This document shows positions 1-64,000 of a DNA stretch of 64,000 bases, piece after piece. The stretch is from an uncultured Paracoccaceae bacterium (GTDB taxonomy: Bacteria; Pseudomonadota; Alphaproteobacteria; Rhodobacterales; Rhodobacteraceae): contig CALDUK010000004.1 in NCBI GenBank assembly GCA_937924905.1, forward strand, positions 1-64,000. The letters run 5' to 3'. The first letter of the stretch is position 1. Every line of letters begins with the position of its first letter. The notes under the pieces are model-generated. The model searched no databases and was not told the origin of the DNA. It was given only the letters and a program-made list of their open reading frames with translations. Both the position numbers and the translations under genes were made by a program.

Positions 1-62
1 TAAAGCGTGTTGTCGAGATCGAACACCCAAGTCGTGATGTGGGCAAAGGCGTCTTTGGTCAT
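1..62 (-). CDS. HAD-family phosphatase, 5' end only (probably pyrimidine 5'-nucleotidase type)
   Basis: Reading leftward from the ATG whose first base is 62, the first 20 codons give an N-terminus ending in the motif FDLDNTL, which matches HAD motif I (DxDx[TV]; the first Asp is the nucleophile). The rest of the gene lies outside the window. An N-terminus this short before motif I is typical of the Sdt1/pyrimidine 5'-nucleotidase branch, but that subfamily call is inference from 20 residues. The gene is divergent from the GntR regulator, with about 105 bases between the starts, so the two may share a control region. Confidence 0.6.
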   Translation of the reverse strand, partial: MTKDAFAHITTWVFDLDNTL

Positions 63-167
63 GGTGTCGGTGTAGAGAGGCGGCGGGCGTTCTGCAAACC
101 TATGTTTCAGAAAATCCGTTGCAATCGGGTGAGCCGCCTCGCTAGTTTGGCGCGACGGAGGGTGAAT

Positions 168-824
168 ATGCCAGACACGCGCGCGGGCCAGACAGATGCC
201 TATCAGTTGATTTTGGGGGCCATTGACAGTGGCAGCTATCGCCCGGGCGACCGTTTGGTGGAAAGTGAGCTGGCCGAACGGTTCGGCGTGTCGCGCACAC
301 CGATCCGCGAAGCGTTGCAGCGGTTGGAAACCCAGTCACTTTTGGCGCGCGACGGGCGGTCGCTTGTGGTGGCGTCGCTTGATCACAACCAAATGGCCGA
401 GCTGTACGTTGTGCGGTCAGAACTTGAAGCGCTGGCAGCGCGTCTTGCCGCGCGGCACGCGACGGAAGAAGAAGTACGTCTTTTGCAGCAGATGGTGGAT
501 GAAGATCGCGCGTTGGTGGATGATCCGGGCGCGCTGGCCCGCACCAACCGGCGCTTTCATCGGCAGGTGCATCTGGCTTCGCACAATCGCTATCTGGTGC
601 AGCAGCTTGACCTTGTCTATCGGTCGATGGCTCTGATGGCGACAACATCCTTAGCGGCAGAAGGACGGAGCGCCGTTGCGGTAGAAGAACACGCATCCGT
701 CGTGGATGCGATTGCGCACGGCGATGGGGCTGCGGCCTATGACGTGTTGAAAGGCCATATCAGCCGCGCCTTCGAAGCACGCCTAAGGCAAGATGCCGAC
801 GATGCCGCGAAAGGCGATCTGTGA
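168..824 (+). CDS. GntR family transcriptional regulator with FCD domain
   Basis: Protein of 218 residues. Residues about 8-75 form a winged helix-turn-helix, with the recognition region ERFGVSRTPIREALQRLE characteristic of GntR proteins. Residues about 80-205 are an all-helical FCD ligand-binding domain; its metal-binding pattern is visible as NRRFHRQVH near residue 130 and the later EH and GHI positions. The start at 168 is chosen because GGAGGG lies just upstream and the sequence before it is not family-like. FCD regulators usually repress a nearby catabolic operon and respond to an organic acid. The natural target here could be the divergent HAD gene or something beyond the left edge; the ligand cannot be read from sequence. 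Confidence 0.9.
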   Translation: MPDTRAGQTDAYQLILGAIDSGSYRPGDRLVESELAERFGVSRTPIREALQRLETQSLLARDGRSLVVASLDHNQMAELYVVRSELEALAARLAARHATEEEVRLLQQMVDEDRALVDDPGALARTNRRFHRQVHLASHNRYLVQQLDLVYRSMALMATTSLAAEGRSAVAVEEHASVVDAIAHGDGAAAYDVLKGHISRAFEARLRQDADDAAKGDL

Positions 825-833
825 TCGCTTGCT

Positions 834-2567
834 TCAGACGGGTTTGGCACTGATCCTGGGGGCGCCTGGTTTTGCGCCCTCAGTTTTGCCATGGCTGGTT
901 TTGTCCCAATAGAATGGCTTTACAACCAACTCGATCGCGCCTTTCCAGGATGCAATCGCAGCCAGCGGGAAGTACAGATTTAGCAGTGGTACCCATTTGA
1001 TTAACCAGCGGTGACCGGGGCGCGCGACAGCGGTTGCGGCCAGCACCATTGTCGCCAGACCGGACAGCAGAAACAGGCTGCTGATCACGATGACCACGGA
1101 CCATGGGGCATGGGTGACAAACGGATGCGTATACCCAAACAGCACCAGCCAGAAGGACCATAGAAACGGGGCCAAAAGAAATTGGCTGAGCGTGCCAAGA
1201 AAAAGGATCTGCACGCCAAGAAACCGCGCCAAGCCCAAATCGCCCATGAGACCAAGCGGGTCGCGCATATGCACAGCCCATGTCATTGCATAGCCTTTGA
1301 TCCAGCGCGAACGCTGGCGCACCCATGTAGGGATCGTTGCTGTCGCCTCTTCTTGGGTGACCGTTGGCAAGAAGGCGCATCGATACCCGCGTCGATAAAG
1401 CCGTAATCCTAATTCCGCGTCTTCGGTCACATTATGCGCGTCCCAACGCCCCAAAGATTCCAGTGCATTCCGGCGGAAAAACACAGTGGTCCCGCCCAGC
1501 GGCACAACGGCCCCCATTTTTTCCAAACCCGGCAGAATAACGCGAAACCAAATGGCATAGTCGATTGTGAAACAGCGCGTTATCCAGTTTCTTGAGGCGT
1601 TGTAGAAATCGAGAATGCCTTGAACGCAGGCCACGTTTTCCGGCAGGCCTTCGAACGCGCGCACGACGTCGTTCAGCTGATCCGGCGCGGGCGCGTCTTC
1701 GGCGTCGTAAATGCCGACAATATCGCCTTGCAGGAAATCTAGCGCATAGTTCATTGCGCGCGGTTTGGTCCTGAGATGCCCGTCGGGGACGCGGATCACA
1801 CGGAACCAATTTGGCAATCTGGCGGTGCTGAGCGCGCGTTCGGTGTCGGTATCGCTCCACTCAAGAATAAGGCAAATTTCAAGTCGCTCGCGCGGGTAAT
1901 CAAGCCGCGATAGCCGGTTGATCAGGCGCTGGGCGATGTCGCGTTCCTTGAAAAGTGGCACAAGAAGTGAAATGCGCGGCAATTGATTGGCCGCGCGCAA
2001 ATTCGGGCTGCCCCTTTGATGGGTCTTCGCAAGGCATCGTGCATGTCGAAACTGTACGATTGCCGCCATCGTTCGAAGCCCGGTCACCGCCAGCAGGGTT
2101 GTGACAGCCCAGATTGTGACCGCCCAAGTGACAAGATGCGGCGCGGCGATAGCCGCAAACAGGGCAAGGCCGACAAACAGGGCGATGCCCACCGCGAACC
2201 TTTTGCCAGACCAGGTGCGACAACTTTCGCGCGCTGGCGCGCGCGCTTCGGCCCGGCATGCCAGTGTGGCCGAGCGCATTGTCAGGATTTCGTCTTCGAT
2301 TGCTTCAGGGGGTGCAATCCGCGCCACAACGGGGCCGAAAAGTGCGCGCAGATGTGCTTCCATCCGATGAAAATCAGCAATGGATGGAACCGCAATCGGC
2401 CTGATCGCACCGTAAGATCCCAAAGGCAGAACATGGTTTCGCAGGGCGGTTTCCAATCCCAAACGATCAAGCGCGCGCGCATCGGATCGCTTGCGAAGCG
2501 TGTCCGGCTGATCGCAGCGTGCAGACGGTGACAGCAGTAAGGGGGCGGGCGAGGACTGGGGAAGCAC
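834..2567 (-). CDS. Membrane glycosyltransferase family 2 (cellulose-synthase-like)
   Basis: Protein of 577 residues from a GTG start; the start is uncertain. The catalytic GT2 domain begins near residue 200 (ISLLVPLFKE). It has the nucleotide-sugar motif DAED, an NVTED acid motif and QRSRW, matching the D,D,D,QxxRW pattern of processive or cellulose-synthase-like enzymes. Two membrane helices precede the domain (about 125-170) and several follow it. Residues about 45-95 (LPLGSYGAIRPIAV...IAPPEAIEDEI) resemble the second half of an MshEN/GspE N-terminal domain, a module known to bind cyclic di-GMP in some families; that resemblance is by eye only. It probably polymerises or transfers a sugar at the inner membrane. 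No other polysaccharide gene is adjacent, so the product is unknown. Confidence 0.8.
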   Translation of the reverse strand: MLPQSSPAPLLLSPSARCDQPDTLRKRSDARALDRLGLETALRNHVLPLGSYGAIRPIAVPSIADFHRMEAHLRALFGPVVARIAPPEAIEDEILTMRSATLACRAEARAPARESCRTWSGKRFAVGIALFVGLALFAAIAAPHLVTWAVTIWAVTTLLAVTGLRTMAAIVQFRHARCLAKTHQRGSPNLRAANQLPRISLLVPLFKERDIAQRLINRLSRLDYPRERLEICLILEWSDTDTERALSTARLPNWFRVIRVPDGHLRTKPRAMNYALDFLQGDIVGIYDAEDAPAPDQLNDVVRAFEGLPENVACVQGILDFYNASRNWITRCFTIDYAIWFRVILPGLEKMGAVVPLGGTTVFFRRNALESLGRWDAHNVTEDAELGLRLYRRGYRCAFLPTVTQEEATATIPTWVRQRSRWIKGYAMTWAVHMRDPLGLMGDLGLARFLGVQILFLGTLSQFLLAPFLWSFWLVLFGYTHPFVTHAPWSVVIVISSLFLLSGLATMVLAATAVARPGHRWLIKWVPLLNLYFPLAAIASWKGAIELVVKPFYWDKTSHGKTEGAKPGAPRISAKPV

Positions 2568-2640
2568 GGCACATTCACCAAAGCAAACAGGACGCGTCTG
2601 TTTACCGTTCGCTAGGTTAATGCGGGCTTAAGCCCTGCGG

Positions 2641-2665
2641 CGCGCCCGGATTTCGGCCGGGCGCG
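2641..2665 (-). terminator. Hairpin downstream of acs, probable terminator
   Basis: A perfect 9-bp inverted repeat, CGCGCCCGG and CCGGGCGCG with a 7-base loop, lies directly after the acs stop codon. A second palindrome (GGGCTTAAGCCC at 2624-2635) follows. There is no clear T-run, so termination would be weak or factor-assisted. Confidence 0.5.
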
Positions 2666-2681
2666 TCGTTGTAATGGCGGG

Positions 2682-4640
2682 TCAGCCGCGGTTCATACGG
2701 TTTTCTATAAGATCATCGACAACCTCGGGCTCGGCCAGGGTTGAGGTGTCCCCAAGCGCGCCAAAATCGTCTTCTGCAATCTTTCGCAAAATGCGCCGCA
2801 TGATCTTGCCCGACCGGGTCTTTGGCAATCCGGGCGCCCATTGGATCAGATCGGGTTTTGCAATTGGCCCAATCTCGGAACGGACCCAAGTTTCAAGCTC
2901 TTTGCGCAGGTCGTCCGAAGGGGTTTCGCCACCCATCAGCGTGACATAGGCATAGATACCCTGACCCTTGATGTCGTGTGGATAGCCGACAACCGCAGCC
3001 TCGGCGACTTTTTCATGGGCGACAAGCGCGCTTTCTACTTCGGCAGTGCCCATCCGGTGGCCGCTGACATTGATCACATCATCGACGCGTCCGGTGATCC
3101 AATAATACCCGTCTGCGTCGCGCCGACAGCCATCACCGGTGAAGTAGTAGTTCTTGTAGTCGGCGAAATATGTCTTTTCGAACCGTTCGTGATCGCCCCA
3201 AACCGTGCGCATCTGGCCTGGCCAACTGTCTTTTATGCAAAGAACACCTTCGGCTTCGGTTGTGGTGATTTCTTCGCCTGATTGCGGTTCAAGAACAACG
3301 GGTTGCACGCCAAAGAAGGGCAGGGTGCAGGACCCTGGCTTGGTGGGCGTGGCCCCCGGCAGCGGTGTCATCAGATGGCCACCTGTTTCGGTTTGCCACC
3401 ATGTATCGACAATCGGAACGTTCCCTTTGCCGACAATTTCGTTGTACCAGTTCCAGGCCTCGGGGTTTATCGGTTCGCCGACAGTGCCAAGCACCTTGAG
3501 GTCAGACAAGTCATACTTCGTGACAAACTCCGGGCCCTTGCCCATCAAGGCGCGGATCGCCGTCGGCGCGGTGTAGAACTGGTTCACCTTGTGCTTTTCG
3601 CAAACCGCCCAGAACCGGCCAGCATCGGGATAGGTCGGCACGCCTTCGAACATTACCGTGGTCGCACCATTGGCCAGCGGGCCGTAGACAATATAGCTAT
3701 GCCCGGTGACCCAGCCGACATCGGCGGTGCACCAAAAAATGTCGCCGTCGTGATAGTCGAACGTGTATTGATGTGTCATGGACGCGTAGACGATGTAGCC
3801 GCCCGTGCTGTGAACCACGCCTTTTGGCGCGCCGGTTGACCCCGAGGTGTACAGGATGAAAAGTGGGTCTTCCGCGGTCATCTCTTCTGCCGGGCAATCG
3901 TCCGAGACGTCTGCGCCGATCTCATGCAGCCAATGGTCACGGCCTGTGACCATGGCAACGTCGCCGCCGGTACGTTGGACGACCAGCATTTGCGTGTTTG
4001 TCGTGATCTTCTCAAAGGCCTTGTCGGCGTTGACCTTCAAGGGCGTGTTTCGCCCGCCGCGCGGAGCCTCGTCGGCCGTGATCACGACCTTTGCCTCTGA
4101 CCCGTCCACGCGCGCGGCAAGTGCATCGGGCGAAAAGCCTGCGAAGACAATGGAATGGATCGCCCCTATTCGGGCCGACGCCAACATGGCATAGGCGGCT
4201 TCAGGGATCATGGGCATATACAGGACAACACGGTCGCCTTTGCCGACGCCCATTTTCTTCAGGACATTGGCGAATTTCGACACTTCTGCATGCAGTTCTT
4301 TATAGGTGATGTGTCGGGCATTATCGTTCGGGTTGTCGGGTTCCCAGATGATGGCCGTCTGATTGCCGCGCGTGGCGATATGGCGGTCAATGCAGTTCAC
4401 CGAAACGTTCAGCGTGCCGTCTTCGAACCAGCGAATGCCCACGTTGCCAGGCGCAAAAGATGTGTTCTTCACCCGCGTATAGGGTTTGATCCAGTCGATG
4501 CGACGTCCGTGGTCGCCCCAAAAGGCCTCGGGATCTTCGATCGAAGCTTTGTACATCGCTTGATATTGCGTCTGATCGACATGCGCATTGTTGGCCATAT
4601 CTTTGTCAGGCCAATACTTCCCATCACGCTGGTCCAGCAT
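2682..4640 (-). CDS. acsA: Acetyl-CoA synthetase (AMP-forming)
   Basis: Protein of 652 residues, the usual length for acetyl-CoA synthetase. It converts acetate, ATP and CoA to acetyl-CoA via acetyl-AMP. The ANL-family P-loop is [11 protein letters not shown]. The acetate-pocket region TWWQTETGG and the C-terminal [11 protein letters not shown] are present; the Lys of the last motif is the residue acetylated in regulated Acs enzymes. The ATG at 4640 is used because residues before it in the longer frame are not conserved in character. It is the last gene of a leftward operon, 31 bases after an ABC ATPase gene, which links the importer to acyl-CoA formation. Propionate as an alternative substrate cannot be excluded. 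Confidence 0.96.
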
Positions 4641-4671
4641 GGTGTGTCCCCCTCGGTTCTTTTTGGTCGGC

Positions 4672-5427
4672 TTAGATCGCCAGGTATCTTGCGCGCAGCG
4701 CTTCGTCTTCCAGGACTTTTTGCGCGGAATCGTCATAAACCACTTGTCCGGTGTCCAGGATCACCGCGCGGTCGGCCAGTTTAAGTGCCGCGACGGCGTT
4801 TTGTTCGACAATGATCGTGGTGATGCCTTGGTCGCGAATATAGTTCAGAGTTTTCGCGATTTCCTGAACGATCACGGGGGCCAGCCCTTCGTAAGGTTCG
4901 TCCAGAAGCAACACTTTGATGTCACGGGCCAGCGCGCGGGCGATGGCAAGCATTTGCTGTTCGCCACCAGAAAGCGTCGAGCCATCCTGAGTGCGGCGTT
5001 CGCCCAGACGCGGGAAAAGTTCGTAGATGCGTTCAAGCGACCATCCAATGGGCGGGGCGATTTGTGCCAGCTTCAGGTTTTCCTCAACCGTCAGGCCCTG
5101 AATGATCCGTCGGTCTTCCGGAACCAAAGCGATGCCTTCTTGCGCCGCTTCATAGCTGGTCATTTTGTGCAAAGGCTTGTGGTCCAGCCAGATCTCGCCG
5201 TGGCGCAGCTCGGGGCTGTCCATGCGCGCAATGGTGCGCAAGGTGGTTGTCTTGCCCGCGCCGTTCCTGCCAAGAAGGGCAATGATTTCACCTTCGTGGA
5301 CGTTAAAGCTGACATCCTGAACGATATAGCTTTCACCGTAATAGGATTCGATATTCCAAATGCTCAGAAAGGTCGGGGCAGTGGCCGCGTTGTTGGCGCG
5401 TTTGTCGAAAGGTTTGTCGTCGAGCAT
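4672..5427 (-). CDS. ABC transporter ATP-binding protein, LivF type
   Basis: Protein of 251 residues. It has Walker [10 protein letters not shown], the signature LSGGEQQ and Walker B VLLLDEP, all intact. The C-terminal end fits the LivF side of branched-chain-amino-acid-type (HAAT) importers. The start at 5427 is preferred over an upstream one at 5448 because AGGAGG sits seven bases before it. It pairs with the LivG-type ATPase upstream to power the two permeases. Fusion to an operon ending in acs suggests a substrate other than leucine, perhaps a short-chain carboxylate or a compound yielding acetate; this is inference from context. Confidence 0.92.
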
Positions 5428-5469
5428 GTCATTTCCTCCTTCAGGCATACGAAAACACCCGTTTTCGCT

Positions 5470-5493
5470 GCGATCTTCTGCGCAGAAAATCGC
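5470..5493 (-). other. Intra-operon hairpin between the two ABC ATPase genes
   Basis: An outer stem GCGAT/ATCGC encloses the palindrome TTCTGCGCAGAA (5476-5487). It lies in the 69-base gap between the LivG-type and LivF-type genes. It may act in mRNA processing or as a protein site; the same core is part of the palindrome upstream of the Xre regulator at 10145-10163. Confidence 0.45.
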
Positions 5494-5496
5494 GCC

Positions 5497-6255
5497 TTAA
5501 TATGCGGCTTCGCCGAGATAGGCTTCCTGGACCTTAGGGTTGCCTTTGATGTTGTCCGGCGTGTCTTCGACCAGAGGCGTCCCTTGCGCCAGAACGGTGA
5601 TCCGTTCGGCCAGACTGAACACCACATGCATGTCATGTTCGATGATCGCCATGGTGATGTCGCGCTTTTCGTTGATCTCTTTCAACAGATCGATGGTGTT
5701 GTTTGTATCCGCGCGCGCCATGCCCGCGGTCGGTTCATCCAACAACAAAAGCCGAGGTTCCTGCACCAGACACATCGCCATTTCCAGCCGGCGCTTGTCC
5801 CCCCGCGACATCGCCGCCGAGCTCATGTCTTTCTTATCGGCCATATTGACGTCTTCAAGGGTGTGCAGGGCCCGGTCTATCAGTTCCTTCTCGTGGCTGA
5901 ACTGTTCAAAGGCATGCATCCGGAACGACCCGTCGCGCTTTGCAAAACATGGGATCATCATGTTTTCCAACACGCTTAAGTCGCCAAAGATCTCGGGCGT
6001 TTGAAACACGCGCGAGATGCCCATCTGGTTGATCTCGTGCGGCTTTCGTCCCAGCACGGATTGGCCGTCAAACATGACGCTGCCGGTGTCCGGGATCAGC
6101 TTGCCGACCAAACAATTCAGCAAGGTTGATTTGCCCGCACCGTTTGGCCCGATGATGGCGTGAACTGTGTTTTCATGGACTGAAAGGTTCACATCCGATA
6201 GGGCAGCCAGACCGCCGAACCGTTTACCGACACCTTTGACTTCAAGGATTGCCAT
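5497..6255 (-). CDS. ABC transporter ATP-binding protein, LivG type
   Basis: Protein of 252 residues. Walker A is GPNGAGKST and Walker B is LLLLDEP. The ABC signature is unusual: the expected LSGGEQ position reads MSRGDKRRLE, keeping the second Gly and the helix but losing the usual Ser-Gly pair. The longer loop between Q-loop and signature (QTPEIFGDLSVLENMM...) is typical of LivG over LivF. It lies between the LivM-type permease (13-base gap) and the LivF-type ATPase. Because the partner signature is canonical, one of the two ATP sites may be degenerate, as in asymmetric ABC transporters. Confidence 0.92.
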   Translation of the reverse strand: MAILEVKGVGKRFGGLAALSDVNLSVHENTVHAIIGPNGAGKSTLLNCLVGKLIPDTGSVMFDGQSVLGRKPHEINQMGISRVFQTPEIFGDLSVLENMMIPCFAKRDGSFRMHAFEQFSHEKELIDRALHTLEDVNMADKKDMSSAAMSRGDKRRLEMAMCLVQEPRLLLLDEPTAGMARADTNNTIDLLKEINEKRDITMAIIEHDMHVVFSLAERITVLAQGTPLVEDTPDNIKGNPKVQEAYLGEAAY

Positions 6256-6267
6256 TGGGTTTGCTCC

Positions 6268-7467
6268 TTATTCCGCGGGTGTCTTGGCGGCCGCGTCTGC
6301 GGCGCTATCGGTGCGCTTCTTGCGCCGGAAGATACGCGCAATGCGCTGTCCGCCTTCGACAAGGCCACCCGGCAAGAAAATGACAACCAGCATAAACACG
6401 ATGCCCAACGTCAGGTGCCAGCCTTTGCCGATGAACGGATGGATCAGATAGACTAGGGCGTTCTCCAGACCGTCCGGCAGGAAGGCAAACCACTGGTGAA
6501 GAATTGCGTCGTTGATCTTGGACAGGATGTTTTCCATGTACTTGATCAAGCCTGCGCCCAAAACCGGGCCGATCAATGTGCCGACACCGCCCAGAATGGC
6601 CATCAGAACAACTTCACCCGAGGCGGTCCAGAACATGCGTTCAGGCCCCACCTGGGTGTCCATCGCCACCATCAGACCACCGGCAAGACCGGCATACATG
6701 CCCGAGATGACGAACGCCGCCAGTGTATAAGGTTTGGAGTTCAGTCCGGTAAAGTTCATGCGCTGCTGGTTCGATTTCACAGCCCGCAGCATCATGCCAA
6801 AAGGCGACCTGAATATGCGGATCGACATGTAAAAGGCCAACAGCATGACGACAGCCGCGATATAATAGCCAGAGTTGAAGGTGAAAAGCCAACCGCCAAC
6901 TTCCATCTCATAGGACGCACGCATGTCCAAGCCAAAGAGATTGGCGCGTCCGATTTCGCCGTCGGCGAGGTTCGACAGAAGCGGCCGGTCGGTTGGCTTG
7001 ATCTGCAGGCCGGTTTCGCCGCCGGTGATCGGAGTCAGAACCGAATAGGCCAGCGCATAGCTCATCTGTGCGAAGGCCAGTGTCAGGATCGAGAAATAGA
7101 TGCCCGAACGGCGCAACGATATAAACCCGACGGCCAATGCAAACAGCCCTGCAAAGATCACTGACATGATGATCGCTGGAATGATGTTCAGCGACAGCAG
7201 TTTCATCATCCAGATGGCGGCATATGAGCCGACGCCCAGAAACGCCGCATGCCCGAAGGACAGATAACCGGTCAGACCGAACAGGATGTTGAACCCGATG
7301 GCGAAAATGCCAAAGATCACAAAGCGCTGCATCAGGTCTGGATAACCTGCATTGAACTGCGCCAGGTCCGAGCCTTCTGGGAACGGGTTCAGAATAAACG
7401 GCGCAAGAAGCGTCAGCACCGCGACGATGAGAAGTAGGGAGGTGTCTTTTGCGTTGAGACCAAACAT
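6268..7467 (-). CDS. ABC transporter permease, LivM type
   Basis: Protein of 399 residues with about ten hydrophobic segments, starting MFGLNAKD. The conserved HAAT permease block [21 protein letters not shown] lies at about residue 60-80, and [18 protein letters not shown] is the next family hallmark. Near residue 280 the coupling segment [20 protein letters not shown], which contacts the ATPase, is present. The C-terminus is charged and Ala-rich. It is encoded three bases after the LivH-type gene and forms the inner-membrane channel with it. Confidence 0.93.
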
Positions 7468-7470
7468 TTC

Positions 7471-8502
7471 TTATTCCTCCATCACGCCTTTGCGGCCCAT
7501 CAGGCCACGGGGACGGGTCAGTAGAATGACAATGGCGACCAGATAGATGATGATCTGGTTGATGCCAGGGATCAGGTCGATGACCACGCCCAGCGAGGCA
7601 AAGCTTTCAAGCACACCCAACAGGAAGCCAGCCAGCACCGCACCCGGCAGGGACCCCATCCCGCCCACAACAACGACGACGAAGCTGAGAACAAGGAAGT
7701 CCATGCCCATGTGGTAATTGGGTGAGTTGATCGGCGTATACATGACGCCCGCCAAGCCTGCGACACAGGCCGCGATGGCGAACATCACAGTGAAACGCTT
7801 GTCGATATTGATACCCAGCATGCCGACCGTTTCGCGGTCAGCCATGCCTGCGCGCACGACCATACCAAAAGTGGTGAACTGCAAAAACGCAAAGACGGCA
7901 GCTATGACGGACATCGCAAAGGCGAAATAGATCAGGCGCCAGTACGGATAGATGATTGTGTTGGGGTCCAGCCCGATGAACGCGCCAAAATCGAACGATC
8001 CGGTGAACGCCGGGGGCGCCGGTGTCGGTATGGGATTTGCGCCGTAGAACGCCTTGATGATTTCCTGAAGAACAATCGCAAGACCAAAGGTCACAAGGAT
8101 CTGGTCTGCATGAGGGCGTTTGTAAAAATGCTTGATCAGCCCGCGTTCCATAATCACGCCGACCAGCGCCATAACGGGAATAGCAAACAGGATGGCCAAA
8201 GGGACCGACCATTCAATGATGGTCTGACCGGCGGCGGGGCCGAACCAGTCGTGCACATAAGGCACATCAACTTTCAGAGGATTGCCAAGAAAATCCTTCT
8301 GCGTTTCATCCACAATCTGGTGGCTGAGGCTCAGCAAACGCTGCAACGTGACCGCACAGAATGCGCCGATCATGAAAAGCGCGCCATGCGCAAAGTTGAC
8401 GACACCCAGCGTGCCGAAAATCAAGGTCAGCCCCAGGGCGATCAGCGCGTAGGCGCTGCCCTTGTCGAGGCCGTTCAGGAATTGAAGGATGATGGCGTCC
8501 AT
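7471..8502 (-). CDS. ABC transporter permease, LivH type
   Basis: Protein of 343 residues. The start at 8502 (MDAIILQFLNGLDKGSAYAL) has AGGTGG just upstream and begins exactly where LivH-family proteins begin; a 27-residue extension in the open frame is rejected. Family blocks include ALGLTLIFGTLGVVNFAHGALFM near the N-terminus and VVVVGGMGSLPGAVLAGFLLG near the C-terminus. About eight to nine membrane spans. It contains a long polar loop after the second or third span (about residues 65-90, KDFLGNPLKVDVPYVHDWFG). This loop is longer than in amino-acid LivH proteins and could reflect a different substrate. Confidence 0.93.
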   Translation of the reverse strand: MDAIILQFLNGLDKGSAYALIALGLTLIFGTLGVVNFAHGALFMIGAFCAVTLQRLLSLSHQIVDETQKDFLGNPLKVDVPYVHDWFGPAAGQTIIEWSVPLAILFAIPVMALVGVIMERGLIKHFYKRPHADQILVTFGLAIVLQEIIKAFYGANPIPTPAPPAFTGSFDFGAFIGLDPNTIIYPYWRLIYFAFAMSVIAAVFAFLQFTTFGMVVRAGMADRETVGMLGINIDKRFTVMFAIAACVAGLAGVMYTPINSPNYHMGMDFLVLSFVVVVVGGMGSLPGAVLAGFLLGVLESFASLGVVIDLIPGINQIIIYLVAIVILLTRPRGLMGRKGVMEE

Positions 8503-8552
8503 GGTTTTCCCACCTGGTCTGGATTGGGTCCTGCACAGCATGCAGGCGGTTT

Positions 8553-8599
8553 CTGCCCTAGGGCAGTGGGGTGTGCCGGGCAAGCAAGCTTGCCCGGCA
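8553..8599 (-). other. Tandem hairpins between binding-protein and permease genes
   Basis: Two perfect palindromes sit in the 107-base gap: an 11-bp stem, TGCCGGGCAAG with CTTGCCCGGCA and a 4-base loop (8574-8599), and CTGCCCTAGGGCAG (8553-8566). Such structures after a binding-protein gene usually protect its mRNA or cause partial termination, so that binding protein exceeds permease. Confidence 0.6.
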
Positions 8600-8609
8600 A
8601 AGTGTCAGA

Positions 8610-9965
8610 TCAAGCGCCCGGGTTACACGACCCAAGCGTTGCTTCTGCACCGCCCATCTGTGGGTGGTCGGGCGCGTAAGTCACCTGAGACACCGGGGTC
8701 ACTTCGACGATTTCAAGAAGGTCGAATTCCGATGTCGGGTTTTCCTTGCCCCGCACGACCAGCACGTCTTTGAAGCACTGGTGGTCTGCACCGCGGTACA
8801 GCGTCTTGCCGTTGCCCAGACCGTCGAACTCGAAGTCTTCCAACGCTTCGGCAACTGCACATGGGTTGAACGACCCGGCGCGGTTCACGGCGTCTGCATA
8901 AAGCAGCGTCTGGCAATACACGGTGTGTGCGGCCTGCGACGGCGGGAAGCCGTACTTGGTGCCGAACGATTTTGTGAACGCCTGGCTGCCTGCGTCTGGC
9001 AGAGACCAGTGCCAGTTTGTCGAACCAAAGATGCCTTTAACGTTGGCACCTGCACCACGTGCCATCAGGCGCGAGTACAGCGGCACGACAATCTCAAAGT
9101 CTTTGCCGTTTGCGGTCTTCTCACGCAGGCCGAACTGAACAGCAGATGTCAGCGAGTTGATCATGTTGCCGCCGTAGTGGTTCAAAACCAGAACGTCCGC
9201 ATCTGTCTGCAGAACCGGTGCGATGTAGGACGAGAAGTCGGTCTGCGTCAGCGGCGTTTTCACGGCGTTGACGGTTTCCCAACCCATAGCCTCGGTCGCT
9301 TGAACAACGGCTTCTTCGGTTGTGTAACCCCAATTGTAGTCGGCGGTCAGGTGATAGGCTTTGCGGTCCTTGCCATAGTTGGCGGCCAGAACCGGTGCCA
9401 GTGCAGCACCCGACATGTACGAGTTAAAGAAGTGACGGAAGCCGTTGGCTTTCCGATCTTTACCGGTTGTGTCGTTCGAATGCGTCAGACCAGCCATGAA
9501 GATGATGCCGGCTTCTTGGCACAAGGCCTGCACAGCAACAGCCACACCCGACGAAGACCCACCGGTGATCATGATGGCACCGTCTTTTTCGATCATCGAC
9601 TTGGCCGATGCGCGGGCCGCGTCAGACTTGGTCTGCGTGTCGCCTGTGACGTATTCGACTTTCTTGCCGAGGATACCATTGCCTTCCAGCGTCTTCGACG
9701 AAAACGTCGGGATCATCCCGCCGTCGCCACCGCCGTTCAGATGTTCAACGGCCAGCTCATAAGCGCGCAGTTCGTCCGCGCCTTCGTCGGCATAGGGGCC
9801 GGTCTGCGGCACGTTGAAACCCAGTGTGACTGTGTCGCCCTGCGGTGCGTTCATGAAACCGGTGTGGCTGCCAGCCCAAACGGCACCAGTGAAAATCGTC
9901 GGCGTCGCAAGACCGGCGGCACCGGCTTTCAGGACGCGACGGCGCGTGAGATCGCTTTTTGACAT
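8610..9965 (-). CDS. Periplasmic substrate-binding protein of HAAT ABC transporter (Tat-exported)
   Basis: Protein of 451 residues. The N-terminus has a twin-arginine signal (TRRRVLKAGAAG followed by a hydrophobic stretch ending AVWA). The mature part is a type-I periplasmic binding fold of the LivK/AmiC group, starting TVTLGFNVPQTGPYADEG. The GGSSSGVAVAVQALCQEAG loop near residue 145 is where ligand carboxylates are bound in this family. Several Cys residues occur in the C-terminal half. GGGAGG stands about eight bases before the ATG. It is the first gene of the leftward operon ending in acs. The ligand is not identifiable; a carboxylate or amide is plausible from context. Confidence 0.9.
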   Translation of the reverse strand: MSKSDLTRRRVLKAGAAGLATPTIFTGAVWAGSHTGFMNAPQGDTVTLGFNVPQTGPYADEGADELRAYELAVEHLNGGGDGGMIPTFSSKTLEGNGILGKKVEYVTGDTQTKSDAARASAKSMIEKDGAIMITGGSSSGVAVAVQALCQEAGIIFMAGLTHSNDTTGKDRKANGFRHFFNSYMSGAALAPVLAANYGKDRKAYHLTADYNWGYTTEEAVVQATEAMGWETVNAVKTPLTQTDFSSYIAPVLQTDADVLVLNHYGGNMINSLTSAVQFGLREKTANGKDFEIVVPLYSRLMARGAGANVKGIFGSTNWHWSLPDAGSQAFTKSFGTKYGFPPSQAAHTVYCQTLLYADAVNRAGSFNPCAVAEALEDFEFDGLGNGKTLYRGADHQCFKDVLVVRGKENPTSEFDLLEIVEVTPVSQVTYAPDHPQMGGAEATLGSCNPGA

Positions 9966-10044
9966 GTAATTCCTCCCATAAGCGTTCTTGACCGGTGTTC
10001 AGGCTCCTCCCCAACGCCGATCTGCCTTTTTACAAGGTACCATG

Positions 10045-10074
10045 ATTATCGTGGGGCAAAGATAAAGATTGCAA
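10045..10074 (-). promoter_or_regulatory. Candidate sigma-70 promoter for the ABC importer-acs operon
   Basis: On the minus strand, TTGCAA (10069-10074) and GATAAT (10045-10050) are separated by 18 bases. They lie about 80-110 bases upstream of the binding-protein start. Predicted by eye from hexamer similarity only. Confidence 0.4.
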
Positions 10075-10099
10075 CAAGTCAAACGCTGCGTTGAATTTT

Positions 10100-10140
10100 T
10101 TTGTAAACTTTTGGACAAAAATTTTGTATATATTGTAAAT
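10100..10140. promoter_or_regulatory. AT-rich repeat region, candidate operator of the Xre/ScfR-like regulator
   Basis: In otherwise GC-rich DNA this segment holds TTTGTAAA (10100-10107), the dyad TTTTG-GA-CAAAA (10109-10120), ATTTTGTA and TTGTAAAT (10133-10140). Characterised ScfR regulators such as PccR bind paired TTTGCAAA-like boxes, and these elements resemble that with A/T changes. It lies between the divergent operons and could serve both. Confidence 0.45.
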
Positions 10141-10144
10141 TAGT

Positions 10145-10163
10145 TTTCTGCGCGGCGCAGAAA
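10145..10163. promoter_or_regulatory. Perfect 19-bp palindrome before the Xre/ScfR-like regulator gene
   Basis: TTTCTGCGC-G-GCGCAGAAA is an exact inverted repeat of 9 bp with a single central base, ending 24 bases before the TTG start. It could be a protein operator or a 5'-leader hairpin that affects translation of the regulator. Confidence 0.55.
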
Positions 10164-10187
10164 TGGTTTGAAACCTAGGGCTTTTTC

Positions 10188-11480
10188 TTGGCAACACGTC
10201 TTCTCATTGGCGCACGCATCCGTTCGTTTCGAATGGAAAAGGACATCAAGCAGGCCGAACTTGCGCAACGATGCAGCATTTCGGCAAGCTATCTTAACCT
10301 GATTGAGCACAATCGTCGAAAGATCGGCGGAGGGCTTTTGCTGAAAATCGCGCAGGCGCTTGACGTGGATCCGGCCATGTTCAGCGAAACGGCAGAAGTT
10401 GAACTGGCCCGGTCGCTGGAAGCCGCGGCCTCTGCCTTTTCATTCACTAACCCCGAACGCGACCGCGCGCAGGAACTGGCGGGCCGGTTCCCCGGTTGGG
10501 CGCGATTGATCTTTGCGCAACAGGCCGAACTGGGACGATTGCAACAAGTGGTCGAACGTCTGGGCGACCGGTTGACCCACGACCCGTTTCTGTCGGCGTC
10601 GATGCACAATGTCTTGTCCAGCGTGACGGCCATCCGTTCGGCCAGCGCCATTCTGGCGAATGGTGGCGAAATCGAACCGGAATGGGAAGCGCGGTTTCAT
10701 CGCAATATCTTCGAAGACAGTCAGCGTTTAACCGACGCGACCGAAACGCTTGTGCGGTATCTCGACAATGAGAATGGCCCTGCCGAAGGCAGCCTGCCGC
10801 AGGACGAGCTTGACGCCTGGCTGGCCAATCAAGGATGGCGGATTGAGGCTTTGGAGCGCGAACCTGCTGCGCAACTGGACACCATCCTAGACGCCGCCGA
10901 CGATCTTACGACCGCCGCCGCGCGCGACATCGCCGCCAGCTTTTTGCGGCGGTACCAGGATGATGTGCGGCTTTTGCCTGAAGCCTCTCTTTTAAGCGCG
11001 TTGTCAGAAACGCAGGATGCGCTGCAACTGGCTGCAAATTTTGCCTTGCCGCTTCCCGTCATCTTTCGGCGCCTGGCAACTGTTTCCAAAGACAGTCTGC
11101 CCGAGGGCAATCCCTTTGGACTGGTCGCCTGCGACGGGTCAGGCACATTGACAGTGCGCAAGCCGCTGCCTGAATTCACCCTGCCGCGCTATGGCGCGTG
11201 CTGCCCGTTTTGGCCACTGTTTCAATCGCTTCAAACCCCGCTTACGCCCGTGATGCAGATCGTTGCCCTAAGCGGACAGGACAAAGCCGATTTTCGCACA
11301 ATCGCATTTGCGGAAAAGTCATACCCACTTGGCTGGGATGGTCCGGCGACATTGCAAGCCTGGATGTTATTCCAACCCGTGATCGAACCAGATGCGTCGC
11401 GCTTGCGGGTCGGCATATCTTGCCGGGTCTGTGCCGAGCAAAACTGTGTCGCGCGGCGCGAACCGTCCGTCTTTGCCTGA
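10188..11480 (+). CDS. Xre-family ScfR-like transcriptional regulator with embedded DHp-like domain
   Basis: Protein of 430 residues from a TTG start, needed to keep the first helix of the HTH; AGGG lies seven bases before it. Residues 1-65 are a Cro/C1-type HTH (KQAELAQRCSISASYLNLIE). Residues about 275-425 match the ScfR C-terminal domain (DUF2083), with CCPFWPLFQSL and the terminal CRVCAEQNC. Typical ScfR proteins carry an IrrE-like peptidase domain with HExxH in the middle; none is seen here. Instead residues 131-197 align gap-free with the histidine-kinase DHp domain encoded downstream, keeping His140. It heads an operon with a receiver, a 2-TM protein and a kinase, and is divergent from the acs operon, which it probably controls in response to an acyl-CoA. 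Confidence 0.85.
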   Translation: MATRLLIGARIRSFRMEKDIKQAELAQRCSISASYLNLIEHNRRKIGGGLLLKIAQALDVDPAMFSETAEVELARSLEAAASAFSFTNPERDRAQELAGRFPGWARLIFAQQAELGRLQQVVERLGDRLTHDPFLSASMHNVLSSVTAIRSASAILANGGEIEPEWEARFHRNIFEDSQRLTDATETLVRYLDNENGPAEGSLPQDELDAWLANQGWRIEALEREPAAQLDTILDAADDLTTAAARDIAASFLRRYQDDVRLLPEASLLSALSETQDALQLAANFALPLPVIFRRLATVSKDSLPEGNPFGLVACDGSGTLTVRKPLPEFTLPRYGACCPFWPLFQSLQTPLTPVMQIVALSGQDKADFRTIAFAEKSYPLGWDGPATLQAWMLFQPVIEPDASRLRVGISCRVCAEQNCVARREPSVFA

Positions 11481-11561
11481 CCGCCATGGTCTTTGACACG
11501 GTCGACGCCATCCGCAATAGTGATCCAAATCCACATCGTCATCCAAGGGAGGGGATCGGCG

Positions 11562-11930
11562 GTGACAAACAAACGTGTCCTTTTGATCGAGGACGAACCT
11601 AACATCATCGAAGCCATTCGCTTCATTCTGTCCAGGGATGGTTGGCGGGTCGATACCCATTCCGATGGCAGCACAGCGCTGGACGCTATACGGGCGCGTG
11701 TGCCTGATCTCGTGATCCTTGATGTCATGCTTCCCAACAAGTCTGGCTATGACATTCTTTGCGAACTTCGGGAAACCACCGATGTGCAAGACGTGCCGGT
11801 CTTGATGCTGACGGCGCGCGGCCAAAAGAAAGACCGCGAACTGGCCGAACGTCTGGGGGTTTCCAAATTCATGACAAAACCGTTTTCAAACGGTGAAATC
11901 CTGTCGACCGTGCGCGAGCTGGCCGGTTAA
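11562..11930 (+). CDS. Stand-alone response-regulator receiver protein
   Basis: Protein of 122 residues, a receiver domain and nothing else. The acidic pair ED (residues 10-11), phospho-acceptor Asp54 (VILDVMLP), Thr84 and Lys106 (KPF) are all present, so it should be phosphorylatable. The GTG at 11562 is chosen because GGAGGGG precedes it by seven to eight bases; the longer frame has no such site. It lacks any DNA-binding output domain, unlike CrbR-type partners of SSS-STAC kinases, so it must act by protein contact or as a phosphorelay intermediate. Its stop overlaps the next start (TAATG). The neighbouring kinase is the likely phosphodonor. Confidence 0.93.
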   Translation: MTNKRVLLIEDEPNIIEAIRFILSRDGWRVDTHSDGSTALDAIRARVPDLVILDVMLPNKSGYDILCELRETTDVQDVPVLMLTARGQKKDRELAERLGVSKFMTKPFSNGEILSTVRELAG

Positions 11931-12202
11931 TGGAAAAACCGGGCCAACCCCTGTTTCTTGCGCGCGCCAGCTATCGCAGACGCCGGGTTGCCGACGCCGC
12001 GCGTCTGGTGCCGTTCTTTGGGGTGATCCTTTTGTTGCTGCCGGGGCTTTGGACGACGACAGCAGGCTCGATGATCTATATCTTCACTGTCTGGGCCGTC
12101 TTGATCCTTGCCATCGGCGCGCTGTCCAGCCGGTTGCGCGGCATCACCGAGGCTGACCAAGAAGCCTCCGAGCCGCGGCGTGATCGCCCCCCGGACGGCT
12201 GA
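11930..12202 (+). CDS. Small membrane protein with two predicted helices, ahead of the SSS kinase
   Basis: Protein of 90 residues. A basic N-terminus (ARASYRRRRVADAARL) is followed by two hydrophobic segments (about residues 24-43 and 47-66), then a charged tail rich in Glu, Arg and Pro. Both termini are predicted cytoplasmic. I do not recognise the family. The position is suggestive: small two-helix proteins (the DUF485/YjcH type) are encoded directly before SSS transporters such as ActP, and this gene is six bases before an SSS-domain kinase. It may assemble with that membrane domain. Translational coupling is likely, since its ATG overlaps the receiver's stop. Confidence 0.75.
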   Translation: MEKPGQPLFLARASYRRRRVADAARLVPFFGVILLLLPGLWTTTAGSMIYIFTVWAVLILAIGALSSRLRGITEADQEASEPRRDRPPDG

Positions 12203-12207
12203 CTGGC

Positions 12208-14874
12208 ATGTCGTTTAACCTTCTCGCAACGATCTGTCTGGCCTATGTGGCTGTTCTGTTTGCCTTTGCCTTTTGGGCCGATCAGCGGGCGGCGTCCGGG
12301 CGCGTTGGCTGGCTGGCTTCGCCTTTGATCTACACACTTTCGTTGTCGATCTATTGCACAGCTTGGACGTTCTATGGTGCTGTTGGCTATGCCGCGCGGT
12401 CGGGCATGGAATTTGTCACAATCTATCTGGGTCCAACACTGGTGATGGTCGGCTGGTGGGTTTTGCTGCGCCGTCTGGTTCGGATCGGGCGGTCACAACG
12501 TATCACGTCGATCGCGGACTTCATCTCGTCGCGCTATGGCAAGTCGAACATGCTGGGGGTTCTTGTGACCTTGCTCGCGGTGGTGGGCACCACGCCTTAC
12601 ATCGCGCTGCAATTGCAATCGGTCACACTAAGCTTCGACGTCTTTTCGTCGACACCGGGCGATAATCTACGCGAGATCGCCTTTATCGTGGCTATCGGAT
12701 TGGCCGCTTTTACGATTGTGTTCGGCACACGCAATCTGGATGTGAACGCCCATCACCACGGGGTTGTCATTGCCATTGCAGTCGAAGCGATTGTCAAACT
12801 GGTTGCTCTTCTCGCGGTCGGCATATTCGTGGTCTTCATGCTGGCAGGTGGCCCTGGGCCAATGCTGGATGTCATCGCGGCGTCACCGATTGCAGAGCAG
12901 ACCATCCAACCCGAACGCTGGACGGTGTTGATCGGTTTGTCAGCCATGGCGTTCCTGTGCTTGCCCCGCATGTTTCAGGTCATGGTGGTCGAAAATTCGG
13001 ACGAACGGCACCTGGCAACGGCAAGCTGGGCGTTTCCGCTGTATCTCTTTTTGATGAGCCTTTTTGTGCTGCCCATCGCGGCCGTTGGTTTGAATGTTCT
13101 GCCAGACGGGGCCAATCCTGACCTGTTCGTGCTGACGTTGCCGCTTGAATTTGATCGCGACATGTTGGCCATGCTGGCGTTTCTTGGCGGGTTCTCGTCC
13201 GCCACATCAATGGTCATTGTCGCCGCCTTGGCCGTGTCCACCATGGTCTCAAACCACATCGTCATGCCGATCTGGCTTAGTCGCCAACAAGGCGGCGCGA
13301 CAGTGTCAGGCGATGTGCGCAAGGTCGTAATGGTCTCGCGGCGCATTTCGATCGCGGCGTTGCTGGCGCTTGGATATCTCTATTTCGTCTATTCCGGCGG
13401 AAGCGGTGCGCTGGCGGCCATTGGCCTGATCGCGTTCACCGGCATGGCGCAGGTCATCCCGGCCTTGATCGGCGGATTGTTCTGGCGGGGTGGTACACGC
13501 GTCGGGGCCGCGGCAGGAATTGGGGTCGGCTTTGCCGTTTGGCTTTGGTGTTCGTTCCTGCCCAGCTTCGGCGATGCCAGCCTGATCCCGGCCAGCGTTT
13601 TCGCCAACGGGCCTTTTGGACTGAGCTTTCTGCGGCCTCAGGCGCTGTTTGGGATTGAAGGGCTTGATCCCTTGGTGCATGCGGTTTTCTGGTCGCTTCT
13701 TCTGAACACGGTCGCGTTCTGCTTCTTTTCGCTGCTCAGCTTTCCGTCGCCACTGGAACGCTTGCAGGGCGCGGCTTATGTCAATGTCTTCCGTTATACG
13801 GAAACGGCCCCCGGATGGTCAGGCGGCGGGGCCGAGGCGGAAGACCTTTTGGTCATGTCGCAGCGCATTCTTGGGGCCGGCGAAGCGCAAACGCTGTTCA
13901 CCGGCGAGGCTCAGGCACAGGGCAAGGGCGGGTATCTGCCCGATGTGACGCCACCTTTTCTGGAACGGCTTGAGCGCGAGTTGGCCGGGTCAGTGGGCGC
14001 GGCCACGGCGCATGCAATGCTGATGCAGATCACAGGTGGTGTGTCTGTATCGGTGGAAGACCTGATGCGCGTGGCGGACGAGGCGCAGCAAATACTTGAA
14101 TATTCCAATCAGCTTGAAGCCAAAAGTCAGGAGCTTGGCCGCACCGCAAGACAATTGCAGGAAGCCAATGAAAAGCTTGTCGCACTGTCAGTGCAGAAAG
14201 ACGGGTTTCTCAGTCAGATCAGCCACGAATTGCGCACGCCCATGACCTCGATCCGGTCGTTCAGCGAAATCCTGATGCAGGGCGAGAATATGTCGCCCGA
14301 AGACCGCGCGCGCTATAGCCAGATTATCCACGATGAAACCATCCGCCTGACCCGGCTTTTGGACGACCTTCTGGATCTCAGCGTGTTGGAAAACGGACAG
14401 GTGACACTGAACTATTCCGAAGTCACGCTTGGAACGGTCCTTGACCGTGCAGTTGACGCCATCGCACATTCATCTGCCGGTATTCAGATCGTCCGGGATC
14501 TGCAAAGCGAGGATATCCCGCTGCATACCGACGGGGATCGTTTGGCGCAGGTGTTCATCAACCTGATTTCCAACGCACAAAAGTACTGTACCGTTGACAA
14601 CCCCAGCCTAAGAATTGTTGTCGGACAAGAAGCCGGGCGTCCGGTGGTGGATTTTGTCGACAACGGGCACGGCATTGATACCGATGTGCAAAGCGTGATT
14701 TTCGAGAAATTCTCACGCGGGTCAGACCCCCGCGCAGCCGGTGGTGCGGGGTTGGGGCTGGCCATTTGTCGCGAAGTCATGAAGCGTCTCGGCGGCGGCA
14801 TTGCCTATCTGCCGGGGCAGGGCGGTGCGGCGTTTCGCGTGACTTTGCCCCGGACGCAGGCGGTTGCCGCTTAA
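12208..14874 (+). CDS. Sensor histidine kinase with sodium:solute symporter and STAC domains (CrbS-like)
   Basis: Protein of 888 residues. Residues about 1-510 form a PutP/SLC5-type membrane domain of 12-13 helices. Residues about 545-640 match a STAC linker (DLLVMSQRILG..., LERELAGSVGAATAHAMLM). A coiled coil then leads to DHp with SQISHELRTPMTSI (His673). The ATPase domain has N box NLISNAQKY, G1 DNGHGI, F box FEKFSRG and G2 GAGLGLAI. There is no PAS domain and no C-terminal receiver. SSS-STAC kinases include CbrA (histidine) and CrbS (acetate, controlling acs). Nearness to acs favours a CrbS-like role in sensing acetate or its flux, which is inference. Confidence 0.93.
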   Translation: MSFNLLATICLAYVAVLFAFAFWADQRAASGRVGWLASPLIYTLSLSIYCTAWTFYGAVGYAARSGMEFVTIYLGPTLVMVGWWVLLRRLVRIGRSQRITSIADFISSRYGKSNMLGVLVTLLAVVGTTPYIALQLQSVTLSFDVFSSTPGDNLREIAFIVAIGLAAFTIVFGTRNLDVNAHHHGVVIAIAVEAIVKLVALLAVGIFVVFMLAGGPGPMLDVIAASPIAEQTIQPERWTVLIGLSAMAFLCLPRMFQVMVVENSDERHLATASWAFPLYLFLMSLFVLPIAAVGLNVLPDGANPDLFVLTLPLEFDRDMLAMLAFLGGFSSATSMVIVAALAVSTMVSNHIVMPIWLSRQQGGATVSGDVRKVVMVSRRISIAALLALGYLYFVYSGGSGALAAIGLIAFTGMAQVIPALIGGLFWRGGTRVGAAAGIGVGFAVWLWCSFLPSFGDASLIPASVFANGPFGLSFLRPQALFGIEGLDPLVHAVFWSLLLNTVAFCFFSLLSFPSPLERLQGAAYVNVFRYTETAPGWSGGGAEAEDLLVMSQRILGAGEAQTLFTGEAQAQGKGGYLPDVTPPFLERLERELAGSVGAATAHAMLMQITGGVSVSVEDLMRVADEAQQILEYSNQLEAKSQELGRTARQLQEANEKLVALSVQKDGFLSQISHELRTPMTSIRSFSEILMQGENMSPEDRARYSQIIHDETIRLTRLLDDLLDLSVLENGQVTLNYSEVTLGTVLDRAVDAIAHSSAGIQIVRDLQSEDIPLHTDGDRLAQVFINLISNAQKYCTVDNPSLRIVVGQEAGRPVVDFVDNGHGIDTDVQSVIFEKFSRGSDPRAAGGAGLGLAICREVMKRLGGGIAYLPGQGGAAFRVTLPRTQAVAA

Positions 14875-14878
14875 GTGA

Positions 14879-15391
14879 TCACAGATAGCGCGCGCGCTCG
14901 GCCCGAAGCGTCAGCAAATCCAGCCGCAGAAAACTCCGTTCTGACACCAGGTTACTGCGGGCCGGATCATCGGCGGGCAGGCGGGCCAGTTCGGTGTTGA
15001 TCGCGCGGATGTCCCCTTCGATCTGGCGGATTTCCTGTTCGATCCGGTTCAGGCCAAGACCACGGGCATTCGCGCGTTCCAACAAAGGTAATTGCGACGC
15101 GGGGCAAACAGGCGACAAATGTTTGCCGCGACGCCCTTCACGAAACGCGCGTTCGGGCCTGCAATATAACGGCAATCCGGCCTCGCGCCCGCGTTGCCAC
15201 GCGCTTTGATCGGGCCGAATTCCATATTCGGCACATGCTTTGGCATGTTCTTGCAGAAACCCCAGTTGCCGCCCCGCCGCGCCATCTTCCTGACCGATAT
15301 TAAACCAATCGCCCTGGCGACAGTCTTCTTCGTTCAAGGTGGCGCAGGCAGACAAAAGCAAACCCGCCGACAGACTAAGAATCCATTTCAT
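14879..15391 (-). CDS. DUF2799 lipoprotein
   Basis: Protein of 170 residues. A lipoprotein signal peptide ends in the lipobox LLSAC. The mature region has the DUF2799 pattern: C-RQGDWFNIG-EDG, then repeated segments with H...C..YG..PD...W..GR..GL..YC. The C-terminal third (NRIEQEIRQIEGDIRAINTELARL) is coiled-coil-like. It is convergent with the sensor kinase gene, ending four bases from that stop. Function is unknown; the membrane anchoring and paired Cys suggest a periplasmic envelope role. The ATG at 15391 is chosen because it starts the signal peptide. Confidence 0.82.
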   Translation of the reverse strand: MKWILSLSAGLLLSACATLNEEDCRQGDWFNIGQEDGAAGRQLGFLQEHAKACAEYGIRPDQSAWQRGREAGLPLYCRPERAFREGRRGKHLSPVCPASQLPLLERANARGLGLNRIEQEIRQIEGDIRAINTELARLPADDPARSNLVSERSFLRLDLLTLRAERARYL

Positions 15392-15428
15392 GGCAGAATT
15401 GTCGCGCAATCTTGCCTGTCATGCGATA

Positions 15429-16475
15429 TCAACCGCGAACAAGTGCTGCGAAGGCGTCGATATTTTCATCCGGGCAAGACCAGTCAGCAACGATCCGGGC
15501 CGAAAAACACGCGTCATCCGGCCCGTCAAAGGCGCCCGCATCCGGATAGAACGCCGCCCCGGCATCCCGCAGACGCCGATGTGCTGCAGCCGGAAAGCTT
15601 GCAAAGATCATGTTGACGTCAACGCTGTGGTGCAGGGTGACGCTGTCAATCGCGCCCAGGGCCTTGGCCATTTTGCCCGCTGCGGTGTTGGCAGACCGCG
15701 CCATATCCAACCACAGATCCTGCGTCAGATAAGCGTCCATTTGGACCGCGAGAAACCTGTTCTTTGAAAAAAGATGGCCCGCGCGCTTCCGGCGCAGTTC
15801 AAATTCCCAGGCCAGCGCAGGGTCAAAGATCACAACCGCCTCGACCCCCATCAGCCCGTTCTTCGTGCCACCAAAACTGACCGCGTCAATTCCGATCTTG
15901 TGGGTCATGTCAGCGGCCGAACAGCCAAGGGCGGCGATGGCATTGGCAAACCGCGCGCCATCCAGATGCACCGGCACGCTATGGGCCTTGGCAATCGTTG
16001 TCAGGGCTTCGATCTCGGCCAAACTGTAAAGCGTGCCGCGTTCGGTCGCCTGCGTCAGCGACACAGCGCCGGCTTGCGCGCTGTGCACCGATCGCCCCGC
16101 CCGACGTTCCAATGCGGCAGCCAAGGCCGTTGGTGACATTTTGGCATGGTCGGCGTCCACCAAGGTCAGTTTGCAACCACCGGTAAAGAACTCGGGCGCA
16201 CTGCATTCGTCTTCTTCAATATGCGCCACAGTCGTGCAGAAAATCGTCTGAAACGGTTCGGCCATCGTGGCCAGCACCAATGCGTTCGCAGCGGTGCCGG
16301 TTGCCACGAAATAGACTGCGGCTTCCGGTGCTTCGAACACATCGCGCAGTTTGGCGACGGCCCGTGCGGTCCATTCGTCATTGCCATACGGGTTTGACCA
16401 ACCTTCATTGGCCTTGGCCAAAGCTTCCATCACGTCCGGGTGTACAGGGCCCGCATTGTCAGACGCAAATCGCAT
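15429..16475 (-). CDS. ltaE: Low-specificity L-threonine aldolase
   Basis: Protein of 348 residues of PLP fold type I. It cleaves L-threonine or L-allo-threonine to glycine and acetaldehyde. The N-terminus MRFASDNAGPVHPDVMEAL is typical, HLDGARFANA contains the Asp and Arg that hold the cofactor, and SFGGTKNGLMG supplies the Schiff-base Lys. Its ATG at 16475 overlaps the stop of the upstream gene (ATGA), so it is the distal gene of a ribF-ycgN-ltaE transcript. The acetaldehyde or acetate it generates would be usable by acs, but no direct link is shown. Confidence 0.93.
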   Translation of the reverse strand: MRFASDNAGPVHPDVMEALAKANEGWSNPYGNDEWTARAVAKLRDVFEAPEAAVYFVATGTAANALVLATMAEPFQTIFCTTVAHIEEDECSAPEFFTGGCKLTLVDADHAKMSPTALAAALERRAGRSVHSAQAGAVSLTQATERGTLYSLAEIEALTTIAKAHSVPVHLDGARFANAIAALGCSAADMTHKIGIDAVSFGGTKNGLMGVEAVVIFDPALAWEFELRRKRAGHLFSKNRFLAVQMDAYLTQDLWLDMARSANTAAGKMAKALGAIDSVTLHHSVDVNMIFASFPAAAHRRLRDAGAAFYPDAGAFDGPDDACFSARIVADWSCPDENIDAFAALVRG

Positions 16476-16942
16476 CAGATGTCCTCGACGATATGATCTT
16501 CCCACTCTTCTTCCGGCACCTCAAACTCGGGCACCGTCCAGCCTTTGACAGACGCGCCCGCAGTGTGGATGGCGTTCGGGTCGTCCGAAACCAATGGATG
16601 CCAGTCGTAAAGCGGCTTCTTTTCATAAAGCAAACGATACGCACAAGTTGAGGGCATCCAATAGGCAATCTTCGAGATGTTATCCGGCGTCAATACCACG
16701 CAATCCGGCACGAATTGCAGGCGGATGTCGTATTGGGCGCAACGGCACGTCTCGCCATCAAGCAAACGACATGCCACGCGCGTAAAGGCGATCTCATGCG
16801 TGTCGGGGTCTTCAAGCTTGTTCAGGCAGCACTTGCCGCATCCATCGCACAGCGCTTCCCATTCGCGCTTGGTCATATTGGCCAGCGGCACGCGTTCCCA
16901 AAACTTGTGGCGCAGACCGTCGCGTTGGATCGGGTCGCTCAT
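16475..16942 (-). CDS. YcgN-family cysteine-cluster protein
   Basis: Protein of 155 residues. It has the conserved metal-type cysteine cluster CDGCGKCCLNKLED, then CRLLD-ETCRC-QY and DCVVLTP, which define the YcgN/UPF0260 (YkgJ-related) family. The family probably binds zinc or an Fe-S cluster; its biochemical function is not known. The C-terminal tail is acidic (EEEWEDHIVED). It overlaps ribF upstream and ltaE downstream by four bases at each end, so the three are co-translated. Confidence 0.88.
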   Translation of the reverse strand: MSDPIQRDGLRHKFWERVPLANMTKREWEALCDGCGKCCLNKLEDPDTHEIAFTRVACRLLDGETCRCAQYDIRLQFVPDCVVLTPDNISKIAYWMPSTCAYRLLYEKKPLYDWHPLVSDDPNAIHTAGASVKGWTVPEFEVPEEEWEDHIVEDI

Positions 16943-17865
16943 GCGTTTGTCAATATGATGCGCGCTTGTGCGCTGTCGGCATCCATCTGGGCAATCAACG
17001 CATCCAAGCTGTCAAATGTCTCTTCGCCGCGCAGATACGACACCAGCGCGATGCTCAGCTCGGCGCCATAAAGATCGCCTGCGAAATCAAAGACATGCGT
17101 TTCCAAGTTCGGGTGGTTTTCCCCAAACATCGGGCGTACGCCCATCGAGGCCACGCCGTCATAGTCCCCGGTATGCGGACCGGTCAAAACACGCGCTTTC
17201 ACGGCATAGACCCCAAATCTGGGCGGGTGCAGGCCATCGATGGACATATTCGCCGTCGGATAGCCCAACTCGCGACCCCGTTGGTCGCCCCGGATCACTT
17301 CGCCTTCAATCCGGTGAAGATGCCCCAGCATTTTGGCGGCTTCTTCAGGTTTCCCGTCGCTCAGCGCTTGTCGGATGCGCGTCGATGACACCGCTGTCGC
17401 ACCGCCCACAAGCTGGGCGATGGTGACGCCAAACCCGTATTTATCGCCAAATTCCTGCAACATCTCGGACGTGCCCGCGCGCCCTTTGCCAAAACAGAAA
17501 TCAGCGCCCACCGTGACATGGCGCAAACCCAGTTGCTTGTGCAGAATGTCATGGGCGAATGCCTCCGCGCTTAGGGCGGCCATACGCTCGTTAAAGGCAA
17601 GCTCATAGACATGGGCAACGCCCAGTTCTTCCAGTCTATGCGCTTTGGCATCCGCGTTCATCAGGCGGAACGGCGAGGCGTCTGGCATGAAAAACTCGCG
17701 GGGATGCGGTTCGAACGTGACCACAGCCAAAGGCGCGTCTGCGGCGGTTGCCGCAATCTGCAACACAGACTGGTGACCCCGATGCACACCATCGAAATTG
17801 CCAATCGCGGCAGTCGCCCCTTGGTCTTCGGTACTTAGGTACGTGGTGTCGCGATGGATGCGCAT
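16939..17865 (-). CDS. ribF: Bifunctional riboflavin kinase / FAD synthetase
   Basis: Protein of 308 residues. The N-terminal adenylyltransferase domain carries AAIGNFDGVHRGH (the HxGH-like site). The C-terminal kinase domain carries GYPTANM and the later YDGVASMGVRPMFG and LETHVFDF segments. It makes FMN from riboflavin, then FAD. The ATG at 17865 (MRIHRDTTYL) is preferred to a GTG seven codons upstream. It lies downstream of the MaoC gene, with about 90 bases between, and overlaps the YcgN-type gene. Confidence 0.96.
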   Translation of the reverse strand: MRIHRDTTYLSTEDQGATAAIGNFDGVHRGHQSVLQIAATAADAPLAVVTFEPHPREFFMPDASPFRLMNADAKAHRLEELGVAHVYELAFNERMAALSAEAFAHDILHKQLGLRHVTVGADFCFGKGRAGTSEMLQEFGDKYGFGVTIAQLVGGATAVSSTRIRQALSDGKPEEAAKMLGHLHRIEGEVIRGDQRGRELGYPTANMSIDGLHPPRFGVYAVKARVLTGPHTGDYDGVASMGVRPMFGENHPNLETHVFDFAGDLYGAELSIALVSYLRGEETFDSLDALIAQMDADSAQARIILTNA

Positions 17866-17955
17866 TATCTTGGCGTAGCGCGCCACAGATGTTGCCGCAA
17901 GGGGGCGATTTCTGCGTGAAAGCCGCGTCAGAAATGGTGCAGTTTCTGGCCCGTC

Positions 17956-18399
17956 TCAGTCGAACTTTGCCGATGGGGCAAGAACCGTGGCTTGGCCTTT
18001 CAGGACAGGTGTGCCGTCAACCAGACAGCGCGTGTCCAGTTGCACCCGTCGCCGCGCATGGTCGATCTTCAGCACCTTAACTTCAGCCGTCACCAAATCG
18101 CCCGGTCGAACAGGGGCCAGGAACTTCAGCGTTTGGCCCAGATACACAGTGCCATGGCCGGGCAGCTGTTCGCCAATCACCGCCGAAACCAACCCTGCCG
18201 TCAGCATCCCATGGGCAATGCGTCCCTCAAAGATTGTGTCCATCGCATAACCGTCGTCCAGATGCACCGGGTTGCGGTCTGTGGAAACCTGCGCAAACAG
18301 TTCGATATCAAGATCGGTGATTTCCTTGGTCAGCGAACGCGTCATGCCAATTTCCAGGTCTTCGATAACGATTGTGCCGCGTGGTTGGTTGTCTAGCAT
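17956..18399 (-). CDS. MaoC-family (R)-specific enoyl-CoA hydratase
   Basis: Protein of 147 residues, a single hot-dog domain. The active-site segment FAQVSTDRNPVHLDDGYA contains the Asp and His of the hydratase 2 motif, followed by RIAHGMLTAGLVS. It should hydrate trans-2-enoyl-CoA to (R)-3-hydroxyacyl-CoA, feeding polyhydroxyalkanoate or acyl-CoA assimilation pathways. The ATG at 18399 is chosen because GGAG lies eight bases before it; the in-frame ATG at 18405 is too close to that site. Confidence 0.92.
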   Translation of the reverse strand: MLDNQPRGTIVIEDLEIGMTRSLTKEITDLDIELFAQVSTDRNPVHLDDGYAMDTIFEGRIAHGMLTAGLVSAVIGEQLPGHGTVYLGQTLKFLAPVRPGDLVTAEVKVLKIDHARRRVQLDTRCLVDGTPVLKGQATVLAPSAKFD

Positions 18400-18578
18400 C
18401 GACATGGCTCCGCAATAAAAAAACGAAATACGCTCCGTTTGCGCAAATATGTTACCGTCGCGGATTGCGATTGCCAAGTGTCTTGCGCAATGAAGCAACG
18501 GAGTGTTTCCAAACACGCGCTGGCATCCGCCTGCCGCATGGATAGGTTCGGCTCACGATGCAATGGTGGGGGCCAGGC

Positions 18579-18701
18579 ATGCCGAAACGGATCAAAGATA
18601 TGCTTTTGGGTACCGCAGATGCGGTGCCCAGTGATTATGTTTTGGCTTTGATTGCCACCGTTTTGCTGATGATCGCCGTGCTTGTCGGCGCACTAAGCTA
18701 G
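18579..18701 (+). CDS. Short single-span membrane protein, 40 residues
   Basis: The frame encodes 40 residues beginning MPKRIKDMLLGTADAVPSD and continuing into a hydrophobic stretch (about residues 20-38) that ends LVGALS. A basic N-terminus plus one membrane helix is typical of real small inner-membrane proteins. A G-rich stretch (GGGGGCCAGG) precedes the ATG. The TAG stop lies inside a hairpin shared with the convergent prs gene, which supports transcription up to this point. No function is recognised. It is too short for reliable coding statistics, so it may still be chance. Confidence 0.5.
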   Translation: MPKRIKDMLLGTADAVPSDYVLALIATVLLMIAVLVGALS

Positions 18702-18717
18702 GCGCACAGTCGCCTAG
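18698..18717. terminator. Hairpin shared by the small membrane protein gene and prs
   Basis: CTAGGCG-CACAGT-CGCCTAG forms a perfect 7-bp stem. The TAG stop codons of both convergent genes lie within the two arms. There is no T-run, so any terminator would be of the intrinsic-weak or bidirectional kind. Confidence 0.55.
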
Positions 18718-19730
18718 ACCGAATACATCCCGTCGTAAATCGGCTCCAGCGTTTCATGGTCGAAAAGGCTGGATACACTTGTGCCATGCCAGATGTTCAA
18801 AATCGCCTGCGCAAACATCGGTGCCGTGGGCACAATTCTGATATTGCCCGCGGCTTTGGTCGCATCGGTCGCCTGAATGGTGTCGGTCACAACCAGGCTT
18901 TTCATGGCCGACCCCGTGACCCGTTCAATGGCGGGGCCGGACAGAACGCCGTGGCTGATATAGGCGTGCACTTCCCTAGCACCGGCCTCCATCAAGGTTT
19001 CGGCCCCTTTGCACAGCGTGCCTGCGGTATCCACAATGTCATCGACGACGATGCAGACCCGGTCTTTGACGTCGCCGATCACGGTCATTTCCGCGATTTC
19101 GCCCGGCTTTTCGCGGCGTTTATCGACAATCGACAAAGGCGCACCGATCCGCTGCGCCAGTTCACGTGCGCGCGCAACACCGCCGACATCGGGCGAAACG
19201 ATGGTGACCTGATCCATCTGATCTTTGAACACGTGTTTCACATCCAGCGCAAAGATCGGCGCTGCGTAAAGATTGTCGACGGGGATATCGAAAAAACCCT
19301 GTATCTGCGCGGCGTGCAAGTCCATCGTCAGCACCCGCTCGATCCCAGCGCTTACCATCATATTTGCCACCAGCTTGGCGGTGATCGGTGTGCGCGCTTT
19401 GGTGCGGCGGTCTTGGCGCGCGTACCCAAAATACGGAATCACCGCCGTAATCCGCTGCGCGCTTGAACGGCGCAGCGCATCGGCCATGATCAAAAGTTCC
19501 ATCAAATTGTCATTGGCCGGGTTCGACGTGGATTGCAGGATGAACATGTCTTCGCCGCGGACGTTTTCGAACACTTCGACGAAAATCTCGCCATCGTTGA
19601 ACCGTTCGACCCGCGCATCCACCAAGCCCACGTTGACGCCGCGATGCATCGACATGCGGCGCGCGACGGATTTCGCAAGTCCCTTATTGGCGTTTCCGGA
19701 TATTATCTTCGGTTCGTCAATCTGAGGCAT
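18714..19730 (-). CDS. prs: Ribose-phosphate pyrophosphokinase
   Basis: Protein of 338 residues. It makes PRPP from ribose 5-phosphate and ATP for purine, pyrimidine, His, Trp and NAD synthesis. Seen: [17 protein letters not shown] at the N-terminus, [11 protein letters not shown] (metal/ribose site), [14 protein letters not shown], and the PRPP-binding loop [12 protein letters not shown]. The ATG at 19730 is chosen because the ten residues before it are not family-like. Nearby hpt and guaA (about 39 kb away and 32 kb away) draw on the same PRPP and purine pools but are not in the same transcript. Confidence 0.96.
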
Positions 19731-19839
19731 TGGAAGCACTGTCCTTGATGACCCGTTCACCTTAACGGATTCGTAACGTTGACACCGCTTAGCACGGGCA
19801 TAGGTTCAGGCAAACACGGACTTCCGGGAGGCCGCCAAA

Positions 19840-20439
19840 ATGGCTCACATTGATTACTACCTATCGACGATTTCTCCGAACTGCTATCTTGCCGGCACAC
19901 GACAGGCCGAGATCGCAGCCAAACACGGCGCGACGATCACCTATAAGCCGCTCGATATCATGGGGCTGTTTTCGCGCACCGGCGGCGTGCCGCCCGGCCA
20001 GCGTCACCAATCAAGACAGGAATACCGCCTGCTTGAAATGGAACGTGCTTCGAAACTGACGGGCTTGCCGTTAAACCTGAAACCCGCGCATTGGCCAACC
20101 AACCCGGCCCCGTCCTCTTATGCGATGATTGCCGCGCAAAACGCAGGCGGCGGCGATATGGCTGCGCTTGTCTTTGCCATCACGCGTGCGGTTTGGGCAG
20201 AAGAACGCGACATTGCTGACGAAGACGTGGTCAAAGACTGCCTTTCCGCCAGCGGGTTTGACCCCGAACTTGCAGACAGCGGTTTGCTGTCGGGGGCCGA
20301 AACATACGAAGCCAATCTGGAAAGCGCGGTCAACGCTGGTGTCTTCGGCGCGCCGTTCTTCATCCTGGATGATGGCGCACGGTTCTGGGGGCAGGACCGT
20401 TTGGAACAGCTAGACATGCATCTAGCAGGCAATCTGTAA
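19840..20439 (+). CDS. 2-hydroxychromene-2-carboxylate isomerase-like (GST kappa / DsbA-fold)
   Basis: Protein of 199 residues. The thioredoxin-like start MAHIDYYLSTISPNCYLAG corresponds to the FDFxSPxxY region of HCCA isomerases, and KPLDIMGLF with the C-terminal NAGVFGAPFFILDDGARFWGQDRL are characteristic. The usual reaction is glutathione-dependent isomerisation in naphthalene breakdown, but in marine bacteria without that pathway the true substrate is often unknown. GGGAGG lies before the ATG. Two bases separate it from the hydrolase gene that follows. Confidence 0.85.
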   Translation: MAHIDYYLSTISPNCYLAGTRQAEIAAKHGATITYKPLDIMGLFSRTGGVPPGQRHQSRQEYRLLEMERASKLTGLPLNLKPAHWPTNPAPSSYAMIAAQNAGGGDMAALVFAITRAVWAEERDIADEDVVKDCLSASGFDPELADSGLLSGAETYEANLESAVNAGVFGAPFFILDDGARFWGQDRLEQLDMHLAGNL

Positions 20440-20441
20440 GC

Positions 20442-21212
20442 ATGGCCGTAAAGTCCCCCTTGGCCTTGATCCATTGTGCATTGGGGCGGGCGTCGAATTG
20501 GCGCCCGTTCCTCAATGCATTGGAACGCCCGGTGTCCCCGTTGCTGATAGAACTTCCGGGGCACGGGTTGGCCGAAGATTATGACCCGTCACGGGATTTC
20601 GCAGATCAAGCGATTGAAATCGCGATTGACGAAATGCCGTCCGACCCGGTGCCGTTAATCGGTCACTCCTATGGGGCGGCGCTGGCGTTGCGGCTGGCGG
20701 TCGAACGTCCGTACCGGGTCTCATCACTTGTTTTGATCGAACCAGTTTTTTTCGCGGCTGTCAAAGGCCGGTGGGCGTTTGAGAAGATCGAACGCGACTT
20801 GGCCTCATTTGCGAAACGCATGTCCTCGGCCGAACATGCGACGGCCGCGAAAGAGTTTCACGCCATCTGGGGCGACGGCAGATCGTGGGGCGATTTAACG
20901 CCGGACCAGCGCGCCTATATCGTAGATCGCATTCCGCTAATTCCGCCGGGCGACACTTTGATCGTGCAGGATCGTTCGAACATCCTAAGTCCGGGGCGTC
21001 TTGAAGACCTGGAAATGCCAGTGACGTTCGTTGATGGCGGCGACTCGCACCCGTCCATTCCTGAAATCATAAGCACCCTCGGTGATCGTATTCCAAACGC
21101 TGAATGGGTGACGGTGCCGGACGCGGGCCATATGGTGCCGATCACGCACCCCGAACGTGTGGTCGAAGCGATTGGTCAAAGGTTGTTCGCAGAACCGGCA
21201 AAGCTTGACTAG
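20442..21212 (+). CDS. Alpha/beta-fold hydrolase
   Basis: Protein of 256 residues. The nucleophile elbow is GHSYGAAL (Ser). A late Asp occurs in VTFVDGGDSH and the catalytic His in DAGHMVPITHPE. The fold is of the MhpC/BioH-like group with a small cap. The substrate cannot be read from sequence. It directly follows the HCCA isomerase-like gene and is almost certainly co-transcribed with it, which could hint at a shared aromatic or thioester pathway. Confidence 0.9.
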   Translation: MAVKSPLALIHCALGRASNWRPFLNALERPVSPLLIELPGHGLAEDYDPSRDFADQAIEIAIDEMPSDPVPLIGHSYGAALALRLAVERPYRVSSLVLIEPVFFAAVKGRWAFEKIERDLASFAKRMSSAEHATAAKEFHAIWGDGRSWGDLTPDQRAYIVDRIPLIPPGDTLIVQDRSNILSPGRLEDLEMPVTFVDGGDSHPSIPEIISTLGDRIPNAEWVTVPDAGHMVPITHPERVVEAIGQRLFAEPAKLD

Positions 21213-21296
21213 CGGCAAGACTTAGATCAGCGGGCCGGATGTCCCGGGCCGAGCGCAAAACACGGCGATACAAATCCGGTCGTCTTTTTGGCAGGC

Positions 21297-21761
21297 TCAG
21301 AATGCTTTGCGAAAGATGACCTTGTCGTCGCCTGGCGCCCAGAAATCGCGAACGCGCGCTTCTTCATCATACCCGTTCCGTGCATAGAACCTGCGCGCCA
21401 GCGCAAAGTCACTGGTTCCGGATGTGTCCACGACCAGAATACGCTGTCCACTGGCTTTCAGATGCGCCTCGGTCGCGGCGACAAGTGCAGTGCCCACCCC
21501 CCGACCTTGCACATCAGGGCGGACAGCAAGGGCCAGCATATTCCAGGTGCCATCCGCCAGTTCTTCGGGCGCTGTGTAACTGAACCCAACCGTGTCACCG
21601 CCCAGGTGACAAGTCAGCCAGAGGGCGTTCGTTTCGCCCGCCAGGGAAGGGGCCAGCATATCGGCCAGCATGTCGCCGGGAAATAAACCTGTTTCATCAA
21701 GAACGGTCTTCAGCCCGTCGATGTCTTCTTTGGTGGTGGGGGTGATGCTTGGTTCTGTCAT
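21297..21761 (-). CDS. GNAT-family N-acetyltransferase
   Basis: Protein of 154 residues. The acetyl-CoA-binding motif A reads [15 protein letters not shown], matching the Q/RxxGxG/A rule. The C-terminal [17 protein letters not shown] is the usual motif B region. The acceptor is unknown. Its start overlaps the tpiA stop by four bases (ATGA), so it is translated from the tpiA message. Confidence 0.9.
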
Positions 21762-22495
21762 GCCAGTGCGCCAACAATCCCGCCAAAATCCGCCGCTTTC
21801 AAAGATGCGCCGCCAACAAGCGCGCCATCAACATTTGAAACGCCGAATATTTCGGCCGCATTCGATGGTTTGACAGACCCACCATACAACAAACGCATGC
21901 CTGCAGCTTCGCCCGAAAACCGGGCGCTTAGCCGGGCGCGAATATCGTCATGCACCTCGCCAATTTCGGCCAGCGTCGGCACCTTTCCAGTTCCAATCGC
22001 CCAGACCGGTTCATACGCTACAACGGTATTTGCCGCTGTCGCCCCGTCTGGGATCGAACCCGCCAATTGTCCACCGACGATGTCCAACGTGCGGCCCGCG
22101 TCGCGCTCGTCCAGCGTTTCTCCGACACAGATGATCGCAATCAACCCGGCCCGCCAGGCGGCTTCGGCCTTGGCCCGCACTACGGCGTCGCTTTCGCCAT
22201 GATCCGCGCGTCGCTCGGAATGGCCGACAATTACATATGCGCCGCCCGCATCGGCAATCATCCCGGCCGAGACATCACCGGTATGCGCGCCGCTTTCATT
22301 GGGGTGGCAATCCTGCGCGCCGGTGGCAATCGCTGTGCCTTCGGCGCGGGCAGACAGACGCGACAAAAGCGTCGCAGGTGGACAGATCAAAACGTCACAA
22401 CCCGGGGCAGGGTGAGCCGACGCCAAAGCGTCAATCTCGGCCAAAGTGGCCTCTAGCCCGTTCATTTTCCAGTTTCCGGCGGCAAGTTTCTTCAT
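21758..22495 (-). CDS. tpiA: Triosephosphate isomerase
   Basis: Protein of 245 residues, normal length. It interconverts dihydroxyacetone phosphate and glyceraldehyde 3-phosphate. Active-site landmarks: AAGNWKMNG with Lys at the N-terminus, IVGHSERR (His), [13 protein letters not shown] (catalytic Glu and loop 6), and [12 protein letters not shown] (phosphate site). Followed by the overlapping GNAT gene. Confidence 0.97.
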
Positions 22496-22583
22496 GTCAG
22501 CGTCTCCATTTCGGACCAGAGGTCGATGAAGCCAGACAAAAGGTCAAGCGCGAAGGCGTCACGGCGTAAACATGACCTGCAGT

Positions 22584-22967
22584 TCAGGATTTTTTGGCAC
22601 CCTCAGCGGCCAGTTCTTCGATGTCTTTGAACTTGATCGATTCCCCGCACCCGCAGGCATCGGCGACATTCGGGTTCCGAAACTTGAAACCGCTTTCCAA
22701 AAGCGAGGTTTCATAGTCAATTTCGGTGCCGAACAAAAACATTTGGGCCATGGGCGCAATCATCACCCGGGCACCGTCCTGTTCGACCACCTCGTCATTC
22801 GGGTCAATCGCGTCGGCATAATCCATGGTGTATTCCATGCCCGCACAGCCGCCTTTCTTGACGCCAATGCGCAGCCCCTTGTGCCCGTCCTTGTCCATCA
22901 GTCGCGCAATATGCTTGACCGCAGCGGGGGTGATCGTGACGGGCGATTTTCCGGGAACACCGAACAT
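22584..22967 (-). CDS. IscA/HesB-type iron-sulfur assembly protein
   Basis: Protein of 127 residues. The three cluster-binding cysteines are visible in the family pattern: KKGGCAGMEY and then VADACGCGESI near the C-terminus. It delivers Fe-S clusters to target proteins. The ATG at 22967 has GGAG six bases upstream, whereas the longer frame would need a TTG overlapping that site. The length is slightly above the usual 107-120 residues because of a charged tail (EELAAEGAKKS). It lies on the same strand as the SufT-like gene at 24460, with the DUF3307/SatD pair between them. Confidence 0.93.
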   Translation of the reverse strand: MFGVPGKSPVTITPAAVKHIARLMDKDGHKGLRIGVKKGGCAGMEYTMDYADAIDPNDEVVEQDGARVMIAPMAQMFLFGTEIDYETSLLESGFKFRNPNVADACGCGESIKFKDIEELAAEGAKKS

Positions 22968-22994
22968 GTCATTCTCCAAGATACAAAAGGCAAA

Positions 22995-23717
22995 CTAAGG
23001 TCTGGCCACGTCGATTCCAAGAGACGGCAGCGCATTCACCAAAAGTAGCACCGTCCATGTGACCGCCATAGCCCATCCAAACGAGGCCAGCGTGCCGACA
23101 ATCACATATTCACCCGCGCGTTGGTCTTTCGACGTCGTGTCGAACCGCAGAACCGACTTGGCCGTGATCAGAAATCCAATACCCAAAGGCTGACCGGCCA
23201 CGATCAGCATGAAAATGGTGGCGCGTTCCAGAAACCCGATCAACCGCCCGCCATTGCGCAATCCCTGCGGCATTTCCGTTTCGCTCGCCCATGGCCCAAC
23301 CAAAAGTGCGACAGCATGGCCACCGGCGACGGTGACCAGAATGAACGCGGCCACAAGCCCCATCAGCCCCGGCATCCAAATGGTTTCGGCCCAAAGACCA
23401 AGGGCAAAAAGGTCAGGAAACAGAAAGGCAATCGCCCATATCGAAATCAGATGCGCGGCCTGATCCCCAAGATAGGCCCAAAGCCGTGGGGGCAGGGCAT
23501 AGGCTTTGACGATATCAATCGCCACATGCACCACCGCCAGCGCCACAAGGGGCCAGGCATCGACCTGCCCCAGCGTGATCATCGCGGTAATCATGACGAT
23601 TGACCCGTGAATGAAAAGCGTTCCGGGCTGGCGCTTTGACGCGACCATCCTGCTTGTTTGAAACAAGAAATCTGCCGCCGCATGGGCCAGCAAAAGGGCA
23701 ACAAAGGTGTCAAGCAT
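22995..23717 (-). CDS. DUF3307 membrane protein
   Basis: Protein of 240 residues. The DUF3307 signature occupies the first 110 residues: LLLAHAAADFLFQTSRMVASKR, then HGSIVMITA and VHVAIDIVKAY, a run of short helices with conserved His and Asp. About seven hydrophobic segments follow overall. The ATG at 23717 overlaps the end of the SatD-like gene by eight bases. DUF3307 proteins are frequently encoded beside SatD proteins; no biochemical function is established. The buried His/Asp residues could bind metal or a nucleotide. Confidence 0.88.
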   Translation of the reverse strand: MLDTFVALLLAHAAADFLFQTSRMVASKRQPGTLFIHGSIVMITAMITLGQVDAWPLVALAVVHVAIDIVKAYALPPRLWAYLGDQAAHLISIWAIAFLFPDLFALGLWAETIWMPGLMGLVAAFILVTVAGGHAVALLVGPWASETEMPQGLRNGGRLIGFLERATIFMLIVAGQPLGIGFLITAKSVLRFDTTSKDQRAGEYVIVGTLASFGWAMAVTWTVLLLVNALPSLGIDVARP

Positions 23718-24375
23718 GGTCGTGTTCCGCGTATTTTGCGGCCAAATCGGCCTCAAGGAAAGCCAAGGCCTTGATCACAGCGTCTTTGCCTGCGGCTTTC
23801 AAGGATTTGGTAACGGTCTGGCGCGACTTGCCAAGGCGTGCTGCGGCGTCAGAATAGCTAAGCTCGTCAGAATAGGGGTTCAAATACAGCAAAACCGCTT
23901 CGGCCTGAGCGGATGTCCAGCCTTTCGAAATCTCGTCCAGCAAGACGCCCACAGACGCCTCGGCCCCCATATCCCAATGGGCCAGCTTGATACCGTCTTT
24001 TGAAGCGCGGTTCTTCAGGATCTCCAGCTCACGACCAGAGGCAACAAACCGGGGGTGATTGGTATGGTTTAGATCGTCAGGCGGCGCGGTTTCGATCATC
24101 CCGACCGAAATCGAGATATACGTATCCAATCCGCTGCGCAGAGACATCAGTTTCGCCCGAACCGCCAGCGCCGACCGAAGCGCATGTTCGGGATGAAGAA
24201 CAACCAGTTGCCAGCCATCGCCGCTTTGCCGTGTAAAGTTTGCCCCCAGCCATGTTTGTTCGCCCACGAAGGCGGCGAGGGAAAGGAAGACTTGGTCAAT
24301 GTCCGGCAGAGCTATTTTTGTCGAACCGACAAGATCACCGCTGACCACAGCTATGGGGGTAGGATATGTCGTCAT
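23710..24375 (-). CDS. SatD-family protein (nucleotidyl-cyclase-like domain plus HTH)
   Basis: Protein of 221 residues. Residues about 5-115 look like a class III nucleotidyl cyclase domain: VVSGDLVGSTKI at the first metal-Asp position, RQSGDGWQLVV at the second, then ALRSALAVRAKL and YISISVG. That similarity is by eye. The C-terminal part (SYSDAAARLGKSRQTVTKSLKAAG) is a helix-turn-helix. It sits upstream of and overlaps the DUF3307 gene. The ATG directly abuts an 18-bp dyad with two further copies, so it may bind its own promoter. There is no ordinary ribosome-binding site, suggesting a leaderless message. Confidence 0.82.
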   Translation of the reverse strand: MTTYPTPIAVVSGDLVGSTKIALPDIDQVFLSLAAFVGEQTWLGANFTRQSGDGWQLVVLHPEHALRSALAVRAKLMSLRSGLDTYISISVGMIETAPPDDLNHTNHPRFVASGRELEILKNRASKDGIKLAHWDMGAEASVGVLLDEISKGWTSAQAEAVLLYLNPYSDELSYSDAAARLGKSRQTVTKSLKAAGKDAVIKALAFLEADLAAKYAEHDHA

Positions 24376-24452
24376 GCACCCATTTTAGGCTGCAAATTTA
24401 AAAACGCAACCTATTTAGGGTGCGTTATGCGAATGCACCCAAATCCGGGCGC
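24376..24452. promoter_or_regulatory. Three-copy operator array upstream of the SatD-like gene
   Basis: Three 18-bp dyads of the form GCA-N-CC-N6-GG-N-TGC start at 24376, 24406 and 24435. The first two are exact; the third ends CGC in place of TGC. Centre-to-centre spacing is 30 and 29 bp, close to three helical turns, as expected for a regulator binding one DNA face. Confidence 0.7.
24384..24411 (-). promoter_or_regulatory. Candidate leaderless promoter of the SatD-like gene
   Basis: On the minus strand TTGCGT (24406-24411) and TAAAAT (24384-24389) are 16 bases apart, and the ATG begins eight bases after the -10 element. Transcription would therefore start at or next to the ATG. Operator copies 1 and 2 cover the -10 and -35 elements. 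Confidence 0.5.
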
Positions 24453-24459
24453 GGGACGC

Positions 24460-24825
24460 TTACATAAAGCCCAGCTCCAACCGCGCCTCATCCGACATCA
24501 TCTCCATGCCCCAAGGCGGTTCCCATGTCAGTTCGACATCAACCTGCTTGACGCCCGGCAATGGCTCGATCGCATCAGCCACCCAGCCCGGCATCTCACC
24601 GGCGACAGGACAGCCCGGGGCAGTCAGGGTCATAATCACATCGACCGCGCCGTCATCCGAAATTTCAATCGTATAAATCAGCCCAAGATCAAAGATATTC
24701 ACAGGGATCTCGGGGTCGAACACCGACCGGCAGGCTTCGACAATCGTTTCGTGCAACGGATGGTCGGTCGACGACGGCTTGATCAGCGGCGTGCCTTCCA
24801 TCGGCTCAGAATGTTCTGCGGTCAT
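24460..24825 (-). CDS. SufT-like MIP18-family Fe-S assembly protein
   Basis: Protein of 121 residues. The DUF59/MIP18 core is seen as SVFDPEIPVNIFDLGLIYTI, then TLTAPGCPVAGEMPGWV with the conserved Cys, and a closing ELTWEPPWG...MSDEARLELG. It acts in Fe-S cluster maturation, as SufT does. The gene points the same way as the IscA-type gene; without the SatD/DUF3307 pair the two would be neighbours. It is divergent from tgt with about 118 bases between starts. Confidence 0.92.
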   Translation of the reverse strand: MTAEHSEPMEGTPLIKPSSTDHPLHETIVEACRSVFDPEIPVNIFDLGLIYTIEISDDGAVDVIMTLTAPGCPVAGEMPGWVADAIEPLPGVKQVDVELTWEPPWGMEMMSDEARLELGFM

Positions 24826-24943
24826 TGGGACGTCCCTGAATTACTTGAGTGATTATATAGGGATTGTCCAAGGGCAGTAAAGGCCAGCCGCATCTACCCG
24901 AACGGGTGTTGCGAGTGCGGCCCGGCCTGTCTATGGCAAAGGC

Positions 24944-26074
24944 ATGGTTCAACGGTTTCAATTCACCCTGAATGCCACAGACAGCACCGCGCGCGCCGGC
25001 GTCATCCAGACGCCGCGTGGCACTATCCGCACGCCTGCCTTTATGCCGGTCGGCACAGCAGCAACGGTAAAGGCGATGATGCCCGAAAGCGTCGCGGCAA
25101 CCGGGGCCGATATTCTGCTTGGCAACACCTATCACCTGATGCTTCGCCCAACGGCCGAGCGGATCGCGTCCCTTGGCGGGCTGCACCGCTTTATGAACTG
25201 GGACAAACCCATTCTTACCGACAGCGGCGGCTTTCAGGTGATGAGCCTTGCAGGCCTGCGCAAGCTGACAGAAGAAGGCGTGCGGTTTGCCAGCCATATT
25301 GATGGCTCAAAGCACATGCTGACGCCCGAACGTTCGATGGAAATCCAGAGGCTCTTGGGCTCTGACATCGTCATGTGCTTTGACGAATGCCCGGCCTTGC
25401 CCGCCGACCGCACGCGCATCGCAGACAGCATGCGTCTGTCGATGCGCTGGGCGGAAAGATCGCGTGACGCCTTTGGCGACCGTCCCGGCCACGCTTTGTT
25501 TGGCATCCAGCAAGGCGGTCTGGAACAAGACTTGCGGGGCGAAAGCGCCGAGGCGTTGCAGAAGATTGGCTTTGATGGCTATGCGGTCGGTGGCCTGGCG
25601 GTGGGCGAAGGGCAGGACGCGATGTTTGGCGTCCTCGATTACGCCCCGTCGATGTTCCCAGCCGACAAGCCGCGCTATCTGATGGGCGTCGGCAAACCCG
25701 ATGACATCGTCGGCGCCGTCAAACGCGGCATTGATATGATGGATTGTGTCTTGCCATCGCGTTCAGGACGCACAGGGCAGGCGTTCACCCGACGCGGTGT
25801 GGTTAACATCAAAAACGCCCGCCACGCCAATGACAAACGTCCCCTGGACAGCACATGTACCTGTCCGGCCTGTGCGGGCTACAGCCGCGCGTATCTGCAC
25901 CACGTCTTCCGCGCGGGCGAGATGATCTCGGGCATGCTGCTGACCTGGCACAATCTGCATTACTTTCAGGAACTGATGCAGACCATGCGTGACGCCATCG
26001 CAGCAGGCGCCTTTGACGCATTCGAAGCCGAATTTCATGCACAACGATCAGATGGGGATATTCCGCCGCTCTGA
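24944..26074 (+). CDS. tgt: Queuine tRNA-ribosyltransferase
   Basis: Protein of 376 residues. It exchanges guanine 34 for preQ1 in tRNAs for Asp, Asn, His and Tyr. Landmarks: [28 protein letters not shown] (active-site Asp), and the zinc site [14 protein letters not shown] near the C-terminus. The start ATG at 24944 fits the family N-terminus ([15 protein letters not shown]). Confidence 0.97.
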
Positions 26075-26164
26075 CCACGTAGGGCAAGGCGCGGGCACAG
26101 CCACCTGTCCCTTCCGTCCGCCGTTTGCTAGGCTTTCCCAAATGCTGGCCAGACGAGGATGCCC

Positions 26165-27046
26165 ATGAAAGTCACGCTTCTTGGAACCGGGTCACCTGTG
26201 CCGATGCTCAACCGCGCCAGCTCGGGCTATCTGGTCGAGATTGGCGACGAAATGCTGGTCTTCGACCATGGCGGTGGCGCCCATGAAAATTTTCTGCGCG
26301 CCGGCAAACGCGCCGTTGATCTGAATACCGTTTTCTTTTCGCATCTTCACACAGACCATTGCCTTGATTTTCCACGTCTTGTGCACAGCCGCTGGGATCA
26401 GGGCGCAGGGCAAATCCCCGAGCTCAAGGTCTATGCGCCCGCCTATATGCAGCGCATGTCCGATCTGCTCTTTGGCGAAAACGGGGTGTATCACAACGAT
26501 CTCGACGGTCGCATGAACTCGGCCGGCAGCCAGACTGTGTACGTTAATCGGGGCGGTGTCCTGCCGCGCAAACGCCCAAGCCCAGACATCACCGCACTTT
26601 TTGACGGGCAGGTCATCGAAAGTGACAACTGGAAAGTCACGGTGCGCAAAGTGTTTCATCAGCCCGACCAGATCGAACCCTATGGGTTCCGACTTGAAAC
26701 CGACGAAGGCGTGCTGGTCTATTCCGGCGACACCGGCCCTTGCGCGGGTATCCTCGATCTCGCGCAAGACGCCGATATGCTGATCCATATGTGCTATTTC
26801 ATCTCGGGCACCTTCACCAAAGACAAGAAACAGACGTCATCGGGCCATATGGAAGCCGCGCGCACCGCGGCCGAGGCAAATGTGAAAACACTGGTCACCA
26901 CCCATTTTACCCCGCAAATGGACGCCCAGGGCATCCGCGAACGCTGCATTGTCGAAATGAGCGATGTTTACAAAGGCCGGATCATTTGGGGCGAAGACCT
27001 GATGGAAATTCCTCTGCGCCCCGACGCGTTGCCGCATATGGGATGA
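26165..27046 (+). CDS. Metallo-beta-lactamase-fold hydrolase
   Basis: Protein of 293 residues. The metal motif HLHTDHCLDFPRL gives the HxHxDH ligands, and SGDTGPCAG and TTHFTPQ provide the later Asp and His. The overall order resembles RNase Z or arylsulfatase-type members; the substrate is unknown. The ATG at 26165 is preferred since GAGG stands six bases before it, while an ATG at 26159 abuts that site. Convergent with mazG, separated by no intergenic space. Confidence 0.9.
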   Translation: MKVTLLGTGSPVPMLNRASSGYLVEIGDEMLVFDHGGGAHENFLRAGKRAVDLNTVFFSHLHTDHCLDFPRLVHSRWDQGAGQIPELKVYAPAYMQRMSDLLFGENGVYHNDLDGRMNSAGSQTVYVNRGGVLPRKRPSPDITALFDGQVIESDNWKVTVRKVFHQPDQIEPYGFRLETDEGVLVYSGDTGPCAGILDLAQDADMLIHMCYFISGTFTKDKKQTSSGHMEAARTAAEANVKTLVTTHFTPQMDAQGIRERCIVEMSDVYKGRIIWGEDLMEIPLRPDALPHMG

Positions 27047-27850
27047 TCAGCCGGTTTTGACTTTTGCGTCATTCCAAAGCGCATCCATTTCATCCAGCGT
27101 CGCTTCGTTGGGGGTGCGACCCTTCAGGGCCAGCGCATCCTCAACAGCGGCGAACCGGCTTTCGACCTTGGCATTGGTGCGCCGCAACGCGGCTTCGGGG
27201 TCAATCCCCCAGTGGCGTGCCAGATTGACAAGCACAAAAAGAACATCGCCAAATTCGTCTTCCAATGCATCGGCCGAGATATCTTTGGCCGCATCCAATT
27301 CGCCCAGTTCTTCCACCAGCTTGTCCAGAACCGGCCCGGTTTCGCCCCAGTCAAACCCGACGCGCGCCAGACGTTTCTGCAATTTCAACGCCCGCAAAAG
27401 CGCAGGCAACCCCTGCGCCACACCGTCCAAGACGCGCAGTTCACCGCGCTTTTCCCGCTCGGCCGCCTTTGCGACCTCCCAGTCGCGGGTTTGCTGATCC
27501 GCGCTTTTCTGATTGCTTTCGTCGCCAAAAACATGCGGATGGCGGTCGATCATCTTTGCGGTCACATGGCGCGCCACATCTTCGGTGCTGAAATGCCCGG
27601 CCTCGTCCGCCATCTGGCCGTGATAAATCACCTGCAACAGCAAATCGCCCAATTCGCCCTGCAACTCGTCCCAGGATTTGCGCTCGATGGCATCGGCCAC
27701 CTCATAGGCTTCCTCGATCGTATACGGCACGATGCTGGCAAAGGTCTGTTCGATGTCCCACGGACACCCGCCCACCGGGTCGCGCAACCGCCGCATCAGT
27801 TCCAACAGACGCGGCCAGCCTTCTGGCACATCATAGATCGGGTCGGGCAT
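27047..27850 (-). CDS. mazG: Nucleoside triphosphate pyrophosphohydrolase
   Basis: Protein of 267 residues. It hydrolyses NTPs and dNTPs to monophosphates and pyrophosphate, cleansing damaged nucleotides. Two MazG domains are visible: [38 protein letters not shown] (EExxE...ExxD metal sites) and a second copy, [14 protein letters not shown]...[15 protein letters not shown]. The ATG at 27850 excludes a 35-residue leader with no family similarity. Divergent from agmatinase with 78 bases between the starts. Confidence 0.95.
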   Translation of the reverse strand: [267 protein letters not shown]

Positions 27851-27928
27851 CACAAGCGCTCCTTGGCAGGGCAGGCAGACCCGTTTAGGTTCCACGACCG
27901 ACACGACTTGTCCACTGGAAGGAAGCCC

Positions 27929-28882
27929 ATGGCACTGGAAGACGCAAAAAACCAAGTGGACCGCGCGCTGGGCGGCCCTGCCACAGGGCTGGCCTATGAA
28001 AACGTCTTTGCAGGCGTACCGTCGTTTTTGCGCCGGCGGCTGACCAAGGACGTGTCAGACTTCGATCTTGCCGTCACCGGCATTCCCTTCGATCAGGCTG
28101 TGACCCACCGGCCCGGCGCGCGCTTTGGTCCGCGTGCCATCCGCGAGGCGTCGACGCTTATGGCAGGCGACGCACCTTATGGCTGGGGCTACAGCCCGCT
28201 GGACAGGTTCAAAATCGCAGACGCCGGTGACATGGCGTTTGACTATGCCGATACCGCCAGCGTCCCGGGCCGGATCGAAGCGCATATCACGCAGATACTC
28301 GACCAGAACGCAGCCTGCCTGACTTTGGGCGGTGACCATTCTCTGACACTTCCTGTTCTGCGCGCGCATGTCGCCAAACACGGGCCTGTCGCCCTTCTGC
28401 AATTTGATGCCCATCCCGACACCTGGGCTGATGATGATCCGAACCGGGTCGATCACGGCACGTTTGTCTACAAAGCGCTGAACGAAGGTCTGATCGACGC
28501 CGACCGCTCGGTCCAGATTGGCACCCGTGTTGCCGTCGAAGGCGAAGAAAAACCGCCCATCCGGCGCTTTGATGCCCGCGCGGTCCACACCGGTGACATC
28601 CTGCCTCGGGTGACAGATATTCTGAAAGACGCCCCGGTATATCTAAGCTTCGACATTGATGCGCTGGACCCTGCCTTTGCGCCGGGCACCGGTACCCCGG
28701 TTTGGGGCGGTCTGAATTCGGCGCAAACAGGTCTGCTGTTGCGGGGGCTTGCTGGCATCAATCTGATAGGCGCCGACGTGGTCGAAGTGGCGCCGCCCTA
28801 TGATCACGCCCAAATCACCGCGCTGGCGGCTGCGCATGTGGCCTATGATCTGGTCGCCCTTTGGGGGTGGAACCGCCGGTAA
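27929..28882 (+). CDS. speB: Agmatinase-family ureohydrolase
   Basis: Protein of 317 residues. The manganese ligands are in GGDHSLTLP, FDAHPDTW and SFDIDALDPAFAPGTGTP. It hydrolyses agmatine to putrescine and urea, or a related guanidino compound such as guanidinobutyrate; substrate choice within this family cannot be settled by eye. GGAAGG lies just upstream of the ATG at 27929. No polyamine or urease genes are nearby. Confidence 0.9.
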   Translation: MALEDAKNQVDRALGGPATGLAYENVFAGVPSFLRRRLTKDVSDFDLAVTGIPFDQAVTHRPGARFGPRAIREASTLMAGDAPYGWGYSPLDRFKIADAGDMAFDYADTASVPGRIEAHITQILDQNAACLTLGGDHSLTLPVLRAHVAKHGPVALLQFDAHPDTWADDDPNRVDHGTFVYKALNEGLIDADRSVQIGTRVAVEGEEKPPIRRFDARAVHTGDILPRVTDILKDAPVYLSFDIDALDPAFAPGTGTPVWGGLNSAQTGLLLRGLAGINLIGADVVEVAPPYDHAQITALAAAHVAYDLVALWGWNRR

Positions 28883-28924
28883 ATTGTTTACGGTTGATAG
28901 GTGAATTTGGTATACAAGCGGCAT

Positions 28925-29371
28925 ATGAACACCGCTTTGTCCTTTCTGCTTCTCGTCGCGATTTTCCTGATTGCGCTTCGGTTTTTCCCGGTTGACACGC
29001 TCGACTACCATGTCGATCCGGCTGACCCGGAACCACGCCGATCCGAAGTGCGCCTGATCGGTCTTGATGCACCGCGTTTTGCCACCACGGCGGATGAACT
29101 GTTGGAAACGGTTGTCCGCATCGCGCGATCCGAATTTGGCACACGGCTTGTGGAAGGCAGCGTTGACGAAGGGCTGGTTACTTTTGTGTCACGCTCGCGG
29201 GTCTTTGGGTTCCGCGATTTCACAACGATCAAAGCCGTTGACGAAGTGGCAGGCGCAAAACTGGCAGTTTGGGCAAGGCCGCGTGGCAATGTCTATGACT
29301 GGGGCGTGAATACGAAACGCCTAGACCGGTGGTTGCGCAAGCTGGAACAGACGTTCGACCGGGTCGAGTGA
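28925..29371 (+). CDS. DUF1499 membrane-anchored protein
   Basis: Protein of 148 residues. An N-terminal hydrophobic helix (NTALSFLLLVAIFLIALRFFPVD) is followed by a DUF1499 domain with DAPRFATTADELLETVVRIA, FVSRSRVFGFRDFTTIKAV and DWGVNTKRLDRWLRKLEQ. No enzyme activity is known for the family. The 3' end overlaps the convergent small Cys-rich gene by about 50 bases. Confidence 0.85.
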   Translation: MNTALSFLLLVAIFLIALRFFPVDTLDYHVDPADPEPRRSEVRLIGLDAPRFATTADELLETVVRIARSEFGTRLVEGSVDEGLVTFVSRSRVFGFRDFTTIKAVDEVAGAKLAVWARPRGNVYDWGVNTKRLDRWLRKLEQTFDRVE

Positions 29372-29608
29372 TCGTTCCGATGACAGGCATCCGCTGCCAG
29401 TATCCCGCCAGATCGGCACATTCAGCGACATATCGCATTGCGCCATGAATGCGCGCCCATCCACCACCAGACAAATGGATTCGCCCAATTCAACGCGCAA
29501 TCCCTGGGTGTCGGTGCAATAGCAATCCACCGTCTTTCCGGACTGGCCGGTGACATCTGCAAGCGCGGGCGTGCCGCACAACAAACCTATCAAAACCGTG
29601 CGAAACAT
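29321..29608 (-). CDS. Small secreted cysteine-rich protein
   Basis: Protein of 95 residues. The start at 29608 gives a clean Sec signal (MFRTVLIGLLCGTPALA). The mature part has five Cys (CYC, SICL, QCD, GCL), suggesting disulfides in the periplasm. I do not recognise a named family, though similar short Cys-rich periplasmic proteins are common in Rhodobacterales. It overlaps the DUF1499 gene at its 3' end and is divergent from prfA with about 79 bases between starts. Confidence 0.6.
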   Translation of the reverse strand: MFRTVLIGLLCGTPALADVTGQSGKTVDCYCTDTQGLRVELGESICLVVDGRAFMAQCDMSLNVPIWRDTGSGCLSSERSLDPVERLFQLAQPPV

Positions 29609-29687
29609 AGGCACGGCATAGCACAAACACCCCCATTGCGCAAAGCCCGGGGATTGACGGGCCACAGGCTTTGGGCGAGACGAAGGC

Positions 29688-30743
29688 ATGGTCCCGCTCG
29701 ATACACTCAACCAAATCCGCGAACGCTTTCAGTTTCTCGAAGCCAAAATGGCCGGACAGGCCGAGCCACATGAAATCGCAGAACTGGCCCGGGAATACGC
29801 TGAACTGAAACCTGTGGTGGGTGAAATTGACGCCTATGTCACCATGCTGGACGCCCGCGCACAGGCCGAAGCCATGCTGGACGATCCCGAAATGAAAGAC
29901 CTGGCCGACGAAGAACTCGCCGGTCTGAAAGACACCATCCCACAGGCCGAACACGCCCTGAAACTTGCGCTTTTGCCAAAAGACGCCGCAGACGCCAAAC
30001 CGGCCATAATTGAAATTCGCCCCGGCACCGGTGGCGAAGAAGCGGCCTTGTTCGCGGGCAATCTTTTGCGGATGTATCAACGCTACAGCGAAACGAAGGG
30101 CTGGAAATTTTCGATCATCGAAATGGCCGAAACCGAACTGGGCGGCATCAAGGAAGTCGTTGCCAATATCGCGGGCGAGGGCGTCTTTGCCCGCCTCAAG
30201 TTTGAAAGCGGCGTTCACCGGGTTCAGCGCGTGCCGGAAACGGAAAGCGGCGGGCGTATCCACACCTCGGCCGCAACGGTCGCCGTTCTTCCCGAAGCTG
30301 AAGATGTTGATATCGACATCCCCGCCACCGACATTCGCATAGACACCATGCGCGCCAGCGGCGCAGGCGGTCAGCATGTCAACACCACCGATTCCGCGGT
30401 GCGCATAACGCATATCCCGTCCGGCATCGTCGTCACCAGTTCGGAAAAATCCCAACACCAGAACCGCGCCATCGCAATGGCACATCTTCGCGCCAAGCTC
30501 TTTGATCTGGAACGTCAACGCGCCGCAGACGAACGCGCCGCCGACCGCAAGGCACAGATCGGCTCGGGCGACCGGTCGGAACGCATCCGCACGTATAACT
30601 TCCCGCAAGGCCGGATGACCGACCACCGGATTGGCCTTACGTTGTACAAGCTGAACGAAGTGGTCGCGGGCGATCTTGACGAAACCATTGACGCTCTTAC
30701 AGCCGCCGATCAAGCCGAACGTCTGGCCGAGCAAGGGCTATGA
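29688..30743 (+). CDS. prfA: Peptide chain release factor 1
   Basis: Protein of 351 residues. It recognises UAA and UAG and triggers peptide release. The anticodon-like PxT reads PET in [13 protein letters not shown], and the catalytic GGQ is in [18 protein letters not shown]. The C-terminal [18 protein letters not shown] is conserved. Its stop overlaps the start of prmC, the enzyme that methylates the GGQ glutamine. Confidence 0.97.
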
Positions 30744-31543
30744 CCGTGCGTCCTGACGACAGCGGCGCGGCCATGACCTTGCACAACGCAATTCAACGCC
30801 TCGAAAAAGCTGGTGTGCCGGACCCGGCAGGCGACGCACGGCGCCTTCAACGCGCTTGTCCAGATGCAGCCGCCTATCAACACGCCATCGCAGACCGCGC
30901 GCAACGCAAGCCAGTCTCCCACATCCTTGGCACGCGCGCATTCTGGAAGCATGACTTTAAAGTCACGCCGGATGTGCTTGATCCCAGGCCAGAAACCGAA
31001 ACACTGGTCGAACTGGCGCTCAGCGAAACTTTCACCAAACTGCTTGATCTGGGCACGGGCAGCGGATGCATCGTAATCTCGCTTCTGGCCGAAATGCCAC
31101 AGGCCAAAGCGGTGGGCACCGACAATTCGGAACAAGCGGTTTTGGTCGCAGGCGAAAACGCGGTTATGGCTGGCGTGGCCGACCGGCTGATCCTGCCGCT
31201 GTCGGACTGGTTCGATGACATCGGCGGGCAATTTGACTTGATCGTGTCGAACCCTCCCTATATCGCCGCCCACGAAATGGCAGGCCTTGCCCCCGAAGTG
31301 CGGGATCACGAACCTCAAACCGCTTTGACCGACCGGGCCGATGGCCTGACCGCATATCGGACCATCGCGCGCGACGCGCCCGGCCACCTGACACCCGGCG
31401 GCCGTCTTTTGGTGGAGATAGGCCCAACTCAGGGCCAAATCGTTGCGCAACTCTTTCGGGATGCGGGGCTGAAAGATGTCTGCATTCATCCCGACCTCGA
31501 TGGTCGGGACCGTGTGGTCGCGGCCCGTATGCCGGGTGGCTGA
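30740..31543 (+). CDS. prmC: Release factor glutamine methyltransferase
   Basis: Protein of 267 residues. SAM-binding motif [13 protein letters not shown] and the catalytic NPPY in [11 protein letters not shown] are intact. It methylates the GGQ glutamine of release factors. Translationally coupled to prfA by a four-base overlap. Confidence 0.96.
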
Positions 31544-31765
31544 CCACACAATTTTCACGCCAAGCCGCCAATTTGACGCTGAAATCGCGGCAAAAAACTC
31601 TTGGCAAGGCGCAAAACACTCAGTACACCCTGTCTTGCGTCCGGCGGCGCTTATGCTCGCTCCCCCGGAAAACGCCAATCCTTGCACGGACAGATTGCCT
31701 TCAGATACAGGCAGCGAATTGGGACTTGTCCGCGCTCACCAGACCAAAGGCTGGACCAAATTAAC

Positions 31766-32332
31766 ATGAGATCTTCCAAGTCACGATCGCGGTCGAAGAA
31801 CAACCGCAACCGCTCGGTGGGCAATGTCGTCAACCGTGTGTTCGACAGTTCCGGCCCCGAAGGCAAAGTGCGCGGTACGCCGCAGCAGATCATCGACAAA
31901 TACAACCAGCTTGCCCGCGACGCGCAATTGTCGAACGACCGTGTAGCAACGGAAAACTTCCAACAGCACGCGGAACATTACCTGCGAATGCTGGCCGAAG
32001 CGATGCGCGAACAGGCCGAACGCCAGGCGCAGCAACAACAGCAGCAACAAGACCGGCAACAGCGGAACAACAACCAGCAGGGTGAAAACCGTCAGGGTGG
32101 CAACGAAGGCGGCAACCGCAACGCGCCTACCGATCCGTCCGATAGCGATCAGCCCGATACACGCGCCGAAAAACCCGCCAATGACGTGATCGACGCCGAC
32201 ACACCGCAGCCCGAAAGTGATTTGGTGGAAACACCGGAAAACAAAGCGCCGAAACAGCGTCGCCCTCGCCGGAAACCCCAGGCGGACACACCCGAGGTTA
32301 GCGAACAACCAACGCCAGACGCGGCCGAGTAA
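31766..32332 (+). CDS. DUF4167 protein
   Basis: Protein of 188 residues. The N-terminal half is the DUF4167 domain: a basic start (MRSSKSRSRSKNNRNRS), then NRVFDSSGPEGKVRGTP and EHYLRMLAEAMREQAERQ. The rest is a disordered, Gln/Asn-, Glu- and Pro-rich tail (QQQQQQQD, then acidic repeats). The basic head resembles RNA- or ribosome-binding proteins, but no role is established. The 222 bases between prmC and this gene hold no recognisable gene; the last part probably carries its promoter. Confidence 0.85.
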   Translation: MRSSKSRSRSKNNRNRSVGNVVNRVFDSSGPEGKVRGTPQQIIDKYNQLARDAQLSNDRVATENFQQHAEHYLRMLAEAMREQAERQAQQQQQQQDRQQRNNNQQGENRQGGNEGGNRNAPTDPSDSDQPDTRAEKPANDVIDADTPQPESDLVETPENKAPKQRRPRRKPQADTPEVSEQPTPDAAE

Positions 32333-32334
32333 TT

Positions 32335-33162
32335 TTAGGCCAGCGACCGCGCCAAGGCGCAAAACTGTTCCAGACAGACCGTTTCTGCCCGCGCCGTCGG
32401 ATCAATGCCGGCGGCCTGTAAATGGTCTTCGATGCCTGGATACCGCTTCAGACTTGATCGCAGCATCTTGCGACGTTGCTGAAAGGCATGCGCGACCACC
32501 TCGCGCAACACGCGCGCATCCGCCGGAAAGCGCGCATCTGGCATCGCCTGCAAATGCACAACGGCCGATCGCACTTTGGGCGGCGGCGTAAAGGCCTGCG
32601 GGGGCAGGTCCATCACAATCGACGCGGTGCAGCGCCACTGCGACAGGATCGACAAACGCCCATAGGCTTTTGATCCGGGCGTGGCCACAATGCGTTCCGC
32701 CACTTCGCGTTGAAACATCAAGGTCAGGCTTTGCCAGAACGGCGGCCACTCGGGCACATCCAGCCAATCGGTCAACAGCGCGGTGCCAACGTTATAAGGC
32801 AGGTTCGCTGCAATCCGGATGGGCGGCGTCAAATGCGCCAGCGGGTCCACCTCCAGCGCATCGCCTTCGATCACGTTCAGACGGCCGGGGTAAGCATCGG
32901 CAATCTGGTGCAGCGCGGGGATACAGCGCGCGTCTTTCTCAATGACCACAACCCGGCGCGCGCCCGAGGCCAACAGCCCGCGGGTCAATCCGCCGGGGCC
33001 CGGACCGATTTCCAACACATCGCAGGCGGTCAAATCGCCCGCGGCCCGCGCGATCTTGGCCGTCAGGTTCAAATCCAGAAGAAAGTTCTGCCCCAGGGAT
33101 TTCCGTGCCCGCAAATCATGGGTCGCGATGACCTCGCGCAGCGGGGGCAACTGGTCGATCAC
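32335..33162 (-). CDS. rsmA: 16S rRNA (adenine1518/1519-N6)-dimethyltransferase
   Basis: Protein of 275 residues. SAM motif [14 protein letters not shown] and the catalytic [11 protein letters not shown] are present; the N-terminus [12 protein letters not shown] is diagnostic. It dimethylates two adenines in helix 45 of 16S rRNA. Last gene of the lptF-lptG-lptD-surA-pdxA-rsmA run, overlapping pdxA by four bases. Confidence 0.97.
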
Positions 33163-34136
33163 GCAGCCCGGCCCGCTGCCATCGACGCCGCCAGCCGAAT
33201 GGCTTCGATCATCGAACTGGGTTTTGCCAAACCCTGACCCGCGATATCAAAAGCGGTCCCGTGATCGGGCGAGGTCCGCACAATCGGCAAGCCCAGCGTC
33301 ACATTCACGCCTGTATCAAAGGCCAGCGTCTTTGCCGGAACCAGCGCCTGATCGTGATACATACACACCGCCACATCATAGTTGGCGCGTGCGCCCGGGT
33401 GAAACATCGTGTCAGCGGGCAAGGGGTCGGTCACGTTTACACCGTCCGCCCGCAGGGCCGCGCAGGCCGGGCGAATCATTGCATCGTCTTCGCCCCCCAG
33501 CATCCCGCCTTCGCCCGCATGGGGGTTCAGACCCGCCACCGCAATGCGGGGCGCCTTGATCCCAAAGTCCCGCTCCATCGCGTGGTGGGTGACCCGCAAC
33601 GTGTCCACAATCAGGTCCTTGCTCAACGCCCCCGGCACTTCAGCCAGCGGGATATGAATGGTCACCGGCACCACCTTCAACGCGTCCGAAACAATCATCA
33701 TCACCGGATGCGCCGAACCGGTCAGATCGGCCAGAAACTCGGTATGGCCGGGAAAGGCAAAGCCCGCATGGTCGGCAAGCTCTTTCTTGGAAATCGGCGC
33801 TGTGGTCAAAGCCGCAGCTTGTTTGTCCTGCACCAGCGTGACGGCGCGCGCGATCACCTCGACGACCGCGCGGGCATTGTCAGGGGCCGGGTGACCGGGC
33901 CGCGCTTGGCGCGGAAAGGCATGCGGCAACATCGGCAAACCATCCTGCATCGCAACGCCCGCTTTAGCGGGGCATTCGATGATCACGGCTGCGGCGTCCT
34001 CGGGCAAATGTGCGGGATCACCGATCACAAAAAAAGGCACCTCATCCCGAAGCGCCTGCCAGGCGCCCAGTATAACGTCATATCCAATTCCCGATGGGTC
34101 GCCACAGGTGACGGCGACAGGTGCTGTGGTGCGCAT
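33159..34136 (-). CDS. pdxA: 4-hydroxythreonine-4-phosphate dehydrogenase
   Basis: Protein of 325 residues. It oxidises 4-hydroxythreonine 4-phosphate in pyridoxal phosphate synthesis. Seen: [13 protein letters not shown] at the N-terminus, [18 protein letters not shown] and the metal/His segments [12 protein letters not shown] and [12 protein letters not shown]. Normal length. The position between surA and rsmA is the classical arrangement in proteobacteria. Confidence 0.97.
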
Positions 34137-34140
34137 GGGC

Positions 34141-35358
34141 TTAATTCGTCGTCAGATCGATCACGTCCGCTTCGGCGCGAAGCTGGCTCAGATAATGCGC
34201 CGCCGTTGTCCCAAGCCGCGCATTCAGCAAACGATTGCCAGCAATTTCCAGATCCGCTGTGCCGTCCAGGTTCGCCGTTCTCTGGCACAGCATCAGAACC
34301 GTCGCATTGCCGCTGCGTTCCAGCGCGGTCGAGGTTTCGTTTTCGTCCAAGCCTTCGACAGCGCGGCGGATATCGGCGGGCAAAGCCCCCGGCGTCGCGG
34401 TCTCGCGGATCAGCCGGTCCTCGGGCAACCCCTGGGCCACGCCATACAGATCATCACACGTGTCGATCCGCGCCGTCACCGCATTTGCCTCGGCCCGGCC
34501 ACCGCCCACGATAAACAGCGCATAGTCAATCAACAGGCTCTCGGGTGCCCCCGCCGCCACGCGTTCGATGTCGCGCAACAAAAAGACGCCAATCGCATTT
34601 TCCAACTCGACCGGTTGGGTGATCTGTCCGGGCGTCAGCCGCGTGATCACGCCGCGCACCCGGTCCGGCAAACGGTCCAGCACAACCCAATCCAGGGCAC
34701 CGCCGCGCGCCGCAGATGGCCCGATGGACACCCGCCGCGCGGCGGCTTCGAATGCGGCTTCATCGGTCAGGCGCGATATTTCGGCGGCGCGTGCGCGCGA
34801 GGCGCGGGCAGATTCAGGCGTATTCGCAGGCAGCAGAATTTCAGACACCAGAACACGCACGCCGCCTTCCGTGCCTGATTGCGCCAGCGACCGTGCCACC
34901 TGCTCGTCCGAAATCGTCGCGCGCGCACTGTCACCAAACCGGGCGCGTACCGTGTCGCGCCAGGACACGCCTGCGGTGAAAAAGTCGCGCACGGTTGCGG
35001 GGGAAATGCCGCGTGATTGCGTGATCGTCAGAAACTGCTCTGCCGTCAAATCGGCCCGGGCCGCAAATTCGGCGATGCCCGCCTCAATCGCCTCCGGCGT
35101 CACCTCGATGCCCTCATCGCGGGCAGCAGCCAATTGCAAGGTCTCGTTGATCAACTGCTCGCGTGCCAGGGCGCGCGTGTCGCCCGGTGCGCCCAGAAGG
35201 CTCAGAAACTGTGCGCGCTGATCAATCTGATAGCGCGTCACAATATCGGTGCCGACCTGCAATTCAGGGCTGAACTGGCCCTGCGCCCCGGCGGGGCCGG
35301 ACAAGGCCACCAACATTGAAAGCACACACAAGCCCAGAAATTCGCCAAACCGTTTCAA
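34141..35358 (-). CDS. surA: SurA-like periplasmic peptidyl-prolyl isomerase
   Basis: Protein of 405 residues. A Sec signal peptide ends at AGAQG. Residues about 40-150 are the SurA N-terminal chaperone region (QLINETLQLAAARDEGIEVTPEAI). A parvulin-type rotamase domain follows (about 165-270, with VSEILLP, ARGGALDWVVLDRLP and PGQITQPVELENAIGVFLL). It helps fold outer membrane proteins such as LptD, encoded four bases upstream. One parvulin domain is clear; a second is not. Confidence 0.92.
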   Translation of the reverse strand: MKRFGEFLGLCVLSMLVALSGPAGAQGQFSPELQVGTDIVTRYQIDQRAQFLSLLGAPGDTRALAREQLINETLQLAAARDEGIEVTPEAIEAGIAEFAARADLTAEQFLTITQSRGISPATVRDFFTAGVSWRDTVRARFGDSARATISDEQVARSLAQSGTEGGVRVLVSEILLPANTPESARASRARAAEISRLTDEAAFEAAARRVSIGPSAARGGALDWVVLDRLPDRVRGVITRLTPGQITQPVELENAIGVFLLRDIERVAAGAPESLLIDYALFIVGGGRAEANAVTARIDTCDDLYGVAQGLPEDRLIRETATPGALPADIRRAVEGLDENETSTALERSGNATVLMLCQRTANLDGTADLEIAGNRLLNARLGTTAAHYLSQLRAEADVIDLTTN

Positions 35359-35362
35359 CGTT

Positions 35363-37483
35363 TTATCCTCTGCATTTCCGCGTCAGAGAGCGGTCGTTCT
35401 GACGGCCCCCAATCCCGGTCAGGGTGGCGCGAAAGCCAAATTCTGTGGTTGGGTCCACACTAGTCGAATCCGCGAACCGACGCGAGACTGAAAGCGCCAG
35501 GTTCACACATTCCGTCCGGTACCCCAAACCAATCCCGGCGCGCGTCGCGCGCTCGGACGTAAAATCATACCGCCAATCCGCCGAGGCGGTCCACCGGTCA
35601 TTCAATTGATAACTGCCGTCAAATCCCCATTCCGAAAGCCGGTCATCGCGTTCTTCCGATGGCTCGGGCACGGCAAACAGGTAATGCGTGCCCAGTTGGA
35701 ACCGGTCGTTCTGCCAATCCAGCCGGGTTTCTGAAAGCGTGAACTCAATATTCGTGTCGAACAAAGACCGCGAGATCACCTGAAAATCGTCGCCCATCGA
35801 CAAACGTCCCGACAGCATCCATTCCGATTGGTCGCCTTCCAGCCCGGACCCTTCGCCAAAGCCCAGATCGCCCGACAGGTTGGCGACCCGGCCAAGCGCC
35901 ACATCAACCGTCCAGCCATTCGGATCAACCCGCTGCCAACTGGCCCCAAGGGCAACCCGCACCCCGTCTTCGACCCCGTCAAATCCCGGATAGCGCGACC
36001 GCGAAAACAGATTGGCTTCGTCAAACTCGATCACCCGGCTGTCTTCGATGGGCACGTTATCGCCGCCGGTGTCGGAAATATCGATGCGAAAAATCGGCTC
36101 CAGCACCTCTGACCCGCCGTCCAGCGTGCGCCGCGACATCGGCCAGCGCAATTCCACAGCGGTGCGCGGCACAAATCGCGTCAGTTCGGCGTCAAAATTG
36201 CTGTCTTGGGCGGTGGTATAGGCATCCGTGCGCAAGCCCAGCTCGGTCCCCAGTATGATACCGGGCGCCGTCACCCAGGACCGGTTCCAGTTCAACGCCC
36301 CGCTCAACCGATTGACATCGCGGCCCAGCACATCAGCCGACGACGGGCGTTCCAGCGCCATGAACCCGACAGTCGCAACAGCGCGCCCACCAAAGGACAA
36401 TGCGGGAACCTCGCGCGAATACTCGGCCTCGATAAACTGATCGGGCAGCGTGTCGCGGATGGGAATTTCGCTTTCCCGCAAGGTGCGAAATTCAGACACC
36501 GACGTGCGGAACACATCCTTGTTCCGTACCCGCGAAATCGAGACCGAATTGACCAGCCGGTCTTTGTCTGAATAGCCGTATTCAAACAGATAACCGGGGT
36601 CCGACACAAATTCCAACTGCGCGCGCCCGACAAACTGGCGGGGCAGGCGCAATTCACCCGTGCCAAAGAAATATCCGCGTTCGCCACGAATATCATCATC
36701 GCTGGCCGCCCCGATGATATTGATCTGCCCGTTGCGCAAAAGCTGGCGATACCGGTATTCCAACGTGGTGGTCGAGGTCGTCCAAAATGGTGTCAGCGTC
36801 GCATCCGCATGATCGCCAAGCGCGATGAAATAGGGCAGCTTGATCCCGGTTCCAAGGTCTGACGACGACACAAGATCGGGGATCAGAAAACCGCTGGCAC
36901 GCTCAACGCTTGGGTCCGGCAGTCGCAAGCGCGGAAAATACGCAATCGGCACCCCGGCCACCCGGAACTGCGCTCCCTCAAAATACAACTGTCGTTCCAG
37001 ATCATCATGGATCACGCGGCGCGCGCGAATTTCCCACAATGGCACGGGCGCGTTGGCGCAGACCTCGCAAGATGATGCGACCACGCCGTCCAGCCGCGTA
37101 TACCGGTCATCGACCCGCGCAATCTCGTTCGCGGCCAGTTGCAATTGCTGATCCAGAACCAGGCGGGCGGACACCAAAACACCGTTTCGCAAATCGCGGT
37201 CCAGCGACGCCTGATCGGCCAACAAGACCGTACCGTCGGGGTCGGTCACCCGAATGGGGCCCACAATCGTCAACCTGTCGCCGGTGCGCGCATAGCTCAG
37301 CTCGCGCGCTTCCAGCCGCGTGCCGTCAAAGAACACGTCGACATTGCCCACGGCCGTAACGCGACCCGCCGGGTCGACCGTAATCTGATCGGCCACAAGG
37401 GACGCCAGCGCCTGCGCCCGCAGCCCATCCGGCCAGACCAGCCCCACCAAACACACCAGCAAGATCAAAACGCGCCGCATCAT
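35363..37483 (-). CDS. lptD: LPS-assembly protein LptD
   Basis: Protein of 706 residues. Signal peptide, then an OstA/LptA-like beta-jellyroll (residues about 28-140, LASLVADQITVDPAGRVTAVGNVDVFFDG), then a large beta-barrel ending near RKCRG. Cys occur as CEVC near residue 138 and twice late in the barrel, compatible with the inter-domain disulfides of LptD. It inserts lipopolysaccharide into the outer leaflet. It lies between lptG and surA on the same message. Confidence 0.96.
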   Translation of the reverse strand: MMRRVLILLVCLVGLVWPDGLRAQALASLVADQITVDPAGRVTAVGNVDVFFDGTRLEARELSYARTGDRLTIVGPIRVTDPDGTVLLADQASLDRDLRNGVLVSARLVLDQQLQLAANEIARVDDRYTRLDGVVASSCEVCANAPVPLWEIRARRVIHDDLERQLYFEGAQFRVAGVPIAYFPRLRLPDPSVERASGFLIPDLVSSSDLGTGIKLPYFIALGDHADATLTPFWTTSTTTLEYRYRQLLRNGQINIIGAASDDDIRGERGYFFGTGELRLPRQFVGRAQLEFVSDPGYLFEYGYSDKDRLVNSVSISRVRNKDVFRTSVSEFRTLRESEIPIRDTLPDQFIEAEYSREVPALSFGGRAVATVGFMALERPSSADVLGRDVNRLSGALNWNRSWVTAPGIILGTELGLRTDAYTTAQDSNFDAELTRFVPRTAVELRWPMSRRTLDGGSEVLEPIFRIDISDTGGDNVPIEDSRVIEFDEANLFSRSRYPGFDGVEDGVRVALGASWQRVDPNGWTVDVALGRVANLSGDLGFGEGSGLEGDQSEWMLSGRLSMGDDFQVISRSLFDTNIEFTLSETRLDWQNDRFQLGTHYLFAVPEPSEERDDRLSEWGFDGSYQLNDRWTASADWRYDFTSERATRAGIGLGYRTECVNLALSVSRRFADSTSVDPTTEFGFRATLTGIGGRQNDRSLTRKCRG

Positions 37484-38580
37484 CCGTCTTCCAAGTGCAA
37501 AAGAAGCCCAAGCGGCAACAGCAACGCCGCCAGGGGCGGGCCCCAGGCCGCAAGCAGAATGGGGATTTGCCCGTTTTCCCCAAGGATCGCCGCGAAATTT
37601 CGAATGAAATACAAGGTGAACCCCAGCCCCAAGGCCGACAAAACCATAATGCCCGTGCGCCCGAACCGGGTGTGGCGCATGGTAAAGCCTGCACCGACCA
37701 GAACCATGGCCGCGAACAAAAGCGGCAATGCCAGTTCCATATGGAAATACGTCTGATGCACGCGCGCCGAGAAACCCGCCGCTTCCAGCCGCGCGATAAA
37801 GCCCGGCAATTCCCAGATAGGCACCGCGGACGGCGCGCCGAAACTGTCCAAAATCTGGTTCCGCGTCAGGTTTGACGCCAGGCTCATCGCGGGGGTCTCG
37901 AAACTGTCCACCTCGGGGATCAGGCTGTCGGTATCAAACCGCCATTCCTTGGCGTCCCGGATGCTCCACGCGCCAATCGCCAATTCGGCCTCGCGCGCCT
38001 CGATCCGATAGGTGGGGCGCCCGTCGGATGAAAACCCAAGAAACGTCACCCCGAACAGTTTCGTGCCATCCAGATTGGCGCGCTCGGCCCGGATCACCGT
38101 CTGCCCGTCGCGGTTGCCTTGCCGCAGCCAAAGCCCCTCGGCACTGACCGACAGGGTCGAGGCTTCGCCCGACAACCGGTTGGCCAAGGTTTCATACTGC
38201 TTTTGCGTTGCGGCCACGATAGGGTTCACGGCGGCCACCGCCAGAACACCGATCACCAAAGCCAGCGTGACGGGCGCGACCAGACTGCGCAAGGCCGAGC
38301 GTCCTGCCGCCCGCGCCACCACAAGTTCCGACGACCGCGCCAGGCCCAGAAACAGCGCCAGCGTCGCAAGGATCATGATCAAGGGCAAAATCCGGTACAG
38401 CGCTGCCGGGGCCGACAGGGTCGACAACAACACCAGCGTGCCAAAGCTGACATCTTCATTACCGCCAAAACGCCGGATCTGCTCGATCAACCCGGTCAGC
38501 ATGAGGATGGCAAAGAAGATCAGCAGAACCGAAAGAAAGCTCTTCAGAAAACGTCGGCCAAAATAGAAATGCAGCGTCAT
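37480..38580 (-). CDS. lptG: LPS export ABC permease LptG
   Basis: Protein of 366 residues, YjgP/YjgQ family. Three N-terminal helices, a periplasmic jellyroll domain (about residues 130-270) and three C-terminal helices near residues 275-360 (MELALPLLFAAMVLVGAGF). With LptF it forms the inner-membrane channel extracting LPS using LptB. The ATG at 38580 (MTLHFYFGRRFLKSFL) overlaps the lptF stop by four bases; a 35-residue extension is rejected. Confidence 0.95.
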   Translation of the reverse strand: MTLHFYFGRRFLKSFLSVLLIFFAILMLTGLIEQIRRFGGNEDVSFGTLVLLSTLSAPAALYRILPLIMILATLALFLGLARSSELVVARAAGRSALRSLVAPVTLALVIGVLAVAAVNPIVAATQKQYETLANRLSGEASTLSVSAEGLWLRQGNRDGQTVIRAERANLDGTKLFGVTFLGFSSDGRPTYRIEAREAELAIGAWSIRDAKEWRFDTDSLIPEVDSFETPAMSLASNLTRNQILDSFGAPSAVPIWELPGFIARLEAAGFSARVHQTYFHMELALPLLFAAMVLVGAGFTMRHTRFGRTGIMVLSALGLGFTLYFIRNFAAILGENGQIPILLAAWGPPLAALLLPLGLLLHLEDG

Positions 38581-39701
38581 GCCCGTCTCCCGCGCAGCCG
38601 AAACAGCCTGGGCCGCTCTGCCAGCAACAAAAGAAACATCGCCAAACCAAAGCCCACCACAGGGCCAACATAGGCCAAAGCCCACAGCGCTTCGTTTTTG
38701 CGTACCGCACCTTGGCCCGCCTGCGTCAGCATCTGTACCAGGATCAACGCGCCGATCGCGGCCAGAATTTGCCGCCAGACCCCAAATCGCGAAAAGCCGC
38801 CCACCAACAGCATCGCAAACCCGATCAGCGGGGCCACAAACCCGTTGACGGCATCGCTGATCCGTTCGTGCGCTTCCGATATCAACGCTGCGCGCGACGC
38901 CCCCGTCAGGTCCTGCGTCGCCTGCGTGGCGGCAAACAACATCGTCGTCGGCAACTCATTCGGCCGTCGCCCCTTGCGGTTGATCCCATCGACCAGCCCG
39001 CCCAGATCAAAGGCGAAATCGTCAAACCGTGTCACCGACAATCGCCGCCGCGCTGCGTCATAAGATTGCGCCATCCCATCAATCATCACCAGGCTCGGCG
39101 CATCTTCACCGCGCACCAACAACGCCTCGCGCGCTGTATAGGTCACGGGGCGTTCCGCATCGCGCGTGTCCGACAAAAAAACATTCGACAGCGCCCCCAA
39201 CGGCGTGATCTCGCGGATGTAAAACGTCACCCCGGTCGAGGGATGCAAAAACTGCCCTTCGGACAAAAGCCGCGCGGTCATGTTCTCGGATATCTCGGCT
39301 GTCCGGTCCGCCAACCGGGCCGAGCTGATGGGAACCAGCACATGGGCCAGCACGGATGAGACCATAAAAATGAACACGCCGAACACCGCAACCGGCCAGG
39401 CCAGCCGCCAGGGCGAAAAGCCGGTGGCCTGCACCACAACCAGTTCGCTTTCGGCCATCAACCGGTTCGTGGTGTAAATCGTACCCGCAAAGGCCGCGAC
39501 GGGCAGAACAATGCGGATCACATTCGGCAGCGTCAGCGCGGTGAATTCCAGAAACACAGCCGCCGACTGGCCGTTTGCAATCAGCTGGTCAAACAACACG
39601 ACGGCGCGGTTCACCCAATAAACCAATACCAAGACCAGCGCGAAAAAGCCGAACAACATCAGCAATTGCGCAAGAAGGTATCTGTCGAATCGTCCGGTCA
39701 T
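38577..39701 (-). CDS. lptF: LPS export ABC permease LptF
   Basis: Protein of 374 residues, same fold as LptG. N-terminus MTGRFDRYLLAQLLMLFGFFALVLVLVYW, with coupling helix segments near SELVVVQATGFSPWRLAWPV. First gene of the leftward LPS/chaperone operon. The 187 bases between its start and pepA form a divergent control region without other genes. Confidence 0.95.
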   Translation of the reverse strand: MTGRFDRYLLAQLLMLFGFFALVLVLVYWVNRAVVLFDQLIANGQSAAVFLEFTALTLPNVIRIVLPVAAFAGTIYTTNRLMAESELVVVQATGFSPWRLAWPVAVFGVFIFMVSSVLAHVLVPISSARLADRTAEISENMTARLLSEGQFLHPSTGVTFYIREITPLGALSNVFLSDTRDAERPVTYTAREALLVRGEDAPSLVMIDGMAQSYDAARRRLSVTRFDDFAFDLGGLVDGINRKGRRPNELPTTMLFAATQATQDLTGASRAALISEAHERISDAVNGFVAPLIGFAMLLVGGFSRFGVWRQILAAIGALILVQMLTQAGQGAVRKNEALWALAYVGPVVGFGLAMFLLLLAERPRLFRLRGRRA

Positions 39702-39888
39702 GCGGGGGCTGCTCTGGTTTTGGACAAACTAGCCCATTGGTCGGGCAGCGTAAAACAACCAATGGCAAAAGACCGCCCGCCTTTCGGCCAGACAAGAAAA
39801 TTTGTGAATTTCGCAACCCTTGCGGGTGACGTTCAAGACGCAAAGCCCTAGATACAGCGCAAGTGGTTTTATCAAAGCGAGCATGCCC

Positions 39889-41358
39889 ATGGCCGACCGT
39901 CCCTCCGTCACATTCACCGCCCCCGACATCGACGCCATTGCCGGCGCCACTGGCGAGGTTGCGATCATCGTGCCGGAAAACGGCAAGCTTGATGTGATGG
40001 CGCGCCGCGTCAACCGGCTGACGCGCGGTGCGGTCGAACGTCTGACGGGCGGTGAAGCGTTCGGTAAACTGAAAGACGGCGGCGCAATGACGCTGGCCTA
40101 TCCCACGGGCATGGCCGCCGATGCGGTCCATGTCATCCGGTTGGAAAAACGCACACGCGGGCAGGCGGCCCGCGAAGGCGGCGCAAGTCTTGGCGCGCGG
40201 CTTGGCAAGGCGGGCGGGCTGCTTCTGGCGCCTTCCGGCCTCAAAGGGCTGGACGACGTTCTTCTTGGCGCGCTTCTGCGGTCCTACAGCTTTGACGCTC
40301 ATCTGACCGGTGACACAGCCCCGGCCCCGGGCGCACTTGCGGTGATGACCCCGGATGATGACGCGGCCAAACGGTTTGAAACCACCCAGGCGCTGGCCGA
40401 TGGCATCTGCTTTACCCGCGATCTGGTGAACGAACCGTCGAACATCCTGACCACGACCGAATTTGCAAACCGTCTCGACGCGCTCAAATCGCTTGGCCTC
40501 AAGGTCAAGGTGATGGACGAACCCGAACTTGAAAAGCTTGGCATGCGCACGCTTCTCGCGGTTGGCCAAGGGTCGGAAAGCCCGTCGAAAGTCGTGGTGA
40601 TGGAATGGATGGGCGGCGGCAAAGAAGCCCCGGTCGCGCTCTGCGGCAAAGGCGTTGTCTTTGATACGGGCGGCATCTCGCTCAAACCGGCGGGTGGCAT
40701 GGAAGACATGACCATGGATATGGGCGGCGCAGGCACCGTGGCGGGTGTCATGCAGGCGCTGGCGGCGCGCAAGGCCCGTGCCAATGTCGTGGGGCTGGTC
40801 GGTCTGGTCGAAAACATGCCCGACGGCAAAGCGCAACGCCCGGGCGACGTGGTTGTCTCTATGAAAGGCGACACGGTCGAAGTGATCAACACCGATGCCG
40901 AAGGCCGCTTGGTGCTGTGCGACGTCATGTGGTACGCGCAGGAAACCTACAAACCCGCCGCGATGATTGATCTTGCCACGCTGACAGGGGCTGTGATCAT
41001 CGCACTGGGGCACGAAAACGCAGGTGTGTTTTCCAACAATGACGATCTGGCGGATGCATTCCTGAAAGCGGCAGGGGCCGAAAACGAAGGCGCGTGGCGT
41101 CTGCCCCTTGGGGCGGGTTACGACCGTCAGTTGAAAAGCCGCGTGGCCGATATGAAGAACATCGGCGGGCGTCCGGCGGGGTCAATCACCGCAGCGCAAT
41201 TCCTGGCGCGCTTTGTCAAAGACGAAACGCCGTGGATACACCTTGATATCGCCGGTGTTGCCAGCCTCAAAGGCGGGACGAAACTAGCCCCCAAAGGCGC
41301 GACCGGCTGGGGCGTGTTGGCGCTGAACCGGCTGATCGCCGACAAGTACGAAAACTGA
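39889..41358 (+). CDS. pepA: Leucyl aminopeptidase (M17)
   Basis: Protein of 489 residues. The two-metal site is in GKGVVFDTGGISLKP and the signature NTDAEGRLVLCD; the catalytic Arg lies in that same motif. It removes N-terminal residues from peptides in the cytoplasm. The ATG at 39889 is chosen for GAG spacing; an ATG at 39883 is possible. Followed after three bases by holC, an arrangement seen widely in proteobacteria. Confidence 0.96.
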   Translation: MADRPSVTFTAPDIDAIAGATGEVAIIVPENGKLDVMARRVNRLTRGAVERLTGGEAFGKLKDGGAMTLAYPTGMAADAVHVIRLEKRTRGQAAREGGASLGARLGKAGGLLLAPSGLKGLDDVLLGALLRSYSFDAHLTGDTAPAPGALAVMTPDDDAAKRFETTQALADGICFTRDLVNEPSNILTTTEFANRLDALKSLGLKVKVMDEPELEKLGMRTLLAVGQGSESPSKVVVMEWMGGGKEAPVALCGKGVVFDTGGISLKPAGGMEDMTMDMGGAGTVAGVMQALAARKARANVVGLVGLVENMPDGKAQRPGDVVVSMKGDTVEVINTDAEGRLVLCDVMWYAQETYKPAAMIDLATLTGAVIIALGHENAGVFSNNDDLADAFLKAAGAENEGAWRLPLGAGYDRQLKSRVADMKNIGGRPAGSITAAQFLARFVKDETPWIHLDIAGVASLKGGTKLAPKGATGWGVLALNRLIADKYEN

Positions 41359-41361
41359 TCC

Positions 41362-41823
41362 ATGGGGGCTGCGTTCTTCTATCACCTGACCGAACGGCCG
41401 CTTGAAGCAACCTTGCCGGTGCTGCTTGGCAAAGCGCTGGACGCGGGCTGGCGGGTCGAATTGCGCGGCACCGATCCCGACACGCTTGACCGGCTGGACC
41501 GTCACCTTTGGCTTGGCGACGGCTTTCTGCCGCACGGGCTGGCCGGTGGGCCCCATGACGATGAACAACCGGTTTTGCTGACCACGGGTGCAGGCACCAA
41601 CAACGCCAGTTGTGTGATGGCCGTCGATGGTGCCACTGTCACACCCGATGAAACCGCCAAACTGGACCGCGTCTGCATTCTGTTCAATGGGGCCGATCCG
41701 GCAGCGGTGGAACACGCGCGCGGTCAATGGCGCACGCTCACCGACGCGGGCGTTGCCGCCCAATACTGGGCCGAAGACGGCGGGCGTTGGGTGAAAAAAT
41801 CAGAAAGCGGCCAGACCGGGTAG
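41362..41823 (+). CDS. holC: DNA polymerase III chi subunit
   Basis: Protein of 153 residues. FFYHLTERPLEATLPVLLGKALDAGWRVELR and the later DRLDRHLWLGDGFLPHG and PVLLTTG are hallmark chi segments. It links the clamp loader to single-stranded DNA-binding protein at the fork. Co-transcribed with pepA. Confidence 0.94.
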   Translation: MGAAFFYHLTERPLEATLPVLLGKALDAGWRVELRGTDPDTLDRLDRHLWLGDGFLPHGLAGGPHDDEQPVLLTTGAGTNNASCVMAVDGATVTPDETAKLDRVCILFNGADPAAVEHARGQWRTLTDAGVAAQYWAEDGGRWVKKSESGQTG

Positions 41824-41847
41824 GCCGCCCGCCAGCGCGTGACCCGT

Positions 41848-42429
41848 TCAATAGGTCAGGCGCAACCGGTTGTCTTCGATTTCCAGACGCTCAAACCGGC
41901 TTAGAAACGACATCCCCAAAAGTGACCCGCGCATCTCGCCGCCGTTCACGGCCACCCGAACACCGTTGAACACCACCGGCCCAAGCGCGATCTCGTCGAC
42001 CCGGGTGAATGCGGTTGGCACAACACCATTCGCCGTCCGCGCCGACCCGGCAAAGGCCAACGCGTCAGGGTCCAGTCCCGCACGCCGCGCGTCTTCCATG
42101 CTCAGCACAATGTCTGACGCGCCTGTGTCGACCAGAAACTCAATCGGTTCGCCGTTCAGTTCCAGCGTCAGTTGAAAATGCCCATTGGTCCGGCGTTTCA
42201 CTTCGATCACACCATCATCGGTCACCACCGATTGGCGCGGCGACAAATCTTGCCGCACATCGTCCCACAGACCATAGCCAGCGATCAGACCGACAAAAAT
42301 CATCCCCCAGATCAACGCGGTGCGCGCCGTCCGGCCAAGGTTGTCGCGGTTTTCCGCAACAAACCACCCCACTACGGCGGTGCCGAGCAGGATAAGGTAA
42401 ATCAGACGTGAAAGATCGTCGCTATCCAT
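41848..42429 (-). CDS. Retropepsin-like aspartic protease (TIGR02281 type), membrane-anchored
   Basis: Protein of 193 residues. Two N-terminal hydrophobic segments (residues about 8-25 and 33-52) are followed by a single clan AA protease domain with the catalytic FLVDTGASDIVLS. The C-terminal part (GEMRGSLLGMSFLSRFERLEI) matches the flap/second region of this family. It should act as a dimer in the periplasm; relatives in Rickettsia and Legionella act on surface or membrane proteins. The start overlaps the small upstream gene. Confidence 0.9.
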   Translation of the reverse strand: MDSDDLSRLIYLILLGTAVVGWFVAENRDNLGRTARTALIWGMIFVGLIAGYGLWDDVRQDLSPRQSVVTDDGVIEVKRRTNGHFQLTLELNGEPIEFLVDTGASDIVLSMEDARRAGLDPDALAFAGSARTANGVVPTAFTRVDEIALGPVVFNGVRVAVNGGEMRGSLLGMSFLSRFERLEIEDNRLRLTY

Positions 42430-42616
42430 TCACCCCAGATAGGGTGTCCAGAAAACGATAGCTAGAGAGCGTCGTCGACAAAGGTTCGACGGCGGGATCT
42501 GGGGCTTCGACCTGTTTCATCAAAGAAACACGGCGTTTTTCAACAACAAAAAGGTAAGTCGCAAAGGCACACAACACAGGTGCCAGCACGCCCCAGGGGG
42601 CAAGGAACTCGTACAT
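42422..42616 (-). CDS. Short hypothetical membrane protein upstream of the protease
   Basis: Protein of 64 residues from the ATG at 42616 (MYEFLAPWGVLAPVLCAFATYLFVVEKRRVSLMKQ). One membrane helix, then a polar tail. Its stop overlaps the protease start by eight bases, which suggests translational coupling. No family recognised. Confidence 0.5.
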   Translation of the reverse strand: MYEFLAPWGVLAPVLCAFATYLFVVEKRRVSLMKQVEAPDPAVEPLSTTLSSYRFLDTLSGVNG

Positions 42617-42692
42617 AACAACACTCACAAACACTTAGGTACAGGCAAAGGTATCGCCGATGACTTTGGTGATATTGGGGCAAAACCACTAA

Positions 42693-42717
42693 AGAGTTCT
42701 GAACTCTGCGTTCGCAG
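42693..42717 (-). terminator. Hairpins downstream of the TetR gene, possible terminator
   Basis: AGAGTTC-T-GAACTCT (42693-42707) and CTGCG-TT-CGCAG (42706-42717) are adjoining palindromes just past the TetR stop; on the minus strand a short T-run (CTCTTTAG) follows the first. Confidence 0.45.
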
Positions 42718-42730
42718 ACCCGAAACAATG

Positions 42731-43348
42731 CTATTTGTCGGGCTCAACCAGCCCCAGACCGCGTAGGTAAATCCCGATCCCGCTTTCCAGTAAGTCCTCG
42801 GGCGCAAACGGAGATTTCGTGCCAGGCGCACCGCGCGTGAACAGCTCGACAACCCCGTGGCTCATCGCCCAGACATGGGCAGAAAACATCTGAGCAGGCG
42901 GGCGTTTTTCGGGGGGAATCGTCTCGGAAAGCGCCTCGGCCGCACGTTCCAGCACCGCAAATGCCCGTCCCGCCACCAGCGCAAGTTCAGGTGTGCGATT
43001 GATCGAAATACCGCTCTCAAACATCGCCACATAATGGCCCGGGTATTTGCGCGCAAACGCCAGATAAGCCCGCCCCGTCGCCTCAAAGGATGCCAGCGAA
43101 GACGGCTGCCCGGTTTCATAGGCGTATTCCATTAATTCCGCAAATATTTCATAGCCTTGGCGGGCAGCTTCCGCGATCAGATCCTCGCGCCCCTCAAAGT
43201 GCCGATAGACCGCCGCAGGCGTCACGCCGGCCTCTTTCGCTGCTTCCGACAGGGTGAACCCGCTTGGGCCTTTTTCCTCGATCAGACTAAGGGCGGCATC
43301 GACCAAAGCCTGCCGTAAATTTCCGTGGTGATACCCGCGTTTAGGCAT
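42731..43348 (-). CDS. TetR family regulator downstream of ppk2
   Basis: Protein of 205 residues. The N-terminal HTH is clear: [23 protein letters not shown], then [28 protein letters not shown]. The C-terminal domain resembles the TetR_C_33 type (WHG-like), seen in proteins beginning [11 protein letters not shown]. The ATG at 43348 overlaps the ppk2 stop by eight bases, so the regulator is co-expressed with ppk2. The palindrome GGTACT-C-AGTACC before ppk2 is its likely operator. Confidence 0.9.
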
Positions 43349-44204
43349 CCCAAATCTCCGGCCCGCCACAAATTTTCGGGTCGGGCGCGTCAACTGCATC
43401 TTTTTGGGCATATTCGTGGTCATTCAGAACCGACCGGATGGCCGCCAGACGCGCGCGTTTTTTGTCGTCAGACCGGATGATCGTCCAGGGCGCGTGACCG
43501 CTGTGCGAACGGTCAAACGTTTCCTGAATAGCGTCGGAATAGGCGTCCCATTGCTTCAACCCTTCAACGTCAATCCATGAAAGTTTCCATTGCTTTAGCG
43601 GGTCTTTCTCACGTTTCAAAAATCGTCTTAACTGTTCCGCTCGACCCACGTTCAGCCAAAGCTTTTTCAGGTAAATTCCGTCTTCCACAAGCATCTGTTC
43701 AAACGCCTGAACCTGCCCGAAAAACCGCGCGCGCTCCTCGGGTGTGCAAAAGCCGAATACATGTTCCACAACGCCCCGATTATACCAGGACCGGTCGAAC
43801 AAAACGATCTCGCCCGCCGTCGGCAACTGATCGACATAACGCTGAAAATACCACTCACCCGCCTCGCGGTCGGATGGTTTTGACAAGGCCACCGTGCGCG
43901 CAATCCGTGGGTTAAGATTTTCGCGGAACCTTTTGATTGTTCCGCCTTTTCCGGCTGCATCGCGGCCTTCAAAAACAATGACAATCCGCTTGCCGGTCTC
44001 TTTCACATCGGATTGCAGCTTGACCAGTTCCAGTTGCAAAGCCGTGATTGCCTCGTCATATTCGCTGCGCCCCATAACCTTTGGGTAAGGGTAAGCGTCT
44101 GACAGCACGTCCTTTTTCCCGGCCTCCGCAATGGCTTTGCGCACCTCGTCCGGGGCTTCATTTTTATGGAAAGCCGAAATCGCGCCGTCGAAGGGAAGTG
44201 TCAT
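43341..44204 (-). CDS. ppk2: Polyphosphate kinase 2 family protein
   Basis: Protein of 287 residues. Walker-like [21 protein letters not shown], the lid segment [32 protein letters not shown] and [18 protein letters not shown] are signature PPK2 features. The enzyme transfers phosphate between polyphosphate and nucleotides, usually making GTP or ATP from NDP; class I versus II cannot be set by eye. It is translated with the downstream TetR. Confidence 0.94.
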
Positions 44205-44222
44205 GTTCAGTGCCTTTACTTT

Positions 44223-44235
44223 GGTACTCAGTACC
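44223..44235. promoter_or_regulatory. 13-bp palindrome before ppk2, candidate TetR operator
   Basis: GGTACT-C-AGTACC lies 19 bases before the ppk2 ATG, between the hydrolase stop and ppk2. The size and position fit a TetR-type operator overlapping the promoter or start region. The flank on one side is TTT, on the other TAGG, so symmetry ends at 13 bp. Confidence 0.55.
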
Positions 44236-44251
44236 TAGGCGCGGCGGGTCC

Positions 44252-45220
44252 TCAACGCAATCCGGCGCGTGCGGCAAGGCGGTCAATTGCGGCATTTACA
44301 TCTTGTGGTGCCGTCTGATGCGGGGCATGGCCCTGACCGGGCAGCAAGGTTAACTGGCCGTTACCAAGCGTCTGCATCAAGGGCTCGGCGTGAACTTCGG
44401 GCCGCACCGTGGTGTCAGCCGTGCCATGCACAATCTCGATGGGCAAGGTGATGTCGGGGTAACGCTTTGACATTTCAACCAGATTTGGCCGCAGGTTTTT
44501 GACCTGCCGGGCATTGATCCGAAAGGAATCCGTGCGCGTGGCCAGCGGCACGGCCGCCCCTTCGTAATAGGTCGGGTCAACCGGCTGCGGGTCAAACACA
44601 CCTTCCAGCGACGCGCGCACCCGCTCTTCCGTCACCCAGGCCGACACCAAGGGCGCGCCCAATGCCCCACCAATGCCCGATCCGAAAAACCGGTAATACC
44701 GTCGCAATTCACCGGGCCAGGGCATCGAAGCCCCCGACAGAACCAAAACGCCCGAAGCGGGTTCTTCCAGCGCCCAGGCCATGGCCAATGATCCGCCATA
44801 GGAATGGCCCAAAACCAAAGGCTTATCGGCTCCAAGCTGGCGCACCGCCTTCGCCAGATGTCGTGCCTGCGCCATTGGCGTTGCGGCGTCTGCGGCAAAG
44901 ACCGACCCGTGATCAGCCCCAATCGGGTCCGACCAGCCATGGCCGGGACGATCCACGGAAAACACGCGATACCTGTCGGTCAGCTGCGCGGTGAACTGAT
45001 GTGTAAAATCCCGCGCATTGCCGCCCGCCCCATGGATCAGCACCAGATCAGGGCCGGTCCCTTCCACAACCACATGCACCTGGCGACCATCCACGGTGAC
45101 CAGTGTGCCAGAGGGCGGATAGGCGGCTTCGATGCGCGTTTCACGCGCCGTTGCCCGCCAATACGTGACGACGGCAAAGGCCAGGATTAACAGAAGAATG
45201 ATAAGCAAAATCAGACGCAT
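44252..45220 (-). CDS. Membrane-anchored alpha/beta-fold hydrolase
   Basis: Protein of 322 residues. One N-terminal membrane helix (LILLIILLLILAFAVVTYW) anchors the enzyme. GHSYGGSL holds the nucleophile, HGTADTTV the Asp and GQGHAPHQT the His. HGAGGNARDF forms the oxyanion region. Resembles lipase or epoxide-hydrolase-like enzymes; no substrate can be assigned. Sits between metA and ppk2 on the same strand. Confidence 0.9.
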   Translation of the reverse strand: MRLILLIILLLILAFAVVTYWRATARETRIEAAYPPSGTLVTVDGRQVHVVVEGTGPDLVLIHGAGGNARDFTHQFTAQLTDRYRVFSVDRPGHGWSDPIGADHGSVFAADAATPMAQARHLAKAVRQLGADKPLVLGHSYGGSLAMAWALEEPASGVLVLSGASMPWPGELRRYYRFFGSGIGGALGAPLVSAWVTEERVRASLEGVFDPQPVDPTYYEGAAVPLATRTDSFRINARQVKNLRPNLVEMSKRYPDITLPIEIVHGTADTTVRPEVHAEPLMQTLGNGQLTLLPGQGHAPHQTAPQDVNAAIDRLAARAGLR

Positions 45221-45236
45221 ATACGGTAATCCTGCA

Positions 45237-46172
45237 TCATCGGCGCAGATCCGTTACCGATTGCCCGATCTCTGACATATCGTAAGGCGTGGTCAGATAA
45301 ATTTCGCTGATCCAGTTGCTGTACAGCAAATGGGCATGGCTGCGCCAGCGGTTCCGGGGGGGCAATTCGGGGTTGTCGTCAGGATAATAATTGATCGGCA
45401 CATGTATGGGCACGCCTTCGGCAATATCGCGGTCATATTCGTCTTTCAAAGACGTGCTGTCATATTCGAAATGATTGAAAATATAGAGCGCGCGATGCGC
45501 CCGGTCTTCCACCAGACAGGGCCCGGTTTCCGGGCTGCCCAGAAGCGTTTTCAAACCAGCGGCCTGAATTTCGCTTTCCTTCATTTCCGTCCAACGACTG
45601 ACGGGCGTATAGCAATTGTCTGAAAATCCACGCAAAAAGGGCGAAGCCGGGTCCATGCAATCCTGCTGAAAACACCCAAAGGACTTTTCGGGCAGAATGT
45701 GTTTCGGAACCCCGTGGAAATGATTGATCATCGCCATTCCACCCCAGCACACGCCAAATGTCATATGCACATGGGTCTGGGTCCAGTCCATGATCTCTTG
45801 CAATTCGTCCCAATAGGTGACGTCTTCGAATTCCAGATGCTCAACCGGGGCGCCAGTGATGATCAGACCATCGAATTTTTCGTCCTTAACATCCTGATAT
45901 GGCCGGTAAAATTCAGCCATATGTTCGGATGCCGTGTTTTTGGTTTCATGCGCGCTCATCCGGATAAGATGTAGGTCGATCTGCAACGGTGTCGCGCCGA
46001 TCAGGCGGGCAAACTGGTTTTCAGTCTGAATTTTCTTCGGCATCAGATTCAACAACCCAATCTTCAGCGGGCGGATATCCTGCCGCTCGGCCGCGTCTTC
46101 GGGCATGACCATCACACCCTCATGCGTCAGCACGTCATAGGCGGGGAGCGTGGAGGGCAATCTGATCGGCAT
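45237..46172 (-). CDS. metA: Homoserine O-acetyltransferase of the MetA fold
   Basis: Protein of 311 residues, full length. Cys142 ([10 protein letters not shown]) is the catalytic nucleophile, and the Glu/His partners are in the late [11 protein letters not shown] segment. Position 111 is Glu (APVEHLEF). In MetA enzymes Glu111 favours acetyl-CoA over succinyl-CoA, with Gly111 in the succinyl enzymes, so this protein probably makes O-acetylhomoserine. The 67 bases before the start hold no clear SAM-II riboswitch. Confidence 0.93.
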
Positions 46173-46239
46173 GGGCCTTGGCTTTCAATGGGTGGGACAG
46201 GGGAATGTAAGGCGTGATCCCCGGTTTCTCAAGTCGGTC

Positions 46240-47103
46240 CTACCGGGCCAGCGCTTTGGACACCAGGTCCACCAGATCGTGTGCCGAGGCGACGCGCGCG
46301 ACGTCTTCGGCCTGAACTGTGACCCCCCAGTTTTCCGCAATGGCGCGATAACGGGGCTGGCGGTGGGCCAGCGCACGGGCATAGGCCCAGCGAATAAAGC
46401 CATCAGGATCAACGGCTTCGGGCTCAAGGTTCAACTCATCCAGGTGATCTGACCAGGCCTTGTCCAGAAACGCGGTTTGATAGCACATCGGTTTCGGTGC
46501 GGCATCAAAGCGGCGGATCAGTTCTTGTGTATGGGCGTCCGAACCTTCGATCCAGACCATAAGCACCTGATCAGACAAGGCGGTCAGTACAGGGTCTGTG
46601 GTATCCGTGGGATCGACGATCTCGCAGATCGACCCCGAGGTGTCACAGATGAAATTGTCATACCCGTAAAGCGCATGGGCGCGACCAATAAAATGGCCGG
46701 TGTCCAGCATCGCGGCGGTTTCTGCCGCGCGATGTTGATCCTGTCTGCGCAGGTATTCATCCCAGTCCAACCCGCCTTTGGCCGGATCGCCGGGTTTGCC
46801 AAGATAGGTCGACAAAGGAGACAGATTGTCAAAAGTGATGTTCGATTGGATCATCACGGAATCGGTCATCAAAAGGTCGCGCAGCAGCGGAACCTTCATC
46901 GCCTCGCGTTTGAAATTGTCGGCGATATGTTCGCCCATATACCGCGTGCCGATGCGGTAATCGACCGAGTAGTGAAACCACCCGCCTTCGCTTCGCAACA
47001 GGTTGGACAGATAGGTCTTGCCAAGCCCCGACATCCCGAACAGCATGATCCGTTTTTTCGGCGCCTTTTCCCAGTCGGTGGCTGATTGATAGAGCATCTG
47101 CAT
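46240..47103 (-). CDS. P-loop ATPase/kinase-like protein, function unknown
   Basis: Protein of 287 residues. Walker A is FGMSGLGKTYLS near residue 22. The following SEGGWFHYSVDYRIGTRYMGE resembles nucleotide-kinase-like proteins. CDTSGSICEIVDP has the look of a Walker B-like or metal segment. It may act as a small-molecule or RNA kinase, but I cannot name it; alphaproteobacterial genomes carry orphan proteins of this kind. It lies 67 bases upstream of metA on the same strand. Confidence 0.7.
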   Translation of the reverse strand: MQMLYQSATDWEKAPKKRIMLFGMSGLGKTYLSNLLRSEGGWFHYSVDYRIGTRYMGEHIADNFKREAMKVPLLRDLLMTDSVMIQSNITFDNLSPLSTYLGKPGDPAKGGLDWDEYLRRQDQHRAAETAAMLDTGHFIGRAHALYGYDNFICDTSGSICEIVDPTDTTDPVLTALSDQVLMVWIEGSDAHTQELIRRFDAAPKPMCYQTAFLDKAWSDHLDELNLEPEAVDPDGFIRWAYARALAHRQPRYRAIAENWGVTVQAEDVARVASAHDLVDLVSKALAR

Positions 47104-47147
47104 CCTCGCCTCTTGTCAAAACGGGTTAAGACGCGCGGGCGCGCGGG

Positions 47148-48053
47148 TCAATCGCCTGGCCGGAATATCCGCAGGATACGGCCATCCAGCAAAAGAAGGC
47201 CAAGTGCCAACACTGCAAACCCAAGGAATGCACTTGATGCCAGCGTTTCGTCGCGCACCCAGGCACCCAATCCGATCGCCACAGGCGGGATCATCAGGGT
47301 TACCAGCATCGTATTGCCAGCCCCGGCACTGGCCAGAATGCGGTAATACAACAGATAGGCAAGTGCGGTCGCGGCCAGCGAATAATAGGCAATCGCGACC
47401 CAGAGGCGCGGCTCCAGCGCCAGCGGCAAGGGCCCTTCGACGACGTAAGACAGGGGCAGCATGACCAGCGTCGATCCGGTCAACATGCCCGCGGCGGCGA
47501 CCAGTGGCGATTGTCCGGCCAACATGGCGCGCGCCCAACTGCCAGCCAACGCATAGCTGAGCGTTCCCGCCAGCACTGAAATTTGCGCCAGTGAGCGAAG
47601 GTCAAAATGTGCGAATGCCCCCAACCCAATTGCCGTTGCAACGCCCAGAAAGCCAATAAAAACGCCGGTTGCCCGCCGGACCGTCAGGCGTTCATCAGAA
47701 AAGAACAGCGCAGCGACCAGCACGCCCCATATGGCGGTTGCTGCGTTCAAAATCGCGGTCAGCCCGGTTTCGATATGAAGTTGCCCCCAGGCCATCAGGG
47801 TGAACGGAATGACATTGTTCAAAAGCCCCATCACCAGAAACGCGCCCCAAATGCGGGGGCTTTTCGGAATGGGGATGCGGCGGGCCACGACGATGACCCA
47901 AAGCACGATAGACGCCCAAAGCACGCGATGTGTGACCGAGCTGAGCACCCCGACCCCGTCCAGGGCTGTGCGAATGGCCAGAAACGACGCACCCCAGATA
48001 AGGGCAAGAAGCAACAGGTCAAACCAAACGCGGGTTGAAAGTGATGTCGTCAT
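47148..48053 (-). CDS. EamA-family (DMT) transporter
   Basis: Protein of 301 residues with about ten hydrophobic segments in two EamA repeats; RVLWASIVLWVIVVARR and GFLGVATAIGLGAF mark the first, YRILASAGAGNTMLVTLMIPPVAIGLGA the second. These transporters usually export amino acids or metabolites. The substrate is unknown. Confidence 0.9.
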   Translation of the reverse strand: MTTSLSTRVWFDLLLLALIWGASFLAIRTALDGVGVLSSVTHRVLWASIVLWVIVVARRIPIPKSPRIWGAFLVMGLLNNVIPFTLMAWGQLHIETGLTAILNAATAIWGVLVAALFFSDERLTVRRATGVFIGFLGVATAIGLGAFAHFDLRSLAQISVLAGTLSYALAGSWARAMLAGQSPLVAAAGMLTGSTLVMLPLSYVVEGPLPLALEPRLWVAIAYYSLAATALAYLLYYRILASAGAGNTMLVTLMIPPVAIGLGAWVRDETLASSAFLGFAVLALGLLLLDGRILRIFRPGD

Positions 48054-48105
48054 AGCGCTGGTGCTAACGACAACGACCGGGGGTCGCGACCCGGAACTTG
48101 CACAA

Positions 48106-48132
48106 AAAAGCCCCGCGCAAGGCGGGGCTTTT
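48106..48132 (-). terminator. Rho-independent terminator after the FadL-like gene
   Basis: An 11-bp stem, AAAAGCCCCGC and GCGGGGCTTTT, with loop GCAAG. On the minus strand it is followed by a run of T (CTTTTTTGTG), as expected for an intrinsic terminator of the FadL-like gene, which ends at 48153. Confidence 0.88.
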
Positions 48133-48152
48133 GGCGCTGGATTGTGATGGTG

Positions 48153-49259
48153 TCAGAACGACCAGCCAACCCGCAAACCAGCGGCGATGGCTGTGTTGTT
48201 TTCGAACCGGCTGCCGATTGAGGTTGTCGTGGCATCGCCCAATTCAACATAGCGCAGACCGCCCGTAATCTTCATATTATCCTTGGTATAGGTCGCACCG
48301 ACACTGACCGAGGTGAAGCCGTTGGTGGGGCCGAGGTTGCCCACAGGGCTTGAGGTGGTTTCTTCGTGGCTGAGTGAAACCGCACCTGACCAAGTTTCGT
48401 TGAACCGTCGTCCGACGCCCAGTGTGAACGTCGTTCTGTCGTCGGCGAAGCTGACAAGCGTGGCGTCCAGGTTCGACGGCGTGATATCGAATTCGGTCCA
48501 TTCGACCCAACGGATCGAACCAAAGACCAAAGTGTCTTCTGCAACGCCGGTCTGAAATTCCAGGTTCAGCGCTTGCGGAACAGTTGTTTCCATTGTGCCG
48601 GGCAAAGGGCCAACGGCACCAAAGTTTTCCTCGATATCAAAGTTATGGGTGATTTCAGATTCATACGTCAGCGCCACGCGCGCGGCGATTTCCGGCTTTT
48701 CCCAGGCGACACCGATAATATAGCCAAGCTGGGTCGAGCGATCTGTACTGAACGAATAAGGCGTGCCCGGTGCAGGCGGTGACTCGACCGGCAGTCCCGA
48801 TACTGTGCCGGTGGCCTGCTGAAGCCGAAGACCACCAACGACGCTAACGGCGTCGGTTGCCTTGTATTTGGCAAGCCCGGTGAAGGCGAGTGAATCCAGG
48901 TCGGCCTGAGCGCCTGCGAACGGATAAGGTGCCGCCGAAACCGGATAGGCCACATTTGCACCAATCGGCTGGTCAATCACAAATCCCAATGACAGTTTGT
49001 CGGAATATTGCCGTTTATAGGCGATGGCGAAGGTCGTATATGAATCTGCCATATCGCCTGACGGCAATGTTGCGCCCGCGGTTACAAGGGGCGACGACAC
49101 GCCACTGACGGACGGGTTCACGGCCCCGAACGAAAGTTCGATATAGTTGCCGTCTTCGTAAAGGAAATTCGACGTAAAGGCCGCGCGTTCGACACCACCA
49201 GCAACCGCATGGGTTCCAATGGCCGCCAGTGCTGTGCTGGCGATTAGTAGTTTTTTCAT
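48153..49259 (-). CDS. FadL/OmpP1-type outer membrane channel
   Basis: Protein of 368 residues. Signal peptide (MKKLLIASTALAAIGTHAVAGG), then a barrel of alternating hydrophobic strands ending in the outer-membrane signature Phe (GWSF). AYKRQYSDKLSLGFVIDQPIGANVAY and ARVALTYESEITHNF match the FadL/toluene channel family. It would let hydrophobic compounds such as long-chain fatty acids cross the outer membrane. GGGAGG precedes the ATG at 49259. Followed by a strong terminator, so it is probably its own transcription unit. Confidence 0.9.
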   Translation of the reverse strand: MKKLLIASTALAAIGTHAVAGGVERAAFTSNFLYEDGNYIELSFGAVNPSVSGVSSPLVTAGATLPSGDMADSYTTFAIAYKRQYSDKLSLGFVIDQPIGANVAYPVSAAPYPFAGAQADLDSLAFTGLAKYKATDAVSVVGGLRLQQATGTVSGLPVESPPAPGTPYSFSTDRSTQLGYIIGVAWEKPEIAARVALTYESEITHNFDIEENFGAVGPLPGTMETTVPQALNLEFQTGVAEDTLVFGSIRWVEWTEFDITPSNLDATLVSFADDRTTFTLGVGRRFNETWSGAVSLSHEETTSSPVGNLGPTNGFTSVSVGATYTKDNMKITGGLRYVELGDATTTSIGSRFENNTAIAAGLRVGWSF

Positions 49260-49316
49260 GGTTGTCCCTCCCATGGTCCCAAACCGTAAATAACGTTAGG
49301 TTTCGGTGGACGTCGA

Positions 49317-49331
49317 GGTCAATTATTGACC
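49317..49331. promoter_or_regulatory. Palindrome in the FadL-like promoter region, candidate operator
   Basis: GGTCAAT-T-ATTGACC is a perfect 15-bp palindrome lying 58 bases before the FadL-like start. The position and form fit a dimeric regulator site, perhaps a fatty-acid-responsive TetR or GntR protein; no such gene is adjacent. Confidence 0.55.
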
Positions 49332-49343
49332 AAACGTAACCCC

Positions 49344-49367
49344 TTTGTGATGACGTAGCGTCACAAA
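49344..49367. other. Second dyad beyond the EamA stop
   Basis: TTTGTGA...TCACAAA are 7-base arms around TGACGTAGCG. It may be a weak terminator for the EamA gene ending at 49372 or a second control element for the FadL-like gene. There is no T-run on the minus strand. Confidence 0.4.
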
Positions 49368-49371
49368 ACCG

Positions 49372-50247
49372 TCACAATTTGTGTTTCCGCGTTTCGCTCC
49401 AGACATTCGCATAATTGCCCAGAAAAATAAGGCCCGCGCCTGCCAAAACCCAGCCATTCAACGGCTCGGCATAGAAGGCGGCGCCAACCAAGGCGATGGC
49501 GGGCAGGCGCAGGAAATCCATCGGCGTGACCACGATGGCAGGCGCCAGCGAGAGCGCATTGGTCAGGCAGGTATGCGCCATCAGGCCTGCGCATCCAATC
49601 ACGATCACCCAAGGCCAGTTGGCCGCCGACGGCCAGGCGATGGCCCCATCCCAGCCGGTGGTGACCAGCCCCATCACCGCTTGCATTACCGTCAGCCAGA
49701 ACAAAATGCCAAAGGTCGTTTCAGTGCGCGTCAACATGCGGGTCGACACAATCGAACCGGCAAAACAGATCGCGGATGTGGCGGCAAGCGCCAGGCCAAA
49801 CGGATCGCCCCCCACGCCTGGACGCGCCACCATCAGCGCGCCGATGAACCCCAGCACAACTGCAAGACTGCGAAAGCGTGTCAGGCTTTCCTTGGCAAAG
49901 ATCACCGCGAAAATCACCACCCATAAGGGCGATGTGAATTCCAGCGCAAAGACCTGGGCCAATGTGATCAGCGGCAAGGCCGAGAACCAAAGGTTTTGCC
50001 CGATAAAGTGGCAAAGATTGCGCAGACCGTGCAGTCTTAGCCGATCAACGCGAATTTCGCCGAACTTGCCGAATGCAAATCCGACAATCAGGATGATCGC
50101 CAACCCGATGAACGAGCGGTACATCATCATCTCGAACGAACTCAGATCGCTTGACAGCGCGCGCCCGGCGACCGCCATCGAAGAAAAAGACACAATCGCC
50201 CCCAGCATCCATACTGCGGCCAAAAGCGGTCGGGACGTGTCGCTCAT
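49372..50247 (-). CDS. EamA-family (DMT) transporter
   Basis: Protein of 291 residues with about ten membrane segments. The repeats start LLAAVWMLGAIVSFSSMAVAGRALS and WPSAANWPWVIVIGCAGLMAHTCLTNAL. Resembles RarD/YdcZ-like exporters. The start overlaps the YdcF stop by four bases (ATGA), so it is the distal gene of a two-gene transcript. Substrate unknown. Confidence 0.9.
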   Translation of the reverse strand: MSDTSRPLLAAVWMLGAIVSFSSMAVAGRALSSDLSSFEMMMYRSFIGLAIILIVGFAFGKFGEIRVDRLRLHGLRNLCHFIGQNLWFSALPLITLAQVFALEFTSPLWVVIFAVIFAKESLTRFRSLAVVLGFIGALMVARPGVGGDPFGLALAATSAICFAGSIVSTRMLTRTETTFGILFWLTVMQAVMGLVTTGWDGAIAWPSAANWPWVIVIGCAGLMAHTCLTNALSLAPAIVVTPMDFLRLPAIALVGAAFYAEPLNGWVLAGAGLIFLGNYANVWSETRKHKL

Positions 50248-50873
50248 TCCAGATATTTAAGAAAATTCTCGCGCGGCACATCGCCCGCTATGGCCACACT
50301 TGCCGCTGCCGCGCGGACGACATTGACCGGCCATTTGATGCTTTCCATCACAATCGCAAGTGACAGGCTGAACCCGTCTTCGGGATCAGCCGCTATGCCT
50401 TGCACGTTCTGAAAACCCGCCCACCGAAACGACGCCCAGGCCCGTGGCAGGTGATACCGGTGAGTGACAAGAATGATCGGTTGCGTTTTGTCGAGCGCCT
50501 CAAAATCGGACGTGAACAGCGCGTTCTGCAGCGTGGATTGCGCCTGATCTTCGATCAACAGACTGTCCGCGCTTGCCCCTGTTGCCACGGCCTTGGCCGC
50601 CATAACCGGTGCGGCTGGAACCGGCCCGCCGCCCGTTGCCACCAAAAGCGGCGCGATGCCGTCGTCATAAAGCGCCATGCCGCGTGTCAGACGCTTGGCG
50701 GTCTCGCCGGTCAGTTCGCCATTTTCAGGTTCGTTCCCACCCAAGACAACGATGGCCTGCGCCGGTTCAATGTCGGTCGGGTCTTCATACATCGCAACAA
50801 AAAGCCCGGTGCCGATCAAGCCGCACCACACGGTCAGCACGGTCAAAGAGAAAATCCAGCGTAAAAATGTCAT
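50244..50873 (-). CDS. YdcF-family (DUF218) membrane protein
   Basis: Protein of 209 residues. One N-terminal membrane helix (MTFLRWIFSLTVLTVWCGLIGTGLFVAMY), then a DUF218 domain with IVVLGGNEPENGELTGETAKRL, ATGGG and VTHRYHLPRAWASF. Proteins of this family take part in cell-envelope or vancomycin-related processes (SanA, ElyC), often with unclear chemistry. The ATG at 50873 excludes a 25-residue unrelated leader. Overlaps the EamA gene. Confidence 0.9.
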   Translation of the reverse strand: MTFLRWIFSLTVLTVWCGLIGTGLFVAMYEDPTDIEPAQAIVVLGGNEPENGELTGETAKRLTRGMALYDDGIAPLLVATGGGPVPAAPVMAAKAVATGASADSLLIEDQAQSTLQNALFTSDFEALDKTQPIILVTHRYHLPRAWASFRWAGFQNVQGIAADPEDGFSLSLAIVMESIKWPVNVVRAAAASVAIAGDVPRENFLKYLE

Positions 50874-50963
50874 GTCAAAATTCCAAGATCCGCCGTCGGG
50901 TGTGACGGTGCCCGGACAAACCCTAGCAGGCTTGCCAACGCGTTCCAATCAAGGCGTTGCCAC

Positions 50964-52538
50964 CTATTCCCATTCAATGGTGCCTGGGGGCTTTGATGTG
51001 ATGTCATATGTGACCCGGTTAATACCTGGCACTTCGTTGATGATACGGGTTGCGGTTTCGGCGAGGAATTCATGCGAAAACGGGAAGTAATCCGCCGTCA
51101 TCCCATCCACACTGGTCACGGCGCGCAAAGCACAGGCGTAGTCATAGGTGCGCCCATCGCCCATCACACCGACAGTGCGGACGGGCAGGATGGCGACGAA
51201 AGCCTGCCAGATGTCGTCATACAGCCCGTGTTTGCGGATCTGGTCAATATAGACCGCATCCGCCTCGCGCAGGATGTCCAGTTTGGCAATCGTAATCTCG
51301 CCCGGGCAGCGGATCGCAAGGCCGGGGCCCGGAAAGGGGTGGCGACCGATAAAGCTGTCGGGCAGCCCCAGTTCGCGGCCAAGCGCGCGCACTTCGTCTT
51401 TAAACAATTCGCGTAGGGGCTCGACCAGGCGAAGCCCCATTTTTTCTGGCAAGCCGCCCACGTTATGGTGCGATTTGATCGTGACCGACGGGCCACCCGA
51501 GAAACTGACGCTTTCGATCACGTCTGGATACAAGGTGCCTTGCGCCAGAAATTCTGCGCCATCGATGTCGTTGGCATATTTCTGGAAGACATCGATGAAC
51601 AATTTGCCGATGATTTTGCGCTTGGTTTCCGGGTCGCTTTGACCGTCGAGTTCGGACAGAAACAACTTGCTTTCATCCGCCGCGATAAGTGGGATGTTAT
51701 AGTTGTCGCGGAACATGGCGGTGACCTCGTCCGCCTCGCCTTTTCTGAGAAGACCATGATCGACGAAAACGCAGGTCAGTTGATCCCCAATGGCTTCGTG
51801 GATCAGCACCGCCGCGACAGAACTGTCTACACCGCCAGACAGCCCGCAGATCACACGCTTGTCGCCGACCTGTTCGCGTATCTTGCGGATTGCTTCTTCG
51901 CGATACGCGCCCATCGTCCAATCACCCTTGAACCCGGCCAGCCGCACGAAGTTTTCGTATAGTTTTGCCCCCTTGGGCGTGTGATGGACTTCGGGGTGAA
52001 ATTGTACGGCGTAAAAGTTGCGCGATGTATCGGCGGTTATGGCAAAGGGCGCGTTGGGCGAGGTGCCGTAGACCTGAAAGCCGGGGGCCAGTTGCGAGAC
52101 GTGGTCGCCGTGGCTCATCCAGACTTGTTCGCGCCCGTCTGCGAACCAGCCATCCAGCAAGGGCAAACTGTCTTCGGGGGTCACATGGGCGCGTCCAAAT
52201 TCGGCCGTTCCGCCCCCGCCCGAGATCTTGCCGCCTTCGACTTTGCCGCCCAGCATGTCCATCATCACCTGCTGGCCATAGCAAATCCCAAGGATTGGTA
52301 CGCCCAGGTCAAAAACCGCCGCCGGGGGGCGGGGGGCATCCAGATGGACCACGCTTGCCGGACCGCCCGAAAAAATTACAGCTTTTGGCGCGAAGCTTTC
52401 CAAAAAACCGGCTGTGACGGACTGAAACGGGTGAATTTCGCAATAGACGTTCAGTTCGCGCAGACGCCGCGCGATAAGCTGGGTCACCTGGCTGCCGAAG
52501 TCGATGATAAGAAGGCGGTCATGCTGGATATCAGTCAT
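50964..52538 (-). CDS. guaA: GMP synthase (glutamine-hydrolysing)
   Basis: Protein of 524 residues. The class I amidotransferase domain has [11 protein letters not shown] (nucleophile Cys) and FHPEVHHT. The ATP pyrophosphatase domain has [12 protein letters not shown]. The C-terminal dimerisation domain ends [18 protein letters not shown], as in GuaA. It converts XMP to GMP. The ATG at 52538 is preferred to an upstream frame with a 12-residue unrelated leader. Confidence 0.97.
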
Positions 52539-52742
52539 GGCCCACGCTTTAGGCAGTGGTCCGGGTGGGCGCAAGAGCAGGGGGGATCAGAAAATGCGCA
52601 TTTTCAATACCGATTTCTGTGCAGAACTGGCTTTGGTTTCGAACAAGGTCGGTTTCGCGCGTCAATTGACGCTTTCCGCCCGGTCTTTGCGGCACGACCC
52701 GTTATCTCTGGTCCATCCAGAACCAAGGGGTAAGGACCGGTC

Positions 52743-54269
52743 ATGGCAAGACGGGGCAAGGGCGGCGGCGCCGCGCGGCGGGCAGAACGTTCGGCGATCA
52801 GTTTCGAGGTCGCGAAATATATCGAACGTAAGATCCCGAACCTTGAGATTCTGAACGAAGAAGCGTTGGAGATCATCGAATCCAACGCTGAAACGGTATT
52901 GGAAGAGATCGGTGTCAATTTCACCGAAAACCCGGGCGCATTGAAGCGCTGGAAAGACGCGGGCGCGGATGTGCAGGGTGAACGCGTGCATATCCCGAAA
53001 GGTCTGGCGCGCCAGCTGTGTCAGACAGCCCCGTCGCACTACACCCAACATGCCAGAAATCCCGAACGATCGGTCGTGATCGGGGGCGATAATCTGGTGC
53101 TGGCGCCGGTCTATGGGCCGCCTTTTGTGCGCGATGTGGCGGGCGGTCGGCGTTATGCGACCATGGCGGATTTTGAGAAATTCGTGAAGCTGGCGTATAT
53201 GTCGCCCTGGCTGCATCATTCGGGCGGCACCGTTTGCGAACCGACAGATGTGCCGGTGAATGTGCGCCATCTGGATATGTTGCGCGCGCATATGACATTG
53301 TCGGACAAGCCGTTCATGGGGTCCGTGACCGAACCCATTCGCGCACAAAACTCGGTCGAGATGTGCGAGATACTGTTTGGCAAGGATTTTGTCGCCAACA
53401 ACACCGTGATGACATCGCTGATTAACATCAATTCGCCACTGACCTTTGATGCAACGATGATGGGCGCATTGGACGTTTATGCGTCAAACAATCAAGCGGC
53501 GATTGTTTCGCCCTTTATCGTGGGCGGCGCGATGGCCCCTGTCAGCGTTGCAGGCACCTTAACGCAGGTCGTGGCCGAAGTGACGGCGGGGGTTGCCTAT
53601 TCCCAGTTGATCCGACCGGGTGCGCCGGTGATTGCGGGTGCGTTTGTCACCTCGATTGATATGGGGTCGGGCGCGCCGACCTTTGGCACACCAGAGGCGG
53701 CGCAGATCACCTTGGGCATGGGGCAACTGGCGCGGCGTCTTGGTTTGCCTTACCGGTCGGCCGGCGCGTTTTCGGGGTCAAAATTGCCCGATGCACAAGC
53801 GGCTTATGAGACAGCGAACAGTTTGAACACGGGGCTGATGTCAGGTGTGAACTTTATGCTGCACGCGGCGGGTTGGCTGGAAGGCGGGCTGGTGTCCAGC
53901 TTTGAGAAATTCGTCATGGATGCCGATCAGTTGGGCATTCTGCACCGGCTGGCGGAAGGTGTGGACATGTCGGAAAACGGTCAGGCCATGGATGCGATCC
54001 GCGAAGTGGGGCCGGGCGGGCACTATCTGGGCTGCGAACACACCCAGGCCAATTTCAAAACTGCGTTTTGGCGCACGGGTCTGCTTGACTACAAACCGTT
54101 TGAGACCTGGGCCGAAGAAGGCAGCGCCGACACTGAAACACTTGCTGCGCGACGCGTCGACACGTTGATGTCGCAGTATCAGCAACCGGGCATGGACCCC
54201 GCCCTGCGCGAGGCCTTGGATGCCTATGTCGCCAAGACAAAGGAAACCGCGCCCGACGCGTTTGCCTGA
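52743..54269 (+). CDS. Trimethylamine methyltransferase (MttB)-family protein without pyrrolysine
   Basis: Protein of 508 residues. The whole frame aligns in character with the MttB superfamily: IERKIPNLEILNEEALEIIESNAETVLEEIGV at the N-terminus, and the central YASNNQAAIVSPFIVGGAMAPVSVAGTLTQVVAE. There is no in-frame amber codon, so this is a non-pyrrolysine member. Characterised relatives (MtgB and others) demethylate glycine betaine, proline betaine or carnitine to a corrinoid protein. No corrinoid protein or methyltransferase activator gene is nearby, so the cofactor partner is unknown. Confidence 0.93.
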   Translation: MARRGKGGGAARRAERSAISFEVAKYIERKIPNLEILNEEALEIIESNAETVLEEIGVNFTENPGALKRWKDAGADVQGERVHIPKGLARQLCQTAPSHYTQHARNPERSVVIGGDNLVLAPVYGPPFVRDVAGGRRYATMADFEKFVKLAYMSPWLHHSGGTVCEPTDVPVNVRHLDMLRAHMTLSDKPFMGSVTEPIRAQNSVEMCEILFGKDFVANNTVMTSLININSPLTFDATMMGALDVYASNNQAAIVSPFIVGGAMAPVSVAGTLTQVVAEVTAGVAYSQLIRPGAPVIAGAFVTSIDMGSGAPTFGTPEAAQITLGMGQLARRLGLPYRSAGAFSGSKLPDAQAAYETANSLNTGLMSGVNFMLHAAGWLEGGLVSSFEKFVMDADQLGILHRLAEGVDMSENGQAMDAIREVGPGGHYLGCEHTQANFKTAFWRTGLLDYKPFETWAEEGSADTETLAARRVDTLMSQYQQPGMDPALREALDAYVAKTKETAPDAFA

Positions 54270-54271
54270 CG

Positions 54272-54562
54272 TCAGACGGTGCACCGCAACCCGGCCAAGC
54301 GCGCTTCGTGGATCAGCGCAGACAACAATTCGACATGGCGCGCCGCCGAATAGGCCGCGCCGCCTTCGCGCCGGGCGACGTCCATCTGATGTTCGCGTTC
54401 GAACAGCACATCAAACGCCTGACCCGGCGGGGGCGGCGTTTCGCCTGGCAGCAGTCGTCTTAGACCCGTCTTCCGATTAAAGCTTGTGCTGCCGATGCGC
54501 GCAGCGCGCACAAGAATTTTGGGGCGACAAAGCGCATTCAGGCGGCACAACGGATCGGACAT
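54272..54562 (-). CDS. DUF6477 protein
   Basis: Protein of 96 residues. LCRPKILVRAARIGSTSFNRK, RLLPGETPPPPGQAFDVL and the C-terminal AAYSAARHVELLSALIHEARL match the DUF6477 pattern common in Rhodobacterales. Function unknown. GGAG seven bases before the ATG supports this start. Divergent from the DUF6456 gene. Confidence 0.8.
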   Translation of the reverse strand: MSDPLCRLNALCRPKILVRAARIGSTSFNRKTGLRRLLPGETPPPPGQAFDVLFEREHQMDVARREGGAAYSAARHVELLSALIHEARLAGLRCTV

Positions 54563-54696
54563 AACAATCTCCAGTTGGTGAATCTTTCGAAAAAATAATC
54601 AACCTAAGAGGGTGTTGCGTTTCGATAGATCAGAGCGCCCGGAAGGATTTGTGTTTATTTACAATCATAAGAAAGGATGTTTCCCGGCACGGCTTG

Positions 54697-54711
54697 TTAA
54701 CCATGTCGTAA
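54697..54711. promoter_or_regulatory. Near-consensus CtrA box
   Basis: TTAA-CCATGTC-GTAA matches the CtrA site TTAA-N7-TTAA with one mismatch, and the first half also reads TTAACCAT, another CtrA pattern. It lies 55 bases upstream of the DUF6456 start and about 135 bases upstream of DUF6477. Confidence 0.55.
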
Positions 54712-54765
54712 GAAATGCAATCACAGGTTGTTAAGCTCATGCGAAGGAATTGCGAGGTGGAAGTC

Positions 54766-55893
54766 ATGACGCAAGAAATCAGTCTTGATCGACCTATCGC
54801 GCTGCCTTCGTGGATTCCGGCCAATGCGATGGTCTATGTTGCACATGTGGAAAGTGGCCGTTCGATCCGGTCGCTTGCCCGCGAGGCCGGGGTTCACGCT
54901 TCGACAATCCTGCGAAAAGTCCGGCGCTTTGAAGCCCGGCGGGACGATCTATTGATCGACCTTGCACTCTTGCGACTTGGTCGGCTGGTCGAACGGCCAA
55001 AGTCTGGTTCTGGTAAGGTAGGGAACGCCAAGGGAATGGAAGCTGCACAGTTTGTTGAAGAGACATTTGTTGATGATGCCGAACTTAGAAAGTCCGCACC
55101 GCGTATCTTGCGGCGCCTGAATGAAGCCGGTGCCTGTCTTGCGATCGCGCGTGACATGGACAACGCGGTGATCGTGCGCGAGGTCGAAACGGGTCAAACC
55201 ATTCGAACCGCTGTTCTGGATCGTCACGTCGCCGAAGCGATGGCGTTGAAAGACTGGATTGTTCTGGCCAGCGATGGCCGCGTTGCGCGGTATCGCATCA
55301 CAGCCGCGGGTCGTATGGCGTTGAAACGGTTTTTGGCCGAAGACGAAGCGGTGCGCGTGGGATTGGGCGAAGCGGCCGACCCGTATAGCGAACAGCACAA
55401 AGACTGGGTCGAACGGTCTAACCCGGACAAAGGCCACAAAAAACGGGGCATCCGGTACAATGCCGCAGAAAGCCCATTGTCTGCGCTGGCCCGGCGGAAA
55501 GACAAGGATGGCAAACCGTTTCTAAGCCCGGAACTGGTGGCGGCCGGCGAGCGTTTGCGCGAAGACTTTGAGCTGGCGCAAATGGGTCCACGGGTCGCGC
55601 AGAACTGGGATAAATTTCTGTCGGGCGGTGGTCGCGAAGCGATGGCCGGTGGCACGTTTATTGGTGGTTCGGGCAATGCGCGCGAACGGGTTTTGACAGC
55701 GCTTAAAGATCTGGGTCCCGGTTTGGGCGATGTTGTTTTGCGCTGTTGCTGCTTTCTGGAAGGGATGGAAGCCGTCGAACGGCGTATGGGATGGTCGGCC
55801 CGGTCCGGCAAGATTGTGCTGCGCATCGCGTTGACGCGGTTGAAAAGCCACTATGACGAAGAAAACGGCAACTGGTCGCCTTTGATCGGCTGA
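54766..55893 (+). CDS. DUF6456 protein with N-terminal HTH
   Basis: Protein of 375 residues. An HTH lies near the N-terminus (RSIRSLAREAGVHASTILRKVRRFEARRDD). The C-terminal 165 residues are the DUF6456 domain: SPLSALARRKDKDGKPFLSPELVAAGERL, ending with RCCCFLEGMEAVERRMGWSARSGKIVLRIALTRL. Widespread in Alphaproteobacteria with unestablished function; the HTH makes it a likely DNA-binding protein. The ATG at 54766 follows GAGGTGG. A CtrA-like box upstream hints at cell-cycle or motility control. Confidence 0.83.
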   Translation: MTQEISLDRPIALPSWIPANAMVYVAHVESGRSIRSLAREAGVHASTILRKVRRFEARRDDLLIDLALLRLGRLVERPKSGSGKVGNAKGMEAAQFVEETFVDDAELRKSAPRILRRLNEAGACLAIARDMDNAVIVREVETGQTIRTAVLDRHVAEAMALKDWIVLASDGRVARYRITAAGRMALKRFLAEDEAVRVGLGEAADPYSEQHKDWVERSNPDKGHKKRGIRYNAAESPLSALARRKDKDGKPFLSPELVAAGERLREDFELAQMGPRVAQNWDKFLSGGGREAMAGGTFIGGSGNARERVLTALKDLGPGLGDVVLRCCCFLEGMEAVERRMGWSARSGKIVLRIALTRLKSHYDEENGNWSPLIG

Positions 55894-56001
55894 CACAGGC
55901 CTGTCGCCCGCGATGTACGATATGTCGCGGGCGCATGACGGCTATATCTGGAAATTTCGGCACAGTTTCGGTAGAGATAGTGACGTATTCCCCGAAAGGC
56001 C

Positions 56002-56958
56002 GTGACCTTGCGCGATTTGAAGCTTCCCGACCAGCGCCACCCTGAAAAGGCGCACCGACCGGACAACGCTCAGCCGAAGAAACCGGATTGGATCCGCGTC
56101 CGCGCGCCGGGCGGTGCCGGTTACGAAGAAACGCGCAACATCATGCGCACGCATAATCTGACGACGGTGTGCGAAGAAGCAGGTTGCCCCAATGTCGGCG
56201 AATGCTGGAGCCAGGGGCATGCCACCATGATGATCATGGGCGAGATTTGCACCCGTGGCTGTACATTCTGCAACGTGGCAACCGGCAAGCCGGACGCCTT
56301 GGATGTGTTTGAACCGGGCCGGGTTGCGGATGCGGTGAAGAAACTGGGGCTGAACCATGTCGTGATCACCAGCGTTGACCGGGATGATGTCGCCGATGGG
56401 GGGGCAGATCATTTTGCCCAGACCATTCGCGCCATTCGCCACCGCGCGCCGTCCACAACCATCGAGATTCTGACGCCGGACTTTTTGAAATGCACCCCGG
56501 ACGCTGTCGAAACCGTCGTCGCCGCGCGCCCCGATGTGTTTAATCACAACCTTGAAACGGTGCCCGGGCTTTACCCCGAAGTGCGACCAGGGGCGCGGTA
56601 TTTCCATTCGCTTCGGCTTTTGCAAAGGGTCAAGGAAATGGACCCGTCGATGTTCACCAAATCGGGCATCATGGTTGGCTTAGGCGAAGACCGTCAATCG
56701 GTGTTGCAGGTCATGGATGACATGCGCGCGGCCGACGTCGATTTCCTGACCATCGGCCAATATTTGCAACCCACGTCCAAGCACCACCGCGTTGATCGTT
56801 TCGTGTCGCCGGATGAGTTTGCGGCCTATGAAAAAGCCGCGATTGGTAAAGGGTTTCTTATGGTTTCGGCCACGCCGCTGACGCGGTCATCCTATCACGC
56901 GGGCGACGATTTCGCGCGTTTGCAAGCCGCCCGCCAAGCCCGGTTGTCGGGCGCTTGA
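56002..56958 (+). CDS. lipA: Lipoyl synthase
   Basis: Protein of 318 residues from a GTG start with GAAAGG before it. The radical-SAM cluster is [11 protein letters not shown]. The auxiliary cluster cysteines are in [14 protein letters not shown], and SSY in [10 protein letters not shown] is the conserved C-terminal Ser motif. It inserts two sulfurs into octanoyl chains on lipoate-dependent enzymes, and depends on Fe-S maturation. Confidence 0.97.
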
Positions 56959-57053
56959 GCAAAAGTCATGTTTTGACGCAGAAATATCGCTTTTCCCCTG
57001 CCATTTGGAAACAAGCTGTGTAAAATTCGCGCACCACAAGGAGGAACGAGCAC

Positions 57054-57395
57054 ATGAGCAAACGTGACGATTTGATTGCCCAATACGCGGATGATTTGAA
57101 AAACAAGTGTGGCATGACGCCGGATATGGACCTTTTGACAAAGGTCACCATTGGCTGCGGCCCGTCGATTTACAACGCGGATGCGTCCACCGTTGCAGGG
57201 TCTCAGGTCAGCGAACTTGAGACGGTCAAGGACAACTTTCTGGTCAAAAAGCTGGGCCTGTCCGACGGACCCGAACTGATGACAGCGATCAACTCGGTGA
57301 TCGATACCTACGGTCGCTCCGAGCGCAACAAATACCGGGCTGTGGTCTATTATATGCTGACCAAGCATTTCGGGAAAGAAAGCGTTTACGGCTAA
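57054..57395 (+). CDS. DUF2853 protein
   Basis: Protein of 113 residues. DLKNKCGMTPDMDLLTKVTIGCGPSIYNADASTV and ERNKYRAVVYYMLTKHFGKESVY are the conserved DUF2853 blocks. AAGGAGG before the ATG is a strong ribosome-binding site, suggesting high expression. A family structure is known, but its function is not. Confidence 0.88.
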   Translation: MSKRDDLIAQYADDLKNKCGMTPDMDLLTKVTIGCGPSIYNADASTVAGSQVSELETVKDNFLVKKLGLSDGPELMTAINSVIDTYGRSERNKYRAVVYYMLTKHFGKESVYG

Positions 57396-57408
57396 GCCGC
57401 GACAATTC

Positions 57409-57438
57409 AGGCCGGGCCGGGTCACGTTGATCCGGCCT
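57409..57438. terminator. Bidirectional hairpin between DUF2853 and the secreted protein gene
   Basis: AGGCCGG (57409-57415) pairs with CCGGCCT (57432-57438); a T-rich stretch (TGTCTTT) follows on the plus strand. It sits between two convergent genes. Confidence 0.5.
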
Positions 57439-57443
57439 TGTCT

Positions 57444-58061
57444 TTAGAACCGCAGGCCGACAGACAGGCCGAAAACAGGTTCGTAATCTTCGGCCCCCGA
57501 CACGCCGCCTTGCACAAACGCACCGCCTTCGGTCAATATTTCCGCGTTCAGTCCAAGTTGTTGAAGTGATCCGCTTGCGCCCGCTTCATTGTCCATAATG
57601 CCAGAAAGCCCGACACTGAACTGATCTGACAGCGCGTAGTCCACGAAAATTGACGACTGACTGACCGCCGCATCGTTTTCCAGAAACGTGATGCTCAGGC
57701 CGGCCCGCGCGGCCCCGCGGCGCAAGAACGTGCCCATCTGAAGCGCGTCACGCCCCAAATCCAACCCTTCGTTCAGGAAAAGCGTTGCCTGACCCAGAAC
57801 GCGTTGTTTCGTGGTTGGCATGTTTTCTGCGCTTGGGATGATAAAGGGCAGACGCAAGCGGCGCCTTTCTTCTTCGGCCAGCACGGGCAGACTGGGCGTA
57901 AGGGCGGCACGCGTGGCTGCGCCGCCAAGCTGAAAGTCACCCTCTGCGGAAAAAACCGGGGGATCACTGGCCACATCGACAGTCCCGTCAGCCCACGCAA
58001 AGGCGGGCAACATCAGAACGAGAACTGTCAAGACAGGGCGCACAGGCAGCGATCCTTTCAC
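57444..58061 (-). CDS. Hypothetical secreted protein, probable outer-membrane barrel
   Basis: Protein of 205 residues. Signal peptide (VLTVLVLMLPAFAWADG). The C-terminal 120 residues alternate hydrophobic and polar strands (GLSITFLENDAAVSQSSIFVDYALSDQFSVGLSGIMDNEAG) and end in Phe (GLSVGLRF), as in outer-membrane beta-barrels. No family named. Possible transport or adhesion role. Confidence 0.6.
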   Translation of the reverse strand: MKGSLPVRPVLTVLVLMLPAFAWADGTVDVASDPPVFSAEGDFQLGGAATRAALTPSLPVLAEEERRRLRLPFIIPSAENMPTTKQRVLGQATLFLNEGLDLGRDALQMGTFLRRGAARAGLSITFLENDAAVSQSSIFVDYALSDQFSVGLSGIMDNEAGASGSLQQLGLNAEILTEGGAFVQGGVSGAEDYEPVFGLSVGLRF

Positions 58062-58159
58062 CGCCCCGACCCAATTTTCAGGCTAGGGCGTCTCGATCAC
58101 TTGTGCAGCAGAATGGGTTAACTTTGTTTAAACCGCTTTTGCCTTGTGGCCTATCTGTC

Positions 58160-58711
58160 TCACTTGGGTGGCGTGTCTTCAGTGAAACGCACGCAGCCAA
58201 TATAGGGCAGGTTCCGGTTTCTCTGTGCGAAGTCTATCCCGTAACCCACTACAAATTCGTCAGGAATCTCGAAACCCGTCCAGGTTGCCTTTACGCTGGT
58301 TTCGCGGCGCGACGGCTTGTCCAGAAGTGCGATTGTTTCCAGCCGTTTGGGGTTTCGTGTCGTCAACAGCCGCACGACATGGTCCAGCGTAAAGCCGGTA
58401 TCGACGATATCTTCGACCACCAGAACGTCGCGACCGGCAATTTCTCCGCGCAGGTCTTTCAAAATCCGCACCTCGCGCGATGATTCCATCGCGTCGCCGT
58501 AAGAGCTTGCTTCCAGAAAATCGACTTCAACATTCATGTCCAATTCGCGCACCAGATCGGCGATGAACACAAATGACCCGCGCAGCAGGCCAACCACGAC
58601 CAACTGGTCGGTCTGACCAAAGCTTTCGCGAATTTCACGCGCCAATGCCTCGATCCGGGCGGCAATCGACTTGGCCGAAATCAATTCATCTATAACATAA
58701 GGCTGCGTCAC
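58160..58711 (-). CDS. hpt: Hypoxanthine phosphoribosyltransferase
   Basis: Protein of 183 residues. The PRPP motif is [14 protein letters not shown], and [15 protein letters not shown] is typical of the family N-terminus. It salvages hypoxanthine (and often guanine) using PRPP. The start is the GTG at 58711: GGGGGAG lies seven bases before it and the upstream frame has no family similarity. Confidence 0.95.
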
Positions 58712-58780
58712 GCGCCCGCTCCCCCTTGACCCTGCCGCGCCACCTCTACACGTAAGGCATAGAATAACCAGAGCGAAGGC

Positions 58781-59227
58781 ATGCCAACCCATTCTGAAAC
58801 CCGCCATTTGCCCTATTCGGCCCAGCAGATGTACGATCTTGTGGCAGACGTCGAAAGCTATCCGCGCTTTCTGCCCTGGACAGCGGCTGCGCGCATCCGC
58901 AGCACCACCGAAGAACAGGAAGCGACCGTCCTGTTGGCCGACCTGGTTATATCGTTCAAGGTCTTCCGCGAGCGCTTTGGCAGCCGCGTCACGCTTTGGC
59001 CCGAGACGCGCAAGATCGACACCGAATACCTGGACGGGCCGTTTGAAAAAATGATCTCAAACTGGGTTTTCGATGAAGCAGACGACGGCGGGTGCCATGT
59101 CAGCTTTTTTGTCGATTTCGCTTTTCGGAACAAATTGCTGCAAACCACGGCCACGATTTTTTTCAACGATGCGATGCAGCGTGTCGTGCGCGCGTTCGAA
59201 CGTCGCGCGGCCGAGCTTTACGGCTGA
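58781..59227 (+). CDS. RatA/Coq10-type SRPBCC protein
   Basis: Protein of 148 residues. The START-like fold is marked by [24 protein letters not shown] and [29 protein letters not shown]. Known relatives bind coenzyme Q (COQ10), or are annotated as RatA toxins; in Alphaproteobacteria a ubiquinone-related role is more likely. Its 3' end overlaps the convergent PPTase gene by ten bases. Divergent from hpt. Confidence 0.9.
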
Positions 59228-59865
59228 CGGTCGGCCAAAAGCGTGATCAGGTGGTTTTCGACAATCGCGAACCCGCCCTGAAACCGGCTGCCGGATGGAA
59301 CGCCGCCCAGATCACGGGCCAGCGTCACGTCAAATTTTCTGGTTTGCCTATCGGGCACCACAGTTACGGCATCAAAGCCAAAATAGGCCGATACATCGGG
59401 GTAGAACGCTTTGAATACACATTCCTTGGCCGAGAACGTGATGCGCGCCTCAAGTCCCGATTGCGCATGTTCAGCCGGGGTGTGCAGGATTTGTCCGCGC
59501 AAGTGGTCTGGAAAATCTGACGCTTCGGCCAGATCGACGCCAAGGCGTAGCACTTTGTCGGATCGTGCGACGGTGGCAACGGCCAAACCATCGTCATGGC
59601 TTAGGCTGCCCACGACGCCCTTGGGCCAAACCGGGCTGCGGTTCGGGCCTTGTGGGATTGAAACGTTTTGCAAACCAAGATCGTCCAGCGCCCGACGCGC
59701 GGCGCGTCGGCCTGCGGCGAATTCGGTCTGGCGTTTTGGGATTGCACGCGCGATGGCCGGGGCTTCTTCGGGCAAGACGGTCGCGTCATCTGTCACAGGG
59801 GCAACGGCAACACAAATGTCCGGGCCCGCCAGGTCTTGAAGGCAGGCCCGAATGCTGTTGCTCAA
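59218..59865 (-). CDS. 4'-phosphopantetheinyl transferase (EntD/Sfp-type)
   Basis: Protein of 215 residues. The acidic metal motif is GVDLAEASDF, and FSAKECVFKAFYP is the family's catalytic Lys/Glu block; GSLSHDDGLAVATV precedes it. It attaches phosphopantetheine to the carrier-protein serine. It overlaps the NRPS gene by four bases (ATGA), so it almost certainly activates that protein's T domain at Ser1300 (numbered from the first Met in the window). Confidence 0.93.
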   Translation of the reverse strand: MSNSIRACLQDLAGPDICVAVAPVTDDATVLPEEAPAIARAIPKRQTEFAAGRRAARRALDDLGLQNVSIPQGPNRSPVWPKGVVGSLSHDDGLAVATVARSDKVLRLGVDLAEASDFPDHLRGQILHTPAEHAQSGLEARITFSAKECVFKAFYPDVSAYFGFDAVTVVPDRQTRKFDVTLARDLGGVPSGSRFQGGFAIVENHLITLLADRQP

Positions 59866-62800
59866 TGCGTTTGCTCGCGTTGCTGACGCATTGCACGGCG
59901 TCGGCTGATATTGGCTTCGGCGGCGGGGGCCGCGACCGCTTCTTCTGCCTTTGGCGCGTCCTTTGGTTTCATCAAAGCTTCGGCGCGCGCGGTAAAGCCT
60001 GCCAGGGTCGGGGCGCGGAAGATATCGGCGATCGACAATTGCGGCAGCCCCAGTTTGTCGCGCACCGCCCGATGCGCTTCGACCGCCAGCAAGGAATGCC
60101 CGCCAAGATCGAAGAAATTGTCAGATGGCGAGATGCGTTCGACATTCAGGATATCAGACCAGACCTGGGCAATCGCGTCGCCTGCATTGATATCGCTGGC
60201 CACAGTTGCGTCCTGCGCCGGTGTCGCGGCGGCGGGTTCTGGCGCGTTTGTCTTGGCAACTGCCGTCTTGACCTTGCCCGGTGCGGGCAGGGCTTTGCGG
60301 TCGATCTTTTTATTGGGCGTCAGAGGGAACGTGTCCAGCGTCACGACGCGGTTCGGTACCATGAAAACAGGAAGCTGGTTGCCCAACACCTGCCGCAGGT
60401 CCGTTTCCTTGGCCTTGCCGGTGATATACCCGGTCAACTGTCCGACGCCCGAGGCGTCTTCGCGCACAATGACAACCGCCTGATCGACGCCCGGTTGCGC
60501 CTCAAGCGCAGCTTCGATTTCACCCAGTTCAATCCGGTATCCGCGCACTTTGACCTGCGCGTCACCACGGCCCAGAAATTCCAGTTGTCCATCCGCATGC
60601 CACCGCGCCAGATCGCCGGTGCGGAACATGCGGTTGCCCGACCGGAACGGATCGTCAAGAAAACGCTCGGCATTCAGGTCATCGCGGCCATAGTAACCGC
60701 GCGCCACACCGGCGCCCGCGATATACATCTCACCCGCGACACCGACAGGGCAGGGCTCCATCGCGTCATTCAGAATATAGATCTGCGTGTTGGCAATTGG
60801 CGTTCCGATCCGCACAGGCTTGCCGCGTTTCGCGGTCGAGGTTGTCGACCAGATCGTCGTTTCGGTTGGCCCGTACATATTCTCGACCGTCGCGCGGGTC
60901 GCTTTTGACAAATCGGTCACCAGACCGGACGACAAAGGTTCGCCCCCGACCATCAGGTGCTTGAGATTGCCCAAAGCGGCGCGGCTGTCTTCGTTTGTGA
61001 CCATCATCCGCGCCATATAGGGTGTGCATTGCATATGGGTGACGCCTTGGCGTGTGATTGACGCGGCCATCGAATAGTCTTCGCTGTCGCCACCGGCATT
61101 CGCGGCCTTCACAACTTCGGCCAGCGGGCGCAGACCATCCAGAACGGTCTGACGGTCAATGCCATAGTCGATCAGACAGGCGATTTCCGTCACTCCAATG
61201 TCCTGCACCTGGGCAACCCGCGCCATGGCATCGTCCTTGGTGCCAAAGAGACCGGATTGTTCAAAGTACCGTTCGAACGCAAAATCAAGGATTGCTTCCA
61301 GTTCGTCTTTCTCAAGTCCGCCCAGGTCCAGTTGCCGCGCGGTGTCGACACCTTCGGGGCGCTTGAACGCAGGGAACGCCCAGGCATATTGCTTGATCAG
61401 ATCCGCGGCGGACCGCAGGTAATTTTTCATTGGTTCACGGGCGATGTCGCGCGCGGTTTCCCGATCGGCTGCGATATAGGTGTGCAGCAGCAAAGTGACC
61501 GTAAAGTCATTGGGGTCGTGACCGGCCGAGCGTAGGGCGGCGTGATAGATTTTGATCTTCTCGCCGACTTCCTCAATCGTTTGCCCCAACAGATGCGTCA
61601 GCACGTTGCAGCCATATTCCCCGGCCTGTTTCCAGGTCTCGGGGTTGCCCGCCGTCGTCACCCATGCATTCAGCGTCTTGGACACGGGGCGCGGTTGCGT
61701 CAGGCATTCCACTGTCGATCCATCGGCCTTTGTGTATTCGACTGCTTCGCCCGACCAAAGTTTGCGCACCTCTTCCAGAGCGGCGAACAAGGCAGGCTTG
61801 TTGTTGGGTGGCGCGTTTTCAGGACGCAGAACAAAGTCGTCAGGTTGCCAACCACTGGCAAAGGCCAGCCCGGCGCGACCGCCCGTCAGGTTGTCGATCA
61901 CCGCCCATTCTTCGGCAATCCGTGCCGGATGGTGCAGCGGTGCGACGCACGAACCGGCCCGCACACCGATGTTCTTAGTGACACCTGCCACAGCGGCCCC
62001 GGTGACCGACGGGTTTGGATAAAGCCCGCCAAAGGCATGGAAATGCCGTTCGGGTGTCCAGACCGCGCAAAAGCCGTTTTCATCGGCAAACTTCGCGCCT
62101 TCCAGCAGCATTCCATATTTGTCGCGCCCGACGCCGTCGTCATTTCCCCAGTAATAGAGACTGAAATCCATTGCGCCTGCGCCGCTTTCGGCACCGGCCC
62201 CTGCGACCATTTTTTCTTCGTCTGACAGTACGATTTTGAAACCGCGCGCCAAAGTCCAGAAAAGTTCCAGCACAGAAATGTCAAAGGACAGCGACGTCAC
62301 CGCCATCAACGCGCTGCCGTCTTCGTGGGGAATGCGTTCGTCCATGCCGGTGAAAAAGTTCGACACGTTCCGGTGTTCCAGCATCACGCCCTTCGGCCGA
62401 CCGGTCGAGCCCGAGGTGTAGATCATGTAAGCCATATCGGCGCTGGTGACAGGCGTGTCCGGCTTGTCAGGCGACGCGTCAGCCAGCCGTGGGTCTGCGT
62501 CGATATTCAGAACCTGGGCTGTGGTTTCCAGCGTCAAAGCGGTTTCGCCCACGATGATGTCGGTGCCGCTGTCAGCCACATAAAGCGCGATACGGTCCGC
62601 AGGATAGGCAGGGTCCAGCGGCAGATAGGCCCCACCGGCTTTCAGAATGCCAAGCGCGCCGATCAGCAATTCGGTCGAACGGCGCACATGCAGCCCAATC
62701 GGTTTATTCGGACCTGCGCCCATGTCCTGCAGCACATGCGCCAGTTGATTGGCGCGTGCGTCAAGCTGGGCATAGGTCAGGCTTTCGCCACGATAGACCA

Positions 62801-64000
62801 ACGCGATGGCATCCGGTGTGGCCTTGGCTTGTGTTTCGAAATGTTCGTGAATGCAGGTGTCTTTTGCATAAACCGCTTCGGTCGCGTTCCAGGTGTTCAG
62901 CACCAGCTCGCGTTCGCTTTCGGGCAGAACCGGCAAGTCAGACACCGGGGTTGCATCGTCCAGACCGTCAAGCTGTGCGGCCAGATGTTCCACCCGCGCC
63001 GCGATCAGGCGGGCTTCTGCTTCGGAAATGCGCGACAGGTCCGCATATAAATGGCTTGTGTCACGCGCCAAAGTCAGCGCGGCACCGGTCAAAGCGCCGG
63101 TTTTGCTGAAGGCTGCATCGGGTACTGCGCGTTTCGGGATGCTGGGCAAGCGGGCCATCAGATCCGCCGCCAGCGGTTTGGCTTCGGCGTTCAACGCCTC
63201 GATCAAGCCGTGTTTGGCAGCGCCCAGCCCCTGGCTGGTTGCAAACCGCACCGGATGCCACGGCGCGTGTGCGGCGTGAACCGGGTCTTCAGCTGCCACA
63301 GCCAGATCGATATCGTCGTATTCGGTGAGTGCGGCTGCGACGACGGCAAAGGCGGTGGCCAAAGCATCGGGTGTGCCGTTCAGCGCGACGTCGAATTGGC
63401 CCGTGCCCCGCTGCGGGTCAGACCAGATTGCGGGACGGAAATCGCCAAGCAGCCGTTCCCATTTCCGTTCGCCGTCGGTCGCAAGCTTCAGCGCCGCATC
63501 CAGGCCGTTGAAATCGGGAACAGGCAACACCGCGCCCGGGGCCAGACCGGCAGGCGCAGATGCGCCCAAAAGATCGGACAGACCCGACAGATGGACTGCT
63601 CCGTCGGCGGTCGCGATGGTCACACTGGTTGTATCAGACGACAGAACCGTGCCGGGCGCACCTTGACCGTCGGCATGTTCGGCTTTCCGAACCAGCACGA
63701 CGCGGTCGTCCAGAACAATCTTCGGCACGGATAAAGGGTTGCGATAGTCGCCATGGTCCAGCGCTTTGACAAGCCGCAGGATATCAGCGCTTGGCATGTC
63801 AAAATCAATCGCGCCGCCTGCGAAGGGTTTGTCTTTCAGCCCGAAATACGACCGCTGGGACAAGTCTTGTGCCACCGCGCCGGACAATGCATTTTCCAGG
63901 GCCGATATCACGTCGCCAAAGCAGTCAATCGCGGCGGAAAAGCACTTGGCGTTCAGTGTCAGCGCGGTGTCATCGGGGGCGACGTCGAACATTCTCTGGG
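59862..64000 (-). CDS. NRPS with inserted luciferase-like monooxygenase domain, 5' end cut by the window
   Basis: At least 1376 residues; the frame stays open to the window edge. Numbered from the Met at 63992: residues about 45-140 resemble the C-terminal part of a formyltransferase (ALDHGDYRNPL, then PGTVL and TADGAVHLSGL). Residues about 165-360 look like a short condensation-domain remnant without HHxxxDG. The adenylation domain (376-596 and 970-1235) has IYTSGSTGRPKG, FDISVLE (Asp571 should bind the amino group), NMYGPTETT and RTGDLAR. It is split by a MupA/Atu3671-type FMN monooxygenase (about 607-965, WTPERHFHAFGGLYPNPS). A T domain follows (DLGGHS, Ser1300), and the tail is basic. No release domain is present. 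Confidence 0.93.
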   Translation of the reverse strand, partial: QRMFDVAPDDTALTLNAKCFSAAIDCFGDVISALENALSGAVAQDLSQRSYFGLKDKPFAGGAIDFDMPSADILRLVKALDHGDYRNPLSVPKIVLDDRVVLVRKAEHADGQGAPGTVLSSDTTSVTIATADGAVHLSGLSDLLGASAPAGLAPGAVLPVPDFNGLDAALKLATDGERKWERLLGDFRPAIWSDPQRGTGQFDVALNGTPDALATAFAVVAAALTEYDDIDLAVAAEDPVHAAHAPWHPVRFATSQGLGAAKHGLIEALNAEAKPLAADLMARLPSIPKRAVPDAAFSKTGALTGAALTLARDTSHLYADLSRISEAEARLIAARVEHLAAQLDGLDDATPVSDLPVLPESERELVLNTWNATEAVYAKDTCIHEHFETQAKATPDAIALVYRGESLTYAQLDARANQLAHVLQDMGAGPNKPIGLHVRRSTELLIGALGILKAGGAYLPLDPAYPADRIALYVADSGTDIIVGETALTLETTAQVLNIDADPRLADASPDKPDTPVTSADMAYMIYTSGSTGRPKGVMLEHRNVSNFFTGMDERIPHEDGSALMAVTSLSFDISVLELFWTLARGFKIVLSDEEKMVAGAGAESGAGAMDFSLYYWGNDDGVGRDKYGMLLEGAKFADENGFCAVWTPERHFHAFGGLYPNPSVTGAAVAGVTKNIGVRAGSCVAPLHHPARIAEEWAVIDNLTGGRAGLAFASGWQPDDFVLRPENAPPNNKPALFAALEEVRKLWSGEAVEYTKADGSTVECLTQPRPVSKTLNAWVTTAGNPETWKQAGEYGCNVLTHLLGQTIEEVGEKIKIYHAALRSAGHDPNDFTVTLLLHTYIAADRETARDIAREPMKNYLRSAADLIKQYAWAFPAFKRPEGVDTARQLDLGGLEKDELEAILDFAFERYFEQSGLFGTKDDAMARVAQVQDIGVTEIACLIDYGIDRQTVLDGLRPLAEVVKAANAGGDSEDYSMAASITRQGVTHMQCTPYMARMMVTNEDSRAALGNLKHLMVGGEPLSSGLVTDLSKATRATVENMYGPTETTIWSTTSTAKRGKPVRIGTPIANTQIYILNDAMEPCPVGVAGEMYIAGAGVARGYYGRDDLNAERFLDDPFRSGNRMFRTGDLARWHADGQLEFLGRGDAQVKVRGYRIELGEIEAALEAQPGVDQAVVIVREDASGVGQLTGYITGKAKETDLRQVLGNQLPVFMVPNRVVTLDTFPLTPNKKIDRKALPAPGKVKTAVAKTNAPEPAAATPAQDATVASDINAGDAIAQVWSDILNVERISPSDNFFDLGGHSLLAVEAHRAVRDKLGLPQLSIADIFRAPTLAGFTARAEALMKPKDAPKAEEAVAAPAAEANISRRRAMRQQREQTH

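Follow-up and report, generated by a model that had tools for sequence, protein, structure and literature searches.

The window analysed here is a stretch of 64,000 nucleotides from an uncultured Paracoccaceae bacterium. It carries a gene for an ScfR-family regulator with an embedded domain resembling the DHp domain of histidine kinases. Downstream of the regulator gene and on the same strand are genes encoding a stand-alone receiver, a small membrane protein and a SLC5-type sensor kinase. Divergent to the regulator lies an operon encoding a branched-chain-type ABC transporter and an acetate-CoA ligase (acs), and a putative operator is found between the two transcription units (Table 1).

Table 1. 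Features of the regulator locus (positions in the window)
Feature	Position	Strand	Basis or remark
Divergent operon	2682..9965	-	Probable target of the regulator
Acetate-CoA ligase (acs)	2682-4736	-	NCBIfam TIGR02188 above cut-off
Branched-chain-type ABC transporter	4672-8583	-	
Substrate-binding protein	8610-9965	-	
Putative regulator operator, TTGTAAA-N25-TTGTAAA direct repeat	10101..10139	+	Boxes 10101-10107 and 10133-10139
ScfR-family regulator with embedded DHp	10188..11480	+	430 aa, TTG start; HTH_3 and ScfRs above Pfam cut-offs
HTH_3 (Xre-type) DNA-binding domain, residues 11-63	10218..10376	+	Pfam PF01381, E 1.5e-10
Long helix running into the DHp, residues 102-131 (signalling-helix position)	10491..10580	+	AlphaFold2
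DHp-like domain, residues 131-197; predicted helices 133-157 and 164-193	10578..10778	+	Alignment, profiles, AlphaFold2
His140 codon, phospho-acceptor position	10605..10607	+	His in 119/121 orthologues
Remnant of IrrE-like/DIII region, residues 232-300, aligns to MtPrpR	10881..11087	+	PDB 6cyj match over 232-426
ScfRs C-terminal domain, residues 306-428	11103..11471	+	Pfam PF09856, E 1.4e-10
Stand-alone receiver, no output domain	11562..11930	+	122 aa; Response_reg, E 7e-26
Receiver Asp54 codon	11721-11723	+	
Small membrane protein	11930..12202	+	90 aa; overlaps receiver stop codon; kinase starts 5 bases on
SLC5-type sensor kinase	12208..14874	+	888 aa; transporter-like N-terminus, HisKA 664-730 (His673), HATPase 775-883
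Kinase HisKA/DHp	14197..14397	+	Nearest relative of the regulator DHp among the genome's 13 HisKA kinases

The domains at the two ends of the regulator place it in the ScfR family. HTH_3 and ScfRs are both matched in 97 of 97 aligned regulator members (E <= 0.01), and in the window regulator Cys339 together with C412-X2-C415-X4-C420 reproduces the arrangement of [4Fe4S] ligands in PrpR, a single Cys and a C-X2-C-X4-C motif (PMC6765138). C339, C412 and C415 are invariant across the 97 alignment rows and C420 is kept in at least 90% of them; the cluster itself has not been shown. The best PDB match of the full regulator model is M. tuberculosis PrpR, the solved ScfR (E 3e-10). Pfam found no M78 (IrrE-like) domain in the window regulator, and matched it in 6 of the 97 members and in the long forms scanned. 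As PrpR itself lacks the protease residues (PMC6765138), we take this absence to be a lineage loss within the ScfR family and not an argument against membership. Judged by its sequence, the window protein is an ScfR-family member, whose binding of short-chain acyl-CoA is inferred without ligand data. It represents the short Rhodobacteraceae form, in which the IrrE-like domain is reduced relative to long orthologues. Orthologues of the regulator were found in 260 of 296 sampled family genomes, about one genome per genus.

The first-pass annotation had aligned regulator residues 131-197 without gaps to kinase residues 664-730, with 25 of 67 positions identical, and a recount gave exactly the same figures. 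It read this segment as a HisKA/DHp domain akin to that of the kinase in its own operon, a reading to be given up if profile comparison yielded no HisKA/DHp signal above background. In the profile check it proposed, Pfam HisKA found no match in the window regulator alone at E <= 10, and detects the domain in only 4 of 97 regulator members, but comparison of the family profiles of regulator segment and kinase by hhalign gave a clear HisKA signal (98% probability, E 2.6e-13). The controls (the kinase with shuffled columns, the receiver, and the neighbouring stretch of the regulator) gave probabilities of 0.2-0.3%. Four relatives (L036, L196, L197 and L206) pass the curated Pfam HisKA cut-off, scoring 31.9-38.7 against the required 26.9 bits, and relatives from other families are read by Pfam as HTH_3-HisKA-M78-ScfRs proteins. 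NCBIfam CreC, in turn, matches residues 110-192 of the window regulator (E 6.7e-5).

A search of genomes with the regulator alone retrieves the operon kinase via residues 93-198 (E 8.8e-7). A segment profile built from 121 orthologues was also compared with the ORFs surrounding every HisKA kinase of the window's genome (n=13). The operon kinase reached 42 bits (E 1.2e-12) and the second-ranked kinase only 13.9 bits, with no match in the classical ScfR paralogue of that genome. The proposed kinship with the operon kinase is thus borne out, the kinase ranking first among those of its genome and the trees agreeing. A chance likeness of two amphipathic helical hairpins, for which one could cite the missing Pfam HisKA match in the window protein alone and the many unrelated helix bundles that the DHp model on its own matches, is contradicted by the same-genome profile ranking, hhalign and Pfam HisKA in relatives, and we regard such a coiled-coil similarity as ruled out for practical purposes.

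AlphaFold2, run on a 97-row alignment (mean pLDDT 91.8), predicts the long helix and, after it, the two-helix DHp hairpin, with His140 in helix 1 (Table 1). When the DHp fragment was searched against known structures, LvrB, HK853 and DivL were among the 50 best matches, none of the matches having an E-value below 0.06; solved kinase chains gave E 0.09 or worse, and VIA-align placed unrelated bundles level with kinases. Because the fragment E-values are not significant and the second aligner scores unrelated bundles equally, these matches are only compatible with the DHp identity and do not prove it. That identity is upheld by the profile, structure-prediction and tree evidence combined.

The DHp does not stand at the place of the IrrE-like domain, as had been suggested. 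The insertion, of about 60 residues, lies between a helical linker (LSDRLSQD) and an SPxxEVxDF...NHFPxLE stretch, N-terminal of the IrrE-like domain. Replacement of one domain by the other is ruled out, given that classical ScfRs have 13-27 residues here against 78-82 in DHp carriers, and that long orthologues carry both domains. In a tree of the remaining protein (core ScfR; 34 carriers against 24 classical proteins) the DHp carriers form one clade with support 99/99. A tree of the DHp itself, limited by its 66 columns, likewise unites the regulator DHps in one clade (97/86), with those of SLC5 kinases as the nearest neighbours. Outside the class, in a 398-genome phylum sample, matches begin past the DHp or within its end, like classical ScfRs, and the insertion hence appears to be alphaproteobacterial, although rare cases elsewhere are not excluded. 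The DHp insertion was gained once, apparently in Alphaproteobacteria, and much of the IrrE-like domain subsequently disappeared from the short form found in Rhodobacteraceae.

Free variation of His140 among orthologues would have refuted the first-pass reading, and it is not seen: the position is His in 119 of 121 orthologues and Tyr in the other two. Asp132, Ile155, Leu156 and Phe170 are invariant across the same 121 aligned regulators. The loss of the acidic residue after the His, also claimed from the window alone, is true of the window protein (Asn141) but atypical of its family, where position +1 is acidic in 104 of 121 (Glu 87, Asp 17; Asn 6). At position +4, 103 have Ser and 17 have Thr, together 120 of the 121. 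Among the distinct DHp regulators from a class-level search, 17 of 24 retain the His; all 17 His-retaining proteins have Thr, Asn or Ser at +4, and only 2 are acidic at +1. In tested HisKA proteins only autokinase activity depends on an acidic residue at +1, and only phosphatase activity on a Thr/Asn at +4 (PMC3510030). A free +1 with a kept +4 therefore fits a phosphotransfer or phosphatase module whose partner is a receiver rather than a CA domain. Among the families found in the regulator members scanned, HATPase was absent. With Asn141 and no HATPase, the window regulator meets neither of the marks of a functional HisKA kinase, the acidic +1 residue and the CA/HATPase domain.

In a few lineages (f41 with G662; f117; L034; L109) the His has given way to Phe, Gln or Tyr. 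L034 and L109 have Tyr, with receiver and kinase still adjacent, and the genomes of His-less lineages still hold kinase and receiver. Phosphotransfer is not essential everywhere, since these lineages keep the DHp, the receiver and the kinase. We also considered whether loss of the His is coupled to loss of kinase and receiver; this is ruled out, as His-less clades keep the kinase and the stand-alone receiver elsewhere in the genome and only adjacency is gone. In the clade of L184/L211 (G518) and L187 (G414), whose DHp-ScfR has Gln at the His position, the matched stretch is reported to contain one internal stop codon (TAA or TAG).

The genes downstream of the regulator form a recurrent set. 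Among the 121 loci the receiver is adjacent in 114 and a full-length kinase in 108, several of the others being cut by contig ends, and D54, K106, E10 and D11 of the receiver are kept in 114 of 114. The same gene set recurs in other families, mostly in the order regulator-receiver-SLC5 kinase, and where the regulator is located elsewhere the kinase still adjoins a receiver without output domain in the loci examined. The N-terminal half of the kinase matches PDB 10ed_A, a 'histidine kinase' (E 4e-66) that we take to be a SLC5-type kinase such as CbrA; Pfam found no transporter match in the kinase N-terminus and no receiver domain in the kinase. By the 10ed_A match and Pfam, the operon kinase meets the definition of a CrbS-type protein, a SLC5 transporter domain with HisKA-HATPase. 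The small membrane protein, detected in most orthologous operons, has no Pfam family above cut-off and no sequence match to a solved structure. It is placed like CbrX, a small peptide that binds the SLC5 domain of CbrA (PMC13022988).

Presence of the kinase follows presence of the regulator. Among family genomes without the regulator that are at least 90% complete (n=14), the kinase is absent from 13, against 0 of 14 genomes with the regulator (Fisher p 7e-7, uncorrected for phylogeny). The exception is G027 (L366, G027:C15:88000-97500), where a divergent SLC5 kinase is followed by a stand-alone receiver and the genome has no DHp-ScfR.

Upstream of the regulator, the motif TTGTAAA is enriched: it occurs in the 220 bases before the gene at 83 of 121 loci, where shuffles give about 5. 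Two boxes at a fixed spacing of 32 bp, with up to one mismatch, are present at 57 of the 121 loci, the next spacing reaching 6, and the repeat in the window is the sole exact match in its genome. A pair of near-identical boxes with a spacer is typical of ScfR sites (PMC10370305). Close to the classical ScfR (L164, G000:C6:106162-106201) there is a TTGCAAA direct repeat whose boxes are likewise spaced at 32 bp, possibly the operator of that paralogue; TTGTACA-N25-TTGTACA recurs many times per genome in G004 and G240. In 63 of 80 named genomes the regulator is flanked by all five ABC-transporter genes in divergent orientation, and acs was also seen in 29 of those 63, the 6-kb flank often stopping short of it. 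Antisense to the substrate-binding protein gene runs a 463-aa open frame (8571-9962, plus strand), probably a by-product of codon bias. We propose that the regulator provides DNA-binding control of acetate-type metabolism in marine and soil alphaproteobacteria, with the divergent operon as its probable target, inferred without binding data.

The DHp homology, the kept His, the single origin, the conserved gene set and the two-box upstream site are thus established at the level of sequence comparison. How these parts work together is a matter of inference. In the mechanism that we consider probable, though no biochemical data support it, a signal would pass from kinase to receiver to the regulator DHp, through transfer of phosphate to His140 or through docking, and alter DNA binding, with acyl-CoA as an additional input. 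The membrane kinase would sense its substrate and phosphorylate the stand-alone receiver on Asp54. The receiver, having no output domain of its own, would dock on the regulator DHp, a paralogue of the docking surface of the kinase itself, and in most lineages the phosphoryl group would go from the receiver to His140. A change in the DHp, presumed to be dimeric, and in the preceding helix would alter the attached HTH and hence the action of the regulator at the TTTGTAAA repeats, so that both the regulator gene and the divergent operon for transporter and acetate-CoA ligase would come under its control. The acyl-CoA input may be added by the ScfRs domain at the C-terminus, which retains its iron-sulphur ligands, and one switch would then join an outside signal with an inside signal. 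A first test for covariation at the interface of regulator DHp and receiver looked positive and became marginal with entropy-matched nulls; the kinase-receiver positive control gave nothing, and we accordingly give the covariation no weight.

The DHp might instead be only a docking site that reads receiver phosphorylation, as DivL reads DivK~P, with no phosphate passing to His140. DivL provides a precedent, its DHp binding a phosphorylated receiver with Tyr replacing the His (PMC4211667), and the lineages with Phe, Gln or Tyr at this position retain the DHp, the Tyr proteins L034 and L109 still adjoining receiver and kinase. Docking would nevertheless not require a His kept in 119 of 121 proteins of the main set and in 17 of 24 at class level, nor the likewise kept Thr/Ser/Asn at +4. 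We consider a docking-only role unlikely overall, yet the loss of the His in some lineages makes it a serious alternative.

It is improbable, in our estimate, that the DHp strips phosphate from the receiver as a phosphatase or sink, tuning the kinase pathway while DNA binding is set by acyl-CoA alone. The +4 Thr/Asn/Ser is indeed as well conserved as His140, but in Rhodobacteraceae it is mostly Ser, whereas the residues tested were Thr and Asn, and this role leaves the stand-alone receiver without evident output. We give very little credence to a DHp that merely dimerises the regulator, or pairs with the kinase DHp and so tethers the regulator at the membrane, with no role for the receiver: DHp domains do dimerise and the operon kinase has the closest DHp, but the highly conserved His, the +4 residue and the constant stand-alone receiver would all remain unexplained.

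The regulator and its locus can be compared with several known systems. With the ScfR family (RamB, PccR, MccR/PrpR) the regulator shares the Xre-type HTH, the ScfRs domain with [4Fe4S] cysteines, the putative two-box operator and, by inference, the control of acetate/propionate metabolism. It differs in the DHp of about 60 residues between HTH linker and IrrE-like domain and in being co-encoded with a kinase and a receiver, and the window form lacks much of the IrrE-like domain. A Paracoccus denitrificans ScfR homologue adjoins a two-component system, according to the part of the report available, which mentions no kinase domain in the homologues Pden_1785 and Pden_2985 (PMC10370305). The SLC5/STAC kinase systems CrbS/CrbR and CbrA/CbrB resemble the locus in having a SLC5-type kinase beside acetate metabolism genes and a short upstream ORF placed like CbrX. 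CrbR and CbrB are, however, response regulators with their own DNA-binding output, whereas the window has a bare receiver and a DHp on the DNA-binding protein.

ChpT and Spo0B are DHp-type histidine phosphotransfer modules that accept phosphate from a receiver, a function only inferred for the regulator. They are free relay proteins in which the DHp is followed by a degenerate CA domain, while the regulator DHp sits in a DNA-binding protein with no CA and leads into the ScfR linker and the IrrE-like region. The pseudo-kinase DivL likewise has a DHp that reads a stand-alone receiver, again an inference in the regulator, where Tyr variants also occur. The target of DivL is another kinase, and DivL lacks an HTH but retains CA and PAS; its non-phosphorylatable residue at the His position is not the rule among the regulators, most of which keep the His, the window protein included. 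Each of the parts is known (ScfR regulators, SLC5/STAC kinases, ChpT/Spo0B, DivL). A literature search, which did not cover subscription papers, found no ScfR or Xre regulator described as containing a DHp, nor the combination of a DNA-binding regulator with a DHp copied from the kinase type encoded alongside.

The usual end point of a two-component system is a receiver joined to a DNA-binding or other output. A regulator that carries a DHp suggests a two-component signal wired 'backwards' into a gene switch, through a histidine domain and not an aspartate receiver, and there is a substantial chance that it represents a new output logic. We put forward only tentatively, at somewhat less than an even chance, the wider proposal that a two-component pathway ending in a DHp histidine on a transcription factor (His to Asp to His), together with an acyl-CoA sensor, is a widespread alphaproteobacterial logic that arose a single time, when the docking domain of the cognate type of kinase was copied into the regulator. 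The evolutionary step itself is clear, a single insertion with the His later lost in a few lineages. If signalling from receiver to DHp proves true, it would add an output type missed by domain-based annotation and would explain the otherwise output-less kinase/receiver pair across many alphaproteobacterial families. It would also offer a testable case of a regulator that combines a transceptor signal from outside the cell with an acyl-CoA signal from inside.
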